55,288 bases of DNA from Candidatus Omnitrophota bacterium (GCA_017992455.1 JAGOOP010000011.1:1-55288); one strand, 5' to 3'. Shown: positions 1 through 55,288, counted from the stretch's first letter. Numbers and translations: made by a program. Notes: a model not told the origin generated them from the letters alone.

Positions 1-1
1 C

Positions 2-904
2 AAAGAAGTCAATACAAAAGTCACACTCGTAAACGCCACTTTTGAGTTCAAGAATACCGTCGGCCATCGGGCGGTCCTCGTCATCAGGGGCATCCGCGCC
101 GCGTTATCGGGCTGTATCACCAATACCGATCCTGCATATGTGCGCGAAGGCATGTTCGGCATTGCGCCGCGCAGCTTCGAAGCCGTGGTCAGGAAGGCGG
201 CCCCGATGCCCGGCTTCGAGGATGACGCGGCGGCGCAGGAGGCGGCGGATGTCCTCAATGAATTCATCGAGAAATCCCGCAAGGTCCTGGAGGCATCAGA
301 GGTCAACAGGCGCAGGATCGACCAGGGAAAGCCTGCCGCAAACTTCATATTGACCCGTTCAGCCGGAGACCGCCTGCCTCGGTTCCCGCAGGTGTCCGAT
401 ATATACGGCATGAAATGCGGCTGTTTCGTGCAGATGCCTGTCGAGCGGGGCATCGCGCTTTTGACCGGCATGGAGATCGTCGAGGTTCCGCGTTCGACCG
501 GGCTTCTCGATGTCGATTATCCGGTATGGGCGAAGATCGCCGCGGATTCGCTGAACCGTTTCGACTGTTTGTATGTCCATATCAAGGGCCCGGATGACCC
601 GGGCCATGACGGCGACTGCATGGATAAAAAAGCGGTCATCGAGGCGATCGATGCGCATTACATAGGCAATTTGATCTCGACGTTAAAGCGCGAGGACTAT
701 ATCATCTGCGTTACTTCGGACCTGTGCACCGTATGCGAGATGAAGGCTCATTCCGCATTGCCGGTGCCGGTGTTGATATCAGGCGGCAGCATCAAGCCCG
801 ACGGGTCCATGTCATTTTCCGAAAAAACCGCAAAATTAGGGTCTCTGGGCGAGGTGCGCGCCCGCGAGATACTGCCTTTGCTTGTCAAGTACGCCTGCGG
901 ATAG
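2..904 (+). CDS. apgM: 2,3-bisphosphoglycerate-independent phosphoglycerate mutase, archaeal type (5' truncated)
   Basis: Interconverts 3- and 2-phosphoglycerate in glycolysis/gluconeogenesis in the cytoplasm. The open frame runs in from the left edge without a start, so the N-terminal part (metal-binding Asp/Ser of the alkaline-phosphatase fold) is missing. Visible family signs are NTDPAY near the left edge, the central CFVQMPVERGIALLTGM stretch, HIKGPDDPGHDGD (metal-binding Asp/His cluster) and TSDLCTVCEMKAHSALPVP near the C terminus, which matches the TSDH...HS...DPVP block of ApgM except that the usual His after TSD is Leu. The mnmG promoter lies inside its last codons. Family assignment is firm; activity cannot be judged from a fragment, and the TSDL variant deserves a check against the family alignment. 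Confidence 0.88.
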   Translation, partial: KEVNTKVTLVNATFEFKNTVGHRAVLVIRGIRAALSGCITNTDPAYVREGMFGIAPRSFEAVVRKAAPMPGFEDDAAAQEAADVLNEFIEKSRKVLEASEVNRRRIDQGKPAANFILTRSAGDRLPRFPQVSDIYGMKCGCFVQMPVERGIALLTGMEIVEVPRSTGLLDVDYPVWAKIAADSLNRFDCLYVHIKGPDDPGHDGDCMDKKAVIEAIDAHYIGNLISTLKREDYIICVTSDLCTVCEMKAHSALPVPVLISGGSIKPDGSMSFSEKTAKLGSLGEVRAREILPLLVKYACG

Positions 905-910
905 TATAAT
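882..910 (+). promoter_or_regulatory. sigma70-type promoter of mnmG
   Basis: TTGTCA (882-887), 17-bp spacer, TATAAT (905-910). The ATG of mnmG is at 920, only 9 nt after the -10 box, so the predicted transcript has at most a few leader bases and no room for a Shine-Dalgarno sequence. Confidence 0.7.
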
Positions 911-919
911 AATCCCGTT

Positions 920-2797
920 ATGCATACCCATGATGTCATTGTCGTCGGAGCAGGCCATGCCGGCATCGAAGCGGCTTTGGCTGCGAGCCGTATGGGCTGT
1001 TCCACGCTTATGGTGAACCTGCGGCTCGACACTATCGGCCACATGTCCTGCAATCCCGCTATCGGCGGCGTCGGCAAGGGCCAGCTTGTCAAGGAGATCG
1101 ACGCGCTCGGCGGAGAAATGGCAAAAGCGGCTGACGCCTGCGGCATGCAATTCCGCATCCTGAACGCTTCGAAAGGCGCAGCGGTGCAATCCTCGCGCGC
1201 GCAGATAGACCGCAGTCTGTATATACGGTATATGACCCGCGCGGTCAAAGCACAGAAGAACCTTGCGTTCAAGCAGGCAGAGGTCGCCGGGCTCGTTGTC
1301 GAAGATACCACCGTGCTCGGGGTTGTGCTTGAGGGAGGGACGGAACTCCGGGCCGCATGCGTTGTGTTATGCCCCGGCACGTTCCTGGCCGGACTGATGC
1401 ATGTCGGCCTGCAGTCTCATCCGGGCGGCAGGCAGGGCGAGCGCGCGTGCACGGCGCTCACCGATGACCTGAAAGGCCTCGGATTCGGTCTTTTGCGGTT
1501 CAAAACAGGCACCTGCCCCCGGCTTGATACAAAAAGCATCGATCACAGCCGGCTGATCGTGCAGGAAGGCGACCGGCCTCCAAAACCCTTCTCGTTCTCC
1601 ACGAAGCGTCTGAAACAGCGCCAGATCCCCTGTCATATTACCTATACGAACAAACAAACGCATCAGATCATCCTTGATAATCTTGATAAATCCCCGCTGT
1701 TCACGGGTAAAATACTTTCGACCGGCGTTCGGTACTGCCCGTCCATCGAGGACAAGATCGTGCGTTTCGGGGACAAAGAGCGCCATCAGATATTTCTCGA
1801 GCCCGAAGGGTATCATACGGATCAGGTATATCCCAACGGCCTTTCGACGAGCCTGCCTGAAAACGTGCAGCTTGCCATACTCCATTCCATCAAAGGCCTC
1901 GAGCGCGCAAAAGTCCTGCGGTTCGGCTACGGCATCGAGCATACCGTCGTCGAGCCAACGCAGATATTCCCTTCGCTTGAGACAAAGCGCATCAGGAATC
2001 TTTTTACCGCAGGCCAGATCAACGGCACGACCGGTTATGAGGAAGCGGCCGCGCAGGGGCTGATCGCGGGCATCAATGCGGCTCTGCGCGCGAAGAAGAG
2101 GGAACTGCTCGTGCTTGACCGCGCAAGCAGTTATATCGGCGTGCTGATCGACGACCTGACCACGAAAGGGACGAATGAGCCGTATCGCATGTTCACCTCG
2201 CGCGTCGAATACCGGCTCGTGCTGCGGGAGGATAATGCCGATATACGGCTCGCAGAACACGGATATGCCGCAGGGCTCGTTTCAAAGGCGCATTTCGAGC
2301 GGGTCAGGAAGAAAGCCCGGGGAATAAAAAAAGCCATAGCATTTTTTCACAAACACCCGGTCAAGCAGTCGCCGGCTGTGGCGAAATACCTGGCAGGGTT
2401 GAAAAGCTCGCCTTTGAAGAAGAGAACGACGCTTGCGGACCTTCTCAGGCGGCCGGAGATCACGTATCCTTTGCTTGCGCGCATTCCCGGCGTTTGCCTT
2501 GATCTGCCTGCAGCTGTTGCGCAGCAGGCCGAGATCGATATAAAATACTCCGGTTTCATCGAGCGCCAGCGTGCCGAGGTGGACAAATTCGAGCATCTGG
2601 AAAAGATACGATTGCCGTTGGAACTTGATTACGCGGCCATCCCCGGCATATCGCGGGAGATCGGAGAGAAATTAAAATCGTTCAAACCCGTGAACCTCGG
2701 ACAGGCGTCGCGCATCTCGGGCGTTACGCCTGCGGCAATATCGATACTTATGGTGTATTTAAGGAAGATCAATGCAAAAGACCACAACAAACAATAA
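920..2797 (+). CDS. mnmG: tRNA uridine-5-carboxymethylaminomethyl(34) synthesis enzyme MnmG
   Basis: FAD-dependent partner of MnmE; it installs the (carboxymethyl)aminomethyl group on U34 of tRNAs reading split codon boxes. The 625-residue length is normal for the family. Seen: the Rossmann FAD motif GAGHAG at residues 10-15, the signature CNPAIGGVGKGQ (from Cys44) followed by LVKEIDALGG, and TGYEEAAAQG in the FAD-binding C-terminal half. The C-terminal helical domain for MnmE contact is present and full length. The ATG follows directly on a strong promoter without a ribosome-binding site. The last 26 bp overlap the next gene. mnmE is not in the window. Confidence 0.97.
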   Translation: MHTHDVIVVGAGHAGIEAALAASRMGCSTLMVNLRLDTIGHMSCNPAIGGVGKGQLVKEIDALGGEMAKAADACGMQFRILNASKGAAVQSSRAQIDRSLYIRYMTRAVKAQKNLAFKQAEVAGLVVEDTTVLGVVLEGGTELRAACVVLCPGTFLAGLMHVGLQSHPGGRQGERACTALTDDLKGLGFGLLRFKTGTCPRLDTKSIDHSRLIVQEGDRPPKPFSFSTKRLKQRQIPCHITYTNKQTHQIILDNLDKSPLFTGKILSTGVRYCPSIEDKIVRFGDKERHQIFLEPEGYHTDQVYPNGLSTSLPENVQLAILHSIKGLERAKVLRFGYGIEHTVVEPTQIFPSLETKRIRNLFTAGQINGTTGYEEAAAQGLIAGINAALRAKKRELLVLDRASSYIGVLIDDLTTKGTNEPYRMFTSRVEYRLVLREDNADIRLAEHGYAAGLVSKAHFERVRKKARGIKKAIAFFHKHPVKQSPAVAKYLAGLKSSPLKKRTTLADLLRRPEITYPLLARIPGVCLDLPAAVAQQAEIDIKYSGFIERQRAEVDKFEHLEKIRLPLELDYAAIPGISREIGEKLKSFKPVNLGQASRISGVTPAAISILMVYLRKINAKDHNKQ

Positions 2798-3482
2798 GGC
2801 ATTGCGCACATTGAGCAAAGGGCTGGGCCTGGATCTTTTCGGCGTTGCGGACATCGCCCATGTCAAATCCGGCTTTGCCTTATCAAAGGATGTGATTGCC
2901 CGGGTCAGGTATGCCATTGTGGCGGGAACGCGCCTTTCATCTGCAGTCCTTGCGGAAATACATCAGGAACCGACCAGATTGTATTCGCATCATTATAAAA
3001 CAGCCAATACCTTCCTTGACCTGTGCGCGTTCAGGATGTCCAACTATATCCAGGACAAGGGGTTTTATGCCTTGCCGATCCCGGCCTCACAGCTTCTTGA
3101 TTGGAAAAGGCAGACAGCGCATCTGTCGCATAAGCACCTGGGCGTTCTGGCAGGACTGGGCTGGATCGGCAGGAATAATCTGCTGGTGACGAGGGAATTC
3201 GGCGCACAAATCCGGCTTGTCACGGTCCTGACCGATATGCCCTTGATGGCTGATACGCCGGTCAAAGAAGATTGTGGACAATGCCGTGCGTGTGTAGTAC
3301 TATGTCCTGCGGGGGCCATAAAAGAGTGCTCCGGCGATTTTGATCACCGCGCCTGTTTTGAAAAGCTTCAGGCTTTTGAAAAGAGCAATACGGTCAATCA
3401 GTATATCTGCGGCGTGTGCGTCAATGTCTGCAAAGGCCGCAGGCTCAGCATATGCAGATCCTCGAAGAACAAACATCGGTAA
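2772..3482 (+). CDS. QueG-like iron-sulfur protein (epoxyqueuosine reductase-related)
   Basis: 236 residues, shorter than true QueG (about 310-380). Residues 115-160 (HLSHKHLGVLAGLGWIGRNN and LVTVLTDMPL) are typical of the QueG/double-cluster family. Two [4Fe-4S] ligand sets are visible: C168/171/174/178 in CGQCRACVVLCP and C213/216/220 in CGVCVNVC, the fourth ligand of the second cluster being a possible C195. QueG proper needs cobalamin; its DUF1730 N-terminal region looks shortened here. The gene overlaps mnmG by 26 bp, so the two are co-translated, which suggests a tRNA or redox role but does not prove it. Could instead be a related reductase of unknown substrate, as often found in anaerobes. 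Confidence 0.75.
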   Translation: MQKTTTNNKALRTLSKGLGLDLFGVADIAHVKSGFALSKDVIARVRYAIVAGTRLSSAVLAEIHQEPTRLYSHHYKTANTFLDLCAFRMSNYIQDKGFYALPIPASQLLDWKRQTAHLSHKHLGVLAGLGWIGRNNLLVTREFGAQIRLVTVLTDMPLMADTPVKEDCGQCRACVVLCPAGAIKECSGDFDHRACFEKLQAFEKSNTVNQYICGVCVNVCKGRRLSICRSSKNKHR

Positions 3483-3502
3483 ATGAATAAAAAGGATCGT
3501 TC

Positions 3503-5113
3503 ATGGTAAAAGAGATCATATTCGGCGTTGTCGGTGGTCTTGGCCTGTTCATCTACGGCATTGCCGAGATGAGTGAAGGGCTCCATAAGGCCTCGGGCGA
3601 CCGGATGCGCAAGATCCTGCATAACCTGACCGGCAGTCCCGTGCGCGGAGTGGCCGTGGGCGCGGGAATAACGAGCGTTATCCAGTCTTCATCGGCTACG
3701 ACCGTCATGGTGGTCGGTTTTGTCAACGCAGGCCTTATGTCCATCGTGCAGGCGCTCGGCGTCATCTTCGGGGCGAATATCGGCACGACCATTACCGGCC
3801 AGTTGATCGCGTTCAAGCTCACGGATTATGCCCTGCCTATTATCGGCGCAGGCATGCTCATCCTGCTTCTGGCCAGGAAGAAAAATCACAAGTATATCGG
3901 CGAGTTCATGCTGGGATTCGGCATACTTTTTCTCGGGCTCAATATCCTGACCCAGGTCATTGCGCCCCTGGGCGATTATGCCTGGTTCAACGAGCTGTTC
4001 CTGACTTTCGGGAAGAATCCGCTGCTGGGAATTTTCGCGGGATTTCTTGTCACTGCGGTGGTGCAGAGCAGTTCGGTCACGACCGGTATGGTCATCAGCC
4101 TTGCCATGGCAAATCTTATCGATCTCAGGACCGCGATCCCGCTCATGCTCGGATGCGATATCGGCACCTGCGTTACGGCGCTTATCGCCTCGGTGGGCAC
4201 CAATGTCTCAGCCCGTCGTGCTGCCATGGGCCATATCATGTTCAACATCATCGGCGTGCTCATGTTTCTGCCATTCCTCGGCGCGTTCGAGCATCTTGCC
4301 ACCCTGACATCCGGATCTTTGCCCAGGCAGATCGCCAACGCCAATACGATGTTCAAGCTGATCAACACGGTTATTTTTATCCCCTTTATCCCGCTTTTTG
4401 CATCTTTGCTGACCAGAGTGATCAAGGGCAAGGAAGAAGAGGAAATGGAATCAATGCCGAAATATCTGGAACGGCATTTTTTGAATACGCCTCCGATCGC
4501 CATCGAAGCTGCGATAAAAGAGATCGTCCGGGTCCTGGGCCTGACGCAAAAAATGGTCGCAACGGCAATGGACGGGCTCTATAAGAACAGCGCCCGGAAT
4601 ATGGAAAAGATCGCCCGCAGCGAAGAGGCGGTCGATTCGCTGCGCACCGCGATCACCAATTACCTGGTCGAGATCATGCAGCAGGAATTGAGCGCGTCCG
4701 AATCCAAGAAGATCCCCGCTCTTATCCATGCGGTCAACGACGTGGAAAGGATCGGCGACCATGCGGAAAATCTGCGGGACCTGGTCGAGCAGAAAATAGA
4801 GCGTTCCCTGCCTCTTTCCGCTGAAGCATTGACGGAATTGAAGGCCATGGGCGACGATATCAACAGGATGATCGGCTGTTCCGTCACCGCTTTGTCTTCC
4901 AATAATCTTGACGAAGCAAAGAAAGTTCTCCAGCAGGAATGTCAGATCAACACCCTGCGGGATAAACTCAAGAACAACCATGTCAAGCGCCTTGAACAAG
5001 GATCCTGTAATGTTCTCTCAGGCGTTATCTTCCTCGATACCATCAGCAACCTCGAAAAGATCGGCGACCACCTCAACAACGTCGCCCAGGCAGTCACCGA
5101 AGGCCTGCAGTAG
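3503..5113 (+). CDS. Na+/phosphate symporter with C-terminal PhoU-like domain
   Basis: Sodium-driven inorganic phosphate uptake across the inner membrane (NptA/PNaS family). 536 residues. Two inverted-repeat transport halves each carry the QSSS hallmark: QSSSATTVM from residue 61 and QSSSVTTGM from residue 188; about eight hydrophobic segments occupy residues 1-310. Residues about 335-535 form a helical PhoU-like domain with ERIGDHAENL and EKIGDHLNNV, probable metal-binding repeats. AAAGGA before the ATG is a fair ribosome-binding site. It stands upstream of the PhoP/PhoR-type genes and the pst operon, so a phosphate substrate is well supported by context. A hairpin repeat follows the stop codon. 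Confidence 0.93.
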   Translation: MVKEIIFGVVGGLGLFIYGIAEMSEGLHKASGDRMRKILHNLTGSPVRGVAVGAGITSVIQSSSATTVMVVGFVNAGLMSIVQALGVIFGANIGTTITGQLIAFKLTDYALPIIGAGMLILLLARKKNHKYIGEFMLGFGILFLGLNILTQVIAPLGDYAWFNELFLTFGKNPLLGIFAGFLVTAVVQSSSVTTGMVISLAMANLIDLRTAIPLMLGCDIGTCVTALIASVGTNVSARRAAMGHIMFNIIGVLMFLPFLGAFEHLATLTSGSLPRQIANANTMFKLINTVIFIPFIPLFASLLTRVIKGKEEEEMESMPKYLERHFLNTPPIAIEAAIKEIVRVLGLTQKMVATAMDGLYKNSARNMEKIARSEEAVDSLRTAITNYLVEIMQQELSASESKKIPALIHAVNDVERIGDHAENLRDLVEQKIERSLPLSAEALTELKAMGDDINRMIGCSVTALSSNNLDEAKKVLQQECQINTLRDKLKNNHVKRLEQGSCNVLSGVIFLDTISNLEKIGDHLNNVAQAVTEGLQ

Positions 5114-5123
5114 GCAAGGGAGG

Positions 5124-5200
5124 CTAAAAACGGGGTCAGAATTATTTATTTGCCGGAATACGCATAGCTAACAAATAAATAATTCTGACCCCGTTTTTAG
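5124..5200. repeat. Hairpin repeat, family A (copy 1)
   Basis: Perfect 29-bp inverted repeat: left arm 5124-5152 (CTAAAAACGGGGTCAGAATT onward), right arm 5172-5200, with a 19-nt loop ending in GCATAGCTAA. The same arms and loop recur at 16.6 and 21.0 kb and the arms at 12.6 and 48.7 kb. It begins 10 nt after one stop codon and ends 4 nt before the next start codon, and it could act as a terminator or mRNA-stability hairpin. Confidence 0.95.
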
Positions 5201-5204
5201 AACC

Positions 5205-5891
5205 ATGAAAGAAAAGATCCTTATAGTTGACGATGAAAAAGATATCGTCAAAATGATCGAGTATAACCTCAAGAAAGAGGGATACCGGACTGTCGCCTGC
5301 TATGACGGCGAGGATGCAATTGAGGCTGCGCGCAAAGAGCACCCGGACCTTATGGTGCTCGACCTGATGCTTCCCGTTATGGACGGCCTTGAAGTATGCC
5401 GGGCCCTGAAAAAAGAGTCTGCTACCGCGAAGATCCCCATTATCATGCTTACCGCCAAGCGCCAGGAATCGGACAAGGTCGTTGGTTTAGAGCTTGGCGC
5501 GGATGATTATATGACCAAGCCGTTCAGCCCGCGCGAGCTTTTGGCCCGGATCAAAGCGGTCCTGCGCAGGACGCAGGAAAAAGAGCGCATCCCCGATACC
5601 CTGACGATCGGCGACCTGTGCATCGATCTTGCGAGGATCAGCGTTTCGGTGAATAAAAAACCCGTTGCCCTGACGTCAAAAGAGTTCGAGCTGCTTAAAA
5701 CGCTCATCAAGGCAAAGGGAAGAATGCTGTCGCGCGATTACCTGCTCGATACCATCTGGGGCTATGACCGCGCAACGGAGATCCAGACGCGCACCGTGGA
5801 CGTGCACATCCGCACCCTGCGCAGGAAACTGAAGACAGCGGCGCGGCATATCGTCACGGTCAAGAATTATGGCTACCGGTTTGAAGAATAG
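5205..5891 (+). CDS. phoP: PhoB/PhoP-type response regulator
   Basis: Receiver domain (residues 1-120) with acidic pocket D9/D10, phospho-acceptor D53, T83 and K105, followed by an OmpR-type winged helix (about 130-226; SKEFELLKTL and RTVDVHIRTLRRKL). Receives phosphate from the kinase encoded next and most likely activates the pst operon. 228 residues is normal. The start is fixed by MKEKILIVDDE, the usual beginning of the receiver fold, yet there is no Shine-Dalgarno sequence because the hairpin repeat ends only 4 nt before the ATG. The gene could equally be called phoB; the TTAACA-type sites before pstS resemble the Bacillus PhoP box more than the E. coli Pho box, hence the symbol. Confidence 0.93.
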   Translation: MKEKILIVDDEKDIVKMIEYNLKKEGYRTVACYDGEDAIEAARKEHPDLMVLDLMLPVMDGLEVCRALKKESATAKIPIIMLTAKRQESDKVVGLELGADDYMTKPFSPRELLARIKAVLRRTQEKERIPDTLTIGDLCIDLARISVSVNKKPVALTSKEFELLKTLIKAKGRMLSRDYLLDTIWGYDRATEIQTRTVDVHIRTLRRKLKTAARHIVTVKNYGYRFEE

Positions 5892-7668
5892 CATGCAGCG
5901 GCTGCGAAGCTTCAAGGCAAAGCTTATCCTTTCATTTGCCGCGCTCCTCGTCATCCCGTTCACGTTCGTCTATTTCAACCTCGATCAAAAACTCGAAAAC
6001 AGCGTCCTCGAAGATATTAAATCGTCTCTGATCAGGCAGGCGATGTTGATCGAGGATTCATTGATAAGCGGCGCCGGTTTGTTGCATGACCCCGTACGTC
6101 TTGATGCCGCGATCAAAAGGTTCAGTTCGAAGATCCCCGCTCGCATTACGGTTATTAACCCTGCAGGGGTTGTGCTGGCTGATTCCCAGAAAGCATTTGC
6201 CGATATCCCAACTATGGAGAACCATGGCCAGCGCCCCGAAGTAAGGGCCGCTCTGAACAATGCTACCGGATCCGAGATCCGTTATTCTGCAACGCTGAAG
6301 GCCGATATGCTGTATGTCGCCGTTCCTCTCAAGTCAGAAGGGTCCATACAGGCAGTTCTGCGGCTTGCCTTGCCGCTGGAGCGGATACAGGCCGTCCTCG
6401 GAACAACGCGCAAGACGCTCCTGTTCAGTCTCATGGTGGGTCTCGGAGCGGCGTTCATACTGGGGACATTATTAGCGCGAAGCTTTATCAGGCCGGTTAA
6501 CCGCTTCATCTACGCATCGGAAAAATTCTCAAAAGGCGAATTCAGCCACCGGATACATCTTGATTCTCCTGATGAAATGGGCAGGCTCGCTCAGACATTG
6601 AACGGCATGGCAGGCCATATCGAGGAGAAGATCCGGCTCATTGAGGTCCAGAACCAGCAGCTGCGCGCCATTTTTCAGAGCATGGTCGAAGGGATCATGG
6701 TCCTCGATAAGGAAACGGCGGTCATTGCCGTGAATCCTGCCATCGAACGCATGTTCGCCGTCACCCAGTCCCGGGCGCAGGGTAAAACGTTCCTGGAAAT
6801 CATCCCGAACAATGATATTGCCGAGGTTATCCACCAGGTCCTGCGTTCGAACACCATCGTATCCCGCGAACTGGCTATCGTCTGGCCTGTGCATAAGATC
6901 CTGCAGTTGAACGCGGTGCCGATCGTGGAGGCAGGCGCGGTTGCCGGCTGCCTTATTGTCGCGCATGACGTGACCGAGATGCGCAGGCTCGAGACCGTCA
7001 GGACGGATTTTGTAGCAAACGTGTCCCACGAATTGAAAACGCCGCTCACCTCGATCAAGGGTTTTGTCGAGACCCTGCGGGAAGGCGCCCTCGAGGATAA
7101 AGAACACGCTGTGCATTTTTTGCACATTATCCAGGAGCACACGGACCGGCTGAACAACCTTATCAATGATCTGCTCGACCTGTCATATCTTGAATCAAAA
7201 GGGTCAGCGCTTGCAAAAGAGCAAGTGAAATTTAAAGACCTGGTTGATAAGGTGTTTTCGGACTTTGGCGTTTCGATCAAAAAGAAGTCTATCGCGGTCA
7301 AAAACCTTATCCCTTCTGATATGAGCGTCCTGGCAGATAAGGCCAAGATCGAACAGGTGTTCACCAATTTGATCGACAATGCCGTGAAGTTCAACAAGGA
7401 AAAAGGAGAATTGGTCATTGCCTGCAGGGAAGAAGCAGGAAAGATTGTGGTATCTGTGCAGGATTCAGGCATCGGCATTCCGGTAAAAGATCTTCCGCGT
7501 ATTTTCGAGCGTTTCTACCGCGTTGACAAGGCCCGGTCGCGCGAGCTTGGCGGCACCGGGCTCGGGCTGTCAATCGTCAAACATATCGTCGAGCTCCACA
7601 ACGGAGCTGTCGGCGTCGAATCCACCGAAGGCATCGGCTCCCGCTTCTGGTTCACCCTTCCCCTGTAA
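5869..7668 (+). CDS. phoR: PhoR-type membrane sensor histidine kinase
   Basis: 599 residues: TM helix (about 17-37), extracytoplasmic sensor (about 38-180, Cache-like), second TM (about 183-205), HAMP (about 206-260), PAS (about 265-370), HisKA with FVANVSHELKTPLTS (phospho-acceptor H387) and HATPase with N box NLIDNAVKFN, DSGIGIP and GGTGLGLSIVKH. This is the domain order of Gram-positive-type PhoR. The 5869 start overlaps the regulator gene by 23 bp; ATG 5893, just after that gene's stop, gives a protein shorter by 8 residues and is an equally good start. Predicted to autophosphorylate under phosphate limitation and phosphorylate D53 of the neighbouring regulator. Confidence 0.93.
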   Translation: MATGLKNSMQRLRSFKAKLILSFAALLVIPFTFVYFNLDQKLENSVLEDIKSSLIRQAMLIEDSLISGAGLLHDPVRLDAAIKRFSSKIPARITVINPAGVVLADSQKAFADIPTMENHGQRPEVRAALNNATGSEIRYSATLKADMLYVAVPLKSEGSIQAVLRLALPLERIQAVLGTTRKTLLFSLMVGLGAAFILGTLLARSFIRPVNRFIYASEKFSKGEFSHRIHLDSPDEMGRLAQTLNGMAGHIEEKIRLIEVQNQQLRAIFQSMVEGIMVLDKETAVIAVNPAIERMFAVTQSRAQGKTFLEIIPNNDIAEVIHQVLRSNTIVSRELAIVWPVHKILQLNAVPIVEAGAVAGCLIVAHDVTEMRRLETVRTDFVANVSHELKTPLTSIKGFVETLREGALEDKEHAVHFLHIIQEHTDRLNNLINDLLDLSYLESKGSALAKEQVKFKDLVDKVFSDFGVSIKKKSIAVKNLIPSDMSVLADKAKIEQVFTNLIDNAVKFNKEKGELVIACREEAGKIVVSVQDSGIGIPVKDLPRIFERFYRVDKARSRELGGTGLGLSIVKHIVELHNGAVGVESTEGIGSRFWFTLPL

Positions 7669-7672
7669 AAGT

Positions 7673-7726
7673 TTAACATAGATTTAACATACACTTCATA
7701 GCGCCATAACAGGGTAGTTGTATAAA
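7673..7726 (+). promoter_or_regulatory. Pho-type operator (four 11-bp-spaced half-sites) and -10 box of the pst operon
   Basis: TTAACA (7673-7678), TTAACA (7684-7689), TTCATA (7695-7700) and ATAACA (7706-7711) follow each other with exactly 5 nt between them, an 11-bp period. TATAAA (7721-7726) begins 9 bp after the last half-site and there is no good -35 box, the layout of a promoter activated by a dimeric PhoB/PhoP protein. Confidence 0.8.
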
Positions 7727-7753
7727 CATATCAAAGATCGCAAGGAGGATATG

Positions 7754-8605
7754 ATGAGAAAGATATTATGGGGTATGGCAGCAATAATGGTCATAGCGGT
7801 CCCGGCGCTTGCGGCAGGGAAAAAAGGCGCTTTGCAGATCAAGGGTTCGGATACCATGGTCAATCTCGGCCAGGCATGGGCTGAGAAATACATGGAGAAG
7901 AATCCCGCTGATTTCATCGCAGTGACCGGAGGTGGCTCAGGCACGGGCATGGCAAGCCTTATATCAGGCACGTGCGATATCGCCATGTCGTCGCGCAATA
8001 TCAAGCAGAAAGAGATCGACCTGGCAAAGGCCCAAGGCCATGATCCTGTTGAGATCAAGGTTGCCTTGGACGGTATCGCTGTTGTTGTTCATCCGAAGAA
8101 CACGGTCGAAAAGCTGACGCTCGACCAGTTGGCCGATATTTTCAGCGGCAGGATCGCGAGCTGGAAACAGGTAGGCGGCGCTGATGCGAAGATCGTCATC
8201 CTGTCGCGTGAAGTGAATTCCGGCACGCATGTGTATTTTAAAGAGCATGTGCTGCGAAAGAACGATCCAAGCTCGAAAGCGGAATTCGCCGCAGGCGCGC
8301 TTATGCTTTCATCATCACAGGCCATTGCGGATGAGGTCGCAGGAAATCCGTCGTCGATCGGATATTACGGCATGGGGTATATTTCCCCGAAACAAAAGAC
8401 GGTCGCTGTTGCCAAAGACGGGACATCAGAGTATGTCGAGCCGACCATTGACAATGTCATGAAAGGGCTGTATCCGATCTCCAGGCCTTTGTTCTTCTGC
8501 GTCGAAAGCCGGCAGGACGAAGCGGTCCGGAAGTTCATCGAATTTGCATTATCGCCCGAAGGACAGGCCATAGTCAAAGAAACAGACTTTGTTCCGATCA
8601 AATAA
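7754..8605 (+). CDS. pstS: Phosphate ABC transporter substrate-binding protein
   Basis: Captures inorganic phosphate outside the inner membrane for the Pst importer. The N terminus is a Sec signal peptide (MRKILWGMAAIMVIAVPALA, probable cut after AlaAla). Family motifs: IKGSDTMVNL at the start of the mature protein, VTGGGSGTGMASLISGTCDIAMSS for phosphate binding, and SREVNSGTHVYFKEHVL. AAGGAGG (7742-7748) is 5 nt from ATG 7754; ATG 7751 is possible but too close to it. An in-frame ATA/TTG-rich extension upstream would run into the operator and is rejected. First gene of the operon behind the four-site Pho box; a short hairpin follows its stop, which may favour PstS over the membrane subunits. 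Confidence 0.96.
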   Translation: MRKILWGMAAIMVIAVPALAAGKKGALQIKGSDTMVNLGQAWAEKYMEKNPADFIAVTGGGSGTGMASLISGTCDIAMSSRNIKQKEIDLAKAQGHDPVEIKVALDGIAVVVHPKNTVEKLTLDQLADIFSGRIASWKQVGGADAKIVILSREVNSGTHVYFKEHVLRKNDPSSKAEFAAGALMLSSSQAIADEVAGNPSSIGYYGMGYISPKQKTVAVAKDGTSEYVEPTIDNVMKGLYPISRPLFFCVESRQDEAVRKFIEFALSPEGQAIVKETDFVPIK

Positions 8606-8609
8606 CGCG

Positions 8610-8626
8610 CCCGGCGTTGAGCCGGG
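8610..8626 (+). terminator. Short intercistronic hairpin between pstS and pstC
   Basis: CCCGGC (8610-8615), loop GTTGA, GCCGGG (8621-8626), located 4 nt after the pstS stop and 7 nt before the pstC start. There is no U-tract, so a full terminator is unlikely; a 3'-end stabiliser or attenuator that raises PstS over PstC is plausible. Confidence 0.5.
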
Positions 8627-8633
8627 TAACCGT

Positions 8634-9500
8634 ATGCTGCGAAAGATCAAAGAATTCATCATCGAGAAGCTGATCCTTTTGTGCGGATTGGCTTCTGTTA
8701 TTTTTGTGGCGCTCATCTTTATTTTTCTCCTGAAAGAAGGATTGTCCGTGTTCAAGTTCGTCCGGCCCGGAGAATTCCTGGCGGGCAGGAGCTGGTATCC
8801 TATTTCAGAACCTGCGCAGCTGGGTATCCTGCCTTTGATCCTGGGGTCGCTCTGGGTGACGTTCGGCGCAGCTGTTATTTCAGTCCCCATCGGCGTGGGA
8901 TGCGCAGTCTATATCGCCGAGATCGCTCCGGGCAGGACCAAAGAGGTGCTCAAAGGCGGTATTGAATTATTGGCCGCGATACCGAGCGTGGTGCTTGGGT
9001 TCATCGGCATGGTAACGCTTGTGCCGCTGGTCAAGAACGTGTTCCATCTGTCAACAGGGCTGACCGGCCTTTCAGGTTCTATTATTCTGGCATTCATGGC
9101 AATGCCGACCATTGTTTCCATCGCTGAGGACGCTCTGTATGCCGTACCCAAGTCATACAAAGAAGGCGCGTTCGCCCTTGGCGCCACGCACTGGCAGACG
9201 ATCTGGCGCGTGCTTTTGCCTGCGGCATCGAGCGGCATCGTCGCAGCGGTGATGCTGGGCATCGGCAGGGTGATCGGAGAGACCATGGCGGTCATGATGA
9301 TCACGGGTAATTCCGCAGTCATCCCGCGCGGCCTTCTTGAGCCGCTGCGGACATTGACCGCGACCATCGCAGCGGAAATGGGAGAGGCGGTGGTGGGCAG
9401 CGAGCATTATTTCGCGCTGTTTGCGATCGGCATCATCCTGTTTATCATCAGTTTTGCGGTCAATGTGACCGCGGACCTGTTCCTGCATAAAAATAAATGA
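8634..9500 (+). CDS. pstC: Phosphate ABC transporter permease PstC
   Basis: Inner-membrane permease half of the Pst importer. 288 residues from ATG 8634 (MLRKIKEFIIEKLILLCGL); the longer frame from 8589 would overlap the pstS stop and add a non-hydrophobic leader, so it is not chosen. About six TM helices; the ABC-contact (EAA-type) loop reads YKEGAFALGATHWQTIWRVLLPAASSGI. Also typical are AAIPSVVLGF and RVIGETMAVMMITGN. The gene ends with ATGA shared with pstA, showing translational coupling. Confidence 0.95.
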   Translation: MLRKIKEFIIEKLILLCGLASVIFVALIFIFLLKEGLSVFKFVRPGEFLAGRSWYPISEPAQLGILPLILGSLWVTFGAAVISVPIGVGCAVYIAEIAPGRTKEVLKGGIELLAAIPSVVLGFIGMVTLVPLVKNVFHLSTGLTGLSGSIILAFMAMPTIVSIAEDALYAVPKSYKEGAFALGATHWQTIWRVLLPAASSGIVAAVMLGIGRVIGETMAVMMITGNSAVIPRGLLEPLRTLTATIAAEMGEAVVGSEHYFALFAIGIILFIISFAVNVTADLFLHKNK

Positions 9501-10348
9501 GCAAACATCCTTTACGAACGCAAAAAATCGCTTTTTTCTTCCTTTTGCTTTCGACATTGCTGATCATCATCCCGGTCGGCCTGGTCGTTGTCGTTATTAT
9601 CCAGAAAGGCTGGCCTGCAATAACCTGGCAGTTTTTGTCAGAGATGCCGCGCCAGGGCATGCGCGCAGGCGGCATATTCCCCGCGATCGTCGGAACGCTG
9701 TATCTGGTAACCGGCGCTATTGTATTCGCTTTGCCCATCGGGCTGTTTGCAGCGATATACTTGAGCGAATACGCAAAAGACAATATGCTCACGCGCACGA
9801 TCAAGCTGGCCATCGTGAACCTTGCCGGCGTGCCGTCGGTCGTTTACGGCCTGTTCGGCCTTGCGTTGTTCGTTGTATTTTTCAAGTTCGGGGCATCGAT
9901 CCTCTCAGGTTCCCTGACCCTGGGCATTATGATCCTTCCTTTGATCATCACTGCGTCGCGCGAGGCGCTTGAGGCAGTCCCGTATTCATTCCGAGAAGTG
10001 AGCCTCTCATTAGGGGCAAGCAAATGGCAGACCATCAGGCATATTGTCCTGCCCAATGCGATTCCCGGCATTATCACCGGCACGATCCTGGGCCTCGGAA
10101 GGGCAGCAGGCGAAACCGCGCCGATCTTATTCACCGTTGCAGCGTTTTATCTGCCGCGCCTGCCGCAGTCGATATTCGACCAGGCAATGGCATTACCGTA
10201 TCATCTGTATGTCATCTCGACACAGGTTCCCAATGTCGATGAAAAGGTCCGCTATGGCACAGCGCTGGTGCTTCTGGTCATGGTGTTGTTCATGAACCTT
10301 GTGGCGATCATCATACGGTATCAATTCAGGAAGAAAAAGAAATGGTGA
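9497..10348 (+). CDS. pstA: Phosphate ABC transporter permease PstA
   Basis: Second permease half of the Pst importer, 283 residues, six TM helices. Motifs: NLAGVPSVVYGLFGL, the EAA-type loop FREVSLSLGASKWQTIRHIV and GRAAGETAPILFT. Starts inside the ATGA overlap with pstC and overlaps the next gene by 7 bp. Nothing unusual in length. It should pair with PstC on one face and with the two different ATPase subunits encoded downstream on the other. Confidence 0.95.
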   Translation: MSKHPLRTQKIAFFFLLLSTLLIIIPVGLVVVVIIQKGWPAITWQFLSEMPRQGMRAGGIFPAIVGTLYLVTGAIVFALPIGLFAAIYLSEYAKDNMLTRTIKLAIVNLAGVPSVVYGLFGLALFVVFFKFGASILSGSLTLGIMILPLIITASREALEAVPYSFREVSLSLGASKWQTIRHIVLPNAIPGIITGTILGLGRAAGETAPILFTVAAFYLPRLPQSIFDQAMALPYHLYVISTQVPNVDEKVRYGTALVLLVMVLFMNLVAIIIRYQFRKKKKW

Positions 10349-11088
10349 AGTTCTCCATCGAAGCGCTTGATATATGGTTCGGCAGAACGCAGGCGTTGAA
10401 AAACGTGACCATGCGCATACACGAGAACGAGATATTAAGCGTTATCGGGCCGTCGAACAGCGGAAAGACATCGTTCTTACGCATGCTCAACCGCCTGAAT
10501 GAAGAAAACCCGGAATTTCGCATGTCCGGGGCCGTATCCATGGACGGACGGGATGTGCAGAAGATCGACTGCGAGGTCCTGCGCAGAAAGATCGGCATGG
10601 TATTCGCCCTGCCTCTGCCGCTGCCTTTATCCATCTTTGACAATGTTGCCTACGGGCCGCGCATGCACGGGGTCAGGGGAAAGAAGAAAATAGCCGGGAT
10701 CGTGGAACAGTCGCTCAAGCAGTCGTTCATCTGGGACGAGGTCAAGGACCGGCTGCATACATCGGCGTTCAAGCTTTCAGGCGGCCAGCAGCAGCGTCTG
10801 TGCATTGCGCGCACGCTCGCAGTGGGTCCGGACGTGATTTTGTTCGATGAGCCATGCTCGGGCCTTGACCCTATTTCTACCGCAAAGGTAGAAGAGACCA
10901 TGATGATCTTAAAGAAGGATTATACGATAGTTCTGGTGACCAACAATGTCAAGCAGGCAGCGCGCGTAGGCGACCGGACCGCATTCTTTCTTTCAGGCGA
11001 GCTCGTCGAACTGGACAAAACAGACAAGATGTTCACCGCGCCTTCTGACAAACGCACTGACGGCTACATACGGGGAAAATTCGGATGA
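10342..11088 (+). CDS. pstB: PstB-type ATPase, copy 1 (Q-loop and H-loop residues lost, signature intact)
   Basis: 248-residue ABC ATPase of the phosphate importer. Walker A GPSNSGKT (36-43), signature LSGGQQQR (from 145) and Walker B VILFDEPCSGLDP are intact. The Q-loop, normally VFQKPNPFP, reads VFALPLPLP, so the catalytic-lid Gln is Ala89; the H-loop, normally VTHNMQQA, reads VTNNVKQA, so the switch His is Asn201. Its own nucleotide site should therefore be poor at hydrolysis, while its LSGGQ can complete the site of a partner. It overlaps pstA and is followed with a 4-bp overlap by a second pstB with the complementary defect, so a heterodimer is likely. Family identity is certain; asymmetry of function is inference. 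Confidence 0.93.
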   Translation: MVKFSIEALDIWFGRTQALKNVTMRIHENEILSVIGPSNSGKTSFLRMLNRLNEENPEFRMSGAVSMDGRDVQKIDCEVLRRKIGMVFALPLPLPLSIFDNVAYGPRMHGVRGKKKIAGIVEQSLKQSFIWDEVKDRLHTSAFKLSGGQQQRLCIARTLAVGPDVILFDEPCSGLDPISTAKVEETMMILKKDYTIVLVTNNVKQAARVGDRTAFFLSGELVELDKTDKMFTAPSDKRTDGYIRGKFG

Positions 11089-11873
11089 CGCAGACTGTAT
11101 TGCATACGACGATCAGCAAGCCGGTTATCGAGGCCGGGGGTTTGAACCTGTGGTATGGCGATTTCCAGGCATTAAAAGACGTGAACGCGGCGTTTCGCGG
11201 GAATATGATCACTGCGATCATCGGGCCTTCGGGATGCGGAAAATCCACCATGCTGCGCACGTTCAACCGGATGAACGACCTGGTGGAAGGCGTGCGCACC
11301 AGCGGCCGGATCATGATCGACGGGGTCAATATCATCGGCCCCGATGCCGATCTTATCGATCTTCGCAAAAAAGTCGGCATGGTGTTCCAGCGGCCTAACC
11401 CGTTCCCGCTGTCGGTGAGCGAGAACATCCTGTTCGGTTTGAAAATACACGGCCTGGTCTCTGACCGCAATGAACTCGATGCTGTTGTTGAGAAAAGTCT
11501 CAAGGCTGTGCTTTTATGGGATGACCTGAAGGATAGATTGAGAAAATCCGCGTTGTCATTGTCCCTTGAGCAGAAGCAGAAGCTCTGCATCGCGCGTTTG
11601 ATCGCGGTAAAGCCGGAAGTCCTGTTGATGGATGAGCCGTGCTCAACGCTCGACCCGCAGGCAACCGCCCGGATCGAGGAATTAATGCGTGAGTTAAAAC
11701 GGGATTATACTATAATAATCGTGACGCATAATATGCAGCAGGCAGCGCGGGTATCTGACCAGGCCGGCTTTATGCTGCTCGGAGAAATGATCGAGTTCGG
11801 CGCAACTGCGCAGGTGTTCACCGCGCCCCGGGACAAGCGCACCGAAGATTATATAACCGGACGATACGGATAA
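11085..11873 (+). CDS. pstB: PstB-type ATPase, copy 2 (signature motif degenerate, catalytic residues intact)
   Basis: 262-residue ABC ATPase. Walker A GPSGCGKST, Q-loop Gln102 (VFQRPNPFP), Walker B VLLMDEPCSTLDP and switch His215 (VTHNMQQA) are all canonical. The signature, normally LSGGQQQR, is LSLEQKQK (residues 159-166), so the two glycines that clasp the gamma-phosphate of the partner site are lost. Together with copy 1 this predicts one working site (nucleotide side of copy 2, LSGGQ of copy 1) and one degenerate site. Starts in the ATGA overlap with copy 1; a good AAGGAGTAAAG follows the stop for phoU. The two copies keep shared PstB traits (DEPCS, TAPxDKRT.DYI), suggesting duplication then divergence. 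Confidence 0.93.
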   Translation: MTQTVLHTTISKPVIEAGGLNLWYGDFQALKDVNAAFRGNMITAIIGPSGCGKSTMLRTFNRMNDLVEGVRTSGRIMIDGVNIIGPDADLIDLRKKVGMVFQRPNPFPLSVSENILFGLKIHGLVSDRNELDAVVEKSLKAVLLWDDLKDRLRKSALSLSLEQKQKLCIARLIAVKPEVLLMDEPCSTLDPQATARIEELMRELKRDYTIIIVTHNMQQAARVSDQAGFMLLGEMIEFGATAQVFTAPRDKRTEDYITGRYG

Positions 11874-11889
11874 TCACAAGGAGTAAAGC

Positions 11890-12555
11890 ATGCAAAGACA
11901 TTTTGATGACCAGCTGAAAGACCTGCATCAGGAGATCCTGAAAATGGGCGTTATGACCCAGGAGGCCATATTCCGGTCCATCGAGGCGTTAAAGGCCAGG
12001 GATCGGGCACAGGCAGAGGACGTCATTGCCAATGACAAAAAGATCGACAGCATGGAGAACGCTATCGACGAGCAGTGCATAGATCTTATTGCGCGGAATC
12101 AGCCCATGGCAGGCGACCTGCGGTTCATCGCGACCGCGTTGAAGATCAATGCCGACCTTGAGCGCATTGCGGACCTTGCAGTGGATATCTGCCAGCGGGT
12201 GGTGGAACTTGTCGATAAGCCGCTTTTAAAGCCGCTTATCGATATACCGAAACTTTCCGCCATTGCGCAGAAAATGGTCAAGGATTCCATTGACGCGTTC
12301 GTCAGCAGGGACAGCGTGCTTGCCAAGAACGTGATGCTGTCTGACCCTGAAGCCGATCAGCTTCGCGATAAGGTGCAAAGCGAGCTTATCAACGATTATA
12401 TGGCCAAAGACACGTCTACCGTTGACCGGGCAGTAGCCCTGCTTCTCGTCGCACGCTATCTTGAGCGCATCTGCGACCACGCCACCAACATCGCCGAAGA
12501 CGTCGTCTACATGGTCGAAGGCAAGATCGTCAAGCACCACACCGAGGAACTGTAA
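11890..12555 (+). CDS. phoU: Phosphate transport system regulator PhoU
   Basis: 221 residues, two repeats of a three-helix bundle, each with the metal-binding signature: ERIADLAVDIC (about residue 93 on) and ERICDHATNIAEDVVY near the C terminus. PhoU damps PhoR signalling and Pst transport when phosphate is plentiful. AAGGAG lies 8 nt before the ATG. Last gene of the pst operon, followed after 5 nt by the nested hairpin repeat, which probably ends or stabilises the transcript. Confidence 0.96.
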   Translation: MQRHFDDQLKDLHQEILKMGVMTQEAIFRSIEALKARDRAQAEDVIANDKKIDSMENAIDEQCIDLIARNQPMAGDLRFIATALKINADLERIADLAVDICQRVVELVDKPLLKPLIDIPKLSAIAQKMVKDSIDAFVSRDSVLAKNVMLSDPEADQLRDKVQSELINDYMAKDTSTVDRAVALLLVARYLERICDHATNIAEDVVYMVEGKIVKHHTEEL

Positions 12556-12560
12556 AACAA

Positions 12561-12686
12561 GGGCTAAAAACGGGGTCAGAATTATTTATTTGAGATCGAC
12601 AGAAAGCATGGGGACGGTTCTCTTTGAGAACCGTCCCCATGCTTTCCATCGCGGCAAATAAATAATTCTGACCCCGTTTTTAGCCC
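12561..12686. repeat. Nested double hairpin: family A arms enclosing a family B hairpin
   Basis: Outer arms 12561-12592 and 12655-12686 form a perfect 32-bp inverted repeat of family A. Where other copies have a 19-nt loop, this one holds a second perfect 21-bp hairpin of family B (12602-12622 with 12626-12646, loop TTT; core GGGACGGTTCTC). The left junction AGATCGACAG is shared with the partial copy at 48.7 kb. It fills most of the space between phoU and the nadE promoter. Confidence 0.95.
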
Positions 12687-12692
12687 TTTCCC

Positions 12693-12721
12693 TTGTGAAG
12701 CGCTTGGTTATATGTTATAAT
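12693..12721 (+). promoter_or_regulatory. sigma70-type extended -10 promoter of nadE
   Basis: TTGTGA (12693-12698), 17-bp spacer, TATAAT (12716-12721) preceded by TGT (extended -10). The ATG at 12734 is 12 nt downstream, leaving a leader of about 5 nt and no Shine-Dalgarno sequence. Confidence 0.75.
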
Positions 12722-12733
12722 TTCCCTATTATT

Positions 12734-13450
12734 ATGGAAAAAAGGATCATACTCTGGTTACGCAGGCAGGTCAAGGCAGCGCATGCCCGCGGGGTCGTTC
12801 TGGGCTTGAGCGGCGGCCTGGATTCGTGCGTCACCGCAGTGCTGGCAAAAAAAGCGCTTGGAGCACGGAATGTCCTGGCGCTTCTGATGCCCTGCCACAG
12901 CCACACGCAAGATGCGGCTGACGCAAGGATTGTCGCGCGCAAATTTGGCATTCATACAACGATTGTCGATCTTACAAAGACGTACGATTCCCTGATACGC
13001 GCTTTGCCCGCGGCGGACCGCATGACGCAGGCCAATATCAGGCCGCGGCTGCGCATGATCGCGTTGTATTATTTTGCCAGGAAGATGAATTATCTTGTCT
13101 GCGGCACGAGCAATAAATCCGAAGTAGCCGCAGGGTATTTTACGAAATTCGGCGACGGCGCAAGCGATATCCTGCCTATAGGAAGTTTATTGAAGACCCA
13201 GGTGCGCAAACTCGCCGTTGAATTAGGCATACCGCGGGGAATAATCGACAAAGCCCCGACTGCCGGCCTCTGGCCCGGCCAGACTGATGAAGGCGAAATG
13301 GGCATTACCTATCCTGAACTTGATGAGATCATCAGCAGGATCGAAAAAAAGAAGCCGCAGCGATTGAGCAAAGCGAAAGTGGATAAAGTCAAGAAACTGA
13401 TCCGTTGTTCCGAGCATAAACGCAGGAAGGCGGCTTGTTTTATCCCTTAA
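12734..13450 (+). CDS. nadE: NH3-dependent NAD+ synthetase
   Basis: Amidates nicotinate adenine dinucleotide to NAD+ using ATP and ammonia. 238 residues, the ammonia-only form: no glutaminase domain. Seen: PP-loop SGGLDS (residues 26-31), CGTSNKSE, GYFTKFGDGASDILPIGSL and KAPTAGLWPGQTDEGEMG, all diagnostic of NadE. ATG 12734 is chosen because the promoter -10 box ends at 12721; the longer frame from 12695 would begin inside the promoter. Predicted mRNA is nearly leaderless. Downstream genes (Lrp-type regulator, aminotransferase) follow on the same strand with their own ribosome-binding sites. Confidence 0.93.
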   Translation: MEKRIILWLRRQVKAAHARGVVLGLSGGLDSCVTAVLAKKALGARNVLALLMPCHSHTQDAADARIVARKFGIHTTIVDLTKTYDSLIRALPAADRMTQANIRPRLRMIALYYFARKMNYLVCGTSNKSEVAAGYFTKFGDGASDILPIGSLLKTQVRKLAVELGIPRGIIDKAPTAGLWPGQTDEGEMGITYPELDEIISRIEKKKPQRLSKAKVDKVKKLIRCSEHKRRKAACFIP

Positions 13451-13476
13451 TAGCCGCATAAGACCGGAGGTTTCGT

Positions 13477-13962
13477 ATGGACGAGATATTGGAGATATTG
13501 GAAAAAGACGCGCGCGTGACGCCTGAAGAGATCGCCCGAATGACGAAGAAGAAGGTCGCGGACGTCAAAAAGAAGATCAACCAGTATGAGAAAGACGGCG
13601 TAATACTCAAATATAAGGCGGTCATCAACCGCGAGATAGTAAAGGTGCGCAATGAAGAGGTGCGCGCTCTTATCGAGGTGAATCTTGTGCCGCAGAAAGA
13701 CCTCGGGTTCGATAAGGTCGCGCAACGGATCTATTCATTCCCGGAAGTAGCAAGTTGTTTCCTGGTTTCAGGCACCTATGATCTGTTGTTGATCGTCAGA
13801 GGCCGCGATATCCATACGGTGTCCCGGTTCGTCGCGGAGAAATTATCGCCCATGGAGAATGTCAGGGGCGTGGTCACGCATTTCATGCTCAAAAAATATA
13901 AAGAAGACGGGGTCATGCTCAAGCAGAAGGAAGAGGACAAGCGGATCGCGATCTCGTATTGA
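13477..13962 (+). CDS. Lrp/AsnC-family transcriptional regulator
   Basis: 161 residues: N-terminal winged helix-turn-helix (1-60; LEKDARVTPEEIARM and VILKYKAVIN) and C-terminal RAM ligand-binding domain (about 65-150; VASCFLVSGTYDLLLIVRG). Such proteins form dimers to octamers and respond to amino acids. GGAGG 8 nt before the ATG is a good ribosome-binding site. The next gene, an aminotransferase, starts 5 nt after the stop, so the regulator may control or sense the product of that enzyme. A basic, Lys/Glu-rich C-terminal tail is slightly longer than in Lrp. Confidence 0.92.
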   Translation: MDEILEILEKDARVTPEEIARMTKKKVADVKKKINQYEKDGVILKYKAVINREIVKVRNEEVRALIEVNLVPQKDLGFDKVAQRIYSFPEVASCFLVSGTYDLLLIVRGRDIHTVSRFVAEKLSPMENVRGVVTHFMLKKYKEDGVMLKQKEEDKRIAISY

Positions 13963-13966
13963 AAAG

Positions 13967-15127
13967 ATGAAAAATTATATTTCAAAAACAGTCGAAACAA
14001 TGAAACCGTCAGGCATCAGGGCGTTCTTTGACCTGGTGCTCGGCATGAAGGACGTTATTTCTCTCGGCGTCGGCGAGCCTGATTTTGTCACGCCGTGGGA
14101 GATCCGCGAGGCAGGAATAACGTCGCTCGAGCAGGGTTTTACCTCATACACCTCGAACAAGGGGCTGTTAAAGCTGCGGCTGGCGATCCATAGCTATTTG
14201 AAGAACACCTTCGGGATATCGTATTCGGCAGAGGACGAGATCCTTGTCACCGTCGGCGTGAGCGAAGGCGTTGACCTTGCGCTGCGCGCGATCATGAACC
14301 CCGGGGACAAGATCCTCGTGCCTATGCCAAGTTATGTGTCATACGGGCCCATGACCGAACTTGCAGGCGGCATCCCGGTGTATATCGATACGCGCAAGGA
14401 CGATTTCAAACTGACGCCCCAGAACCTGAAAAAACACATCGATCCGAAGGTAAAGGGGATCATCTTCAATTATCCTGCAAACCCGACAGGCGTGTCCTAT
14501 ACGAGAAAAGAGCTAGAACAGCTCAAGAAAGTGCTCATCGGCCATAAGATTTTATGCATCACCGATGAGATCTATTGCGACCTGACGTATGATTTTACGC
14601 ATACTGCATTCCCGTCATTGCCGGGCGCAAGAGAATATACGCTGTACCTCAACGGTTTTTCCAAGAGCTTTGCAATGACCGGCTGGCGCGTGGGATATGC
14701 GTGCGGGCCGAAGGACCTCATTGCGGCAATGACCAAGATCCATCAGTATACGATCATGTGCGTGCCGATCACCAGCCAGATGGCAGCCTGCGAAGGCCTG
14801 CATTCAAGCCAGCAGTCTGTCGAGAACATGAAGCGCGAATATAAGCGCCGCAGGGAATTTGTCGTCACCCGGCTCAATAAGATCGGGCTCAAATGCCATA
14901 TGCCTCAGGGCGCTTTTTACGCGTTCCCGTCGGTCATGAAGACGGGCATGAACGGCCTTGCGTTCGCGCAGAAGCTTTTGACCGAGCAGAAGGTCGCGGT
15001 CGTCCCGGGCACGGCATTCGGCGACGAATACACGGATAACATCCGCATATCGTACGCGACCGCATTCGAGAAGCTCAAAGAGGCATTGCTGCGCATGGAA
15101 ACGTTTGTCCGGACGCACAGGAAATAG
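13967..15127 (+). CDS. Class I/II (fold type I) PLP-dependent aminotransferase
   Basis: 386 residues, close to the aspartate/aromatic aminotransferase subgroup. PLP is held by Lys233 in NGFSKSFAMTGWRVGY; other motifs are GEPDFVTP (residue ~37), NYPANPTGVSY and the C-terminal FRISYA-like NIRISYATAFEKL containing the alpha-carboxylate-binding Arg. ATG 13967, 4 nt after the Lrp-type stop, is chosen over an in-frame upstream start at 13859 that would read the regulator gene in another frame. Substrate cannot be told from sequence; the tight link to an Lrp-type regulator is common in archaea and anaerobes. Confidence 0.92.
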   Translation: MKNYISKTVETMKPSGIRAFFDLVLGMKDVISLGVGEPDFVTPWEIREAGITSLEQGFTSYTSNKGLLKLRLAIHSYLKNTFGISYSAEDEILVTVGVSEGVDLALRAIMNPGDKILVPMPSYVSYGPMTELAGGIPVYIDTRKDDFKLTPQNLKKHIDPKVKGIIFNYPANPTGVSYTRKELEQLKKVLIGHKILCITDEIYCDLTYDFTHTAFPSLPGAREYTLYLNGFSKSFAMTGWRVGYACGPKDLIAAMTKIHQYTIMCVPITSQMAACEGLHSSQQSVENMKREYKRRREFVVTRLNKIGLKCHMPQGAFYAFPSVMKTGMNGLAFAQKLLTEQKVAVVPGTAFGDEYTDNIRISYATAFEKLKEALLRMETFVRTHRK

Positions 15128-15129
15128 CA

Positions 15130-15867
15130 ATGGCAAAAAAAGCAGCGGCAAAGAAAAAAGAAGACGGGTACCGCATATACCTTGAACAGATCGAGGCGCT
15201 GTCGAAGGTCGCCAATCTTATCGCGTCGGGCATGTATGTTGATGAATTGCTGCGCCTTATCGTGCAGGTCACTGCCGAGGTCATGCATTCCAAGATCTCG
15301 TCGCTTATGATGCTCGATGAGGAGAAGAAGGAACTGGTGATCCGGGCAACACAGTCGGTTTCCGAGGCCTATAACAAGAAGCCGAACATCAAATTAGGCC
15401 AGGGTATCGCGGGCATTGCCGCGCTCGATAATAAGCCGGTCGTGGTCCTTGATCTGCAAAAGGATAACCGGTATCTGAACCAGGATATTGCCAGTGATGA
15501 AGGCCTGGTGTCTCTGGCGAGCGTGCCTCTGGCAGTCAAGGGCAGGGTCATCGGCGTTTTGAATTGTTACACGTCAAAGAAACACGAGTTCTCCAAGACC
15601 GAGCTTAATATATTGACTGCGCTGGCGAACCAGGCAGCGCTTGCGATCGAGAATGCGGAACTGGTCGTGCGCGCGCGCAGCGCAGAAGAGGCATTGCAGA
15701 CGCGCAAGCTCGTCGAGCGCGCGAAAGAGATCCTTTCCCTTGAGGCAAATATCCAGTCTCAGGAAGCATACCGGCTCATCCAGAAGCAGAGCATGGACAC
15801 CCGCAAATCAATGCGCGACATCGCCGAAGCGATCATCCTCAGCCACGACCTCAAATCCAAGCGTTAA
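15130..15867 (+). CDS. GAF-ANTAR domain antitermination-type regulator
   Basis: 245 residues. A Lys/Ala-rich start, a GAF sensor domain (about 20-185) and a C-terminal ANTAR domain (about 188-240) with RKLVERAKEIL, EAYRLIQKQSMD and RKSMRDIAEAII, which match the three-helix RNA-binding motif. ANTAR proteins bind paired hexaloop hairpins and prevent transcription termination, classically in nitrogen and ethanolamine metabolism. Starts 2 nt after the aminotransferase stop, so it is in the same operon. No clear dual-hexaloop RNA target was found nearby, so its regulon is unknown. No receiver domain or phospho-acceptor is present; the signal should be a GAF ligand. Confidence 0.9.
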   Translation: MAKKAAAKKKEDGYRIYLEQIEALSKVANLIASGMYVDELLRLIVQVTAEVMHSKISSLMMLDEEKKELVIRATQSVSEAYNKKPNIKLGQGIAGIAALDNKPVVVLDLQKDNRYLNQDIASDEGLVSLASVPLAVKGRVIGVLNCYTSKKHEFSKTELNILTALANQAALAIENAELVVRARSAEEALQTRKLVERAKEILSLEANIQSQEAYRLIQKQSMDTRKSMRDIAEAIILSHDLKSKR

Positions 15868-15872
15868 AAATC

Positions 15873-15912
15873 GGTGTCAGACACAATTAAAAGTGGATAA
15901 CTCTGTGGATAA
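15873..15912. repeat. Repeat remnant with GTGTCAGACAC palindrome and DnaA-box-like nonamers
   Basis: GTGTCAGACAC palindrome (15874-15884), then AGTGGATAA (15892-15900) and TGTGGATAA (15904-15912), the latter a perfect DnaA box on the complement. The whole arrangement resembles the element at 47510-47549. It lies in the short gap between the GAF-ANTAR and TPR genes. Confidence 0.6.
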
Positions 15913-15930
15913 GCAGAACGGGATAACGAA

Positions 15931-16593
15931 ATGATACATAAAGTTTTTTGGGCAGTGATCGCGGCGATCGTGTTTACAGGCAATATCGCGTTTGCTGAAA
16001 CAATCGTTTTGAGATCTGGCAAGAGGATCGAGGCCAAGATCCTCGAAAAGACAAAAGAATATATCAAGATTGATTATAAGCCGAGCCCGCTTTACTACAA
16101 CTGGGACAGTATTGATACGATCGACGGACAGCCGGTGCCGGGCAGAAAGCCCAGGGCCGCGCCGCTGCCGGTCCAGCCTGAAGCAGCAGCGCCGGCATCC
16201 TCACCTGCGGGGAATGAGCAGATGCAGTCATTGCTGGATGCCAAAGATAAAGAGATCGAGTCTTTGCGGACCCGGCTTAAAGAGGACCAGAAGATCCGGG
16301 AAGATCTTGACAGATTGAAGCAGGCTTATATGAGGCTGCAGGCGAAATATTTCAATAATCTCGGCGGGACATTTTTGTACGAAAAGGAATTCGACAGGGC
16401 TGCGCACGCGTTCCAGGAAGCGCTGGACATCGACCCCTGGAACCCGGAGGCGTGTTTCAACCTGGGCATGCTCAACGATGAATATCTCAAGGACGCAAAA
16501 GCGGCTGTTGCATTCTACGAGCGGTATCTGGTCCTTGCTCCCAATGCCGAAGACCGGCGGGAGATAGAAGAGCGCATAGCGCAGTTAAAATAA
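15931..16593 (+). CDS. Secreted/periplasmic tetratricopeptide-repeat protein
   Basis: 220 residues with a Sec signal peptide (MIHKVFWAVIAAIVFTGNIAFA, probable cut after FAFA-like NIAFA), a small beta-rich segment (ETIVLRSGKRIEAKILEKT, about 23-65) resembling the surface-exposed 'SH3-like' start seen in many envelope TPR proteins, a Pro/Ala linker, a short coiled coil (about 105-135) and TPR motifs (about 138-215; YLYEKEFDRAAHAFQEALDIDPW and AFYERYLVLAPN). Function is unknown; TPRs mediate protein contacts, here outside the cytoplasm. No ribosome-binding site stands out (GGATAACGAA before the ATG). A hairpin repeat follows 11 nt after the stop. Confidence 0.8.
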   Translation: MIHKVFWAVIAAIVFTGNIAFAETIVLRSGKRIEAKILEKTKEYIKIDYKPSPLYYNWDSIDTIDGQPVPGRKPRAAPLPVQPEAAAPASSPAGNEQMQSLLDAKDKEIESLRTRLKEDQKIREDLDRLKQAYMRLQAKYFNNLGGTFLYEKEFDRAAHAFQEALDIDPWNPEACFNLGMLNDEYLKDAKAAVAFYERYLVLAPNAEDRREIEERIAQLK

Positions 16594-16604
16594 AAGCGTG
16601 GAAA

Positions 16605-16702
16605 GGCTAAAAAAACGGGGTCAGAATTATTTATTTGCCGCTTTGCTCATAGCTAACAAATAAATAATTCTGACCCCGTTTTTTAGCCTCGTTTTTTAGC
16701 CT
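16605..16702. repeat. Hairpin repeat, family A (copy with duplicated arm tip)
   Basis: Arms 16605-16637 and 16657-16688 pair along their length except for one extra A in the left poly-A run; the 19-nt loop (CCGCTTTGCTCATAGCTAA) differs by one base from the copy at 21.0 kb. The outer tip of the right arm (CGTTTTTTAGCCT) is repeated once more at 16690-16702. Sits between the convergent TPR gene and mutL, 1 nt from the mutL stop, so it can serve both as a bidirectional terminator. Confidence 0.95.
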
Positions 16703-16703
16703 T

Positions 16704-18440
16704 TTATCGCAGGAATTGTTTGCGGAGGGCGCTTTCGGGGATCTCGACGACCGTGGGCCTGCCGTGCGGGCAGGTGAACGGGTCGCGCGCCTGCAGTAAA
16801 GCGCTGCGCTGATATTCGGCCTGTTCTTTGTTCATCGCGAATCCGGCCATAACAGATGATCTGCATGCCAGCCGCGCCAGCTTTTCAGGGTCCATTTTTG
16901 CGATCTGCTCACCGGCAAGAAGGTTCCTGACGCTGTTCTCCGGCTCCGTGATCAACTGTGGATGCGAGTGGATCGCGATCGTTTCTTTATCGAACAACGT
17001 TGTTTCGAATCCAATCGTTTCCAGCACGTCTTTTATTCCTTCCCACACCAATAGCTCCTGCGTGGTCGCCTTAAAGGTGATCGGCACAAGAAGCTTCTGT
17101 CCCTCGACCGCGGATCGTTCGATCTGGTCTTTTAATTTTTCAAAGCTGATCCGTTCCTGCGCGGCATGCTGGTCAATGACGAGCAGTGAATCAGTTGTCT
17201 CAAACAGCAAAAACGTCTTCAACAGGTTACCCAGGTACCGGGCCTGGCGCAGTTTCGTCCGCAGATCGTTCTGTTTGTCTTGGGCGATATCTGTTTTATA
17301 GAGCGCGATGCTTTCGGCAAGCGCAAGCTGCATTTGCTCCTGCGCAGGGGCAGAATATTCAGGCGTACCCGCGAGCGCAGACATTCCGGCAGGCCTTTGA
17401 GCGTCACGGTCAGGCGCAGCAAACAGATGCTTCGGCTGCTGCGCCTTGCTCTGAGTCATGAGCAGCTGCTCGCTGAAATTCCGCAGCACAGCGATGAGGC
17501 GTGCTTCGTCCTTGATCTTGACCTCGCGCTTGGTCGGGTGCACATTGACGTCCAGGTCCGCTGCAGGCATCCGGACATACACGCAGAAAAGCGGATGCAC
17601 TCCAGGCGCAAGCAGCGACCGGTATATATCGTTCAGATGATAACTGATGGTCTTGCTTTCCACCGGCCGGTTATTGATAAAGATAAACTGCATGTCTTTG
17701 CGCGTACGCTGTATGTTGATGTCGCCGAGCATAAGCTTGACGGATAGGTTCTTTTCGGCATAGTCCCGATCGCCTTCGATCAAATCGTTCTTTTCAACAT
17801 GCAATGCTTCGGCTATTCTGTCTTTGAGGTCTTTTGCCAACGCCAGCTCAAGGATCGTGCGGTCATCGTGGCTCATCTTGAACCTGATATGCGGATAGAG
17901 GAGCGTATACGGGACAAAAAGGTCCAGTATACGGTTGAACTCCGTTGAATTCGATTTAAGGAATTTCTTTCTGGCCGGCGTGTTGAAAAAAAGCTCTTTT
18001 ACCTCGATGCTGGTGCCGGTGCGCATGCTCACGGGCTTGCGCGACAGCCGTTCATTCCCCCGCACGTGCACGCTCCATCCCGGATCCTGCGCATCGGTCT
18101 TTGTCTCGAGCGTTACATCGGCCACAGCGGCGATGCTGAACAGCGCTTCGCCTCGGAAACCGAGAGAAGAGATCGCATACAGATCGTCTATGGCCGAGAG
18201 CTTGCTTGTGGCATGGCGGTTGAAGACGGAATTCAGGTCCTCTTCGGCGATGCCGGCGCCGTTATCCCTCACTTGAATAAGCGTTTTGCCTGCATCGCGC
18301 ACGGTAACGTCGATCGCAACCGCGCCCGCATCGAGCGAATTCTCAAGCAGTTCCTTTAAAACGGACGCAGGCCGTTCGATCACCTCGCCGGCGGCGATCT
18401 TGGAAACTATCTCTGGAGGGAGTATGCGGACTTTAGCCAT
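16704..18440 (-). CDS. mutL: DNA mismatch repair protein MutL
   Basis: 578 residues. GHKL ATPase half with ENSLDAGA (residues 33-40), DNGAGI and LGFRGEALFSIA, then the C-terminal dimerisation/endonuclease domain with DQHAAQERISFE (about residue 420), a full match to the DQHA(x)2E(x)4E metal-binding endonuclease motif, and the closing CPHGRP. This is the nicking type of MutL found in bacteria without MutH. The start (MAKVRILPPEIVSKIAAGEV) is the family start; an open frame continues upstream only because it lies inside mutS. The start overlaps the mutS stop by 8 bp, so the two are co-translated. Confidence 0.96.
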   Translation of the reverse strand: MAKVRILPPEIVSKIAAGEVIERPASVLKELLENSLDAGAVAIDVTVRDAGKTLIQVRDNGAGIAEEDLNSVFNRHATSKLSAIDDLYAISSLGFRGEALFSIAAVADVTLETKTDAQDPGWSVHVRGNERLSRKPVSMRTGTSIEVKELFFNTPARKKFLKSNSTEFNRILDLFVPYTLLYPHIRFKMSHDDRTILELALAKDLKDRIAEALHVEKNDLIEGDRDYAEKNLSVKLMLGDINIQRTRKDMQFIFINNRPVESKTISYHLNDIYRSLLAPGVHPLFCVYVRMPAADLDVNVHPTKREVKIKDEARLIAVLRNFSEQLLMTQSKAQQPKHLFAAPDRDAQRPAGMSALAGTPEYSAPAQEQMQLALAESIALYKTDIAQDKQNDLRTKLRQARYLGNLLKTFLLFETTDSLLVIDQHAAQERISFEKLKDQIERSAVEGQKLLVPITFKATTQELLVWEGIKDVLETIGFETTLFDKETIAIHSHPQLITEPENSVRNLLAGEQIAKMDPEKLARLACRSSVMAGFAMNKEQAEYQRSALLQARDPFTCPHGRPTVVEIPESALRKQFLR

Positions 18441-20991
18441 TGTCCTGAAGTTTTTCCTTAAGTTTCTGCAGTTTATTGAGCGCCTGCAAGGGCGTGATCG
18501 TATCAAGGTCAGCCCTGGCAAACTCTTTCTTGATATCGTTGAGCAACGCCTCATTCGCTTCGGTGAACAGGGACAGCTGGTCGTCCTGCGGCAGGCGGTT
18601 GCGGATCTTTTCCTGAAGGTTGTTATTGAGCTCCAGGCGGGTGAGTATCTTTTCCGACCGCTTGACCACTTCCAGCGGAATGCCGGCGAGCTTTGCAACA
18701 TAGATGCCGTAACTGTCGTCAGTTCCTCCGGGAACGATCTTATGGAGGAACACGACCTCGTCGTTCCATTCCTTGACTGATACATTGTAATTTTTTACGC
18801 CTGGGAATTCCTCGGCAAGCGCGGTCAACTCATGGAAATGAGTGGCGAACAGCGTGCGCACTTTCTGCTTTGCCAGATATTCGGATATGGCCCAGGCAAG
18901 GGCCAGGCCGTCAAAGGTGGAGGTTCCCCTGCCGATCTCATCGAGGATGACAAGGCTGCGGCTCGAAAGGTTGTTCAATATTCCGGCAGTCTCGGACATC
19001 TCGACCATAAACGTGCTTTGCCCCCGCGAAATATCGTCATGCGCGCCGATGCGCGTGAATATCTTATCAACAAGGCCGATGGACGCGCTTGCTGCCGGTA
19101 TGAAACTGCCCATCTGCGTCATAATAACCAGGATCGCGCTCTGGCGGATATATGTCGATTTTCCCGCCATGTTCGGCCCGGTCAGGATGACCAGATGATC
19201 TTCTTCGGCGTCGAGAAGCGTATCATTGGGGATGAACGGATCCATGATGGATCTTTCAACAACCGGATGCCTGCCGTCACTGATATCGATGACCATGCCG
19301 TCGTTAACATCCGGACGCACATATCCGGGCAGTGCTGCCAGCATGCTCAAGGAATATAATACGTCGAGTCGTGCCAGGTCAGCGCTTAATACGTGTAGCT
19401 GCGCCGCATTATCCAGTATGGCTTTGAATATCTCCTCGATCAGTTGTCTCTCGATCTTGAAGATATTCTCCTCGGCAGTGAGGATCTTATCCTCATACTC
19501 CTTGAGCTCCGGCGTGATATATCGCTCGCCGTTGGTTAAAGTCTGCTTGCGGATGTAATCCGCAGGAGCCTTATCGACATTTGCCTTGCTGATCTCGATA
19601 TAATATCCGAACACCGACGTATAGCCGATCTTGAGCGAATTGATTCCCGTGCGCTTGATCTCCCGCTCCTGGAGGCTTTTGAGCCAGTTCTTTCCGTTCT
19701 CCTGCATGTCGCGCAAAGAATCGAGCTCTGCGTGATATCCCTTATTGATGATCTTTCCATCAGGATGGGAGAGCGGTATATCAGGGCTTATCGCCTTGTT
19801 TAACAGGCCGCGCAGATCCGGCAGTTCCTCAGCGCGAAAAAGCCGATTCTGCTGCGAAACGTCTTTGAGCAGAGCGGCAAATTCAGGCTGTTTATTCAAG
19901 GTCAGCCGCAATGCAACAAGGTCACGGCTCGATCCTGAGCCGCAGGAGATCCTTGATATGCATTTTTCAATATCCGGGATGCCGTGCAGAGAGTTTCCGA
20001 GGCTGTCGCGCACGCGCAGGGTATCTTTCAATAACGTAACTGCCTCCTGGCGTTCTCTGATACGATCGGCTGATTTAAGCGGATGGTATATCCAGTCTTT
20101 GAGCCTGCGCTTGCCCATGCTCGTGCGCGTATGATCGATCGCCTGCATCAAGCCGTCAAGCTCAAGGCCCAGGCATGCGGCAGGGGATATGAAACAATGG
20201 TCTTCATCCGCATACAGCGCAATTTTATGGATATGGCGCACTGGTTGATGGTGCATCTGCCTGAGGTATTCAAGCAAAGCCCCGCTTGCCGATATTGCCG
20301 CAGGCATATCTTCGATGCCGAAACCCGCGAGATTATGCGTGTGCAGATGCTCCTGAAGCGCTTTCTTTGCGATATCCGTATTAAAGCACCAATCCTCGAA
20401 CGGGCTGAGCACGATATTCCTGGAGCGCAGAAGAGGGGCCTTAAAGATCTGCCGCACGCGCTCTTCATCCTGAGCAGGAAAAACGCATTCGAAAGCGGGG
20501 ATCTTTGAAATGACATCTACAAGCCGCTCAATCGCAGGGTATTCATTGGCCTGGATCGCGCCGCTTGCGGTATCCGTAAAGGCAATAGCGCATTTCTTTT
20601 CCTTGAAGCTCAACGCGATCAGATACCGCGTTTCAAAGCTGGCATCGTCAATATACGTGCCTGACGTTATGACCTTGATCACGTCTCGCTTGACCAGGCC
20701 TTTTGCAAGAGCCGGATCCTCAACCTGTTCGCAGATAGCGACTTTTAAACCTGCTTTAATGAGCTTTGCAATATAGGTGTCTGCGGCATGAAATGGGATG
20801 CCGCACATGGGAATGCGGCCTGCTTTGCCTGCATCCCGCGAGGTCAGGACCACATCCAGAATGCCGCATGCCTTTTTCGCATCCTCCATGAACATCTCAT
20901 AGAAGTCGCCGAGGCGGAAAAAGAGAATGGCATTCTGATTTCTTGCCTTGATCTCCTGGTATTGTTTGAGCATGGGGGTGAGGGAATCCAT
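18433..20991 (-). CDS. mutS: DNA mismatch repair protein MutS
   Basis: 852 residues, the usual MutS1 length. The mismatch-reading Phe-x-Glu is F30-Y31-E32 in LGDFYEMF; connector, lever and clamp domains follow; Walker A GPNMAGKST (about 604-612), Walker B VILDEIGRGTSTFDG and the GGTDDSYGIYVAKLAGIP block close the ATPase domain. Recognises base mismatches and small loops and recruits MutL. The ATG (20991) stands only 6 nt after a good -10 box, so the mRNA should be leaderless. First gene of the mutS-mutL operon. Confidence 0.97.
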   Translation of the reverse strand: MDSLTPMLKQYQEIKARNQNAILFFRLGDFYEMFMEDAKKACGILDVVLTSRDAGKAGRIPMCGIPFHAADTYIAKLIKAGLKVAICEQVEDPALAKGLVKRDVIKVITSGTYIDDASFETRYLIALSFKEKKCAIAFTDTASGAIQANEYPAIERLVDVISKIPAFECVFPAQDEERVRQIFKAPLLRSRNIVLSPFEDWCFNTDIAKKALQEHLHTHNLAGFGIEDMPAAISASGALLEYLRQMHHQPVRHIHKIALYADEDHCFISPAACLGLELDGLMQAIDHTRTSMGKRRLKDWIYHPLKSADRIRERQEAVTLLKDTLRVRDSLGNSLHGIPDIEKCISRISCGSGSSRDLVALRLTLNKQPEFAALLKDVSQQNRLFRAEELPDLRGLLNKAISPDIPLSHPDGKIINKGYHAELDSLRDMQENGKNWLKSLQEREIKRTGINSLKIGYTSVFGYYIEISKANVDKAPADYIRKQTLTNGERYITPELKEYEDKILTAEENIFKIERQLIEEIFKAILDNAAQLHVLSADLARLDVLYSLSMLAALPGYVRPDVNDGMVIDISDGRHPVVERSIMDPFIPNDTLLDAEEDHLVILTGPNMAGKSTYIRQSAILVIMTQMGSFIPAASASIGLVDKIFTRIGAHDDISRGQSTFMVEMSETAGILNNLSSRSLVILDEIGRGTSTFDGLALAWAISEYLAKQKVRTLFATHFHELTALAEEFPGVKNYNVSVKEWNDEVVFLHKIVPGGTDDSYGIYVAKLAGIPLEVVKRSEKILTRLELNNNLQEKIRNRLPQDDQLSLFTEANEALLNDIKKEFARADLDTITPLQALNKLQKLKEKLQDNG

Positions 20992-20997
20992 ACCCCA

Positions 20998-21026
20998 ATT
21001 TTAACAGCAATGATAAGCCATTTCAA
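20998..21026 (-). promoter_or_regulatory. sigma70-type promoter of mutS, leaderless geometry
   Basis: Read on the minus strand: TTGAAA (21026-21021), 17-bp spacer, TAAAAT (21003-20998), then 6 nt (TGGGGT) and the mutS ATG. The expected +1 is the A of the ATG. It lies directly beside the hairpin repeat at 21031. Confidence 0.75.
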
Positions 21027-21030
21027 CAGA

Positions 21031-21117
21031 AAAGGCTAAAAACGGGGTCAGAATTATTTATTTGCCGCTTTGCGCATAGCTAACAAATAAATAATTCTGA
21101 CCCCGTTTTTAGCCTTT
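21031..21117. repeat. Hairpin repeat, family A (longest perfect arms)
   Basis: Perfect 34-bp arms (21031-21064 and 21084-21117) around the loop CCGCTTTGCGCATAGCTAA. It lies in the 323-nt gap between the divergent mutS and giant genes, upstream of both, so here it cannot be a terminator of either neighbour. The rest of that gap holds the mutS promoter, a palindrome (21143-21160) and the structured leader of the giant gene. Confidence 0.95.
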
Positions 21118-21142
21118 GACCGCGTGCTTAGATTGCATCGGA

Positions 21143-21160
21143 TTTGAAAGCGGTTTCAAA
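21143..21160. promoter_or_regulatory. 18-bp palindrome, possible operator
   Basis: TTTGAAAGCGGTTTCAAA: 7-bp arms around GCGG. A nearly identical sequence (TTGAAAACGGTTTCAAA) occurs at 45973-45989 before the first PilZ gene. Size and shape fit a helix-turn-helix repressor site; the cognate protein is unknown. Confidence 0.45.
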
Positions 21161-21272
21161 ATGCCTATCAGCCTGCCTTGAAATCAGCCCGTATATAAGG
21201 TAAGCTTTAAGTACGACTGTAGGTAAACCTGAGCATTCCATATTACTCAGGCCACAATTTATTTTTACATGA

Positions 21273-21320
21273 ATTAAGAATTGCCACGGTTCTTAATGAA
21301 TGGGAGATTAAGCCGTGGCA
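21273..21320 (+). promoter_or_regulatory. Possible pseudoknot over the start codon of the giant gene
   Basis: Stem 1: ATTAAGAA (21273-21280) with TTCTTAAT (21290-21297). Its 9-nt loop holds TGCCACGG (21282-21289), which is fully complementary to CCGTGGCA (21313-21320), the segment containing the GTG start codon (21315-21317). The ribosome-binding site GGGAG (21302-21306) lies in the strand joining the stems. Another hairpin (CCTGAG...CTCAGG) occurs just upstream. Confidence 0.5.
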
Positions 21321-24300
21321 TTTTTATTTGCGCAAAAGAACGACTTTATCAAAGCGTTTAGGCGGATTATCGCCTTCATTATCATATTAAGTTTCATTTT
21401 CGAACAGCTTGGCATTGCTCAGGTAATCCCCCAGATTCCCAATCCAGCCGATCCCAATTCTCTTTTCATTTCTTCTGACAAGTTCCGTCCTATTCATTTA
21501 CGATCGATCGACTACCAGGATGCAGCGCGCAGTTTTAGCGTCATGCTTGATAAGGGCGATGTCAAAGAAGCAAAGCAGGCTGAAACTGAGCAGGCTGTCC
21601 GGGATATGATGACGTATTTTTTTATCGGCGTGCGGCTGCCGAATTCTTCTTTCTGGGTCAACCTGCGGCCTGATTCTCCCGAACGCATCATCGACGCTCG
21701 CCTCGCTCAGACAGATATCGGCAGGATCATGCTCGCCGCCGATGTGCAGTTGAAAAAAGACCTTGCCGCCTATACGTCGCCGAAAACCAAAGAGGGAAAG
21801 GCATACTGGGATAAGCTGTATAAGAAAGCCGAAGAATTATTCGGCAGCGAAGATATTTCCATCCCTACGATGACCAGGCCGTGGATCGTGCCTGACGAGA
21901 TCATCCTGCGCGACGCAGGCACAAGCGCCTATATTTACAAAGCTACGCTTAAAGTCCTTCTCGAGGCTGATCATCTGAGGAACGGGCCCGCAATTCAGTC
22001 CGCTGACCCCCGCATTAAAACGCTGAATGACTATTCCTCGCAGATCATCAAGGAATCCATCCTTCCGAAACTCTCAAAAGACGTCAATATCTCAAGGCGA
22101 TACGCGCCGCTGCGCCAGGTCTATTACTCGTTGATCCTCGCGCAATGGTTCAAATCCAGGAACATGGGCATTGATAAGAGCATAGACCAGAAGGACCTTG
22201 CCGGGCTTATGTCGAACACTGCCTGGGATAAAGGCGTGTATTTCAAGCAGTATCAGGATTCATTCCAAAAAGGAGAATACGATCTGCAGGAAACCGTGCG
22301 GACGCCGTTTGGCCAGACTATCAGGCAGTATTTCTCTGGCGGCATACAGCTCGGCGTTCAGAACAAGGAGGCGCCCACGCCTTCGGTTTTGTCGATCGCC
22401 GCAGATGGCGGGATCAGGCTGTCTGCCGTAAAGGGGTCTGAACGCGCGCTTGTCACAGCGCATGACAAAGGTTTCACGATCCAGCTTCTGCATGACGACA
22501 TCGCCCAGGGCGTCCAAGACGGGGATATTGTCATGCCCCATGGACCCCTGCGCGACGATTACTCGATGTTCCAGCAAGGCCTTGATTGGACGAATACGCG
22601 CATCCAGGCAGAAACGCCTGTGTATCTTCTCAAGGCATTCATGGATATCTATGAGCAGTGCCGGATCATGGTGCTTGGCCCGGGAGCCGGGACCGAATTA
22701 AGTCATATAGACGATATCGCGCAGGAACAGGGGCGTCAGGTCGAGGTTGATACCATCAGCTTGAGCCCGTTGCCTCTGCGGTTCAGGCTTGAGTTAGATT
22801 CGGCAAACCTCTGGGAACAGGTTAAGGCCTATACCAAAGCCGGTTTTTCTCTGGCCGGACTGGAAGAGTATTATGCGCTGCTTTCCGACCGGGAAATCGG
22901 CGATATCACAAGGATCAACCGCGCCGAATTCAACCGCGCGCTCAGGCACGGCGAGCACGAAAAGATCCCCATGAGCGTCATTCCTCCTTTGCAGAACGCA
23001 GGGTTTCATATTTACAGCCGATTGCCCACGCCGCATATCCATCGCCAATATATCATGCCCTTGACTGATATCCTGTCCGGAGGGTTCGGAATACAAAAAA
23101 GGTATCATATTGTTCTCGATAATCACGGAGGCTTTTATTATACGGTCATGACAGAAGGGTTGGACGAAGCGGTTCGCGCCGTCGATATGCTGCTTGCGCC
23201 GGATGGCGTATTTTATGCGCGTGTTGTCCCCTGGATGAAAGAGGAACTGGATGAGTTCGAATTTCCCGGGCTTGTGATATTTGTTACGTCCGAAGAGCTG
23301 CTGAGAAAGCGGATCGAAGAGCCGCTCAGGACGCTGATCGTGAGGAAAGACAGCCTGCATATGCGGCGTCTTGCCGGGTGTTCGGGTGTGCGGCAGGTAT
23401 CGGATGGTATGTATCGGGTTGACAATATGGATAAGTTTGTCAAAAAGTTTATCCCGGCAAAATCGGGGGCGGCCATTCGCAAGGGTTTATCTACAGTCGT
23501 GGCAGATAACAATCCTTCCCATGGCGCCCCCGTTCCTTTGCCGTCTCACGCGCGGTCGCATAAAGACGGCGGAACGCTGTCCATCCCTCACACCGCTTTT
23601 AATTTCGCAGATCAGCTTCCCCTCGGGTGGCAATCGAGCATGAGGCGGGAATACTACGATCACCAGGAGCATCGGCAACTTGCTCAAGACCACATGGAAG
23701 CGTTGTCTCAGTTCGGTATTCAACTACAGATGAAGATGGCGAATACGTTCCCTGCCCGCGCTGAAAGTGTCGGGCCGGTGGCGCTCAATCCGGCATGCGG
23801 AGGGGATGTTATGTTGTTCGGCCTGAGAGCGATCACGGATATTATCGGCATTGATGTTCAGCCTTTCGGGCCTCCGGCAAGGATCATTGCGCCGCAGCGC
23901 ACGGTGAATCCCTCCATAAAAGCCCGGTATTACGCAATGGGGACTGATGCAATGGAAACGCTTATGGCCTTGCCTGAAACAGGCAATCTCATCGTGGAAA
24001 GGATCCTCATAGGATTGAACGCGGCTGTTACCGGCATTTATTATTTTACGCTTAACGACGCGGGTAAGATGTCTTTTATTGAATCGCCCGGCATGAAAGG
24101 AACTGTTGGCTTCGGCAATGCGGTTGTCGAATTCAAGGATGAAAACGGCCTGACAAAGCGCTACTGGTATATCCGGCAGGACCTTAACCGGCGCAGCAAA
24201 GCCCTGCGATCGTTCCTGGAGCAGACAACTTTCCAATCGCTCGTCTTGAAAGGCGCGTTCGACATGTTCAACCCGGATTCGCCTTTATTTCCGGATCATG

Positions 24301-27300
24301 ACAATCTGATCCAAACGATCCTGGAGCCTGCCAGGCGCCATTCAGCCTGGGTGATCCATGATGAAAGCCGCGACGGCAATCCCTATAAAATGTGGCAGGA
24401 GCAGTTTAAACCGTATCATGTCCAGAGGACGCCGGTCAGGCTGCGATCTGGAATGATTGTAAAACCTTTCTTCGGCCTGTCAGAAAAAAATGTATTCTGG
24501 GGCCCGGCGGACTATCTTAAAACTTCGTCGCATCAACGGCACCGCGGCGAATATTACGAAATTTTCTGCAGAGAGATGAGCCGGATCAACCCGGACAAGA
24601 CGGACATTGATTATCAACTTGAATTTGATAGGTGGATGTTCCGACATTACCGGTTGATCGTCCCGGAACCAGGCCCGGACGATAGCATGGTTTTTGCTGA
24701 TATGCTCAAACACCCTCCCGAGCCGGAGAGCCTCAATGACACGGAGCTGTATCTGGCCTTTCAGAATGCCTTCTGGAGCCGCGCTTTTACGCAGTTGAAA
24801 TGGGATTTCTATCTTTTCGGACACTTTGGATTCGGTCAATACCCGAAGATCCTCCACAAGCTTCTAGAACCGGAAGCGAAAGCAGCCATAAAACAAGACA
24901 GGGAGCTTTTGAAGCTCTATTATAAATCAGGAGCGCAGGCGTTCCGGCGCATAGCGCAGATCGAGGCAAGCCTTGCGGATGAAATGTTCGCGCGTTTTGC
25001 CAAAAGGCCGGAAGCGGTCCGAAAGATCGTCGAATATCTGCACGACCGCAACATCCCCATACTCGATTCGGTCCTGAACAGGCTTCTGGGCATCAGGGAT
25101 TACGAGCTTGAAGAGACGTTGAGCCCCGGGATAGAGTCGTCTGCGGCGTATCAGTCAGAAGACCATTTCTACCAAGGGACTCCGTATGAGTTTATTCGGC
25201 AGATCCTCAGGCACGTGGAGCCCACATCCTCCGATGTTCTGGTCGATCTTGGTTCCGGATACGGCAGAATGGTCATCTACGCCGCGCTGGCGACGAGGAT
25301 CAAAAAAGCCATAGGCATTGAACTGGTGGCTGAGCGGGCCTCTGTGAGCAGCCGGACCGCAGAGGAACTTGGCCTGGCAAATGTCGAATTCCAAAACAGC
25401 CATGTCAAAGACGCTGATATACAGGACGGGACCGTGTTCTATTTGTTCAATCCTTTTTCAGACGAAACATTCGCGCTTGCCATGGATAAATTGCGTGAGG
25501 TGGCCAGGACCAGGAAGATCACCATGATCTTCTGGCAGTGCAATGAGGCCGAGCTTGCCCGATGCACATGGATGAAACTGGTCAAGACCGTGCCGTATCG
25601 CTCATATACAGCCTATATATACGAAGCTGATCCCTTACTTGCGAAGGAGGTTGACGCGCGTCAGGCCCGTCAGCGCGACGGCGGGAATACGGATGTGTTC
25701 ATCTCTGATCCTGATCAGGTTGCTACATTGCGCGATGTATGTGAGGTCATTGAGCGCAGTGTGCAAGGCAATTCGTTGCCCGGGGATCCCGTTGTGATTT
25801 CCTCAGGCAGAGGGTCTGAAAGCGCCGTGTATCGCGTGGCTGGTTACGACCGCGTTGTATTTAAGGTGATGGATGAGGATCTGAGCGAATACCGTTTTAA
25901 CATCCAGACGGATAATCTGTCCCGGATCGCTGGGGCAAACGGCTATACCCGTGTCCCGTTCGACAAATTCGACCTCGTTTCTATTGCGCATATTGCGCCG
26001 TTCGCGTATTGTTCATTGCAGAATGCGAGCGGCAAGCGGATACGCATGGTTGTTCAGCAAAAAGCCGTTATGCCGCTCGAGCGCGATGAGCTCGATGCGT
26101 TAAAGGCGGATCTGAAACGGGCAGGCATAACCTGGGTGGATGCAGGGCCCAGGAACGCAGCCATGATCGAGTCCGAGCATGGAGGGCAGACAACGCGCAT
26201 GCCTGTTGTCATCGATCTCGGCGGACTTTTCTTCAAAGACGCGACCGCCCAATTGATCGAGATGCTTTTTAACGCGCCTGAGGCCGATGATCGCCATTCC
26301 GCCGCGAGCGCCCTGTGGGCTCAAGATCCTGAGCGTGTCCCTGTTCAGGTAATGGACGCCTTGAAGAAAGCGTCGAACTCGGAAAAGGACCCGTTTGCCA
26401 GATCAGTCATCAAGGCGATTCTGCGCAGCGCCTCAATGGGTCAAGACAGCGCGCAAAGCCAACAGAATTTTTACACTCAGCCCCGTCAGGACGGAAAGCA
26501 CATATTCGAACTCTGGCAGGAAAAGGCCGATGTCGGTTCGTCGATAACTCCTGCGGTATATGACGACGGTTATAGAGCAAACATGGTCCGGTTGATCAAA
26601 AGCGTAACGCGGGAAAACAAGGACGCGGCCATACTTTCCATAGGCTCAGGCATCGCATTTGTGGAAGAGATCCTCGCCAGCGACGGTTACCGGAATATAA
26701 CGGCGGTTGATATACACAGAGAGGCAGCGGAAATCGCCCGGAGCAAGGGATTGGAATCTTTTGTCGCTACGGGCGAGTCGCTCCCCATAGGAAGCTCTTC
26801 GCAGGATGTCGTGTATCTGGACGGCGCTTTAGGGCATATGGCTGCTTCGTTCAAGGCTCCGTATGATAATTGTTTTCAGCAGCCGCTTCGCGAGGTGTCC
26901 AGGGTCCTGAAGGATACAGGATTGGTTGTGATCAGCGACGATGTTCCTGCAGAAGGCAGCGATTATGAACTCAATCCCCGGGTGGAATTGTTACGGGTGA
27001 GCGATACGGTGATCGCGCAAGAACTCAAGAATGCGGGTTTTAAGGTCTTCGATATACAGTTTTTTTCATACCTCAGGCCCGGCATCGGAGAGGTCAAGAG
27101 AAGGGTCGTTGTTGCTCAAAAAGCGGACTTTGCCCCTCAGGATGTCGCCGGCATCGATTTCATCGGCCTGCAGGCAGCGCAGACGCAATCCATGGCCGGG
27201 CCGCTTTCCGCCAGGATCCTGACATGCCTGGGACAAAGTGTGCCAGTTCCCATTTCCGCTGACCTCAGCCAGGAGTGGTTGAAAATAGAACAGGCCATAA

Positions 27301-27494
27301 ACGCCGGGACGATTCCGGCAGTCAGCAGCATGGAAGGCTATGTTAAGGCATGCTGCCAGTCAGAACGCATTGCCGCAGAACGTAATAAAGTGCTCCTCGC
27401 ATTGGCAGCGATCCTGCGCCTTCAGGAAGACCTCTATATTCCTACAGAGCCCCGGTTGAAAGAATTGCTTGTCCTCCTTGAGTCTCCTGTTTAA
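21315..27494 (+). CDS. Giant multidomain protein with several methyltransferase-like folds and a kinase-like segment
   Basis: 2,059 residues, GTG start (GGGAG 8 nt upstream; starting later would lose the hydrophobic helix at 16-36, a signal peptide or membrane anchor). Residues about 40-350 form an alpha-rich region with TRPWIVPDEIILRD, which I associate with Omnitrophota giant proteins. Rossmann-type segments: about 445-680 (VLGPGAGTE, G455/457/459), about 780-1000 (NPACGGD; weak), about 1290-1440 (VDLGSGYGR, DOT1-like, D1311) and about 1740-1945 (SIGSGIAFVE, then AVDIH; Methyltransf_11-like). Between the last two, residues about 1490-1640 resemble a protein/aminoglycoside kinase fold (K1517, D1609, N1614, D1634). 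Substrates are unknown. Monocistronic; a family B hairpin overlaps its stop codon. Confidence 0.85.
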   Translation: MAFLFAQKNDFIKAFRRIIAFIIILSFIFEQLGIAQVIPQIPNPADPNSLFISSDKFRPIHLRSIDYQDAARSFSVMLDKGDVKEAKQAETEQAVRDMMTYFFIGVRLPNSSFWVNLRPDSPERIIDARLAQTDIGRIMLAADVQLKKDLAAYTSPKTKEGKAYWDKLYKKAEELFGSEDISIPTMTRPWIVPDEIILRDAGTSAYIYKATLKVLLEADHLRNGPAIQSADPRIKTLNDYSSQIIKESILPKLSKDVNISRRYAPLRQVYYSLILAQWFKSRNMGIDKSIDQKDLAGLMSNTAWDKGVYFKQYQDSFQKGEYDLQETVRTPFGQTIRQYFSGGIQLGVQNKEAPTPSVLSIAADGGIRLSAVKGSERALVTAHDKGFTIQLLHDDIAQGVQDGDIVMPHGPLRDDYSMFQQGLDWTNTRIQAETPVYLLKAFMDIYEQCRIMVLGPGAGTELSHIDDIAQEQGRQVEVDTISLSPLPLRFRLELDSANLWEQVKAYTKAGFSLAGLEEYYALLSDREIGDITRINRAEFNRALRHGEHEKIPMSVIPPLQNAGFHIYSRLPTPHIHRQYIMPLTDILSGGFGIQKRYHIVLDNHGGFYYTVMTEGLDEAVRAVDMLLAPDGVFYARVVPWMKEELDEFEFPGLVIFVTSEELLRKRIEEPLRTLIVRKDSLHMRRLAGCSGVRQVSDGMYRVDNMDKFVKKFIPAKSGAAIRKGLSTVVADNNPSHGAPVPLPSHARSHKDGGTLSIPHTAFNFADQLPLGWQSSMRREYYDHQEHRQLAQDHMEALSQFGIQLQMKMANTFPARAESVGPVALNPACGGDVMLFGLRAITDIIGIDVQPFGPPARIIAPQRTVNPSIKARYYAMGTDAMETLMALPETGNLIVERILIGLNAAVTGIYYFTLNDAGKMSFIESPGMKGTVGFGNAVVEFKDENGLTKRYWYIRQDLNRRSKALRSFLEQTTFQSLVLKGAFDMFNPDSPLFPDHDNLIQTILEPARRHSAWVIHDESRDGNPYKMWQEQFKPYHVQRTPVRLRSGMIVKPFFGLSEKNVFWGPADYLKTSSHQRHRGEYYEIFCREMSRINPDKTDIDYQLEFDRWMFRHYRLIVPEPGPDDSMVFADMLKHPPEPESLNDTELYLAFQNAFWSRAFTQLKWDFYLFGHFGFGQYPKILHKLLEPEAKAAIKQDRELLKLYYKSGAQAFRRIAQIEASLADEMFARFAKRPEAVRKIVEYLHDRNIPILDSVLNRLLGIRDYELEETLSPGIESSAAYQSEDHFYQGTPYEFIRQILRHVEPTSSDVLVDLGSGYGRMVIYAALATRIKKAIGIELVAERASVSSRTAEELGLANVEFQNSHVKDADIQDGTVFYLFNPFSDETFALAMDKLREVARTRKITMIFWQCNEAELARCTWMKLVKTVPYRSYTAYIYEADPLLAKEVDARQARQRDGGNTDVFISDPDQVATLRDVCEVIERSVQGNSLPGDPVVISSGRGSESAVYRVAGYDRVVFKVMDEDLSEYRFNIQTDNLSRIAGANGYTRVPFDKFDLVSIAHIAPFAYCSLQNASGKRIRMVVQQKAVMPLERDELDALKADLKRAGITWVDAGPRNAAMIESEHGGQTTRMPVVIDLGGLFFKDATAQLIEMLFNAPEADDRHSAASALWAQDPERVPVQVMDALKKASNSEKDPFARSVIKAILRSASMGQDSAQSQQNFYTQPRQDGKHIFELWQEKADVGSSITPAVYDDGYRANMVRLIKSVTRENKDAAILSIGSGIAFVEEILASDGYRNITAVDIHREAAEIARSKGLESFVATGESLPIGSSSQDVVYLDGALGHMAASFKAPYDNCFQQPLREVSRVLKDTGLVVISDDVPAEGSDYELNPRVELLRVSDTVIAQELKNAGFKVFDIQFFSYLRPGIGEVKRRVVVAQKADFAPQDVAGIDFIGLQAAQTQSMAGPLSARILTCLGQSVPVPISADLSQEWLKIEQAINAGTIPAVSSMEGYVKACCQSERIAAERNKVLLALAAILRLQEDLYIPTEPRLKELLVLLESPV

Positions 27495-27568
27495 AATCAT
27501 AGGGACGGTTCTCCTTCCTCCTTCGGAGAACCGTCCCTATGATTTTGGAGAACCGTCCCTATGATTTT
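27493..27568. repeat. Hairpin repeat, family B, with right arm duplicated
   Basis: Perfect 22-bp arms 27493-27514 and 27525-27546 (core AGGGACGGTTCTCC) with a 10-nt loop, followed at once by a second exact copy of the right arm (27547-27568). The repeat overlaps the TAA of the giant gene and ends just before the -35 box of the next promoter. Confidence 0.93.
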
Positions 27569-27569
27569 A

Positions 27570-27597
27570 TTGACAAAATCCCAATTTATCCTATAAT
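27570..27597 (+). promoter_or_regulatory. Strong sigma70-type promoter of the OmpA-LysM lipoprotein gene
   Basis: TTGACA (27570-27575), 16-bp spacer, TATAAT (27592-27597). The consensus match is the best in the window. It gives a leader of about 100 nt before the ATG at 27707, in which I see no convincing fold. Confidence 0.8.
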
Positions 27598-27706
27598 ATA
27601 CTCAATTACGCAAAGCCATGGATTTTCTTGCCATTAACCAATCCCACCGAGCACATCAAAGAGCGGGAGATTTTTAGGAAAGTACCACTCAAATCAGGAG
27701 AGAAAC

Positions 27707-28690
27707 ATGAAGAACGGAAAAGGGTTAGTGTCAGTTTTGTCTTTTTTGGTCGTGGTGGTGCTTGCATTGAGCGGCTGTGCGACGGACCGTCAGGCGCGGA
27801 AAAAAGCGGAGATAGACGCCATGCAAAAGGAGTTCGAATGGTGGCCGACTGACGCCAAACCCAGCCCTGTCAAAGACCCGCGCGGCGGGTTCTGGTGGTG
27901 GCCTGCAGAGCCGGGGCAGGTCAAACCCTGGGGCAACCGCGGGTATGTGTATCTGTACAAGATAATCTATGATTACCAGGAAGAGGACCTGCCGCCTGCG
28001 AAACCGCAGGAGATGCGGCCGTCGCTTCTTATCAAAAAGATCATCAAGAACGTCAAGGTGTATTTCGATTACGACAAATCAGACCTGCGTTCCGACGCGA
28101 AAGGCATCCTCGAGGATGCAGTGGGCGTGCTCGGCCGCAATCCCGAATCGACGATCCTCATCACCGGCAACGCCGATATCCGCGGCCCGGAGAACTATAA
28201 CCTGAAGTTAGGCAAGCGCAGGGCTGAGCGCGTCAAGCAGTTCATGCTCGAGAACGGAATCCCGGAGACGAGGATCAAGATCGTCAGCCGCGGCAAGCTC
28301 GACGCGGTCGCTCCGATCACCGACCTGGTCGGCATGCAGAAGGACCGTAATGCACAGTTCATGATCGCCGAGGTCGAAGAGGTCATGCTGCCTGCTCCGG
28401 GGACCGGCGCAGGAGCGGCTTCAGCCGAGCCTGCCGTCGCGCTTCCCGAAGGAGCGCTGAAGGTCGATGAAGGCAAATATATCGCCGAGGTCCAGGAAAG
28501 CGTCGAAAGCGCGGTAAAGGTTTCGACCAAGGAATACACGGTCAAGAAAGGCGATTCGCTCTGGAAGATCGCTGAAAAAGAGCTCGGCAGCGGCCACCGC
28601 TGGCAGTATCTGTATGAGGTGAACAAGGACAGGATCAAGAATTCCAACAGGCTCAAGCCCGGACAGAAATTGCTTATCCCGGTCGAATAG
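27707..28690 (+). CDS. OmpA/Pal-family lipoprotein with LysM domain
   Basis: 327 residues. Lipoprotein signal peptide with lipobox LSGC (Cys24). A Trp-rich segment (about 42-75), then an OmpA-like peptidoglycan-binding domain (about 115-225; VYFDYDKSDLRSDA, then ADIRGPENYNLKLGKRRAE and NGIPETRIKIVSRG) and a C-terminal LysM (about 276-326; YTVKKGDSLWKIAEKELG and LKPGQKLLIP). It should sit in the outer membrane, if there is one, and bind peptidoglycan through both modules, like Pal with an extra anchor. GGAGAG 5 nt from the ATG is a good ribosome-binding site and the promoter is strong, fitting an abundant envelope protein. The usual ADxRG of Pal is ADIRG here. Confidence 0.92.
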   Translation: MKNGKGLVSVLSFLVVVVLALSGCATDRQARKKAEIDAMQKEFEWWPTDAKPSPVKDPRGGFWWWPAEPGQVKPWGNRGYVYLYKIIYDYQEEDLPPAKPQEMRPSLLIKKIIKNVKVYFDYDKSDLRSDAKGILEDAVGVLGRNPESTILITGNADIRGPENYNLKLGKRRAERVKQFMLENGIPETRIKIVSRGKLDAVAPITDLVGMQKDRNAQFMIAEVEEVMLPAPGTGAGAASAEPAVALPEGALKVDEGKYIAEVQESVESAVKVSTKEYTVKKGDSLWKIAEKELGSGHRWQYLYEVNKDRIKNSNRLKPGQKLLIPVE

Positions 28691-28711
28691 AAAACAGAAA
28701 GCATCGTGCAC

Positions 28712-29182
28712 ATGGTCGGTCCCGACATACGGTTAAGCAGCCTTCTGAAAGAAAAATACATCGAGCTTGACCTGCAGGAAAAAGAGAAGAAAAAAATACT
28801 GGGCGAGCTGGTCGAGGGCATCGCGTCGAAAGCGAAGCTCAGGAACAAAAAAGAGATCCTGGCCGCCCTGGTCAAGCGCGAAAAGCTCGGCTCGACCGGC
28901 ATCGGCAACGGCGTGGCGATACCCCATGCCCGGTCGCCGAAGGTGAAGGATTTTATCCTGGCGTTCGCCCGCAGGTCAGGGGGGATCGATTTCGGCGCTC
29001 TGGACGGAGAGAAGACGTATCTTTTTTTCGTCCTTTTGTCCCCGGAAGAGAACATAGGCGGCCATCTCAAGATACTGGCTGAAGTTTCGCGCCTGGTAAA
29101 GGATAAGTTCATCGTCGACCGGCTGAAGGCGGCAGCCGATAAGAAAGAGATCATCAAGGTTATCTCCACATACGAGAGATAG
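28712..29182 (+). CDS. PTS EIIA domain protein (fructose/nitrogen type)
   Basis: 156 residues from ATG 28712; a GTG two codons earlier (28706) is also possible. The EIIA fold is complete with the phospho-accepting His72 in GVAIPHARSP and the family's LL(S)PEEN...HLKILA segment. Single-domain EIIA proteins of the PtsN type usually regulate rather than transport sugar; no EI, HPr, EIIB or EIIC gene is in the window, so a regulatory role is the better guess. It lies 21 nt after the lipoprotein gene and ends before a clear terminator. Confidence 0.88.
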   Translation: MVGPDIRLSSLLKEKYIELDLQEKEKKKILGELVEGIASKAKLRNKKEILAALVKREKLGSTGIGNGVAIPHARSPKVKDFILAFARRSGGIDFGALDGEKTYLFFVLLSPEENIGGHLKILAEVSRLVKDKFIVDRLKAAADKKEIIKVISTYER

Positions 29183-29190
29183 CATATTAT

Positions 29191-29237
29191 CGGGGGCGCT
29201 GCTTATTGTCGTAGAATAATAGGAGCGCTCCCGTTTT
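29191..29237 (+). terminator. Intrinsic terminator after the EIIA gene
   Basis: CGGGGGCGCT (29191-29200) pairs with AGCGCTCCCG (29224-29233) with one G-U pair, followed by TTTTC. It lies 8 nt past the EIIA stop and just before the CcdA-like gene, ending the lipoprotein-EIIA transcript. Confidence 0.75.
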
Positions 29238-29254
29238 CATTGGCGGTGGAGGGT

Positions 29255-30448
29255 ATGTATAAGAAGCTGCGATCAATGCTGCGGTTTGCGCCATGGGTTA
29301 TTTGTGCGCTTGCGTTCGCAATGCCCGCATCGGGCCAGCAGCCGGCTGTGCGGGAAAAACTCGTTTTTTTCTTTTCGCAAACCTGCCATAACTGCCATGA
29401 GGTCAAAGACGGGATCGTGTCCATGGTCGCCCGCGACCATCGCGGCCGGATCGACATCGAATATCGCGACATAGGCGATATCGACAGCTACAAACTTCTT
29501 TTAGGATTCAGGGAAAAACTCGGCCTGACAGGCCAGATCCAGGTTCCCGCGGTGTACTTTTGCGGCGAATTATTGATCGGCCAGGATACGATCGAGAACA
29601 CATTGCTGGACCTGATCGGGCGGCAGGGGGGGACGGCTCAGGTATCCGTTCCTGCGGAACAGATTCCGCCTGTCGATCTCGTGGGCCATTTCAGGAGTTT
29701 CACTCCTGCCGCCGTCATCGGCGCGGGGCTCATCGACGGGATCAATCCCTGCGCATTCACCGTGATGGTCTTTTTTATCTCGTTCTTGTCTTTGCAGGGC
29801 TATCGCCGAAGGGAACTTCTTGTCATCGGCAGCGCTTTTATCATCTCGGTCTTTCTGACGTACCTGCTGCTCGGGCTGGGATTGTTCAATTTCTTTTACG
29901 GCATCAAAGGCGTTTTTGTTGTGCGCAGGGCCTTGAACATCGGCATCGGTCTTTTCACCCTGGCCCTGGGCATTGCCGCATTGCGCGACATAGCCGGGTT
30001 CATCAGGACCGGATCGACGGATAATATGATCCTGGCGCTTCCGTCTGCGGTCAAGAACCGGATCCACAAAGTCATCGGCCTGGCGTACCGTAAAGATCCT
30101 GCGTCCGGCCGGCACGAGAAAAACGTTTCCGTTGCGAGGCTGTGCATGGCAGCGCTGGTGACCGGTTTCCTCGTATCGCTCCTCGAGGCAGTGTGCACGG
30201 GCCAGGTATATCTGCCCACGATCACGTTTGTCCTGAGATCCGCGGAAGTCAGGCTGCAGGCCGCAGGGTATCTGGTGTTGTACAATATCATGTTCATCGT
30301 GCCGCTGGCGGTCATATTCGTTTTCGCTCTTGCAGGCGTCAGCTCCGGACAGTTCACAAAATTCCTTCGCCGGCATTTTCTTGCGGTCAAGATCCTCATG
30401 GCGTGCCTGTTCTTCATGTTCGCGTTACTCTTACTCTGGAGGGGGTAG
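29255..30448 (+). CDS. CcdA/DsbD-like membrane thiol-disulfide protein with N-terminal thioredoxin-like domain
   Basis: 397 residues. A signal/anchor helix (about 8-27), a thioredoxin/glutaredoxin-like domain with a CHNC active site (Cys44, Cys47; FFFSQTCHNCHE), then from about residue 150 six TM helices with the CcdA/DsbD cysteine motifs INPCAFTVM (Cys166) and EAVCTGQVY. It probably passes electrons from the cytoplasm to thiols outside the membrane. ATG 29255 follows GGAGGG almost directly; TTG 29240 and GTG 29246 are alternative starts. It overlaps or touches the next gene (stop TAG then ATG), a DUF1573 protein, and then an M48 protease: a small envelope redox/quality-control operon. Confidence 0.85.
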   Translation: MYKKLRSMLRFAPWVICALAFAMPASGQQPAVREKLVFFFSQTCHNCHEVKDGIVSMVARDHRGRIDIEYRDIGDIDSYKLLLGFREKLGLTGQIQVPAVYFCGELLIGQDTIENTLLDLIGRQGGTAQVSVPAEQIPPVDLVGHFRSFTPAAVIGAGLIDGINPCAFTVMVFFISFLSLQGYRRRELLVIGSAFIISVFLTYLLLGLGLFNFFYGIKGVFVVRRALNIGIGLFTLALGIAALRDIAGFIRTGSTDNMILALPSAVKNRIHKVIGLAYRKDPASGRHEKNVSVARLCMAALVTGFLVSLLEAVCTGQVYLPTITFVLRSAEVRLQAAGYLVLYNIMFIVPLAVIFVFALAGVSSGQFTKFLRRHFLAVKILMACLFFMFALLLLWRG

Positions 30449-30886
30449 ATGAAAGCATGGGTGTTGTCTCTAGCAATGATCGTATATCTGCCTGTGGGTG
30501 CGTGGTGCGCCGCTTCGGCGCCGCCGGATTCTCAAGCCCCGCACGCCGTTGAGGCCGTGACGGACCCTTTTTCCTGGGATTTCGGCAGTGCGAAGGCAGG
30601 CGATGTGCTCGAGCATGAATTCGTGCTCGTCAATAAAGGAACGAAGGACCTGGCGGTCAAGGATACGACGACATCGTGCGGCTGTACGGTGTCAGCCATC
30701 GGCAAAAAACATTTGAAACCGGGCGAGTCTGCGGCATTATCGGTGAGATTCGACACCAAGGGGTATTCCGGGGATACGAAACAGTTCGTCTATGTGAACA
30801 CGGATGATCTTGACGAGCCGGTCATCCGGTTCACGGTCAGGGCGCGGATCGTGCAAACACCGGCAAAACAGGAGGGAGCGCGATGA
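30449..30886 (+). CDS. Exported DUF1573 protein
   Basis: 145 residues with a signal peptide (MKAWVLSLAMIVYLPVGAWCA) and one DUF1573 Ig-like beta-sandwich (about 40-135; WDFGSAKAGDVLEHEFVLVN, then TTSCGCTVSAI and KPGESAALSVRFDTKG). The CGC cysteines are typical of the family and could be a substrate of the upstream CcdA-like protein. The ATG directly abuts the upstream stop and its own stop overlaps the protease start (ATGA), so the three genes are translationally coupled. Molecular function of the domain is not established; it is often found in exported proteins of Bacteroidetes and PVC bacteria. Confidence 0.87.
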   Translation: MKAWVLSLAMIVYLPVGAWCAASAPPDSQAPHAVEAVTDPFSWDFGSAKAGDVLEHEFVLVNKGTKDLAVKDTTTSCGCTVSAIGKKHLKPGESAALSVRFDTKGYSGDTKQFVYVNTDDLDEPVIRFTVRARIVQTPAKQEGAR

Positions 30887-31842
30887 TAGGGCTGCATGTG
30901 CGTATGGGGCTTTTGCTGGGGGCGCTGTTCGCTCTCATCTATGCCATTGTCGTCATGGCCGGGACATATCTGGGCCTCGGCAATTTCTATTTTTATCTTG
31001 CGATCTCGGCGGGATTGATGATCTTTCAGTATCTGATCGGCCCGAAGATCGTCGAATGGTCCATGCAGGTGCGCTATGTGACCAGGAAAGAGAACCCGCG
31101 GTTATACGACATGGTCGAGATCCTTGCGAAAAAAGCGGGCATCCCGGCGCCGCGCGTCGGCATATCGCCGACGAACCTGCCCAATGCGTTCGCGTTCGGC
31201 AGGGGGGTGCGCGACGGCAGGATCTGCGTGACCACGGGGATCCTGTCCCTGCTGGACGAGTACGAACTGCGCGCCGTGGTCGGCCATGAGATGTCGCATC
31301 TGAAGAATCGCGACGTGCTCACGATCACGGTGCTGTCCGTGATCCCGATGATATTATACCGCCTGGCGTGGCATTTCCTGTTCTTCGGAAACCGCCGGGA
31401 CCGTTCGTCGAACACGGCGCTCATCGGCCTTGCCGCGTTCCTGTTCTATTTCATCACCAATCTTCTGGTGCTGTACGCGTCGCGGATCAGGGAATATTTC
31501 GCCGACCGCGGCTCGATCGCGCTCGGCAACAGCCCCGCGTCGCTCGCATCCGCGCTGTACAAGCTTGTGTACGGGGCAGCCCGTATCGATAAGGAGGACC
31601 TGCGGCAGGTGGAAGGCATCAAGGCATTCTTTGCGAGCGACCCGTCGCGCGCCTGGCAGGAGATCCGGGAACTGAAACAGATCGACCGCGACAGAAGCGG
31701 CACGATCGATCCGACGGAGCTCGATATGCTCAGGCGCAAGGATATCCGGCTCGGCGGCGCGGATAAGCTTATGGAACTGTTAAGCACGCATCCGAACATG
31801 CTCAAACGCATCAAACAGCTGTCATCGTACCGGATGGGATAA
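30883..31842 (+). CDS. htpX: HtpX-like M48 membrane zinc metalloprotease
   Basis: 319 residues. Two N-terminal TM helices (about 10-55), catalytic HEMSH (H135, E136, H139 in VVGHEMSHLKNRD), two further TM helices (about 150-205) and the third zinc ligand Glu in REYFADRGS. HtpX cleaves misfolded membrane proteins at the cytoplasmic face. The C-terminal 80 residues include DRDRSGTIDPTELDML, an EF-hand-like loop (DRDRSGTIDPTE) that is unusual for HtpX; whether it binds calcium is unknown. Last gene of the CcdA-like/DUF1573 operon. Confidence 0.9.
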   Translation: MIGLHVRMGLLLGALFALIYAIVVMAGTYLGLGNFYFYLAISAGLMIFQYLIGPKIVEWSMQVRYVTRKENPRLYDMVEILAKKAGIPAPRVGISPTNLPNAFAFGRGVRDGRICVTTGILSLLDEYELRAVVGHEMSHLKNRDVLTITVLSVIPMILYRLAWHFLFFGNRRDRSSNTALIGLAAFLFYFITNLLVLYASRIREYFADRGSIALGNSPASLASALYKLVYGAARIDKEDLRQVEGIKAFFASDPSRAWQEIRELKQIDRDRSGTIDPTELDMLRRKDIRLGGADKLMELLSTHPNMLKRIKQLSSYRMG

Positions 31843-31844
31843 CG

Positions 31845-31873
31845 TTGCAATATACGCCCCGGAGGGGTATACT
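31845..31873 (+). promoter_or_regulatory. sigma70-type promoter of the HD-GYP gene, leaderless geometry
   Basis: TTGCAA (31845-31850), 17-bp spacer, TATACT (31868-31873), then 6 nt and ATG 31880. The -35 box starts 2 nt after the htpX stop. No Shine-Dalgarno sequence could fit in the transcript. Confidence 0.7.
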
Positions 31874-31879
31874 ATTGGC

Positions 31880-33103
31880 ATGAAGGCACGGCCGCATATG
31901 ATCAAGAGGGACTGCCGACGTACCGGCGCTCAGCGAAAACTGTTCAAGCGTTTTTCGGATCTTGCGGCAAAACTCAAAAGAACGCTTCGCCACCGCGATT
32001 TTATACGCCAAGAGCTTGCAAGCCGCGAAGCCGAGCTCAGGCATATCTTCAAGCTCAACGCCAGCCTTATTTCCGTCATTCCCTGCGACCAGATGTACGG
32101 CATGGTCACCCGCATCGCCCACGGCCTGCTCGATACGGACATCGTGGTCCTTCGGCTGTTCGATGAGGCGAAGAACTCTCTCTGCGTGGTCTCGAGCTAT
32201 TTTACCGGCAGCGACATGATACGCGAACTGCCCGACATCAAGATAGGCGATGCCGTCAGCGGCAGGGCGTTTCAAACCGGTAAGGCGATCTCCGTTGCGG
32301 ATATCGACAAGCATCCGGTCGTCAGGAAGATGAAGCTTGTCAGGATCATCCGCAAAGAGGGCGCGCGGTCCATTCTGTCCGTGCCGATCCTGTTCCAGGG
32401 AAAACCGCTCGGCGTCATCGCGACATATTGCCGCAGGCCGCGCGTGTTCACGTCAAAAGAGATCAATCTCATGCGGGTGTTCGCCTCGTACGTGGCGACG
32501 ATATTGCGCGAAGCGGAGCATCACCGCCAGATGCATCTGACGTATTTCAATACGATCAGTTCGCTGGTCCTGACCCTTGAAACGCGCGATCCCTATACGC
32601 AGGGGCACACGGAGCGGGTCACGAAATTCGCCCTGCTCATCGGTAAGGCCATGGGGCTGCCGGCAGCGGACATGAACATTCTCCATTATGCGGCCGAGAT
32701 ACACGATATCGGAAAGATCAGCATCCCGGATTTCATCCTGAACAAACCAAGCAGCCTCAATAAGCTGGAGCGCCGCATGATCGAGCTGCATCCGGTCAAG
32801 GGCGCGCAGATCCTCGGCCCGCTTGAATTCCTCAAGCAGGTCATTCCCATCGTGCGCCATCATCACGAACGGTTCGACGGCACCGGCTATCCCGATCGTT
32901 TAAAAGGGATCCGTATCCCGCTTCTGGCCCGGATCCTCGCATGCGCCGACTCATACGATGCCATGACCTCGGAGCGCCCCTATAAAGCGAGGATGTCGGT
33001 TCCGGAGGCGGTACGCGAGATCAGGCGTAACGCGGGCACGCAATTCGATCCGAAAATAGCCGCGCTGTTCATCAGACTCATCCAAAAGAACCCTTCCCTG
33101 TAG
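31880..33103 (+). CDS. GAF and HD-GYP domain protein, probable c-di-GMP phosphodiesterase
   Basis: 407 residues: a basic, helical N terminus, a GAF domain (about 55-210) and an HD-GYP domain (about 225-395) with HTERVTKFALLIG, HDIGKISIPD, HHHERFDGTGYP and ADSYDAMTSERPY, so the metal-binding His/Asp set and the GYP motif are complete. Expected to hydrolyse c-di-GMP in response to a GAF ligand. The transcript should be leaderless. PilZ, YajQ-like and GGDEF-like genes in this window make a c-di-GMP network plausible. Confidence 0.92.
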   Translation: MKARPHMIKRDCRRTGAQRKLFKRFSDLAAKLKRTLRHRDFIRQELASREAELRHIFKLNASLISVIPCDQMYGMVTRIAHGLLDTDIVVLRLFDEAKNSLCVVSSYFTGSDMIRELPDIKIGDAVSGRAFQTGKAISVADIDKHPVVRKMKLVRIIRKEGARSILSVPILFQGKPLGVIATYCRRPRVFTSKEINLMRVFASYVATILREAEHHRQMHLTYFNTISSLVLTLETRDPYTQGHTERVTKFALLIGKAMGLPAADMNILHYAAEIHDIGKISIPDFILNKPSSLNKLERRMIELHPVKGAQILGPLEFLKQVIPIVRHHHERFDGTGYPDRLKGIRIPLLARILACADSYDAMTSERPYKARMSVPEAVREIRRNAGTQFDPKIAALFIRLIQKNPSL

Positions 33104-33161
33104 AAGTGTAGAAGAACCGGCCCCATACCCCCGCCGGCCTCGACACGGGCGTGTTCTCTTC

Positions 33162-33189
33162 TTGACGTATTACCCTGGCGTGATAAAAT
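33162..33189 (+). promoter_or_regulatory. sigma70-type promoter of the ackA-nfn-hyd operon
   Basis: TTGACG (33162-33167), 16-bp spacer, TAAAAT (33184-33189) with TGA before it (extended -10). The leader to ATG 33239 would be about 43 nt. It precedes the first gene of a run of six energy genes in the same direction. Confidence 0.65.
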
Positions 33190-33238
33190 AAAGTATCGTT
33201 TTTTTCCTTCCACACAAGGCGCGTTCAGGGCAGAAAAA

Positions 33239-34462
33239 ATGAAGATACTGATATTAAATTCAGGTTCGTCATCCATAAAATACCAGTTGTTCGAGATGCC
33301 CGAAGGGACGGTTATCGCGCGGGGCCTTCTGGAAAAGATAGGCGAGGAAACATCGATATTCAGCCAGAAGAGCGCACACGGCGGCCTCGAGCTCAAGAAG
33401 GCGGTCCCGGATCACGATGAAGGGGTCAATTTCATCATCGGCATGCTTACGGACCCGCAGCACGGTGTCATTTCGTCCGTCAGCGAGATCTCAGGCATCG
33501 GCCACCGCGTCGTGCACGGCGGGGAGGAGTTCACCGCGTCCGTGATCATTTCCGACGATGTGATCGAAAAGATCAAGAAATACGCCGACCTCGCCCCGCT
33601 CCATAATCCTCCGAACCTCATGGGCATCATGGCCTGCCGCAAGCTTTTGCCGTCGGCGCTTCAGGTCGCGTGTTTTGATACCGCATTCCATCACAGCATT
33701 CCTGCGCATGCCTATCTGTACGCTATACCCTACGGCCTGTATAAGAAGTTCGGCATCCGGCGCTACGGATTCCACGGCACCTCGCATCTCTATGTTGCAA
33801 AGCGGCTTGCAGCCCTGTTGAATACGGAGAAGGAGAAGCTTAATATCATCACCTGCCACCTGGGCAACGGGTGCAGTATTACCGCGGTCGAAAAAGGCAT
33901 GTCCGTTGACACGAGCATGGGATTTACCCCGCTCGAAGGCCTGGTCATGGGCACCCGGTCGGGCGATATAGACCCCGCGATCCTTTTTTATCTCAACGGC
34001 AAAGGGTATTCGTGCGAAGAGCTCAATAATCTTTTGAACAAGAAAAGCGGCCTGCTGGGCATATCCGAGCTCAGCAACGATATGCGCAACCTTGTCGAGG
34101 CGAAAATGCGCGGCGATATGCGCGCGCAGATCGCCATCGACATATTTTGCTACCGTATCAGGAAATACATCGGCTCGTATATGGCGGTCCTCGGAACGAC
34201 CGACGCGATCGTGTTCACGGGCGGCATCGGCGAGAACAACGCGATGATCCGCGCCGAATCCCTGCGCGGGATGCAGGCGCTCGGCGTCGAACTCGATGCC
34301 GGCCGCAACGAGTCGGTTCAGCGGTCGGAAGCCCGGATCAGCACGGATTCGTCCCGCGTCAAGGTATATGTCATCCCGACGAATGAAGAATTGCAGATCG
34401 CCTATGATACGTATGCGATAAGCCAGAGAATTGTGGGGTCAGCCCCCATCAACAGGAGATAG
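33239..34462 (+). CDS. ackA: Acetate kinase
   Basis: Makes ATP and acetate from acetyl phosphate and ADP. 407 residues. Motifs: ILNSGSSSIKYQL (residues 4-16; Asn for substrate), GHRVVHGG, FDTAFHHSIP, RRYGFHGTSH, THLGNG-type TCHLGNGCSIT, DTSMGFTPLEGLVMGTRSGDID and VFTGGIGENN. All active-site blocks are present. The C terminus (IVGSAPINRR) is read from a GGGGTCAG-type repeat at 34434. No phosphotransacetylase gene is in the window. nfnA starts 1 nt after the stop with AGGAG overlapping the ackA end. Confidence 0.97.
   Translation: MKILILNSGSSSIKYQLFEMPEGTVIARGLLEKIGEETSIFSQKSAHGGLELKKAVPDHDEGVNFIIGMLTDPQHGVISSVSEISGIGHRVVHGGEEFTASVIISDDVIEKIKKYADLAPLHNPPNLMGIMACRKLLPSALQVACFDTAFHHSIPAHAYLYAIPYGLYKKFGIRRYGFHGTSHLYVAKRLAALLNTEKEKLNIITCHLGNGCSITAVEKGMSVDTSMGFTPLEGLVMGTRSGDIDPAILFYLNGKGYSCEELNNLLNKKSGLLGISELSNDMRNLVEAKMRGDMRAQIAIDIFCYRIRKYIGSYMAVLGTTDAIVFTGGIGENNAMIRAESLRGMQALGVELDAGRNESVQRSEARISTDSSRVKVYVIPTNEELQIAYDTYAISQRIVGSAPINRR
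34434..34448. repeat. Short GGGGTCAG-type repeat at the ackA 3' end
   Basis: TGGGGTCAGCCCCCA, a near-palindrome sharing GGGGTCAG with the family A arms, inside the last codons of ackA. It encodes part of the protein's tail. Confidence 0.5.
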
Positions 34463-34463
34463 C

Positions 34464-35318
34464 ATGTTCAAGATCCTCGACACCTATGAGTTAGGCCCCC
34501 GGATGCACTATGTCCTCATGGACGCGCCGCTTATCGCGCGTAAAGCGCAGGCAGGCCAGTTCGTGATCATCCGCGTGAGCGAAAAAGGCGAGCGCGTTCC
34601 TTTGACGATCGCCGATTACGACCGCGTCAAAGGCACGGTCACGCTTGTTTTTCAGGAAGCCGGCAAAACGACCTGCGCGCTCGGCGCAATGAAAAAAGGC
34701 GACTTTTTGCACGATCTGCTCGGGCCGCAGGGTAATCCGACAGAGATCGAAAAATTCGGCCATGCGGTGGTGATCGGCGGAGGCATCGGCGTCGCGCCGG
34801 TGTATCCGTTGGCGCGCGCATTGAAAGGTAAAGGCAATAAAGTCACCTCGATCATCGGATACCGGTCCAGGGATCATATTTTCTGGGAAGACAGGATGAA
34901 GGCGGTTTCCGATACACTGATCATCGCGACCAATGACGGTTCATACGGCAAAAAAGGGTTTGTTACGGATATGCTCAAAGGCCTGATCGACGCGGGGGAG
35001 AAGATCGATATCGTATTCGCTATCGGGCCTGCGGTCATGATGAAAGCCGTATGCGACATGACCAGGACTGCAAGATTAAAGACGATCGTGAGCCTGAATT
35101 CTTTGATGGTCTGCGGCATGGGAATGTGCGGCGCCTGCCGCGTTTCGGTCGCGAACAAAACGAAGTTCACCTGCATGGACGGCCCTGATTTCGACGGCCA
35201 TCAGGTCGATTTCGCGCTTTTGATGAAGAGGCTGGAGACATATAAGCCGGAAGAATGCTCATGTCAAGGAACGTTGGGGTCAGACCCCAAACAGCTTAGG
35301 AGAGACTCATGGCGGTAG
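34464..35318 (+). CDS. nfnA: NADH-dependent ferredoxin:NADP+ oxidoreductase small subunit (NfnA/SudB-like)
   Basis: 284 residues. FAD-binding ferredoxin-reductase domain (about 1-100; RVPLTIADYD), NAD-binding domain (about 100-215; GGGIGVAPVYPLA) and a C-terminal [2Fe-2S] cysteine set in VCGMGMCGACRVSV plus a later Cys. With NfnB it couples NADH, ferredoxin and NADPH by flavin-based electron bifurcation. The start at 34464 follows AGGAG at 6 nt; the longer frame from 34431 is inside ackA. The last 15 or so residues (from GTLGSDP) are read through a TTGGGGTCAGACCCCAA palindrome and overlap the nfnB start by 10 bp. An alternative identity is dihydroorotate-dehydrogenase electron-transfer subunit (PyrK-like), less likely beside nfnB. 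Confidence 0.9.
   Translation: MFKILDTYELGPRMHYVLMDAPLIARKAQAGQFVIIRVSEKGERVPLTIADYDRVKGTVTLVFQEAGKTTCALGAMKKGDFLHDLLGPQGNPTEIEKFGHAVVIGGGIGVAPVYPLARALKGKGNKVTSIIGYRSRDHIFWEDRMKAVSDTLIIATNDGSYGKKGFVTDMLKGLIDAGEKIDIVFAIGPAVMMKAVCDMTRTARLKTIVSLNSLMVCGMGMCGACRVSVANKTKFTCMDGPDFDGHQVDFALLMKRLETYKPEECSCQGTLGSDPKQLRRDSWR
35274..35290. repeat. TTGGGGTCAGACCCCAA palindrome inside the nfnA 3' end
   Basis: Perfect 17-bp palindrome around a central A, sharing GGGGTCAGA with the family A arms. It lies in the reading frame of nfnA and encodes LGSDPK of its tail. Confidence 0.6.
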
Positions 35319-36709
35319 AGAAGAAATCAGTTCCGATGCGCGAGCAGACAGCGGCAGAGCGCGTTAAGAATTTCAACGAAGTCCCGTTAGGATATAACGA
35401 GGAAGAAGCGGTCAAAGAGGCGAGCCGCTGTTTGCAGTGCGCGAAAAAGCCCTGCGTCGAAGGCTGTCCGGTGCACATCGATATCCCTGCGTTCATAAGA
35501 GCATTGCGGGAAAAAGATTTTCAGAAAGGCATCGATATTCTCCATGCCAACGATTCCCTGCCGTGCATCACCGGCCGCGTTTGTCCCCAGGAAGAGCAGT
35601 GCCAGGCATTCTGCGTCATGAAGAAGATGGGAGACCCGATCTCCATCGGCAGGCTTGAGCGGTTCCTCGCGGATCGGGATATGAAAAACCGCGTGCAAAG
35701 CAAAGTTTCCCATTCCTCTGCGGTTGCCAGGAAGAACAAGAAGGTCGCGGTCGTGGGCTCCGGCCCTGCAGGCGTCACGTGCGCTGCGGAACTTGCGAAA
35801 AAAGGATACACAGTCACGGTCTTTGAAGGATACCACAAGCTCGGCGGCGTGCTTGTGTACGGGATCCCCGAATTCCGTTTGCCCAAGGCGATCGTGGAGA
35901 CGGAGATCCGTTTGCTTGAGGAATCGGGCGTCACGTTCGTGACGAACGCACTTATCGGCAGGGCAATGACGATCGAGGAATTGATGAAGGACGGCTACGC
36001 CGCGGTGTTCGTCGGAGCAGGCGCGGGCCTGCCGAATTTCATGGGCATCCCCGGAGAGAACTTGAACGGCGTGTATTCCGCCAACGAGTTCCTTACCCGC
36101 GTCAACCTTATGAAGGCGTATCTGTTCCCTGAATACGACACGCCGGTCAAAAGGGGCAGGAACGTGGCGGTCGTGGGCGGCGGCAATGTCGCCATGGATT
36201 CAGCCAGGACCGCTCTGCGTCTCGGCGCCGACCATGTATACCTTATTTACCGCAGGTCCGAAAAAGAGATGCCCGCGCGCGCCGAAGAGATCGAGCGCGC
36301 CAAAGAAGAGGGTATAGATTTCCGGCTTCTGACCAATCCGTTGCGGTATATCGGCGATGCGAACGGGTTTGTCAAACAGGTCGAATGCATCAAAATGGAG
36401 CTCGGCGCCCCTGACGCATCAGGACGGAGAAGCCCTGTGCCCATGCCGGGTTCAGAGTTCACCATAGATATAGACGAAGCGATCGTCGCCATAGGAAATA
36501 CACCGAACCCGATCATCCCCCGCACTACTCCGGGGCTCAAGATCAAGAAACGGGGCGAGATCGAGGCTGATGAAGACGGACGCACATCCATTCCGGGCGT
36601 TTTTGCCGGAGGGGATATCGTCACCGGCGCCGCAACGGTCATCACCGCCATGGGCGCGGGCCGCAAATCGGCGCAAGCGATAGACGACTATCTGACGGCT
36701 CAAAAATAG
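35309..36709 (+). CDS. nfnB: NfnB/GltD-like NADPH-binding flavoprotein
   Basis: 466 residues. N-terminal helical domain with two [4Fe-4S] sets: C41/44/49/53 (CLQCAKKPCVEGCP) and CPQEEQCQAFC about residues 91-101. FAD site VGSGPAGVTCA (about 148) and NADPH site VVGGGNVAMDSARTAL (about 287); the C-terminal GGDIVTGAATVITAMGAG block closes the FAD site. Annotated in databases as 'NADPH-dependent glutamate synthase small subunit', but next to nfnA and without a gltB partner NfnB is the better reading: it holds the bifurcating FAD. TAGGAG 7 nt before the ATG. Confidence 0.92.
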   Translation: MAVEKKSVPMREQTAAERVKNFNEVPLGYNEEEAVKEASRCLQCAKKPCVEGCPVHIDIPAFIRALREKDFQKGIDILHANDSLPCITGRVCPQEEQCQAFCVMKKMGDPISIGRLERFLADRDMKNRVQSKVSHSSAVARKNKKVAVVGSGPAGVTCAAELAKKGYTVTVFEGYHKLGGVLVYGIPEFRLPKAIVETEIRLLEESGVTFVTNALIGRAMTIEELMKDGYAAVFVGAGAGLPNFMGIPGENLNGVYSANEFLTRVNLMKAYLFPEYDTPVKRGRNVAVVGGGNVAMDSARTALRLGADHVYLIYRRSEKEMPARAEEIERAKEEGIDFRLLTNPLRYIGDANGFVKQVECIKMELGAPDASGRRSPVPMPGSEFTIDIDEAIVAIGNTPNPIIPRTTPGLKIKKRGEIEADEDGRTSIPGVFAGGDIVTGAATVITAMGAGRKSAQAIDDYLTAQK

Positions 36710-36764
36710 CCGTATATAGATACGATAAGCCAGCGTGTGAATCTCTAACAAGGGGGGACCTCAT

Positions 36765-37292
36765 ATGGCGGTCGCTGTCGCGTGCGCTCCATCGGACAAA
36801 CAACTTGACAATATCATAGCAAAATACAAAGGGTCTCCGGGCGAGCTTCTGGGCATGCTCGAGGAGATCCAGCAGCATCATCCGCATAAATTCCTTCCCT
36901 CAGCGACCCTCGAATACGTTTCCGAAAAAACAGGCGTGCCGCTTTCAAAGATATACAGCATTGTCACGTTCTACGCATTCTTCAATCTCAAGCCTCAGGG
37001 CGAACACTCGATCGTCATCTGCCGCGGCACCGCCTGCCATACGCGCCGTTCCAAGAACCTGCTCGAATATCTGAAGAAACTGCTCGGCCTGCATGAAGAC
37101 GAATCCCGGCAGGGCGAGAAGGTTTTTCTCACGACCGCGGATAATAAATTCACCCTGAAGACCGTTGCGTGCTTCGGCCAGTGCGCTCTGGCTCCGGTCG
37201 TCGAGATAGACGGGGTCATCTACAGCCATATGACCGAGAACAAGCTCAAAGATATCGTTGCGAAGGTTGCCCGAGGAGGGAAGCGAAAATGA
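36765..37292 (+). CDS. hydC: Electron-bifurcating hydrogenase subunit HydC (NuoE-like)
   Basis: 175 residues, thioredoxin-like [2Fe-2S] ferredoxin fold. Helical N terminus, then ligands C86 and C91 (CRGTAC) and C136 and C140 (CFGQC), the NuoE/HndA pattern C-x4-C...C-x3-C. Motifs IYSIVTFYAFFNLKPQGE and ACFGQCALAPVVEIDG are typical. Shuttles electrons between the NADH site of HydB and the hydrogenase. AAGGGGGG before the ATG is a strong ribosome-binding site. Stop and next start overlap as ATGA. Confidence 0.93.
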   Translation: MAVAVACAPSDKQLDNIIAKYKGSPGELLGMLEEIQQHHPHKFLPSATLEYVSEKTGVPLSKIYSIVTFYAFFNLKPQGEHSIVICRGTACHTRRSKNLLEYLKKLLGLHEDESRQGEKVFLTTADNKFTLKTVACFGQCALAPVVEIDGVIYSHMTENKLKDIVAKVARGGKRK

Positions 37293-40200
37293 CAAAGATC
37301 ACCAGCCGAGAAGACCTTCAGAACATACGGGAAAAAGGGATCAAACGGTTGATCCCGCGCCACGGCCGCATTGCCGTGGGAATGGGGACCTGCGGAACAG
37401 GCAACGGCGCCGATAAAGTGTATGAGGCGTTCGCGAAGGAATTACACAGGCGCAAATCGGGCATCGTGCTTGTTAAAACAGGGTGCTTCGGCTTCTGCGC
37501 AGAAGAGCCGCTGGTCAATGTCTGCGTTGCGGGCAGACCGCTGGTGATCCTGCATACGATCGAACCCCGGGACGTCAAAGCTATTGTCGATGATATGACC
37601 GCAGGTGCCGTTCCTCATAAGAAAGCCCTGTGCAGGATCGAGGAATGGGACCATCTGACAGCGGAAAAGATTGTGTACGGCCGCGGGTACGACCATATTC
37701 CATTGTGGAGCGAAGTGCCGTTCTTCAAATGGCAGAAAAAGATCGTCCTGCGCGACTGCGGCATCATCGATCCGGAGAGCATCGACGAATATATCGGCGT
37801 CGGCGGGTATCAGGCGCTTTTCAACGTGCTCCACGGTTCCTCGGGCAGCCAGGTCATCGAGGAGGTCAAGAGATCGAAACTGCGCGGCCGCGGCGGCGCG
37901 GGATTTCCGACAGGCAGGAAATGGGAATTGATGCAGCAGGTCCAGTCCGATAAGAAATACGTCATCTGCAATGCGGATGAAGGCGACCCCGGCGCGTACA
38001 TGAACCGCAACGAGATCGAATCGGACCCGCATATGCTTATCGAGGGCATGGTCATCGGAGCGTTCGCCATGGGCGCGGACGAGGGCGTCGTATATATCCG
38101 CGCGGAATATCCGCTTGCCGTAGCGCGGCTGCGCGCCGCCATCGATGACGCGAAACGATACGGGGTCCTCGGAACGAATATCATGGGTTCGAAGTTCAGT
38201 TTCACCCTGCGCATCGTCGAAGGCGCGGGCGCGTTCGTGTGCGGGGAAGAGACCGCGATGATCGCCTCCATCGAAGGCAATCCCGGCAGGCCCAGGCCGC
38301 GGCCGCCGTTCCCCGCGCAAAAAGGGCTGTATGACAGGCCGACCACGATCAATAACGTCGAGACCTGGTGCAATATCCCCGTGATCATGGCAAAGGGAGG
38401 GGACTGGTTCACTCAGACCGGCACGGCCAGCAGCGCCGGGACAAAAGTGTTTTCCCTGGTCGGCAAGATCAAGAACACCGGCCTGGTGGAACTGCCGCTC
38501 GGCGAGCCGCTGCAGGTGCTGGTATATAACGTCGGCGGAGGCACCGGCACGCGCAAGAAGATCAAGGCAGTGCAATCAGGCGGGCCGTCAGGCGGATGTA
38601 TCCCCGTTCATTTGTTCAACACGCCGGTCGATTACGAATCGCTCAATGCCCTCGGCGCCATCATGGGCTCGGGCGGCATGGTGGTCATGGACCAGGATAA
38701 CTGCATGGTGGATGTGGCCCGGTATTTTACCGAATTCACCACGTCCGAGTCATGCGGCAAATGCACGCCATGCCGCGAAGGCCTGTTCCAGGCATTGCAG
38801 ATACTGCGCGGCGTTTCCGACGGCAAGGCGACCCAGCAGCAGCTCCAGTATCTTCAGGAAATGGGAGAGGTGATCAAGGACACGGCGTTGTGCGGCCTTG
38901 GCCAGACCGGGCCCAATCCGGTGCTGACGACTTTGAAATATTTCAGGAAAGAATACGACGAGCATATCGAGGCAAAGCACTGCGATGCCGGGGTGTGCCT
39001 GAACCTGTTTTTGTCCCCGTGCGAGAACTCATGCCCTTTGCATATGAACATCCCGGGGTTCCTTACATTGCTGAAGGATCATAATCTGCGGGATGCGTTC
39101 GAATCCATTTACCGCGATAATCCGCTTCCGGCGTCTTCAGGCAGGATCTGTCATTTCCACTGCAAGATGCGCTGCCGCCGGGAAGACATCGACGAGCCTG
39201 TTTCCCAGGGCGAGGTGCACCGGTATGTGGCGGATACGGTGTATAAGCAGGGCAGGGAAAAATCCGTTCTCAAGAAGCTGATCGAGGAAAAGCTTCCCGC
39301 TACCAAAAAGCGGATCGCGATCATCGGCTCGGGCCCTGCGGGGCTGACCTGCGCGTTCTATCTGGTCCGGCTCGGCCATAAGGTAACGGTGTATGAGGCG
39401 AATTCCGAGCCGGGCGGGATCCTGCGTTACGGCATTCCCGAATACCGCCTGCCCAAGAAGGTGCTTGGAAAAGAGATCGGTTTCATCAAAAAGCTCGGCG
39501 TTGAGTTCGTGTTCGACAAGCGCGTCGATGCGGACGACCTTCGCCGGATCGCGCAGGACCACGACGCGGTATTTGTGGCGACCGGCGCGTACAAGAATAT
39601 GCCGCTGGGCATACCGGGGGAGAACCTCGAAGGCGTAATGACCGGTATTTCTTTCCTTGAAAAAATTTCGAGCGGCCACAAACCCGTTATCGGCACAGAG
39701 GTCGTCATTATCGGCGCAGGCAATGTGGCGGTTGACGCGGCGCGGACTGCCTGGCGTCTCGGCGCGCAGGTCACGATCGTTTACCGCAGGGACAAGGCGG
39801 ATATGCCTGCGAATAAGGACGAGCTTTTTGAAGCTGAACGCGAAGGGGTGAGGTTTGTATTTTTTGCCGCCCCTTTGGAGATACTTGGGGATGAAAAAGG
39901 GAATGTCCGCAGCCTCAAGGTCAGCAAGATGATCCCCGGGGATTTCGACGTGTCCGGCAGGAGACGGCCTATGCCCACGAACGAGACATATGAGATCCCC
40001 TGCGATACGGTCATGACCGCGATCGGGGAAAAGGTCGATTCCGAGTTCCTGCATGATTTTGGCATTGTGGTCAATCAGAACGCGACCGCGCAGATCAACC
40101 ATTTTACCTACCGCACGAGCGTGCCCAAGGTATATGCCGGAGGCGACCTTGTCATGGGGCCGTCGACCGCGGTCGAGGCAATGGCGCACGGCAAGGATGC

Positions 40201-40441
40201 GGCATGCGCCATTGACACAACGCTGATGGGCGAGAACAGGTTTGCGCGGCTTTCGCGACAATTCCCGTATGCGATGGCAGTGCCCATGAAGCCGGCCGCA
40301 TCGAAGAAACAGACCGGCAAAAAGCTCATGATCAAAAGCAGGCATAAGAACTTCAAGGAGATATCGCTCGGCCTGACCGAGATGCAGGCGCATCTTGAGA
40401 CGCTGCGGTGCCTGCGCTGCGACGTGAAGGAGGCGCGATAA
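37289..40441 (+). CDS. hydB: HydB (NuoF-like) fused to a GltD/NfnB-like FAD-NAD(P) module
   Basis: 1,050 residues, much longer than HydB (about 600). Order: a second thioredoxin-like [2Fe-2S] segment (1-120; GTCGTGNGAD, KTGCFGFCAEEP), NuoF FMN/NADH domain (about 150-420; GRGGAGFPTGRKW at about 199), SLBB and the [4Fe-4S] motif ESCGKCTPCREG (about 485-497), then from about residue 575 a GltD-like half: CENSCPLHMNIPG and further Cys, FAD motif GSGPAGLTCA (about 680) and NAD(P) motif GAGNVAVDAARTA (about 809). Thus the diaphorase subunit carries its own extra flavoprotein. ATG 37289 overlaps hydC by 4 bp; the longer frame from 37169 is spurious. Stop and hydA start share TAATG. Confidence 0.93.
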   Translation: MTKITSREDLQNIREKGIKRLIPRHGRIAVGMGTCGTGNGADKVYEAFAKELHRRKSGIVLVKTGCFGFCAEEPLVNVCVAGRPLVILHTIEPRDVKAIVDDMTAGAVPHKKALCRIEEWDHLTAEKIVYGRGYDHIPLWSEVPFFKWQKKIVLRDCGIIDPESIDEYIGVGGYQALFNVLHGSSGSQVIEEVKRSKLRGRGGAGFPTGRKWELMQQVQSDKKYVICNADEGDPGAYMNRNEIESDPHMLIEGMVIGAFAMGADEGVVYIRAEYPLAVARLRAAIDDAKRYGVLGTNIMGSKFSFTLRIVEGAGAFVCGEETAMIASIEGNPGRPRPRPPFPAQKGLYDRPTTINNVETWCNIPVIMAKGGDWFTQTGTASSAGTKVFSLVGKIKNTGLVELPLGEPLQVLVYNVGGGTGTRKKIKAVQSGGPSGGCIPVHLFNTPVDYESLNALGAIMGSGGMVVMDQDNCMVDVARYFTEFTTSESCGKCTPCREGLFQALQILRGVSDGKATQQQLQYLQEMGEVIKDTALCGLGQTGPNPVLTTLKYFRKEYDEHIEAKHCDAGVCLNLFLSPCENSCPLHMNIPGFLTLLKDHNLRDAFESIYRDNPLPASSGRICHFHCKMRCRREDIDEPVSQGEVHRYVADTVYKQGREKSVLKKLIEEKLPATKKRIAIIGSGPAGLTCAFYLVRLGHKVTVYEANSEPGGILRYGIPEYRLPKKVLGKEIGFIKKLGVEFVFDKRVDADDLRRIAQDHDAVFVATGAYKNMPLGIPGENLEGVMTGISFLEKISSGHKPVIGTEVVIIGAGNVAVDAARTAWRLGAQVTIVYRRDKADMPANKDELFEAEREGVRFVFFAAPLEILGDEKGNVRSLKVSKMIPGDFDVSGRRRPMPTNETYEIPCDTVMTAIGEKVDSEFLHDFGIVVNQNATAQINHFTYRTSVPKVYAGGDLVMGPSTAVEAMAHGKDAACAIDTTLMGENRFARLSRQFPYAMAVPMKPAASKKQTGKKLMIKSRHKNFKEISLGLTEMQAHLETLRCLRCDVKEAR

Positions 40442-42204
40442 TGGTCGACATCAGGATAGACGGGAAAGATCATCAGGTCCAGGAAGGCTCGACGATCCTG
40501 GAAGCGGCGAAGCAGGCGGGGATCATCATACCGACGATCTGCTATCTCGACGGCATCAGCGAAGAGGCGGCGTGTTCGGTGTGCGTGGTCGAGGTCAAAG
40601 GCGCCAAAACGCTGCTGCGTGCCTGCGTCACCAAGGTCACGGCCGGCATGGAAATATTCACCAATACGGAGCGCGTGCGCAAGGCGCGCAGCCTCAACCT
40701 CGAACTGCTCCTCGCAAGCCATCCAAAGGACTGCTTTGTCTGCGACCGAAACCAGACCTGCGAATTGCGCAGGATCGCCTTTGACATGGGCATCCGCGAA
40801 GTGCGGTTTGCCAAAACGACAAAACTTGAAATGGAGATCGACTCAAGCTCTCCGTCGGTCATCAGGGACCCGAACAAGTGCATTCTGTGCAGGCGCTGTA
40901 TTGCGGTGTGCATGAAGGTGCAGTCGGTCAGCGCCATCGATTCCATGAACAGGGGAAAGCTCACCAAGATCTCGACCTTCATGGATAAAGGCCTCGGGAA
41001 CGTCGATTGTATCAATTGCGGCCAGTGCCTGCTTGTGTGCCCGACCGGCGCGCTGACCGAAAACAGCCATATCCGCGGTGTATGGAACGCGCTGGCAGAC
41101 CCGGCAAAGGTCGTGCTGGTCGAGACCGCGCCTGCCGTGCGCGCCTCGATCGGCGAGGAATTCGGCATGGCGCCCGGCAGCCTTGCGACCGGGAAGATGG
41201 CTGCTGCGCTGCGCAGGCTCGGGTTCAACAAGGTGTTCGACACTCAGTTCAGCGCAGACCTGACCATCATGGAAGAAGGCCATGAGCTGATATCCCGCAT
41301 CAAGAACAAAGGGCCGCTTCCTTTGATCACATCCTGCTCTCCGGGATGGATCAAGTTCGCGGAACATTTTTACCCAAAGGTGTTCGAGCATATATCGAGC
41401 TGTAAATCGCCCCAGCAGATGTTCGGCGCAGTGGCAAAGACCTATTATGCGCAGAAGCTCAACATCGACCCGCGCAATATAACGGTTGTTTCCATCATGC
41501 CCTGCACGGCGAAGAAGTTCGAAGCGCAGCGGCCCGAAATGGACAGCGCGTTCGAATACTGGAAGGACAAGATGGGGCTGAAGCAGGCAGATCATTTTCC
41601 GGACGTGGATTTTGTCCTGACAACCCGGGAAGCGGCGCGCATGATCAAGGAGGCGGGCATTGACTTTACCTCCCTGGCGGATGAGAATTTCGACGAGCCG
41701 CTCGGGGTATCGACGGGCGCCGCGGTCATTTTCGGCGCCACCGGCGGGGTCATGGAAGCGGCACTGCGCACTGCGTACGAGGTGTTGACCGGCAGAACGC
41801 TTGAGAAGATCGATTTTGAGTCGGTTCGGGGTTTAAAAGGCATCAAGACCGCCGAGGTCGATGTAGACGGATTAAAACTCAAGGTCGCGGTCGCAAGCTC
41901 TCTGTCGAATGCCCGGGTGCTACTTGACCAGGTCCAGGCAGGCACATCACCGTACGCCTTTATCGAGATCATGACCTGTCCGGGCGGCTGCCTCGGCGGC
42001 GGCGGACAGCCCATACCGACAGACGACGCGATACGGCAGAAGCGGCTCGAGGCGATCTACGAGGAAGACAGGAACAAGCCGATCCGCAAATCCCACGAGA
42101 ACCCCGCTATTCAGGCATTGTACCGCGAGTTCCTCGGCGAGCCGCTCGGCGGCCTGTCGCACCATCTACTGCACACCCATTACCACCAGCGGGTGTTCGT
42201 ATGA
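40441..42204 (+). CDS. hydA: [FeFe]-hydrogenase catalytic subunit HydA
   Basis: 587 residues. N-terminal [2Fe-2S] domain with C34, C45, C48 and C62; His-Cys [4Fe-4S] motif (HPKDCFVCDRNQTC); two [4Fe-4S] clusters (CILCRRCIAVC and CINCGQCLLVCP); then the H-cluster domain: L1 TSCSPGW (residues 297-303), L2 MPCTAKKFEA and L3 EIMTCPGGCLGGGGQP. The C-terminal small-subunit-like tail (NPAIQALYREFLGEP) is present. Oxidises or makes H2, here with HydB/HydC in a bifurcating complex. L1 has Ser300 where many family members have a second Cys. A family B repeat begins inside the stop codon. Confidence 0.96.
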   Translation: MVDIRIDGKDHQVQEGSTILEAAKQAGIIIPTICYLDGISEEAACSVCVVEVKGAKTLLRACVTKVTAGMEIFTNTERVRKARSLNLELLLASHPKDCFVCDRNQTCELRRIAFDMGIREVRFAKTTKLEMEIDSSSPSVIRDPNKCILCRRCIAVCMKVQSVSAIDSMNRGKLTKISTFMDKGLGNVDCINCGQCLLVCPTGALTENSHIRGVWNALADPAKVVLVETAPAVRASIGEEFGMAPGSLATGKMAAALRRLGFNKVFDTQFSADLTIMEEGHELISRIKNKGPLPLITSCSPGWIKFAEHFYPKVFEHISSCKSPQQMFGAVAKTYYAQKLNIDPRNITVVSIMPCTAKKFEAQRPEMDSAFEYWKDKMGLKQADHFPDVDFVLTTREAARMIKEAGIDFTSLADENFDEPLGVSTGAAVIFGATGGVMEAALRTAYEVLTGRTLEKIDFESVRGLKGIKTAEVDVDGLKLKVAVASSLSNARVLLDQVQAGTSPYAFIEIMTCPGGCLGGGGQPIPTDDAIRQKRLEAIYEEDRNKPIRKSHENPAIQALYREFLGEPLGGLSHHLLHTHYHQRVFV

Positions 42205-42298
42205 AACATAGGGACGGTTCTCATTTCCGAAACATAGGGACGGTTCTCATTTCCCAGTTATTCCGCTCGCGGGGAAATGAGAACCGTCCCTAAGTTTT
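42203..42298. repeat. Family B hairpin with left arm duplicated in tandem
   Basis: Two exact tandem 26-bp copies (42203-42228, 42229-42254; core CATAGGGACGGTTCTCATTT) followed by an 18-nt spacer and one inverted copy (42273-42298, two mismatches at its outer end). Overlaps the hydA stop codon and ends 15 nt before the next ATG, leaving AAGGAGG free. May end the hyd transcript. Confidence 0.93.
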
Positions 42299-42312
42299 AA
42301 GGAGGGTTTACT

Positions 42313-42885
42313 ATGGCGAAGGTCAAGATCGGAGCGAGGACGTTTTTGTATCCCATGCCGGTGGTGCTCGTCGGTTCGGTCGTCGGCGCGAAACCCAATT
42401 ACGCCACGGTCGCCTATTGCGGCATCATGAACCATGATCCGGCCGTCATCGCCGTATCGCTTGCCAAAACGCATTACACCAACGCCGGGATCAAGAAGCA
42501 CGGATGCTTCAGCGTCAATATCCCCTCTGCAAAACAGGTCGCCGCGACCGATTACTGCGGCCTGTTCTCCGGCGCGCGCGTCGATAAATCAGTAGTTTTT
42601 AAGACATTTTATGGTAAACTGAAAAATGCGCCTATGATCGAAGAATGCCCGGTCAATCTTGAGTGCAGGCTTATCCGGACGATCCCGTTCTCGATCGATG
42701 AGGCCTTTATCGGCGAGATCGTGCAGGGGTATTCGTCAAAAAAATATTTAACCAAGGGCCTGCCGGACGTCAAAAAAATGGACCCGATCGTGTTTTCGAT
42801 GCACGATTATAATTACTGGGCAGTGGGCAGGCATCTGGGCCGCGCGTGGTCAAGCGGCGAGAAGTTCAAACCGAAAACCAAATAA
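42313..42885 (+). CDS. Flavin reductase-like (FMN-binding split barrel) protein
   Basis: 190 residues, full-length DUF/flavin-reductase-like barrel: YPMPVVLVGSVVGAKPNYAT, the FMN-contacting CGIMNHDPAVIAVSLAKTHYT, and KHGCFSVNIPS followed by ATDYCGLFSG. These proteins in anaerobes bind FMN and are often linked to hydrogenase or flavoredoxin functions. AAGGAGG 7 nt before the ATG. It lies directly after hydA, though a hairpin repeat separates them. Substrate unknown. Confidence 0.88.
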   Translation: MAKVKIGARTFLYPMPVVLVGSVVGAKPNYATVAYCGIMNHDPAVIAVSLAKTHYTNAGIKKHGCFSVNIPSAKQVAATDYCGLFSGARVDKSVVFKTFYGKLKNAPMIEECPVNLECRLIRTIPFSIDEAFIGEIVQGYSSKKYLTKGLPDVKKMDPIVFSMHDYNYWAVGRHLGRAWSSGEKFKPKTK

Positions 42886-42897
42886 GAGGAGATCTCA

Positions 42898-43365
42898 ATG
42901 GAACGCAAAGGCATGTCAGTCGTAGCTCTATTATTGATCGCATCGCAGGCCGGATGCGCGAGTTCCCCGAACCGCGCTGTCGAAGGCTCTGTTATCGGAG
43001 GTCTGCTCGGCGCAGGCGCGGGCGCCATCATCGGTAATCAGGGCCATGACCGCGACCAGGACAGGACGCGCGGGGCATTGATCGGCGGCGCAGTCGGCGC
43101 CATCGGCGGGGCGCTCGCAGGCAGTCAGATGCAGAAACAGCCGGCACAGCAGCAGACACCCGCGCAGGCCCAACAGGCGGCCAATCCCAATCAGATCACG
43201 GTCGCGCAGATACTCGATATGACGCGCCAGGGGGTGCATGAGGATGTTATCGTCGACAGGATCCGCCTGACAAATTCAAAATATACCCTCACTGCGGCAG
43301 ACGCCGATTATCTCAGATCGAACGGCGTGTCGCAGAAGGTCCTTATGGAAATGCAGGGTTTCTGA
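42898..43365 (+). CDS. Glycine-zipper lipoprotein
   Basis: 155 residues. Lipoprotein signal with lipobox SQAGC (Cys about 20). Two Gly/Ala-rich zipper helices (about 31-48, GSVIGGLLGAGAGAIIG; about 61-80, GALIGGAVGAIGGALAG) suited to membrane insertion, a Gln/Pro/Ala linker and a C-terminal helical segment (about 100-155; ILDMTRQGVHEDVIVDRI). AGGAG before the ATG. Resembles SlyB/17-kDa-antigen-type envelope proteins; role unknown. Confidence 0.85.
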   Translation: MERKGMSVVALLLIASQAGCASSPNRAVEGSVIGGLLGAGAGAIIGNQGHDRDQDRTRGALIGGAVGAIGGALAGSQMQKQPAQQQTPAQAQQAANPNQITVAQILDMTRQGVHEDVIVDRIRLTNSKYTLTAADADYLRSNGVSQKVLMEMQGF

Positions 43366-43375
43366 CAAACGCGCG

Positions 43376-43798
43376 ATGGCTGAATTCGGGGTCGGATTAG
43401 AAAAGGAAAAAGCGCTTGCCGGAAAGATGGCGCGGCTGGGCGTGGCGGAACAGGACATCGTCGAATCGTTCATCAGGTCTTCGAAGCCCGGCGGCCAGAA
43501 CGTCAATAAGGTCGCAAGCTGCGTGTATCTCAAGCATGTTCCGACGGGGATCGAGGTCAAATGCCAGGAGGAACGGACGCAGTCGCAGAATCGATACCGC
43601 GCGCGTCAGATCCTTCTGCGCAGGATAGAATCCGCGGTCCTCGGCAGGCTTTCCGAGGAGCAGCGGCAGCGGGAGAAGATCAGGCGCCAGAAGCGCCGGC
43701 GGTCGCGCCGCGCAAAGGCGAAGATGCTCGCGAACAAGCATATACATTCACGGGTCAAGGAATCCCGGCGTTCGATAAGAGCAATAGACCACGATTAA
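43376..43798 (+). CDS. Release factor-like peptidyl-tRNA hydrolase (GGQ protein)
   Basis: 140 residues with one RF-1 catalytic domain: SSKPGGQNVNKVAS carries the GGQ loop that hydrolyses peptidyl-tRNA, and the tail is strongly basic (RRQKRRRSRRAKAK). No codon-reading domain, so it resembles ArfB/YaeJ or the 'release factor-like' proteins of PVC bacteria and probably frees stalled ribosomes. Starts 10 nt after the lipoprotein stop; no obvious ribosome-binding site. Whether the tail enters the mRNA channel as in ArfB cannot be told. Confidence 0.88.
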   Translation: MAEFGVGLEKEKALAGKMARLGVAEQDIVESFIRSSKPGGQNVNKVASCVYLKHVPTGIEVKCQEERTQSQNRYRARQILLRRIESAVLGRLSEEQRQREKIRRQKRRRSRRAKAKMLANKHIHSRVKESRRSIRAIDHD

Positions 43799-43813
43799 GG
43801 AAAGAGGCCGTTC

Positions 43814-44311
43814 ATGGCATCAAATTCTTCTTTTGATATCGTTTCAGAGGTCGATCTGCAGGAAGTCGATAATGCGGTCAACCAGGCCAAGAAGGAGCTT
43901 GCCCAGCGGTATGATTTCAGGGGCAGCAGATCCTCGATAGACTTTGACCGGCAGGAAAAAAAGATCACGCTTATCGCAGACGACGATTTCAAGCTCAGGG
44001 CGCTCCATGACATCCTGACGACCAAACTCGCCAAGCGGGGAGTATCGCTCAAGGCAGTGACGTTCGAGCCCGCCGAAAAGGCGTTTGAAGGAACTCTGCG
44101 TCAGATCGTTTCACTGACGACCGGCATCGATAAGGAAAAGGCAAAGGACCTGGTCAAGATCATCAAGGATCTCGGCCTCAAAGTGCAGACCCAGATCGAG
44201 GGGGAGAAGATCAGGGTCTCGGGCGCGAAGAAGGACGATCTGCAGGCGGTGATCGCGCATATCCGCGCCATTGACTTTCCGCTGGCGCTCAGCTTCACGA
44301 ATTACCGGTAA
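43814..44311 (+). CDS. YajQ-family nucleotide-binding protein
   Basis: 165 residues, two ferredoxin-like halves of the UPF0234/YajQ family: SSFDIVSEVDLQEVDNAVNQ at the N terminus, AQRYDFRGSRSSIDFDRQEKKI and the C-terminal VQTQIEGEKIRVSGAKKDDL, all well conserved. Some members bind c-di-GMP and act as transcriptional co-factors; others bind RNA or tRNA, so the ligand here is open. GGAAAGAGG precedes the ATG. Confidence 0.93.
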   Translation: MASNSSFDIVSEVDLQEVDNAVNQAKKELAQRYDFRGSRSSIDFDRQEKKITLIADDDFKLRALHDILTTKLAKRGVSLKAVTFEPAEKAFEGTLRQIVSLTTGIDKEKAKDLVKIIKDLGLKVQTQIEGEKIRVSGAKKDDLQAVIAHIRAIDFPLALSFTNYR

Positions 44312-44336
44312 CGGCATGGAAAAGAGGTGCGTGCAG

Positions 44337-44615
44337 ATGAAAAAAGAGCTTTCGTTCATCACGGTGATCGGCAGGGATCAAAAAGGGATCGTGGCGAAAA
44401 TATCGGACCTGCTGTATAAGAACGATATCAATATCGAGGACATCAGCCAGAAGGTCATGGAAGGCGTGTTCGTGATGACCATGCTTGTCGACGTGTCCGG
44501 GTATAAAAAGCCGTCGAGCGTGCTGGCGGGGCGGCTTGAGGCGATCGGTTCCTCCATGGGCCTGAAGATACAGATCCAGCACGAGAATATTTTCAAACGA
44601 ATGCACCGGGTGTGA
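44337..44615 (+). CDS. ACT domain protein (UPF0237 type)
   Basis: 92 residues, a single ACT domain (FITVIGRDQKGIVAKISDLL and EDISQKVMEGVFVMTMLVD). ATG 44337 has GAGGTG 8 nt upstream and is preferred to ATG 44316. Such proteins bind amino acids or similar small ligands. The next gene, UPF0210, overlaps or abuts it, a pairing that is widely conserved; the pair's biochemical role is not established. Confidence 0.88.
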   Translation: MKKELSFITVIGRDQKGIVAKISDLLYKNDINIEDISQKVMEGVFVMTMLVDVSGYKKPSSVLAGRLEAIGSSMGLKIQIQHENIFKRMHRV

Positions 44616-44617
44616 CC

Positions 44618-45976
44618 ATGGCGATAACGGTCGATGAGGTTTTCGAGACGGCAAGCATGACGCTGTACCAGCATCTTGACATCCGCACCACGACGCTTGG
44701 CCTGAACCTGAAGGATTGTATCAGCTCCGATTTCGCGAAGTTCCGCAAACGGGTGTACGGCCGCGTGTATGAGAACGGCAGGGACCTGCTCGCAGGCGCC
44801 CGCGGCCTTGAGGCCAAATACGGCATCCCGATCGTGAACAAGCGTATTGCCGTGACGCCGGTCAGCCTTATTATGGAAACGCATGCCTCCGGGGCGAAAT
44901 TCCTCGCCATGGCGCAGACGCTCGACAGGGCCGCGGCTGACGCGGGCATTGATTTTATCGGAGGGTTCGGCGCTTTATGCCATAAGGGGCTTACTTTATC
45001 GGATACGGTGCTCATCGAAAGCCTGCCTGAGGTGCTTGCGCGGACAAAACGCGTTTGTTCCTTCCTGAACGTCGGTTCTACCGCCAGCGGCATGAACGTC
45101 GATGCGGTGAACCTGATCGGAGGGATGCTCAAAAAAACAGCGCGCCGTACCCGCAATGCCTCGGGATGCGCGAAATTCGTCGTGTTCGTCAATGCGCCCG
45201 AAGACAATCCGTTCATGGCCGGCGCGTTCCACGGCGTGGGCGAGCCGGATGCCGCTTTGAACATCGGCATCAGCGGCCCGGGCGTCGTGCGCAGCGTGGT
45301 CGAGAAGAACAAAGGCGTTGATTTAAGCGGCCTTGCCGAGGTCATCAAACGCACGGTGTTCAAGATCACCCGCGCGGGCGAATTGATCGGCCGCGAACTT
45401 GCCGCTCACCTCGGCGTTCCGTTCGGCATCGTCGATATATCGCTTGCCCCGACCATTGCCGAGAATGATTCCGTTGCCGGTATCCTTCAGGCGTTCGGCA
45501 TCGAGCAGGTGGGCGCGCCCGGTTCGACCATGGCTGTTGCGCTGCTCATGGACGCGGTCAAGCGCGGCGGCGCCATGGCAAGCGCGCATGTGGGCGGATT
45601 AAGCGGCACCTTTATCCCGGTCAGCGAGGACCGCGGCATGATCACAGCGGTGAAGAAAAAGGCATTATCCCTTGAGAAGCTCGAAGCCCTGTCCGCCGTC
45701 TGTTCGGTGGGCATCGATATGGCCGCGATCCCCGGTTCTACCCCTGAAAGCACGATCAACGCGATCATTGCCGACGAGCTTTCGATCGGCATCATCAACC
45801 GTAAAACGACCGGCGTGCGGCTCATTCCCGTGCCCGGAAAAAAACCGGGGGATATGGTGGTCCTGGGCGGATTGCTCGGGATCGCGCCGGTCATGGCGGT
45901 GAATAGCTTTTCTTCCAGGGAATTCATGCAGCGCGGCGGCCGATTTCCCGCGCCGGTGACAAGCCTGACCAATTGA
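44618..45976 (+). CDS. UPF0210 (DUF711) family protein
   Basis: 452 residues from ATG 44618; GTG 44612, overlapping the ACT stop, is an alternative. Family blocks: DIRTTTLGLNLKDC, GIPIVNKRIAVTPVSLI, GFGALCHKGLTLSD, NVGSTASGMNVDAV and the C-terminal LGGLLGIAPVMAVN. A structural relative of glycyl-radical enzymes has been described for this family, but catalysis is unknown. The upstream ACT gene is its usual partner. The stop codon lies within a palindrome (45973-45988) that recurs before the giant gene. Confidence 0.92.
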   Translation: MAITVDEVFETASMTLYQHLDIRTTTLGLNLKDCISSDFAKFRKRVYGRVYENGRDLLAGARGLEAKYGIPIVNKRIAVTPVSLIMETHASGAKFLAMAQTLDRAAADAGIDFIGGFGALCHKGLTLSDTVLIESLPEVLARTKRVCSFLNVGSTASGMNVDAVNLIGGMLKKTARRTRNASGCAKFVVFVNAPEDNPFMAGAFHGVGEPDAALNIGISGPGVVRSVVEKNKGVDLSGLAEVIKRTVFKITRAGELIGRELAAHLGVPFGIVDISLAPTIAENDSVAGILQAFGIEQVGAPGSTMAVALLMDAVKRGGAMASAHVGGLSGTFIPVSEDRGMITAVKKKALSLEKLEALSAVCSVGIDMAAIPGSTPESTINAIIADELSIGIINRKTTGVRLIPVPGKKPGDMVVLGGLLGIAPVMAVNSFSSREFMQRGGRFPAPVTSLTN

Positions 45977-45988
45977 AAACGGTTTCAA
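45973..45988. promoter_or_regulatory. Palindrome shared with the giant-gene upstream region
   Basis: TTGAAAACGGTTTCAA: 6-bp arms around ACGG, matching 21144-21159 at all but one position of the spacer. It is 18 bp upstream of the -35 box of the PilZ promoter, a fitting place for an operator. Confidence 0.45.
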
Positions 45989-46006
45989 AGAAAGATGTTT
46001 GCGCTC

Positions 46007-46035
46007 TTGAAAAAGCCCTGCGCGTGGATTATATT
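46007..46035 (+). promoter_or_regulatory. sigma70-type promoter of the PilZ gene pair
   Basis: TTGAAA (46007-46012), 17-bp spacer, TATATT (46030-46035). Leader of about 35 nt with GAGGGGGG before ATG 46077. Confidence 0.6.
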
Positions 46036-46076
46036 TTCAATGGCAGATTCTTTTCATGCTTTACTGAGGGGGGCGC

Positions 46077-46433
46077 ATGGGCCAGTGGCTTCAGCAAGAG
46101 CGCAGACAGAACGTCCGGTATGAGGTGAAATTCTTTGCCCGGGTGGTCCACGGCCTCAAGGGAGAAGAGACGGCGACGACGTCGCGCGATATCAGCGCCA
46201 AAGGCGTCGGATTGATCGTCGACAGGCCGCTGATGCTCGGCGAGATCGTGGATATAACGCTTGTCATGCCCGATAACTCCGAGCAGTTCGAAACCCGCGG
46301 CATGGTGGTCTGGGTCCAGGCGCAGGAACAGAAACACTACCGCGCCGGCATCGAGATCACCGACCGGGAGCTTCGCCCGATCCCGATGGTGCTGCGCAGC
46401 ATCAATGTGCGCACCAGCAGATATTCCTGCTAA
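46077..46433 (+). CDS. PilZ domain protein 1
   Basis: 118 residues, essentially one PilZ barrel. The N-terminal c-di-GMP clasp ERRQNVRYEV (RxxxR) and the DISAKGVGL motif ((D/N)xSxxG) are both present, so c-di-GMP binding is expected. No partner domain, so it probably acts by binding another protein. A second PilZ gene begins 6 nt downstream. Good ribosome-binding site. Confidence 0.88.
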   Translation: MGQWLQQERRQNVRYEVKFFARVVHGLKGEETATTSRDISAKGVGLIVDRPLMLGEIVDITLVMPDNSEQFETRGMVVWVQAQEQKHYRAGIEITDRELRPIPMVLRSINVRTSRYSC

Positions 46434-46439
46434 AACCCT

Positions 46440-46832
46440 ATGCGTATCGATAATCCCGGAGACGAACGCAGAAAATTCAGGCGGTATAAGCTTACCCTGA
46501 ACGCGTTCTACCGCATCGACACGCCCGTGTACGTGCGGATGTGGTTCGGCGACCAGGAATTCGAAGCGGCGACCCTCGATATCAGCGCCGGCGGCATCGC
46601 GCTCCTCACCAACCTCGATATCCCCGTCTCAAGCACGCTCATCGTCAATATCACGCTTTTTAAGCTCGACCGCGAAGGAAAAGTCGTTTATTTCTCTCCG
46701 GGAGAATTGCTCGGCGAGGTCAGGGCAAAAGCGGCGTATGACGAGAAACATTTCCGGCTGAACATCTGTTTCGTTCGTCCGAACAAGGCTGTTGTCGATG
46801 AGATAAACCGGTTCATCGTTTCCAACCGGTAG
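46440..46832 (+). CDS. PilZ domain protein 2
   Basis: 130 residues, one PilZ barrel: ERRKFRRYKL (RxxxR, with arginines doubled) and DISAGGIAL ((D/N)xSxxG). It shares layout with the gene before it but little sequence outside the motifs, so the pair is an old duplication or two recruitments. The C-terminal helix (VVDEINRFIVSNR) is typical of stand-alone PilZ proteins. No strong ribosome-binding site; translation is probably coupled to PilZ 1. Confidence 0.87.
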   Translation: MRIDNPGDERRKFRRYKLTLNAFYRIDTPVYVRMWFGDQEFEAATLDISAGGIALLTNLDIPVSSTLIVNITLFKLDREGKVVYFSPGELLGEVRAKAAYDEKHFRLNICFVRPNKAVVDEINRFIVSNR

Positions 46833-46841
46833 GCTGACCGG

Positions 46842-47465
46842 TCAGATTGTCAGCGCGTACGCCGCGAACCACACGCCGAATCCCATCAGCAGGATCGCGC
46901 AGACCGCAAGGAGCGTCCGGTAGAAACGCACATCCATGTGTCGGGCGCTTTTGCTTAACGAGAACGAGATAAAACTGTACCAGGCAAGGTCTGCGAGTAT
47001 GTGGCCGAGGAAGAATACCGCGATCCCCGCCAATCCCCGTTTCTGCGCCGCGAGCACCAGCCCCATCCCGATCGTCAGCCACCATATCGACCAGTACGGA
47101 TTTGAAAGCGACAGTGTGACACCCATGAGGGCGAGGCTTCTGTTCCCATGCCGGGCCGTTGACGGCTCCAGCGACGCGGTTCTCACGGAGAGCAGCAGGG
47201 ATATCCCGAAATAGACCAGTATCCCCGCGCCGGCGAGCGCGATCGTCAGCAGGATCGCCGGATCGTTCATGAACTGCGCGAATCCCATCACGATGAGCGC
47301 GACCATCGCAAGTTCCGCCGCGGCATGGCCGAGGATGAAGAGCGGGCCTGTTTTCGCCCCGTGTCTGCCGCTTTGCGAGATCACAGCCGCAAGCAGCGGC
47401 CCGGGCGCCAGCGCACCCGAAAGCGCGATGGTAAATGACAGGGTAAAGATCGTAAAATAATTCAT
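46842..47465 (-). CDS. LysE/RhtB-family exporter
   Basis: 207 residues, six hydrophobic helices. N-terminal IALSGALAPGPLLAAVIS is the family signature, followed by LSNPYWSIWWLTIG. Exports amino acids or other small polar metabolites across the inner membrane; substrate not predictable. Converges with PilZ 2, 9 bp apart. The ATG stands 6 nt after a TAGAAT -10 box, so the mRNA should be leaderless. Confidence 0.88.
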   Translation of the reverse strand: MNYFTIFTLSFTIALSGALAPGPLLAAVISQSGRHGAKTGPLFILGHAAAELAMVALIVMGFAQFMNDPAILLTIALAGAGILVYFGISLLLSVRTASLEPSTARHGNRSLALMGVTLSLSNPYWSIWWLTIGMGLVLAAQKRGLAGIAVFFLGHILADLAWYSFISFSLSKSARHMDVRFYRTLLAVCAILLMGFGVWFAAYALTI

Positions 47466-47471
47466 ACCCTC

Positions 47472-47499
47472 ATTCTACCGCATGCTATAATAAAGTAAA
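47472..47499 (-). promoter_or_regulatory. sigma70-type promoter of the LysE-family gene, leaderless geometry
   Basis: Minus strand: TTTACT (47499-47494), 16-bp spacer, TAGAAT (47477-47472), then GAGGGT (6 nt) and the ATG. The -35 box is weak, the -10 position exact. Confidence 0.55.
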
Positions 47500-47509
47500 G
47501 GAAAGTAAA

Positions 47510-47549
47510 GGGGTCAGACACAACTAATTGTTAATAACCCTGTGGATAA
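47510..47549. repeat. Repeat remnant with GGGGTCAGACAC and a DnaA-box nonamer
   Basis: GGGGTCAGACACAA followed by TTGTTAATAACC and TGTGGATAA (47541-47549), resembling the element at 15873-15912. The GTG inside TGTGGATAA is the only plausible start codon of the next gene. Confidence 0.55.
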
Positions 47550-48744
47550 AGTCAAGCGGATCCTGATCGTTTCATCCGAGAAAAACCTTCGGGAAGTCCT
47601 GACGTTCTGTTTCGACGGCTGGGGGTATGAGGTATTCCTCGAAGAGTTCCCCCTTGCCGATATCTCCGTCATCAAGCGCGTTTCCCCGGACGTGATCGTC
47701 GTGGACGTGCAGGCCGCGCGCAAGGCGCAGCTTCACATCTGCCAGCTTCTGAAAGACGATTTTCTCACCGCATATATCCCCATCATCACGATCATCAACA
47801 AGCGCCAGCTCAGGCAGCAGCTTCTCGAAATTCGCCAGGGCGTCGACGATTACTGCTTCAAGCCGCCGGACCCCCTTGATCTGCGCATCCGCATCGAGAT
47901 GGCGCTCAAGCGGGCGCAATACAGTTACCACACCAATACACTGACCGGCCTGCCGGGCGCGCGGATCCTCGAGGATCTCGTCAAGGAAAAGGTCCGCTCG
48001 ACACGGCCGTTCTCGTTCTGCTATGTGGACATCGATAATTTCAAGGCGTTCAACGACGCCTACGGCTATCATAAGGGCGACCAGGTCATCATGCACACGG
48101 CATACATGCTGTATAAGGCGGTCAAGGAGGCCGGCAACCAGGACGATTTCATCGGCCATATCGGCGGGGACGACTTTGTATTCATCACCACACCGGACAA
48201 ATATAAACCGATATGCGAAAGTTTTATCCTCATGTTCGACGCTTTGACGCCGTTCCATTATCCCGACGAAGAACGGATACGCGGGTATGTCATCGCCAAG
48301 GACCGGACGCGCAAGCTGAAGAAACTGCCGCTTGTGTCTCTGTCGATCGCGGTCGTCAACCGCATCGATACCAAATCCCTGCACAATGTGGTCGAGATCA
48401 GCGACCGCGTGGCGGAGATCAAAGGGTATCTGAAGGCCCAGCCGAACAGCAAGTTCATGGCCGACCGGCGCAACGGCTATGTGCCTGCGGATGACAAGCT
48501 TATCTATGAGAACACGCGCAGGCCGTCCCGCGCCTACCAGCCGCTCGGCCAGATCTTTATCGAACGCAATGCGGTTACGCACGACCAGCTCGACGAGGCG
48601 CTGCGGATCCACTGGAAACGGGGCGTCGCGCTCGGCGGGGTGCTCAAGGAACTGGGCTTCGTGACCGACGAGCAGATCGCCGACGCGCTTCTCGCGCAGT
48701 CCGGAAAGTCAGGGCTCAAAACGGGGTCAGAATTATTTATTTGA
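47542..48744 (+). CDS. Receiver-like plus GGDEF-like domain protein
   Basis: 400 residues, GTG start inside a repeat remnant, no ribosome-binding site. Receiver-like domain (1-125) whose acidic pair is replaced (VSSEKN in place of the usual DDE), though VDV (Asp about 54) and a Lys (CFKPP) remain. GGDEF-like domain (about 130-300) with DIDNFKAFNDAYGYHKGDQVI and GGDDF for GGDEF, which can still be compatible with cyclase activity. A C-terminal helical segment (about 325-392; LGQIFIERNAVTHDQLDEAL) resembles the MshEN/GspE N-terminal motif that binds c-di-GMP in other proteins. The last residues, KTGSELFI, and the stop codon come from a family A repeat arm. Confidence 0.85.
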   Translation: MDKVKRILIVSSEKNLREVLTFCFDGWGYEVFLEEFPLADISVIKRVSPDVIVVDVQAARKAQLHICQLLKDDFLTAYIPIITIINKRQLRQQLLEIRQGVDDYCFKPPDPLDLRIRIEMALKRAQYSYHTNTLTGLPGARILEDLVKEKVRSTRPFSFCYVDIDNFKAFNDAYGYHKGDQVIMHTAYMLYKAVKEAGNQDDFIGHIGGDDFVFITTPDKYKPICESFILMFDALTPFHYPDEERIRGYVIAKDRTRKLKKLPLVSLSIAVVNRIDTKSLHNVVEISDRVAEIKGYLKAQPNSKFMADRRNGYVPADDKLIYENTRRPSRAYQPLGQIFIERNAVTHDQLDEALRIHWKRGVALGGVLKELGFVTDEQIADALLAQSGKSGLKTGSELFI

Positions 48745-48796
48745 GATCGACAGAAAACATAGGGACGGTTCTCTTCGAGAACCGTCCCTATGTTTT
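48712..48796. repeat. Partial nested hairpin: family A left arm plus complete family B hairpin
   Basis: Family A left arm (48712-48743), the junction AGATCGACAG, then a perfect 20-bp family B hairpin (48754-48773 with 48777-48796, loop TTC) followed by a T-run. It is the left two thirds of the nested element at 12561, without the right outer arm. Provides the stop codon of the GGDEF-like gene and may act as its terminator. Confidence 0.93.
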
Positions 48797-48798
48797 TC

Positions 48799-48826
48799 TT
48801 GCATTTTGCGCTGTATGCGCTATACT
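48799..48826 (+). promoter_or_regulatory. sigma70-type promoter of the TM1266-hydG-hydF leader
   Basis: TTGCAT (48799-48804), 16-bp spacer, TATACT (48821-48826), predicted +1 about 48833. It starts a leader of about 120 nt before the TM1266-like gene. Confidence 0.6.
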
Positions 48827-48834
48827 TATATCCA

Positions 48835-48908
48835 CCTGCGGATGAGGATCCTGTCTGAAGCCAAGGGGAGAAGCAATACTCAGCCTATCCTTCGCAGGAT
48901 GGGCTTTT
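48835..48908 (+). promoter_or_regulatory. Structured leader with terminator and competing pairing
   Basis: Terminator: AGCCTATCCT (48882-48891), loop TCGC, AGGATGGGCT (48896-48905), then TTT. Competing stem: CCTGCG (48835-48840) is fully complementary to CGCAGG (48893-48898), which covers the terminator loop and right arm. The middle (48841-48881) holds smaller pairings. This is the layout of a transcriptional riboswitch or protein-controlled attenuator; I do not recognise a known class. Confidence 0.55.
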
Positions 48909-48956
48909 ATGTTTAATGGACAGGGGGCGGATAAACCGTCAACGCAGGAGGCTGGC

Positions 48957-49208
48957 ATGAAAAAACACAGTGTCGGGGTCGTGGCTATCATCGTGAAAAA
49001 ACGCGCTCTCACCGCGCCGCAGGTCAACGATGTCCTGACCCAGTTCGGCGACATCATTGTCGGACGGATGGGGCTGCCGCATCATCTCAAGGACCTCAAT
49101 ATCATCACGCTGATCGTCGATGCGACAACGGACGATATCGGCGCGCTGACCGGGAAGCTGGGCATGATCAAGGACGTGACGGTCAAAGCGACGCTCGCAA
49201 AGGTCTGA
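48957..49208 (+). CDS. TM1266-family iron-only hydrogenase system regulator
   Basis: 83 residues, a single ACT-like fold (MKKHSVGVVAIIVKKR, then FGDIIVGRMGLP and VDATTDDIGALTGKLG). Proteins of this family are found beside [FeFe]-hydrogenase maturation genes; the function is inferred as regulatory and no ligand is known. AGGAGG 6 nt from ATG 48957 decides the start over the in-frame ATG 48909, which lies inside the terminator tail. It heads the hydG-hydF group behind the structured leader. Confidence 0.88.
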   Translation: MKKHSVGVVAIIVKKRALTAPQVNDVLTQFGDIIVGRMGLPHHLKDLNIITLIVDATTDDIGALTGKLGMIKDVTVKATLAKV

Positions 49209-49255
49209 GTGCGGTGCCGCACCCTGCGGGGCAGGAATAAAAGGATACAGGAATA

Positions 49256-50761
49256 ATGAACAACACGGCGATCGAAAGCGAACATTGGCCGGACACGGTC
49301 ATCAAACAGGATGAGAACGCACGCTACCTCATCGACGGGGACGATTTTATCGATGACGGCGCCATCGAAACGCTGTTGAAGCAGCCGCGTCCCGATCCCC
49401 GGCGCATCAGGGATATCATCCAGAAGGCCCGCGCTATCGAAACGCTTTTGCCTGAAGAAACCGCCGCGCTCATATCGGTGCGCGATCCCGATCTATGGGA
49501 AGAGATATTTGCCGCGGCCGCGGATATCAAACGCGCGGTGTATGATAACAGGATCGTCACGTTCGCGCCGTTGTACGTATCGAACCTGTGCGTCAACCGC
49601 TGCCGGTATTGCGGTTTCCGCTGCGACAATCAGGCAATACAGCGCACGACGCTGGACATGGAACAGATCAGGCGCGAGACCGAGGTCCTTGCCGGGACCC
49701 TCGGCCATAAGCGGATCATTTTCGTGTGCGGAGAGCATCCGGCGACGGGCGCCGATTATATTGCCGAGAGCATGCGCACGATCTACGGGGTGAAGGTGCC
49801 GGTGCGCAAAGGATCAGGCCAGATCCGGCGCGTCAATGTCAACGCAGCTCCGATGTCCGTTGCCGATTACCGCACGGTCCGCGAAGCGGGCATCGGGACC
49901 TACCAGGTTTTTCAGGAAACCTACCATCACCGGACATACCGCGATGCGCATCCTGCCAATACCATCAAGGCCGATTTTCGCTGGAGGCTGTACGCATTGC
50001 ACCGCGCCATGGAAGCGGGAATCGACGACGTTGCGATCGGAGCATTGTTCGGCCTGTACGACTGGCGCTTCGAAGTCATGGGAATGCTCGCGCATGCGCG
50101 CGATCTCGAGCGGGTGTTCGGCATCGGGCCGCATACCGTATCGGTGCCCCGCATCGAGCCCGCGGTCAATACGACGTTCGGGCAAAACTCGGCATATCGC
50201 GTTTCTGACGAGGATTTCAAAAAGGTCATCGCGGTGCTGCGGCTGTCAATTCCCTATGCGGGCCTTATTATCACCTGCAGGGAGCATCCGCAGATGATCC
50301 GCGATGTCATTCCCATGTGCACCCAGCGCGACGCCTCATCGCGCATCGGCATCGGCGCGTACAGCGAGACGGCCGTCGCGCAGCAGGAGCGCAAACAGCA
50401 ATTCATTCTGGGCGACACGCGCTCGCTGGACGAAGTGATCAGGGAACTGGCAGGGATGGGATATATCACGTCGTTCTGCACCGCGGGGTACCGCTGCGGC
50501 AGGACCGGCAAGAACATCATGACGCTGCTGCGTACGGGCAAGGAGGGATGTTTTTGCAAACTGAACGCGATCCTGACCTTTCAGGAATGGCTCGAGGATT
50601 TCGCATCGGCGCTGACGCGCGCCATAGGCGAGGAAATCATCCGTAAAGAGATCGAGGAGGTCAAGGCAAAAGTCCCCGCATTTTTTACTCCCCGGATACT
50701 GGAGACGCTTCTCGAGTATCACGCGGCTATCAAGAACGGACAGCGGGACCTGTATTTTTAA
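49256..50761 (+). CDS. hydG: [FeFe]-hydrogenase maturase HydG (radical SAM tyrosine lyase)
   Basis: 501 residues. Splits tyrosine to p-cresol, CO and CN- and builds an Fe(CO)2(CN) synthon for the H-cluster. Radical SAM ligands C112, C116 and C119 (CVNRCRYCGF) and GEHPATGADYI are intact. In the C-terminal accessory-cluster motif (normally C-x2-C-x22-C, CTACYRxGRTG) the sequence is CTAGYRCGRTG: C408 is kept, the second Cys is Gly411, a new Cys is at 414, and the last ligand position has CFC (C432, C434). AAAGGA before the ATG. Followed 3 nt later by hydF. hydE is absent from the window. Confidence 0.93.
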   Translation: MNNTAIESEHWPDTVIKQDENARYLIDGDDFIDDGAIETLLKQPRPDPRRIRDIIQKARAIETLLPEETAALISVRDPDLWEEIFAAAADIKRAVYDNRIVTFAPLYVSNLCVNRCRYCGFRCDNQAIQRTTLDMEQIRRETEVLAGTLGHKRIIFVCGEHPATGADYIAESMRTIYGVKVPVRKGSGQIRRVNVNAAPMSVADYRTVREAGIGTYQVFQETYHHRTYRDAHPANTIKADFRWRLYALHRAMEAGIDDVAIGALFGLYDWRFEVMGMLAHARDLERVFGIGPHTVSVPRIEPAVNTTFGQNSAYRVSDEDFKKVIAVLRLSIPYAGLIITCREHPQMIRDVIPMCTQRDASSRIGIGAYSETAVAQQERKQQFILGDTRSLDEVIRELAGMGYITSFCTAGYRCGRTGKNIMTLLRTGKEGCFCKLNAILTFQEWLEDFASALTRAIGEEIIRKEIEEVKAKVPAFFTPRILETLLEYHAAIKNGQRDLYF

Positions 50762-50764
50762 GAG

Positions 50765-52006
50765 ATGAAAACCACCCCTAAATCATTACGGCTGCAGATC
50801 GGCCTGTTCGGCAGGACCAATGTCGGAAAATCGAGCTTTCTCAATATGGTCGCCGGCCAGGATGTCGCCATTACCTCTTCGATCCCCGGCACGACCACCG
50901 ATGTGGTGGAAAAGGCCATGGAGCTTCTGCCTGTCGGGCCGGTCGTGTTCCTCGATACGGCCGGGCTGGATGACGCCTCCGAGCTGGGAAGTCTCCGCGT
51001 TAAAAAGACACACAAGATATTCGATCGTTCCGACGTGATCGTGCTGCTGGCCGAGGCCGGCCGCTGGAATGAATACGAGGATATGGTCTTTGCGGAAGCA
51101 AAGAAGCGCAATATCCCCGTTATCGTATCGGTGAATAAGATCGACGTCAACCCGCCCTCGCCTGAATTTATCGCGGATATCCTTCGCCGGACGCCGCGCC
51201 TGATCCAGGTGTCGAGCATCGACCATAAGAACAGAGATTCCTATGTCAACCCTTTAAAAAAACATCTGCTCGATGTCTGCCCCGAGGATTATCTGAAGCC
51301 TCCGCCGCTCATCGGCGATCTCATCCCCGCGGCCGGGCTCGCCGTGCTGATCGTGCCGATCGACAAGGAAGCGCCCAAGGGCAGGATCATACTGCCGCAG
51401 GTGCACACGATCCGCGATTGCCTGGACCACCGGCAGGCAGCGCTGGTCGTCAATGAGGTGGAATATAAAGGAGCGCTCGCGCGGTTAAAGGCCTTGCCTG
51501 ATCTGGCTGTGTGCGATTCCCAGGTCGTTGAAAGGATGGTCGCGGATACTCCTGCGGGAATGCCCTGCACGACGTTCTCGATCCTCTTCGCGCGTTCCAA
51601 AGGCGATCTCGCCGAGCTGGCAAAAGGCGCGGCTGCTTTGCATGCGTTGCGTCCGGGGGACAGGGTCTTGATCGCAGAATCCTGCAGCCATCATCCCATC
51701 GAGGACGATATCGGCAGGGTCAAGATCCCGCGCTGGCTTAAGACATTTGTCAACGGGGACGTATCGATCGATACCTGCGCAGGCAGGGATTTCCCCGACG
51801 ATCTTCAAAAGTACCGGCTTATCATTCACTGCGGCGGGTGCATGATCACGCGCAGAGAAATGCTCGCCCGGATCGAAAAATCAAGGCAGGCCGGCGTTCC
51901 GATCACGAATTACGGGCTTGCCGTTTCGGTCCTGCAGAATGTCATAGACCGCACGCTTTCGCCATTCCCCGCTGCCCTCTCGGCATATATGTCCGGATGT
52001 AAATAA
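50765..52006 (+). CDS. hydF: [FeFe]-hydrogenase maturation GTPase HydF
   Basis: 413 residues. GTPase domain with P-loop GRTNVGKSS (about 17-25), DTAGLDD and NKID; dimerisation domain; C-terminal [4Fe-4S] scaffold domain with CSH (ESCSHHP) and HCGGC, fitting CxH(x)nHCxxC. Carries the precursor cluster to HydA. Starts 3 nt after hydG. Converges on the flippase gene; the 34-nt gap shows no clear terminator. Confidence 0.95.
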   Translation: MKTTPKSLRLQIGLFGRTNVGKSSFLNMVAGQDVAITSSIPGTTTDVVEKAMELLPVGPVVFLDTAGLDDASELGSLRVKKTHKIFDRSDVIVLLAEAGRWNEYEDMVFAEAKKRNIPVIVSVNKIDVNPPSPEFIADILRRTPRLIQVSSIDHKNRDSYVNPLKKHLLDVCPEDYLKPPPLIGDLIPAAGLAVLIVPIDKEAPKGRIILPQVHTIRDCLDHRQAALVVNEVEYKGALARLKALPDLAVCDSQVVERMVADTPAGMPCTTFSILFARSKGDLAELAKGAAALHALRPGDRVLIAESCSHHPIEDDIGRVKIPRWLKTFVNGDVSIDTCAGRDFPDDLQKYRLIIHCGGCMITRREMLARIEKSRQAGVPITNYGLAVSVLQNVIDRTLSPFPAALSAYMSGCK

Positions 52007-52040
52007 GTTACCACTTCCCCCAAAACATCATTATTGCGGG

Positions 52041-53357
52041 TTAATTTTTCAGCAGCCGCCATTGGGACGGCCTGTGCGGATGGAATGTGATATTGCGGAT
52101 GTGAACGGCGGTCAGGAAGAATATTCCCGCCTCGATCAGGATCGTGGCCCATGCCGCGCCTGAAAAAGAAAAGTACCGGATCATAACGAAGATCAGGGGC
52201 ATGCCGATCGCTGCCATGATGACGTGGATAAGCGCGTAGCTGGCGGTCCGGCCGCAGACCATGAGGAACTGTATCCTGAAGGCATTCGCTCCGACGAAAA
52301 ATATTGACACGATGAGCAGCCTCAGGGTCATGACCGCTTCAGGATATTGCCTGCCCGCGACGGCCATGATGATCAGGGGAGCGGCCCAGAAGGCGGCCGG
52401 CAGGACGAACAAAAAGCAGGTCGTGGTGAATGCCTGTATTTTTTTCATCATCCTGAACGCCTTGCGGCGGTTGTGCAGGAACACCTTGGTCAGCCGGGGG
52501 AAAAGCGCCTGCGTGAAAGACATGAGGGGGAACATCTGTATGATGGTCGCCACCTTCTCGGCGATCGAATAATAACCGGTTACGGTATTATTGGTCAAGA
52601 GGCCCACGGCGACGATCCGTGTCGACGTATAGGCATTGATGGCAACGCTCGAAGAGAAGATGTTCCATCCCGCCTTCAACGTCTGCTTTATATTCTCGTA
52701 GCGTTGAAAGCAGTACGTAACGCTGAATCTGCGGAAGGCGATAGACAGCCCGGCGATCCCGGCGGCCACGGAGACGATCGAGTAAAAGAGGGGGATGAGC
52801 AGATAATCGGACGGCCCGTGCACGAATATGAAGACCCCGGCGGCAAAAACAACCCCGCCGGTGATATTCAGCTCCGCGATGTACCTCATGCGTTCCATTC
52901 CCTGGAAATACCAGATTGGGAACAGCGTGCTGCCGATCACGGCGCCGAAGCTGTAGATGAAGACCATGCTGTCATCCTTGAACCGCGGGATGAACCGTAT
53001 CATGGCGATGAGAACGATGAAGCTGGCGACGGCCAGGACGATCTTGGTCGCCAGCACCGCGGAGAAAATCTCCCTGACCTTGTCGGGCTGTTCCCTGACA
53101 AGCGCGATCTCCCTCGTGGCGGACAGGCTGAAGCCGTAGTCCGTGAGGATGATGAAATACTGCATGAGCGCCTGGGCAAAAGCGATCAGCCCGAATTTCT
53201 CAGGGCCGATGATGCGGATCACGTAGGGCAGGAAGATGACCGGCAGCAGATAGTTCAGGGCCTGGAGCGACGAAAGGGACAGAAAATTCGCCCACACGAC
53301 CTTCCGTTCCTTCCGGGGTATGATCCTGTCGAGTTTTCTGACCCATGCGCTGCGCAT
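52041..53357 (-). CDS. Oligosaccharide flippase (MATE/MOP superfamily)
   Basis: 438 residues, 12 or so TM helices. Segments such as YVIRIIGPEKFGLIAFAQALMQYF and GYYSIAEKVATIIQMFPLMSFTQALFPRL are typical of Wzx-type/PST polysaccharide exporters, which flip lipid-linked glycans across the inner membrane. No glycosyltransferase genes lie next to it in this window, so the substrate is open. The ATG is 6 nt after a -10 box, predicting a leaderless mRNA. A large open frame exists on the opposite strand but is not coding. Confidence 0.9.
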   Translation of the reverse strand: MRSAWVRKLDRIIPRKERKVVWANFLSLSSLQALNYLLPVIFLPYVIRIIGPEKFGLIAFAQALMQYFIILTDYGFSLSATREIALVREQPDKVREIFSAVLATKIVLAVASFIVLIAMIRFIPRFKDDSMVFIYSFGAVIGSTLFPIWYFQGMERMRYIAELNITGGVVFAAGVFIFVHGPSDYLLIPLFYSIVSVAAGIAGLSIAFRRFSVTYCFQRYENIKQTLKAGWNIFSSSVAINAYTSTRIVAVGLLTNNTVTGYYSIAEKVATIIQMFPLMSFTQALFPRLTKVFLHNRRKAFRMMKKIQAFTTTCFLFVLPAAFWAAPLIIMAVAGRQYPEAVMTLRLLIVSIFFVGANAFRIQFLMVCGRTASYALIHVIMAAIGMPLIFVMIRYFSFSGAAWATILIEAGIFFLTAVHIRNITFHPHRPSQWRLLKN

Positions 53358-53363
53358 GGGTTT

Positions 53364-53392
53364 AATTTACACAATAAAATCCGGCGCGTCAA
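53364..53392 (-). promoter_or_regulatory. sigma70-type promoter of the flippase gene, leaderless geometry
   Basis: Minus strand: TTGACG (53392-53387), 17-bp spacer, TAAATT (53369-53364), then AAACCC (6 nt) and ATG 53357. It is divergent to the promoter at 53410. Confidence 0.75.
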
Positions 53393-53409
53393 TAAGTATT
53401 ATTTCCTTT

Positions 53410-53437
53410 TTGACATGGCTTTTCCTCGTGCTATAAT
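53410..53437 (+). promoter_or_regulatory. sigma70-type extended -10 promoter before the HypA-like gene
   Basis: TTGACA (53410-53415), 16-bp spacer, TATAAT (53432-53437) with TGC before it. The leader to ATG 53515 is about 70 nt and GC-rich, with GGCTGGGG (53471-53478) able to pair with TCCCGGCC (53487-53494) and a competing CCGGG/CCCGG pair. Confidence 0.75.
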
Positions 53438-53514
53438 ACGCACGGGTCGGATTTTCCTATAAGGATACCGGGCTGGGGCCATGCGCTCCCGGCCAAAAAG
53501 AGGATATCATAAAA

Positions 53515-53766
53515 ATGGAAGAACAGCGCGTTGTCGAGAATCTTGTCAGGCAGATCCTGGAGGAGGCGAACAAGCGCAATGCCGCGCGGGTGACGAAAGT
53601 TCATCTTGCGCTCGGCGAGGTATCGGGTTTCGACGCCGATGCGATCAAACGCCAGTATCAGGAAGTCACCAGGGGCACGCTCGCCGAAGGCTCCGAAATC
53701 GATGTCCGCTGGGAGATCGCCGGCAGGGATATCTACATCGAAAAGATCGAAGTCGAAGAAAAGTGA
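53515..53766 (+). CDS. HypA-like small protein lacking metal ligands
   Basis: 83 residues. VVENLVRQILEEANKRNA, VTKVHLALGEVSG and VTRGTLAEGSEIDVRW align with the first two thirds of HypA, the nickel chaperone of NiFe-hydrogenases. Two parts are missing: the N-terminal His of MHE (here MEEQ), which binds nickel, and the four-Cys zinc finger with the C-terminal tail. So it is not a working HypA and may have another role in this [FeFe]-hydrogenase organism, or be a remnant. The gene is intact with its own promoter. Its stop overlaps the next gene's GTG (GTGA). Confidence 0.7.
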   Translation: MEEQRVVENLVRQILEEANKRNAARVTKVHLALGEVSGFDADAIKRQYQEVTRGTLAEGSEIDVRWEIAGRDIYIEKIEVEEK

Positions 53767-55088
53767 TCTATGCAATGACCGGTCCGGGTAAGCGCAGGAA
53801 GGGCAAAGGGCTTCTGAATGTCAGGCGGCAACGGGCAGCTTTTGCCGACGGGGCTGTCGCGGACCTGAATGCGTTTATTTCCTCCCTGGATATCGCGGAT
53901 ATCCTGAAAAGCGAACGCCCGTGGGAACATCCTGCGGTCAACCGGCTTGTCGATCATTTGATCGCCGATGCCCTCCGGAAACAATCCTCCGATATACACA
54001 TCGAACCCGAAGAACGGTCTTTGAACGTGCGGTGCCGCGTTGACGGCATGCTGCGCCAGCAATGCATGCTGTCTTCAGAGCTGACACCGGCTGTTGTTTC
54101 ATGTCTCAAGTCGAGGGGCGGGCTGAATATCGCTCAGACGCGCCTGCCGCAGGACGGCCATATCGTTATGACCGGCGGCGATCGGCATTTTAATATCCGT
54201 ATTTCTACCTGTCCGACCATACACGGGGAAAATGTCGTCCTGCAGATCCTGGAAAAAGAGGGACATCCCATGCCGCTGGCATCGCTCGGCATGGAGCCCC
54301 GGGAAATGCGTTTGATGAGGGAAGTGCTGAAGGCTTCGAGCGGCATCCTCCTGGTGACGGGGCCGGCGGGCAGCGGCACAACGACCACGCTTTATTCGGC
54401 GGTGAATGCGCTGAACAAGGAGAACGTCAATATCATGACCGTCGAAGACCCCGTGGAGTTCTATTTCCCCGGGATCAGGCAGGTCAATGTCAACGCGGCG
54501 GCCGGATTGACGTTCGCTGCCGCCTTTCGGTCATTCCTGCGGCAGGACCCCGATGTGATCATGGCGGGCGAGATCCGCGACCGGGAGACGGCGGGTCTTG
54601 CGGTGCAGGCTGCGTTGACCGGCCATCTGGTCCTGGCATCGATGCATACCGGCGATGCCGTTACGACGTTCATCCGTCTGGTAGAAATGGGGGTCGAGCC
54701 GTTCCTGGTATCGTCTTCCGTCCTGGCAGTGCTCTCCCAGAGACTGGTGCGCACGGTATGCAGAAAATGCAAAGAGCGGTATACGCCGCCGCCGGATTTG
54801 CTCAAGGATCTGCGGCTGAATGAATATATGGACAAGAATATCGCCTTTGTGAAGGGCCGCGGCTGTGAATCGTGCGGTTATTCGGGATATCAGGGCCGGA
54901 CCGGCATTTTCGAGGTCGTGCGCATGTCCCCGGCTGCACAGGAAGCCATTCTGAAGCATTGCCCGGCAGAGACCATACGTGCTGTCGCCGGCCGGAGAGG
55001 GGCCCTTTCTCTGAAACAGGCCGGTGTACGCAAGCTTCTCGCAGGCATCACAACCCCGGAAGAGATCTTTCGTGTCACCCTTGAATAA
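53763..55088 (+). CDS. PulE/GspE/PilB-like secretion ATPase with altered Walker A
   Basis: 441 residues from GTG 53763 (ATG 53775 is the alternative). Type II secretion/type IV pilus assembly ATPase core: VNRLVDHLIADALRKQSSDIH, RVDGMLRQQ, Asp box VEDPVEFYFPGIRQVNVN, Walker B DPDVIMAGEIRDRET, His box TGHLVLASMHTGDA and the four-Cys zinc loop (CRKCKERY and CESCGYSGYQGRTGIFEV). The Walker A loop reads GPAGSGTTTTLY in place of GPTGSGKTTTLY, so Thr206 replaces the ATP-binding Lys. The N-terminal N1 domain is short or missing. No pilin or secretin genes are in the window. It may be an inactive or regulatory paralogue. Confidence 0.9.
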   Translation: MIYAMTGPGKRRKGKGLLNVRRQRAAFADGAVADLNAFISSLDIADILKSERPWEHPAVNRLVDHLIADALRKQSSDIHIEPEERSLNVRCRVDGMLRQQCMLSSELTPAVVSCLKSRGGLNIAQTRLPQDGHIVMTGGDRHFNIRISTCPTIHGENVVLQILEKEGHPMPLASLGMEPREMRLMREVLKASSGILLVTGPAGSGTTTTLYSAVNALNKENVNIMTVEDPVEFYFPGIRQVNVNAAAGLTFAAAFRSFLRQDPDVIMAGEIRDRETAGLAVQAALTGHLVLASMHTGDAVTTFIRLVEMGVEPFLVSSSVLAVLSQRLVRTVCRKCKERYTPPPDLLKDLRLNEYMDKNIAFVKGRGCESCGYSGYQGRTGIFEVVRMSPAAQEAILKHCPAETIRAVAGRRGALSLKQAGVRKLLAGITTPEEIFRVTLE

Positions 55089-55179
55089 ACATCGCGCACG
55101 GATTTTCTCCCGGCATCCCTTCCGAACGGAATCCCGCGTGAGAAATTTCTTATAAAAAAATCTGTAATCGCAATATAAT

Positions 55180-55288
55180 AATGTCCGGTTTACGCAAAGT
55201 GAAAATGTCCTCTTTTTGAATGCTATAATAACTCCGAAAGGAGTTATCAATGGCATTAGAAAAGGGGACATTTATAATGACGGACAGA
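55180..55288 (+). mobile_element. Possible left end of an insertion sequence (runs off the window)
   Basis: AATGTCC occurs at 55180-55186 and 55204-55210 and inverted (GGACATT) at 55266-55272. A TATAAT box preceded by TGC (about 55222-55230) is followed by AACTCCGAAAGGAGTT, a hairpin holding the ribosome-binding site AAAGGAG, and by ATG 55250. Repeated motifs near an end plus a self-contained promoter fit a transposase gene at an IS end, but the element is not identified. Bases 55089-55179 hold no gene. Confidence 0.4.
55250..55288 (+). CDS. Start of an unidentified gene, possibly a transposase (3' truncated)
   Basis: Only 13 codons are visible (MALEKGTFIMTDR). AAAGGAG lies 7 nt before ATG 55250 within a hairpin; ATG 55277 is an in-frame alternative. 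The repeated AATGTCC motifs around it suggest a transposase, but the protein fragment itself is too short to classify. Confidence 0.35.
   Translation, partial: MALEKGTFIMTDR

What the first reader, a model, noticed from the sequence alone, without database searches (positions are those of the whole stretch)
21315..27494. 2,059-residue anchored protein with several methyltransferase-like folds
One N-terminal hydrophobic helix and then at least three convincing SAM-binding-type glycine motifs (about residues 455, 1313 and 1777) and a fourth weaker one (about 825), separated by long unrecognised regions. The third looks like DOT1, the last like Methyltransf_11. A single chain with several different class I methyltransferase folds behind a secretion or anchor signal is hard to explain: SAM is cytoplasmic. 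Either the helix is an anchor with a cytoplasmic body, or the folds bind something else.
Basis: partly seen in the sequence, partly recalled or inferred. Interest (0 to 1): 0.66.

Follow-up and report, generated by a model that had tools for sequence, protein, structure and literature searches.

The report
Capped modular exported proteins of Omnitrophota
This large protein belongs to a big, apparently undescribed family in Omnitrophota bacteria in which the same exported front end and the same tail enclose a different set of borrowed enzyme-like domains each time, up to about 70 copies per genome, possibly tools used on neighbouring cells.

Summary
The 2,059-residue ORF is real. Two methyltransferase domains are clear (DOT1-like ~1283-1396, Methyltransf_11 ~1773-1874). 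The ~455 one is a diverged methyltransferase fold that has lost the ribose-binding acid. The weak ~825 one is not supported. The larger finding is the architecture. Residues 1-345 are a constant N-cap: a Sec-type signal (12-residue core, A35|Q36) and a compact domain with no Pfam, PDB or BFVD relative. Residues 1944-2059 are a constant C-cap (GGID...). Seven other proteins of the same genome carry both caps, yet no body-to-body similarity exists between any of them. The N-cap occurs in 129 of 368 Omnitrophota genomes, all in one class, with 49-69 copies in each of three genomes. Body modules recur separately in other giants or as stand-alone enzymes. They are joined by a recurrent linker, [KRA]DGG here and SSP/SSSA-type in other lineages. 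DGG linkers never fall inside a recognised domain (0 of 65). Many modules keep catalytic residues. Charge bias and signal geometry argue for an exported body, not a cytoplasmic one. Best reading: Sec-exported, module-shuffling multi-enzyme proteins acting outside the cell. Delivery into prey or host cells, where SAM is available, is inferred and not shown.

The parts
21315..27494 (+). whole two-capped modular ORF, 2,059 aa, GTG start, stop included
21315..21419 (+). Sec-type signal peptide, residues 1-35: K/R n-region, 12-residue hydrophobic core, EQLGIA|Q site
   Evidence: family alignment and signal statistics
21315..22349 (+). N-cap, residues 1-345: constant in the family; AF2 pLDDT 87; no Pfam, PDB or BFVD relative
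22404..22412 (+). linker ADGG (D364) just after the N-cap
22437..23519 (+). module MT1, residues ~375-735: diverged methyltransferase-like fold (LGPGAG 454, LAPDGVFY 627), ribose-binding acid replaced by S482
23565..23573 (+). linker KDGG (D751)
23685..24584 (+). module MT2, residues ~791-1090: unknown fold, shared with six other giant ORFs; methyltransferase not supported
24927..25634 (+). DOT1-like methyltransferase module, residues ~1205-1440 (DLGSGYGR 1311, E1336, NPF 1379); relatives are stand-alone 225-265 aa proteins and other giants
25677..25685 (+). linker RDGG (D1455)
25782..26354 (+). possible protein-kinase-like module, residues ~1490-1680 (G-rich loop 1498, K1517, D1609/N1614, D1634); by eye plus one homologue, no profile support
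26577..27059 (+). Methyltransf_11 module, residues ~1755-1915 (motif I partly degenerate SIGSGIA, D1799 kept)
27144..27494 (+). C-cap, residues 1944-2059 plus stop: GIDF marker and helical-looking tail, shared by capped proteins

Best explanation
It is one member of a large paralogous family of Sec-exported, two-capped modular proteins in one class of Omnitrophota. The N-cap (signal peptide plus a conserved domain with no known relative) and the C-cap (GGID tail) are constant. The body is a changing string of modules derived from ordinary cytosolic enzymes (here methyltransferases and a possible kinase-like fold), joined by a standard short linker. The signal takes the chain across the inner membrane, and the caps probably sort or hold it at the cell surface. 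The modules act outside the producing cell, most plausibly on or inside a contacted prey or host cell, whose cytosol supplies SAM and similar cofactors. Shown: caps, linkers, module reuse, signal geometry. Inferred: export, surface sorting, action on other cells.
For: N-cap and C-cap shared by paralogues with unrelated bodies: every BLAST alignment among eight capped proteins of the genome lies in a cap. N-cap found in 129 of 368 Omnitrophota genomes, and in 69, 57 and 49 copies in three genomes. Modules found separately in other giants and as stand-alone enzymes. Linker DGG 43 observed vs 4.9 expected in capped bodies and 38 vs 3.8 in the >14,085-aa ORF; other lineages use SSP/SSSA-type linkers. 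0 of 65 DGG inside a recognised domain, p 2e-5. Signal peptide geometry and charge bias. Catalytic residues kept in DOT1-like, phosphohexomutase, calcineurin-type phosphatase, HD, GNAT and histidine-kinase-type ATPase modules. Omnitrophota are described as likely predators or symbionts with giant ORFs (PMC10066038), and their gigantic proteins with methylases were proposed as prey-directed (PMC12419801).
Against: No experiment and no dedicated signal-peptide predictor was run. No machinery for transfer into other cells was identified for these proteins. Some modules are degenerate: MT1 acid lost, the TIM module in the 14-kaa ORF lacks its catalytic Glu. About half of the capped bodies match no Pfam family, so their chemistry is unknown. 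The closest match to this body covers a single module, so selection on it could not be measured.
Confidence: 0.45

Rival explanations
1. Exported polyprotein: linkers are protease sites, and the chain is cut outside or in the periplasm into separate small enzymes; caps serve only targeting.
For: Standard short linker between modules and, in several paralogues, a last DGG just before the GGID C-cap. Double-glycine shape, and the genome's only C39 double-glycine peptidase domain lies inside another ~14.5-kaa frame.
Against: Other lineages use SSP/SSSA linkers with no GG, so a GG-cutting enzyme cannot be general. Flexible linkers need no cutting. The C39 module was not tested for activity.
Confidence: 0.2
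2. Exported but structural: the modules are re-used folds that bind surfaces, sugars or ligands (adhesion, coat), not active enzymes.
For: MT1 lost the ribose-binding acid. TIM module dead. Many bodies too diverged for Pfam. Coat and adhesin roles were proposed for Omnitrophota giants (PMC10066038).
Against: Phosphohexomutase, calcineurin-type phosphatase, HD, GNAT, ATPase and DOT1-like modules keep catalytic residues, unexpected for pure scaffolds.
Confidence: 0.2
3. Membrane-anchored scaffold with the body in the cytoplasm, holding metabolic or regulatory enzymes together.
For: Cofactors of the modules (SAM, acetyl-CoA, ATP) are cytosolic. Domain families are cytosolic.
Against: Hydrophobic core only 12 residues, [EQ]QxGFA|Q cleavage-type site, and positive n-side in 71 of 73 predict N-in/C-out or cleavage.
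Confidence: 0.1
4. Gene-fusion debris: expansions and fusions under weak selection in small genomes with little present function.
For: Bodies diverge fast and many match nothing. Some matches to the N-cap in other genomes carry in-frame stops.
Against: N-cap has 46 invariant columns across 63 sequences. Long frames stay open over thousands of codons. Linkers and caps are preserved and catalytic residues kept.
Confidence: 0.05

Closest known systems
Giant ORFs of Omnitrophota (Seymour et al. 2023, PMC10066038), including the 39,678-aa protein of Velamenicoccus archaeovorus
   Same: Same phylum; very long modular frames with few annotated domains; proposed role in contact with other cells
   Different: That paper's passages on giant ORFs mention no constant N-cap or C-cap, no linker tokens and no family of dozens of 1-4-kaa paralogues; whether the V. 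archaeovorus protein carries these caps was not tested
Gigantic Omnitrophota proteins with Skillet-clade Lipocone domains (PMC12419801)
   Same: Multi-domain giants mixing methylases, polysaccharide enzymes, kinases and peptidases; proposed prey-directed
   Different: Defined there by a Lipocone domain; no Lipocone assignment was found or tested here, and the passages read do not mention caps
Polymorphic toxin systems (CDI, Rhs, MuF and similar; from general knowledge)
   Same: Constant trafficking region, exchangeable effector-like region, many paralogues per genome
   Different: Here the variable part lies in the middle between two constant caps, holds several modules, and no immunity gene was identified
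Class I SAM methyltransferases (DOT1/aKMT4-like, Methyltransf_11)
   Same: Two modules match at family level with the ribose-binding acid kept
   Different: They sit as modules in an exported chain; nearest relatives of the DOT1-like module are single-domain bacterial proteins, not histone methyltransferases

Membership tests
Class I SAM-dependent methyltransferase (DOT1-like module, ~1205-1440) | Pfam match above curated cut-off, motif I GxGxG, acid at end of beta-2 | tested here: met
   DOT1 41.8 bits vs cut-off 23; DLGSGYG, E1336 and NPF aligned to stand-alone relatives
Class I SAM-dependent methyltransferase (Methyltransf_11 module, ~1755-1915) | Pfam match above curated cut-off, motif I, acid at end of beta-2 | tested here: met
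   47.8 bits vs cut-off 21.2; D1799 kept, motif I partly degenerate SIGSGIA
Class I SAM-dependent methyltransferase (MT1, ~375-735) | Methyltransferase-type fold by profile comparison | tested here: inconclusive
   hhalign 68-75% vs shuffles at most 0.7%, 22% with a smaller alignment; structure model failed
Class I SAM-dependent methyltransferase (MT1, ~375-735) | Acidic ribose-binding residue after beta-2 | tested here: not met
   S482 here; S or G in three homologous copies
Class I SAM-dependent methyltransferase (MT2, ~791-1090) | Profile similarity to methyltransferases | tested here: not met
   0.2-0.8% probability, same as negative controls
Protein-kinase-like fold (~1490-1680) | Gly-rich loop, Lys, D...N and D-x-G motifs plus profile match | tested here: inconclusive
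   Motifs present by eye and in one homologue; no kinase in the PDB profile search
Sec-exported protein | n-region positive, short h-region, SPase I-type site | tested here: met
   12-residue core in 63 of 67, A|Q site, charge bias 71 of 73
Sec-exported protein | Observed cleavage or extracytoplasmic location | not testable with these tools
   needs experiment
Two-capped Omnitrophota family (described here) | N-cap and C-cap both present | tested here: met
Polymorphic toxin system | Variable C-terminal toxin domain with adjacent immunity gene | tested here: not met
   C-terminus is a constant cap; next genes downstream are an OmpA/LysM protein and a PTS EIIA protein

The most novel reading that the evidence does not exclude
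A bacterial 'cassette' export system: up to about 70 paralogues per genome share a signal/N-cap of a new fold and a GGID C-cap and carry interchangeable strings of catalytically intact cytosolic enzymes joined by lineage-specific linker words, delivered into other cells where their cofactors exist.
Probability: 0.25. Interest if true: 0.88.

Novelty: new variant of a known kind. Interest (0 to 1): 0.68.

Why it matters
Omnitrophota giant proteins have been called poorly understood with few annotated domains (PMC10066038). Recognising constant caps and a standard linker turns them into a parsable family: module ends can be called, copies counted and expression tests designed. If exported enzymes that need SAM, acetyl-CoA or ATP act on other cells, this makes the proposed predatory or symbiotic lifestyle directly testable.

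Tried and rejected
Fourth methyltransferase at ~825: rejected by profile comparison. DGG linker as a DNA-level (Chi-like) recombination motif, suggested by strong GAC/GGC codon bias: GACGGCGG lies 62 times in frame, 0 times in other frames and once antisense in the family, and GAC is also favoured before Gly elsewhere (66% of DG[^G] in the family, 88% in other genes, vs 93% in DGG), so it reads as a protein-level motif. DGG hugging domain edges within 25 residues: not significant (11 vs 7.4, p 0.098); only the absence inside domains is. Single-sequence structure model of 372-1100: failed, so no fold search was made on it. Fold search of the N-cap in PDB and BFVD: nothing. Weak penton-protein hits of the N-cap profile (E 0.019 and worse) judged chance. 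Viral-contig search with MT2: alignment not conserved enough.

Full report
What is there. The frame 21315-27494 is intact and codes for 2,059 aa. The window is contig C15 of a 1.67-Mb, 89%-complete genome. All but three of the named records with a close N-cap relative are Omnitrophota MAGs (two say 'bacterium', one 'Thermodesulfovibrionia'), and the genome search places a MAG of that set in the same family as the window's genome.

Methyltransferase claim. Pfam supports two domains above cut-off: DOT1/Methyltransf_31 at ~1283-1396 and Methyltransf_11 at ~1773-1874, with PDB relatives for the first. The ~455 motif is a diverged methyltransferase fold. Copies in another genome align with it over motif I, the region of motif IV and the 'LxxDGVFY' strand. 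Profile comparison gives 68-75% against at most 0.7% for shuffled controls. The acid after beta-2 is replaced in all four copies. The ~825 region belongs to a family found in six other giant ORFs but shows no methyltransferase signal. Residues ~1490-1680 show kinase-like motifs in this protein and in one homologue, without profile support.

The real architecture. Searching the own genome with the protein shows that its first 350 and last 115 residues recur in other long ORFs while the middle does not. In an all-against-all comparison of eight capped paralogues and the >14,085-aa ORF, every alignment at E < 1e-3 falls in the N-cap or the C-cap. N-cap identities are 45-66%. Bodies are unrelated. 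Across the phylum sample the N-cap is in 129 of 368 genomes, all listed as the same class or closer. Three genomes of one family hold 69, 57 and 49 N-cap matches; some of these are at contig ends or fragmentary. Of the related N-capped ORFs with both ends held, many also carry the C-cap.

N-cap. The consensus is a K/R-rich n-region, 12 hydrophobic residues (63 of 67), [EQ]QxGFA|Q, then ~300 residues with 46 invariant columns in 63 sequences. Charge before the core averages +2.9 and after the site -0.5; 71 of 73 are more positive before. This is the geometry of a cleavable Sec signal and predicts that the body is translocated. The AF2 model is confident (pLDDT 87, pTM 0.79). Foldseek finds no PDB or BFVD relative (best E 0.30 and 0.058). 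No Pfam or NCBIfam model matches this region.

C-cap and linkers. The C-cap starts with GGID[FL]RxLP and ends in a helical-looking ~75-residue tail. Between modules, capped proteins of this genome use [KRAM]DGG[TNI]: 43 seen, 4.9 expected. A >14,085-aa ORF on contig C41, open at the contig start, has 38 against 3.8 expected. Its modules include GH94, TIM, ARMT1-like, HATPase, SPase II-like, methyltransferases and RmlD. RmlD is bracketed by DGG 7 residues before and 8 after. None of 65 DGG falls inside a recognised domain (expected 15%, p 2e-5). Other genomes use SSP, ASSPV, SSSA or AASPL instead, so the linker is a lineage-specific 'word'. All GACGGCGG copies on the coding strand are in frame (62 in frame, 0 out of frame), so it is a peptide and not a DNA signal.

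Module reuse. In 384 Omnitrophota genomes the modules of this body are found apart from each other. MT1 is in a 3,349-aa ORF (two copies) and a 1,060-aa ORF of one genome. MT2 is in ORFs of 917-3,970 aa. The DOT1-like module is in a 2,745-aa capped protein and in stand-alone 225-265-aa proteins. Methyltransf_11 is in ORFs up to 15,709 aa and in stand-alone ones. In the 2,745-aa protein the DOT1-like module is followed by a GNAT domain, here by the kinase-like region, so partners differ.

Are the modules alive? The own phosphohexomutase module keeps TGSH, DGDSDR and the phosphate loop. The HATPase module keeps its N and G boxes. The calcineurin-type phosphatase (DIHGD, GDMIDRG, GNHE), two more phosphohexomutases, HD and GNAT modules in other capped proteins look intact. 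A NUDIX module is partly degenerate. The TIM module of the C41 giant has lost its catalytic Glu. Most recognised modules therefore look catalytic, and they belong to cytosolic, cofactor-using families. These calls on catalytic residues are made by eye against known motifs.

Interpretation. Published work describes predatory or symbiotic traits and giant ORFs in Omnitrophota (PMC10066038) and proposes prey-directed roles for giants with methylases (PMC12419801). Delivery is inference. The polyprotein, scaffold and anchor alternatives are listed with their tests. The genome's only C39 (double-glycine) peptidase domain sits in another giant frame. This is a suggestive but weak lead for cutting at DGG, since SSP-type lineages lack the GG.

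Verdict. Its larger meaning is a large two-capped, module-swapping protein family that none of the libraries searched describes. Known kind: Omnitrophota giant modular proteins. New variant: constant caps, linker words and a multi-copy repertoire.

Noticed in passing
G000 contig C41:3-42257 (loci L101, L102, L103, L098): ORF of at least 14,085 aa, open at the contig start, with 38 DGG linkers and GH94, TIM, ARMT1-like, HATPase, HAD, SPase II-like, M54, RmlD and several methyltransferase modules, directly upstream of two capped ORFs.
   Followed up: partly
G000 contig C23:86910-130556 (loci L203, L204, L205): A further giant frame of ~14.5 kaa, open at the contig end, with a different N-terminal signal and the genome's only Peptidase_C39 domain (catalytic Cys and His visible).
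   Followed up: partly
window 27501-27560, 12610-12638, 33304-33316, 42210-42291, 48761-48789: Repeated 13-mer AGGGACGGTTCTC, mostly in inverted pairs: 11 matches with up to 1 mismatch vs 0.04 expected; one group lies just after this ORF. REP-like palindromic elements are likely.
   Followed up: no
L144 and L191 (genome G337), C-terminal ends: Other giants end in a different C-cap that also begins with GGID (GGIDL...GLTPVI..I.P), so GGID may be a general mark between body and tail.
   Followed up: no
L144:1759-11805, modules at residues ~2400-3021: Two tandem copies of the MT1 module in one 3,349-aa ORF.
   Followed up: partly
Genomes G087, G102, G215, G292 and others: Some N-cap matches contain one or two in-frame stop codons, suggesting decayed copies, sequencing errors or recoding.
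   Followed up: no
L186, L187 (IMG/VR contigs): The N-cap occurs in two contigs filed as viral, which are probably misfiled Omnitrophota DNA.
   Followed up: no
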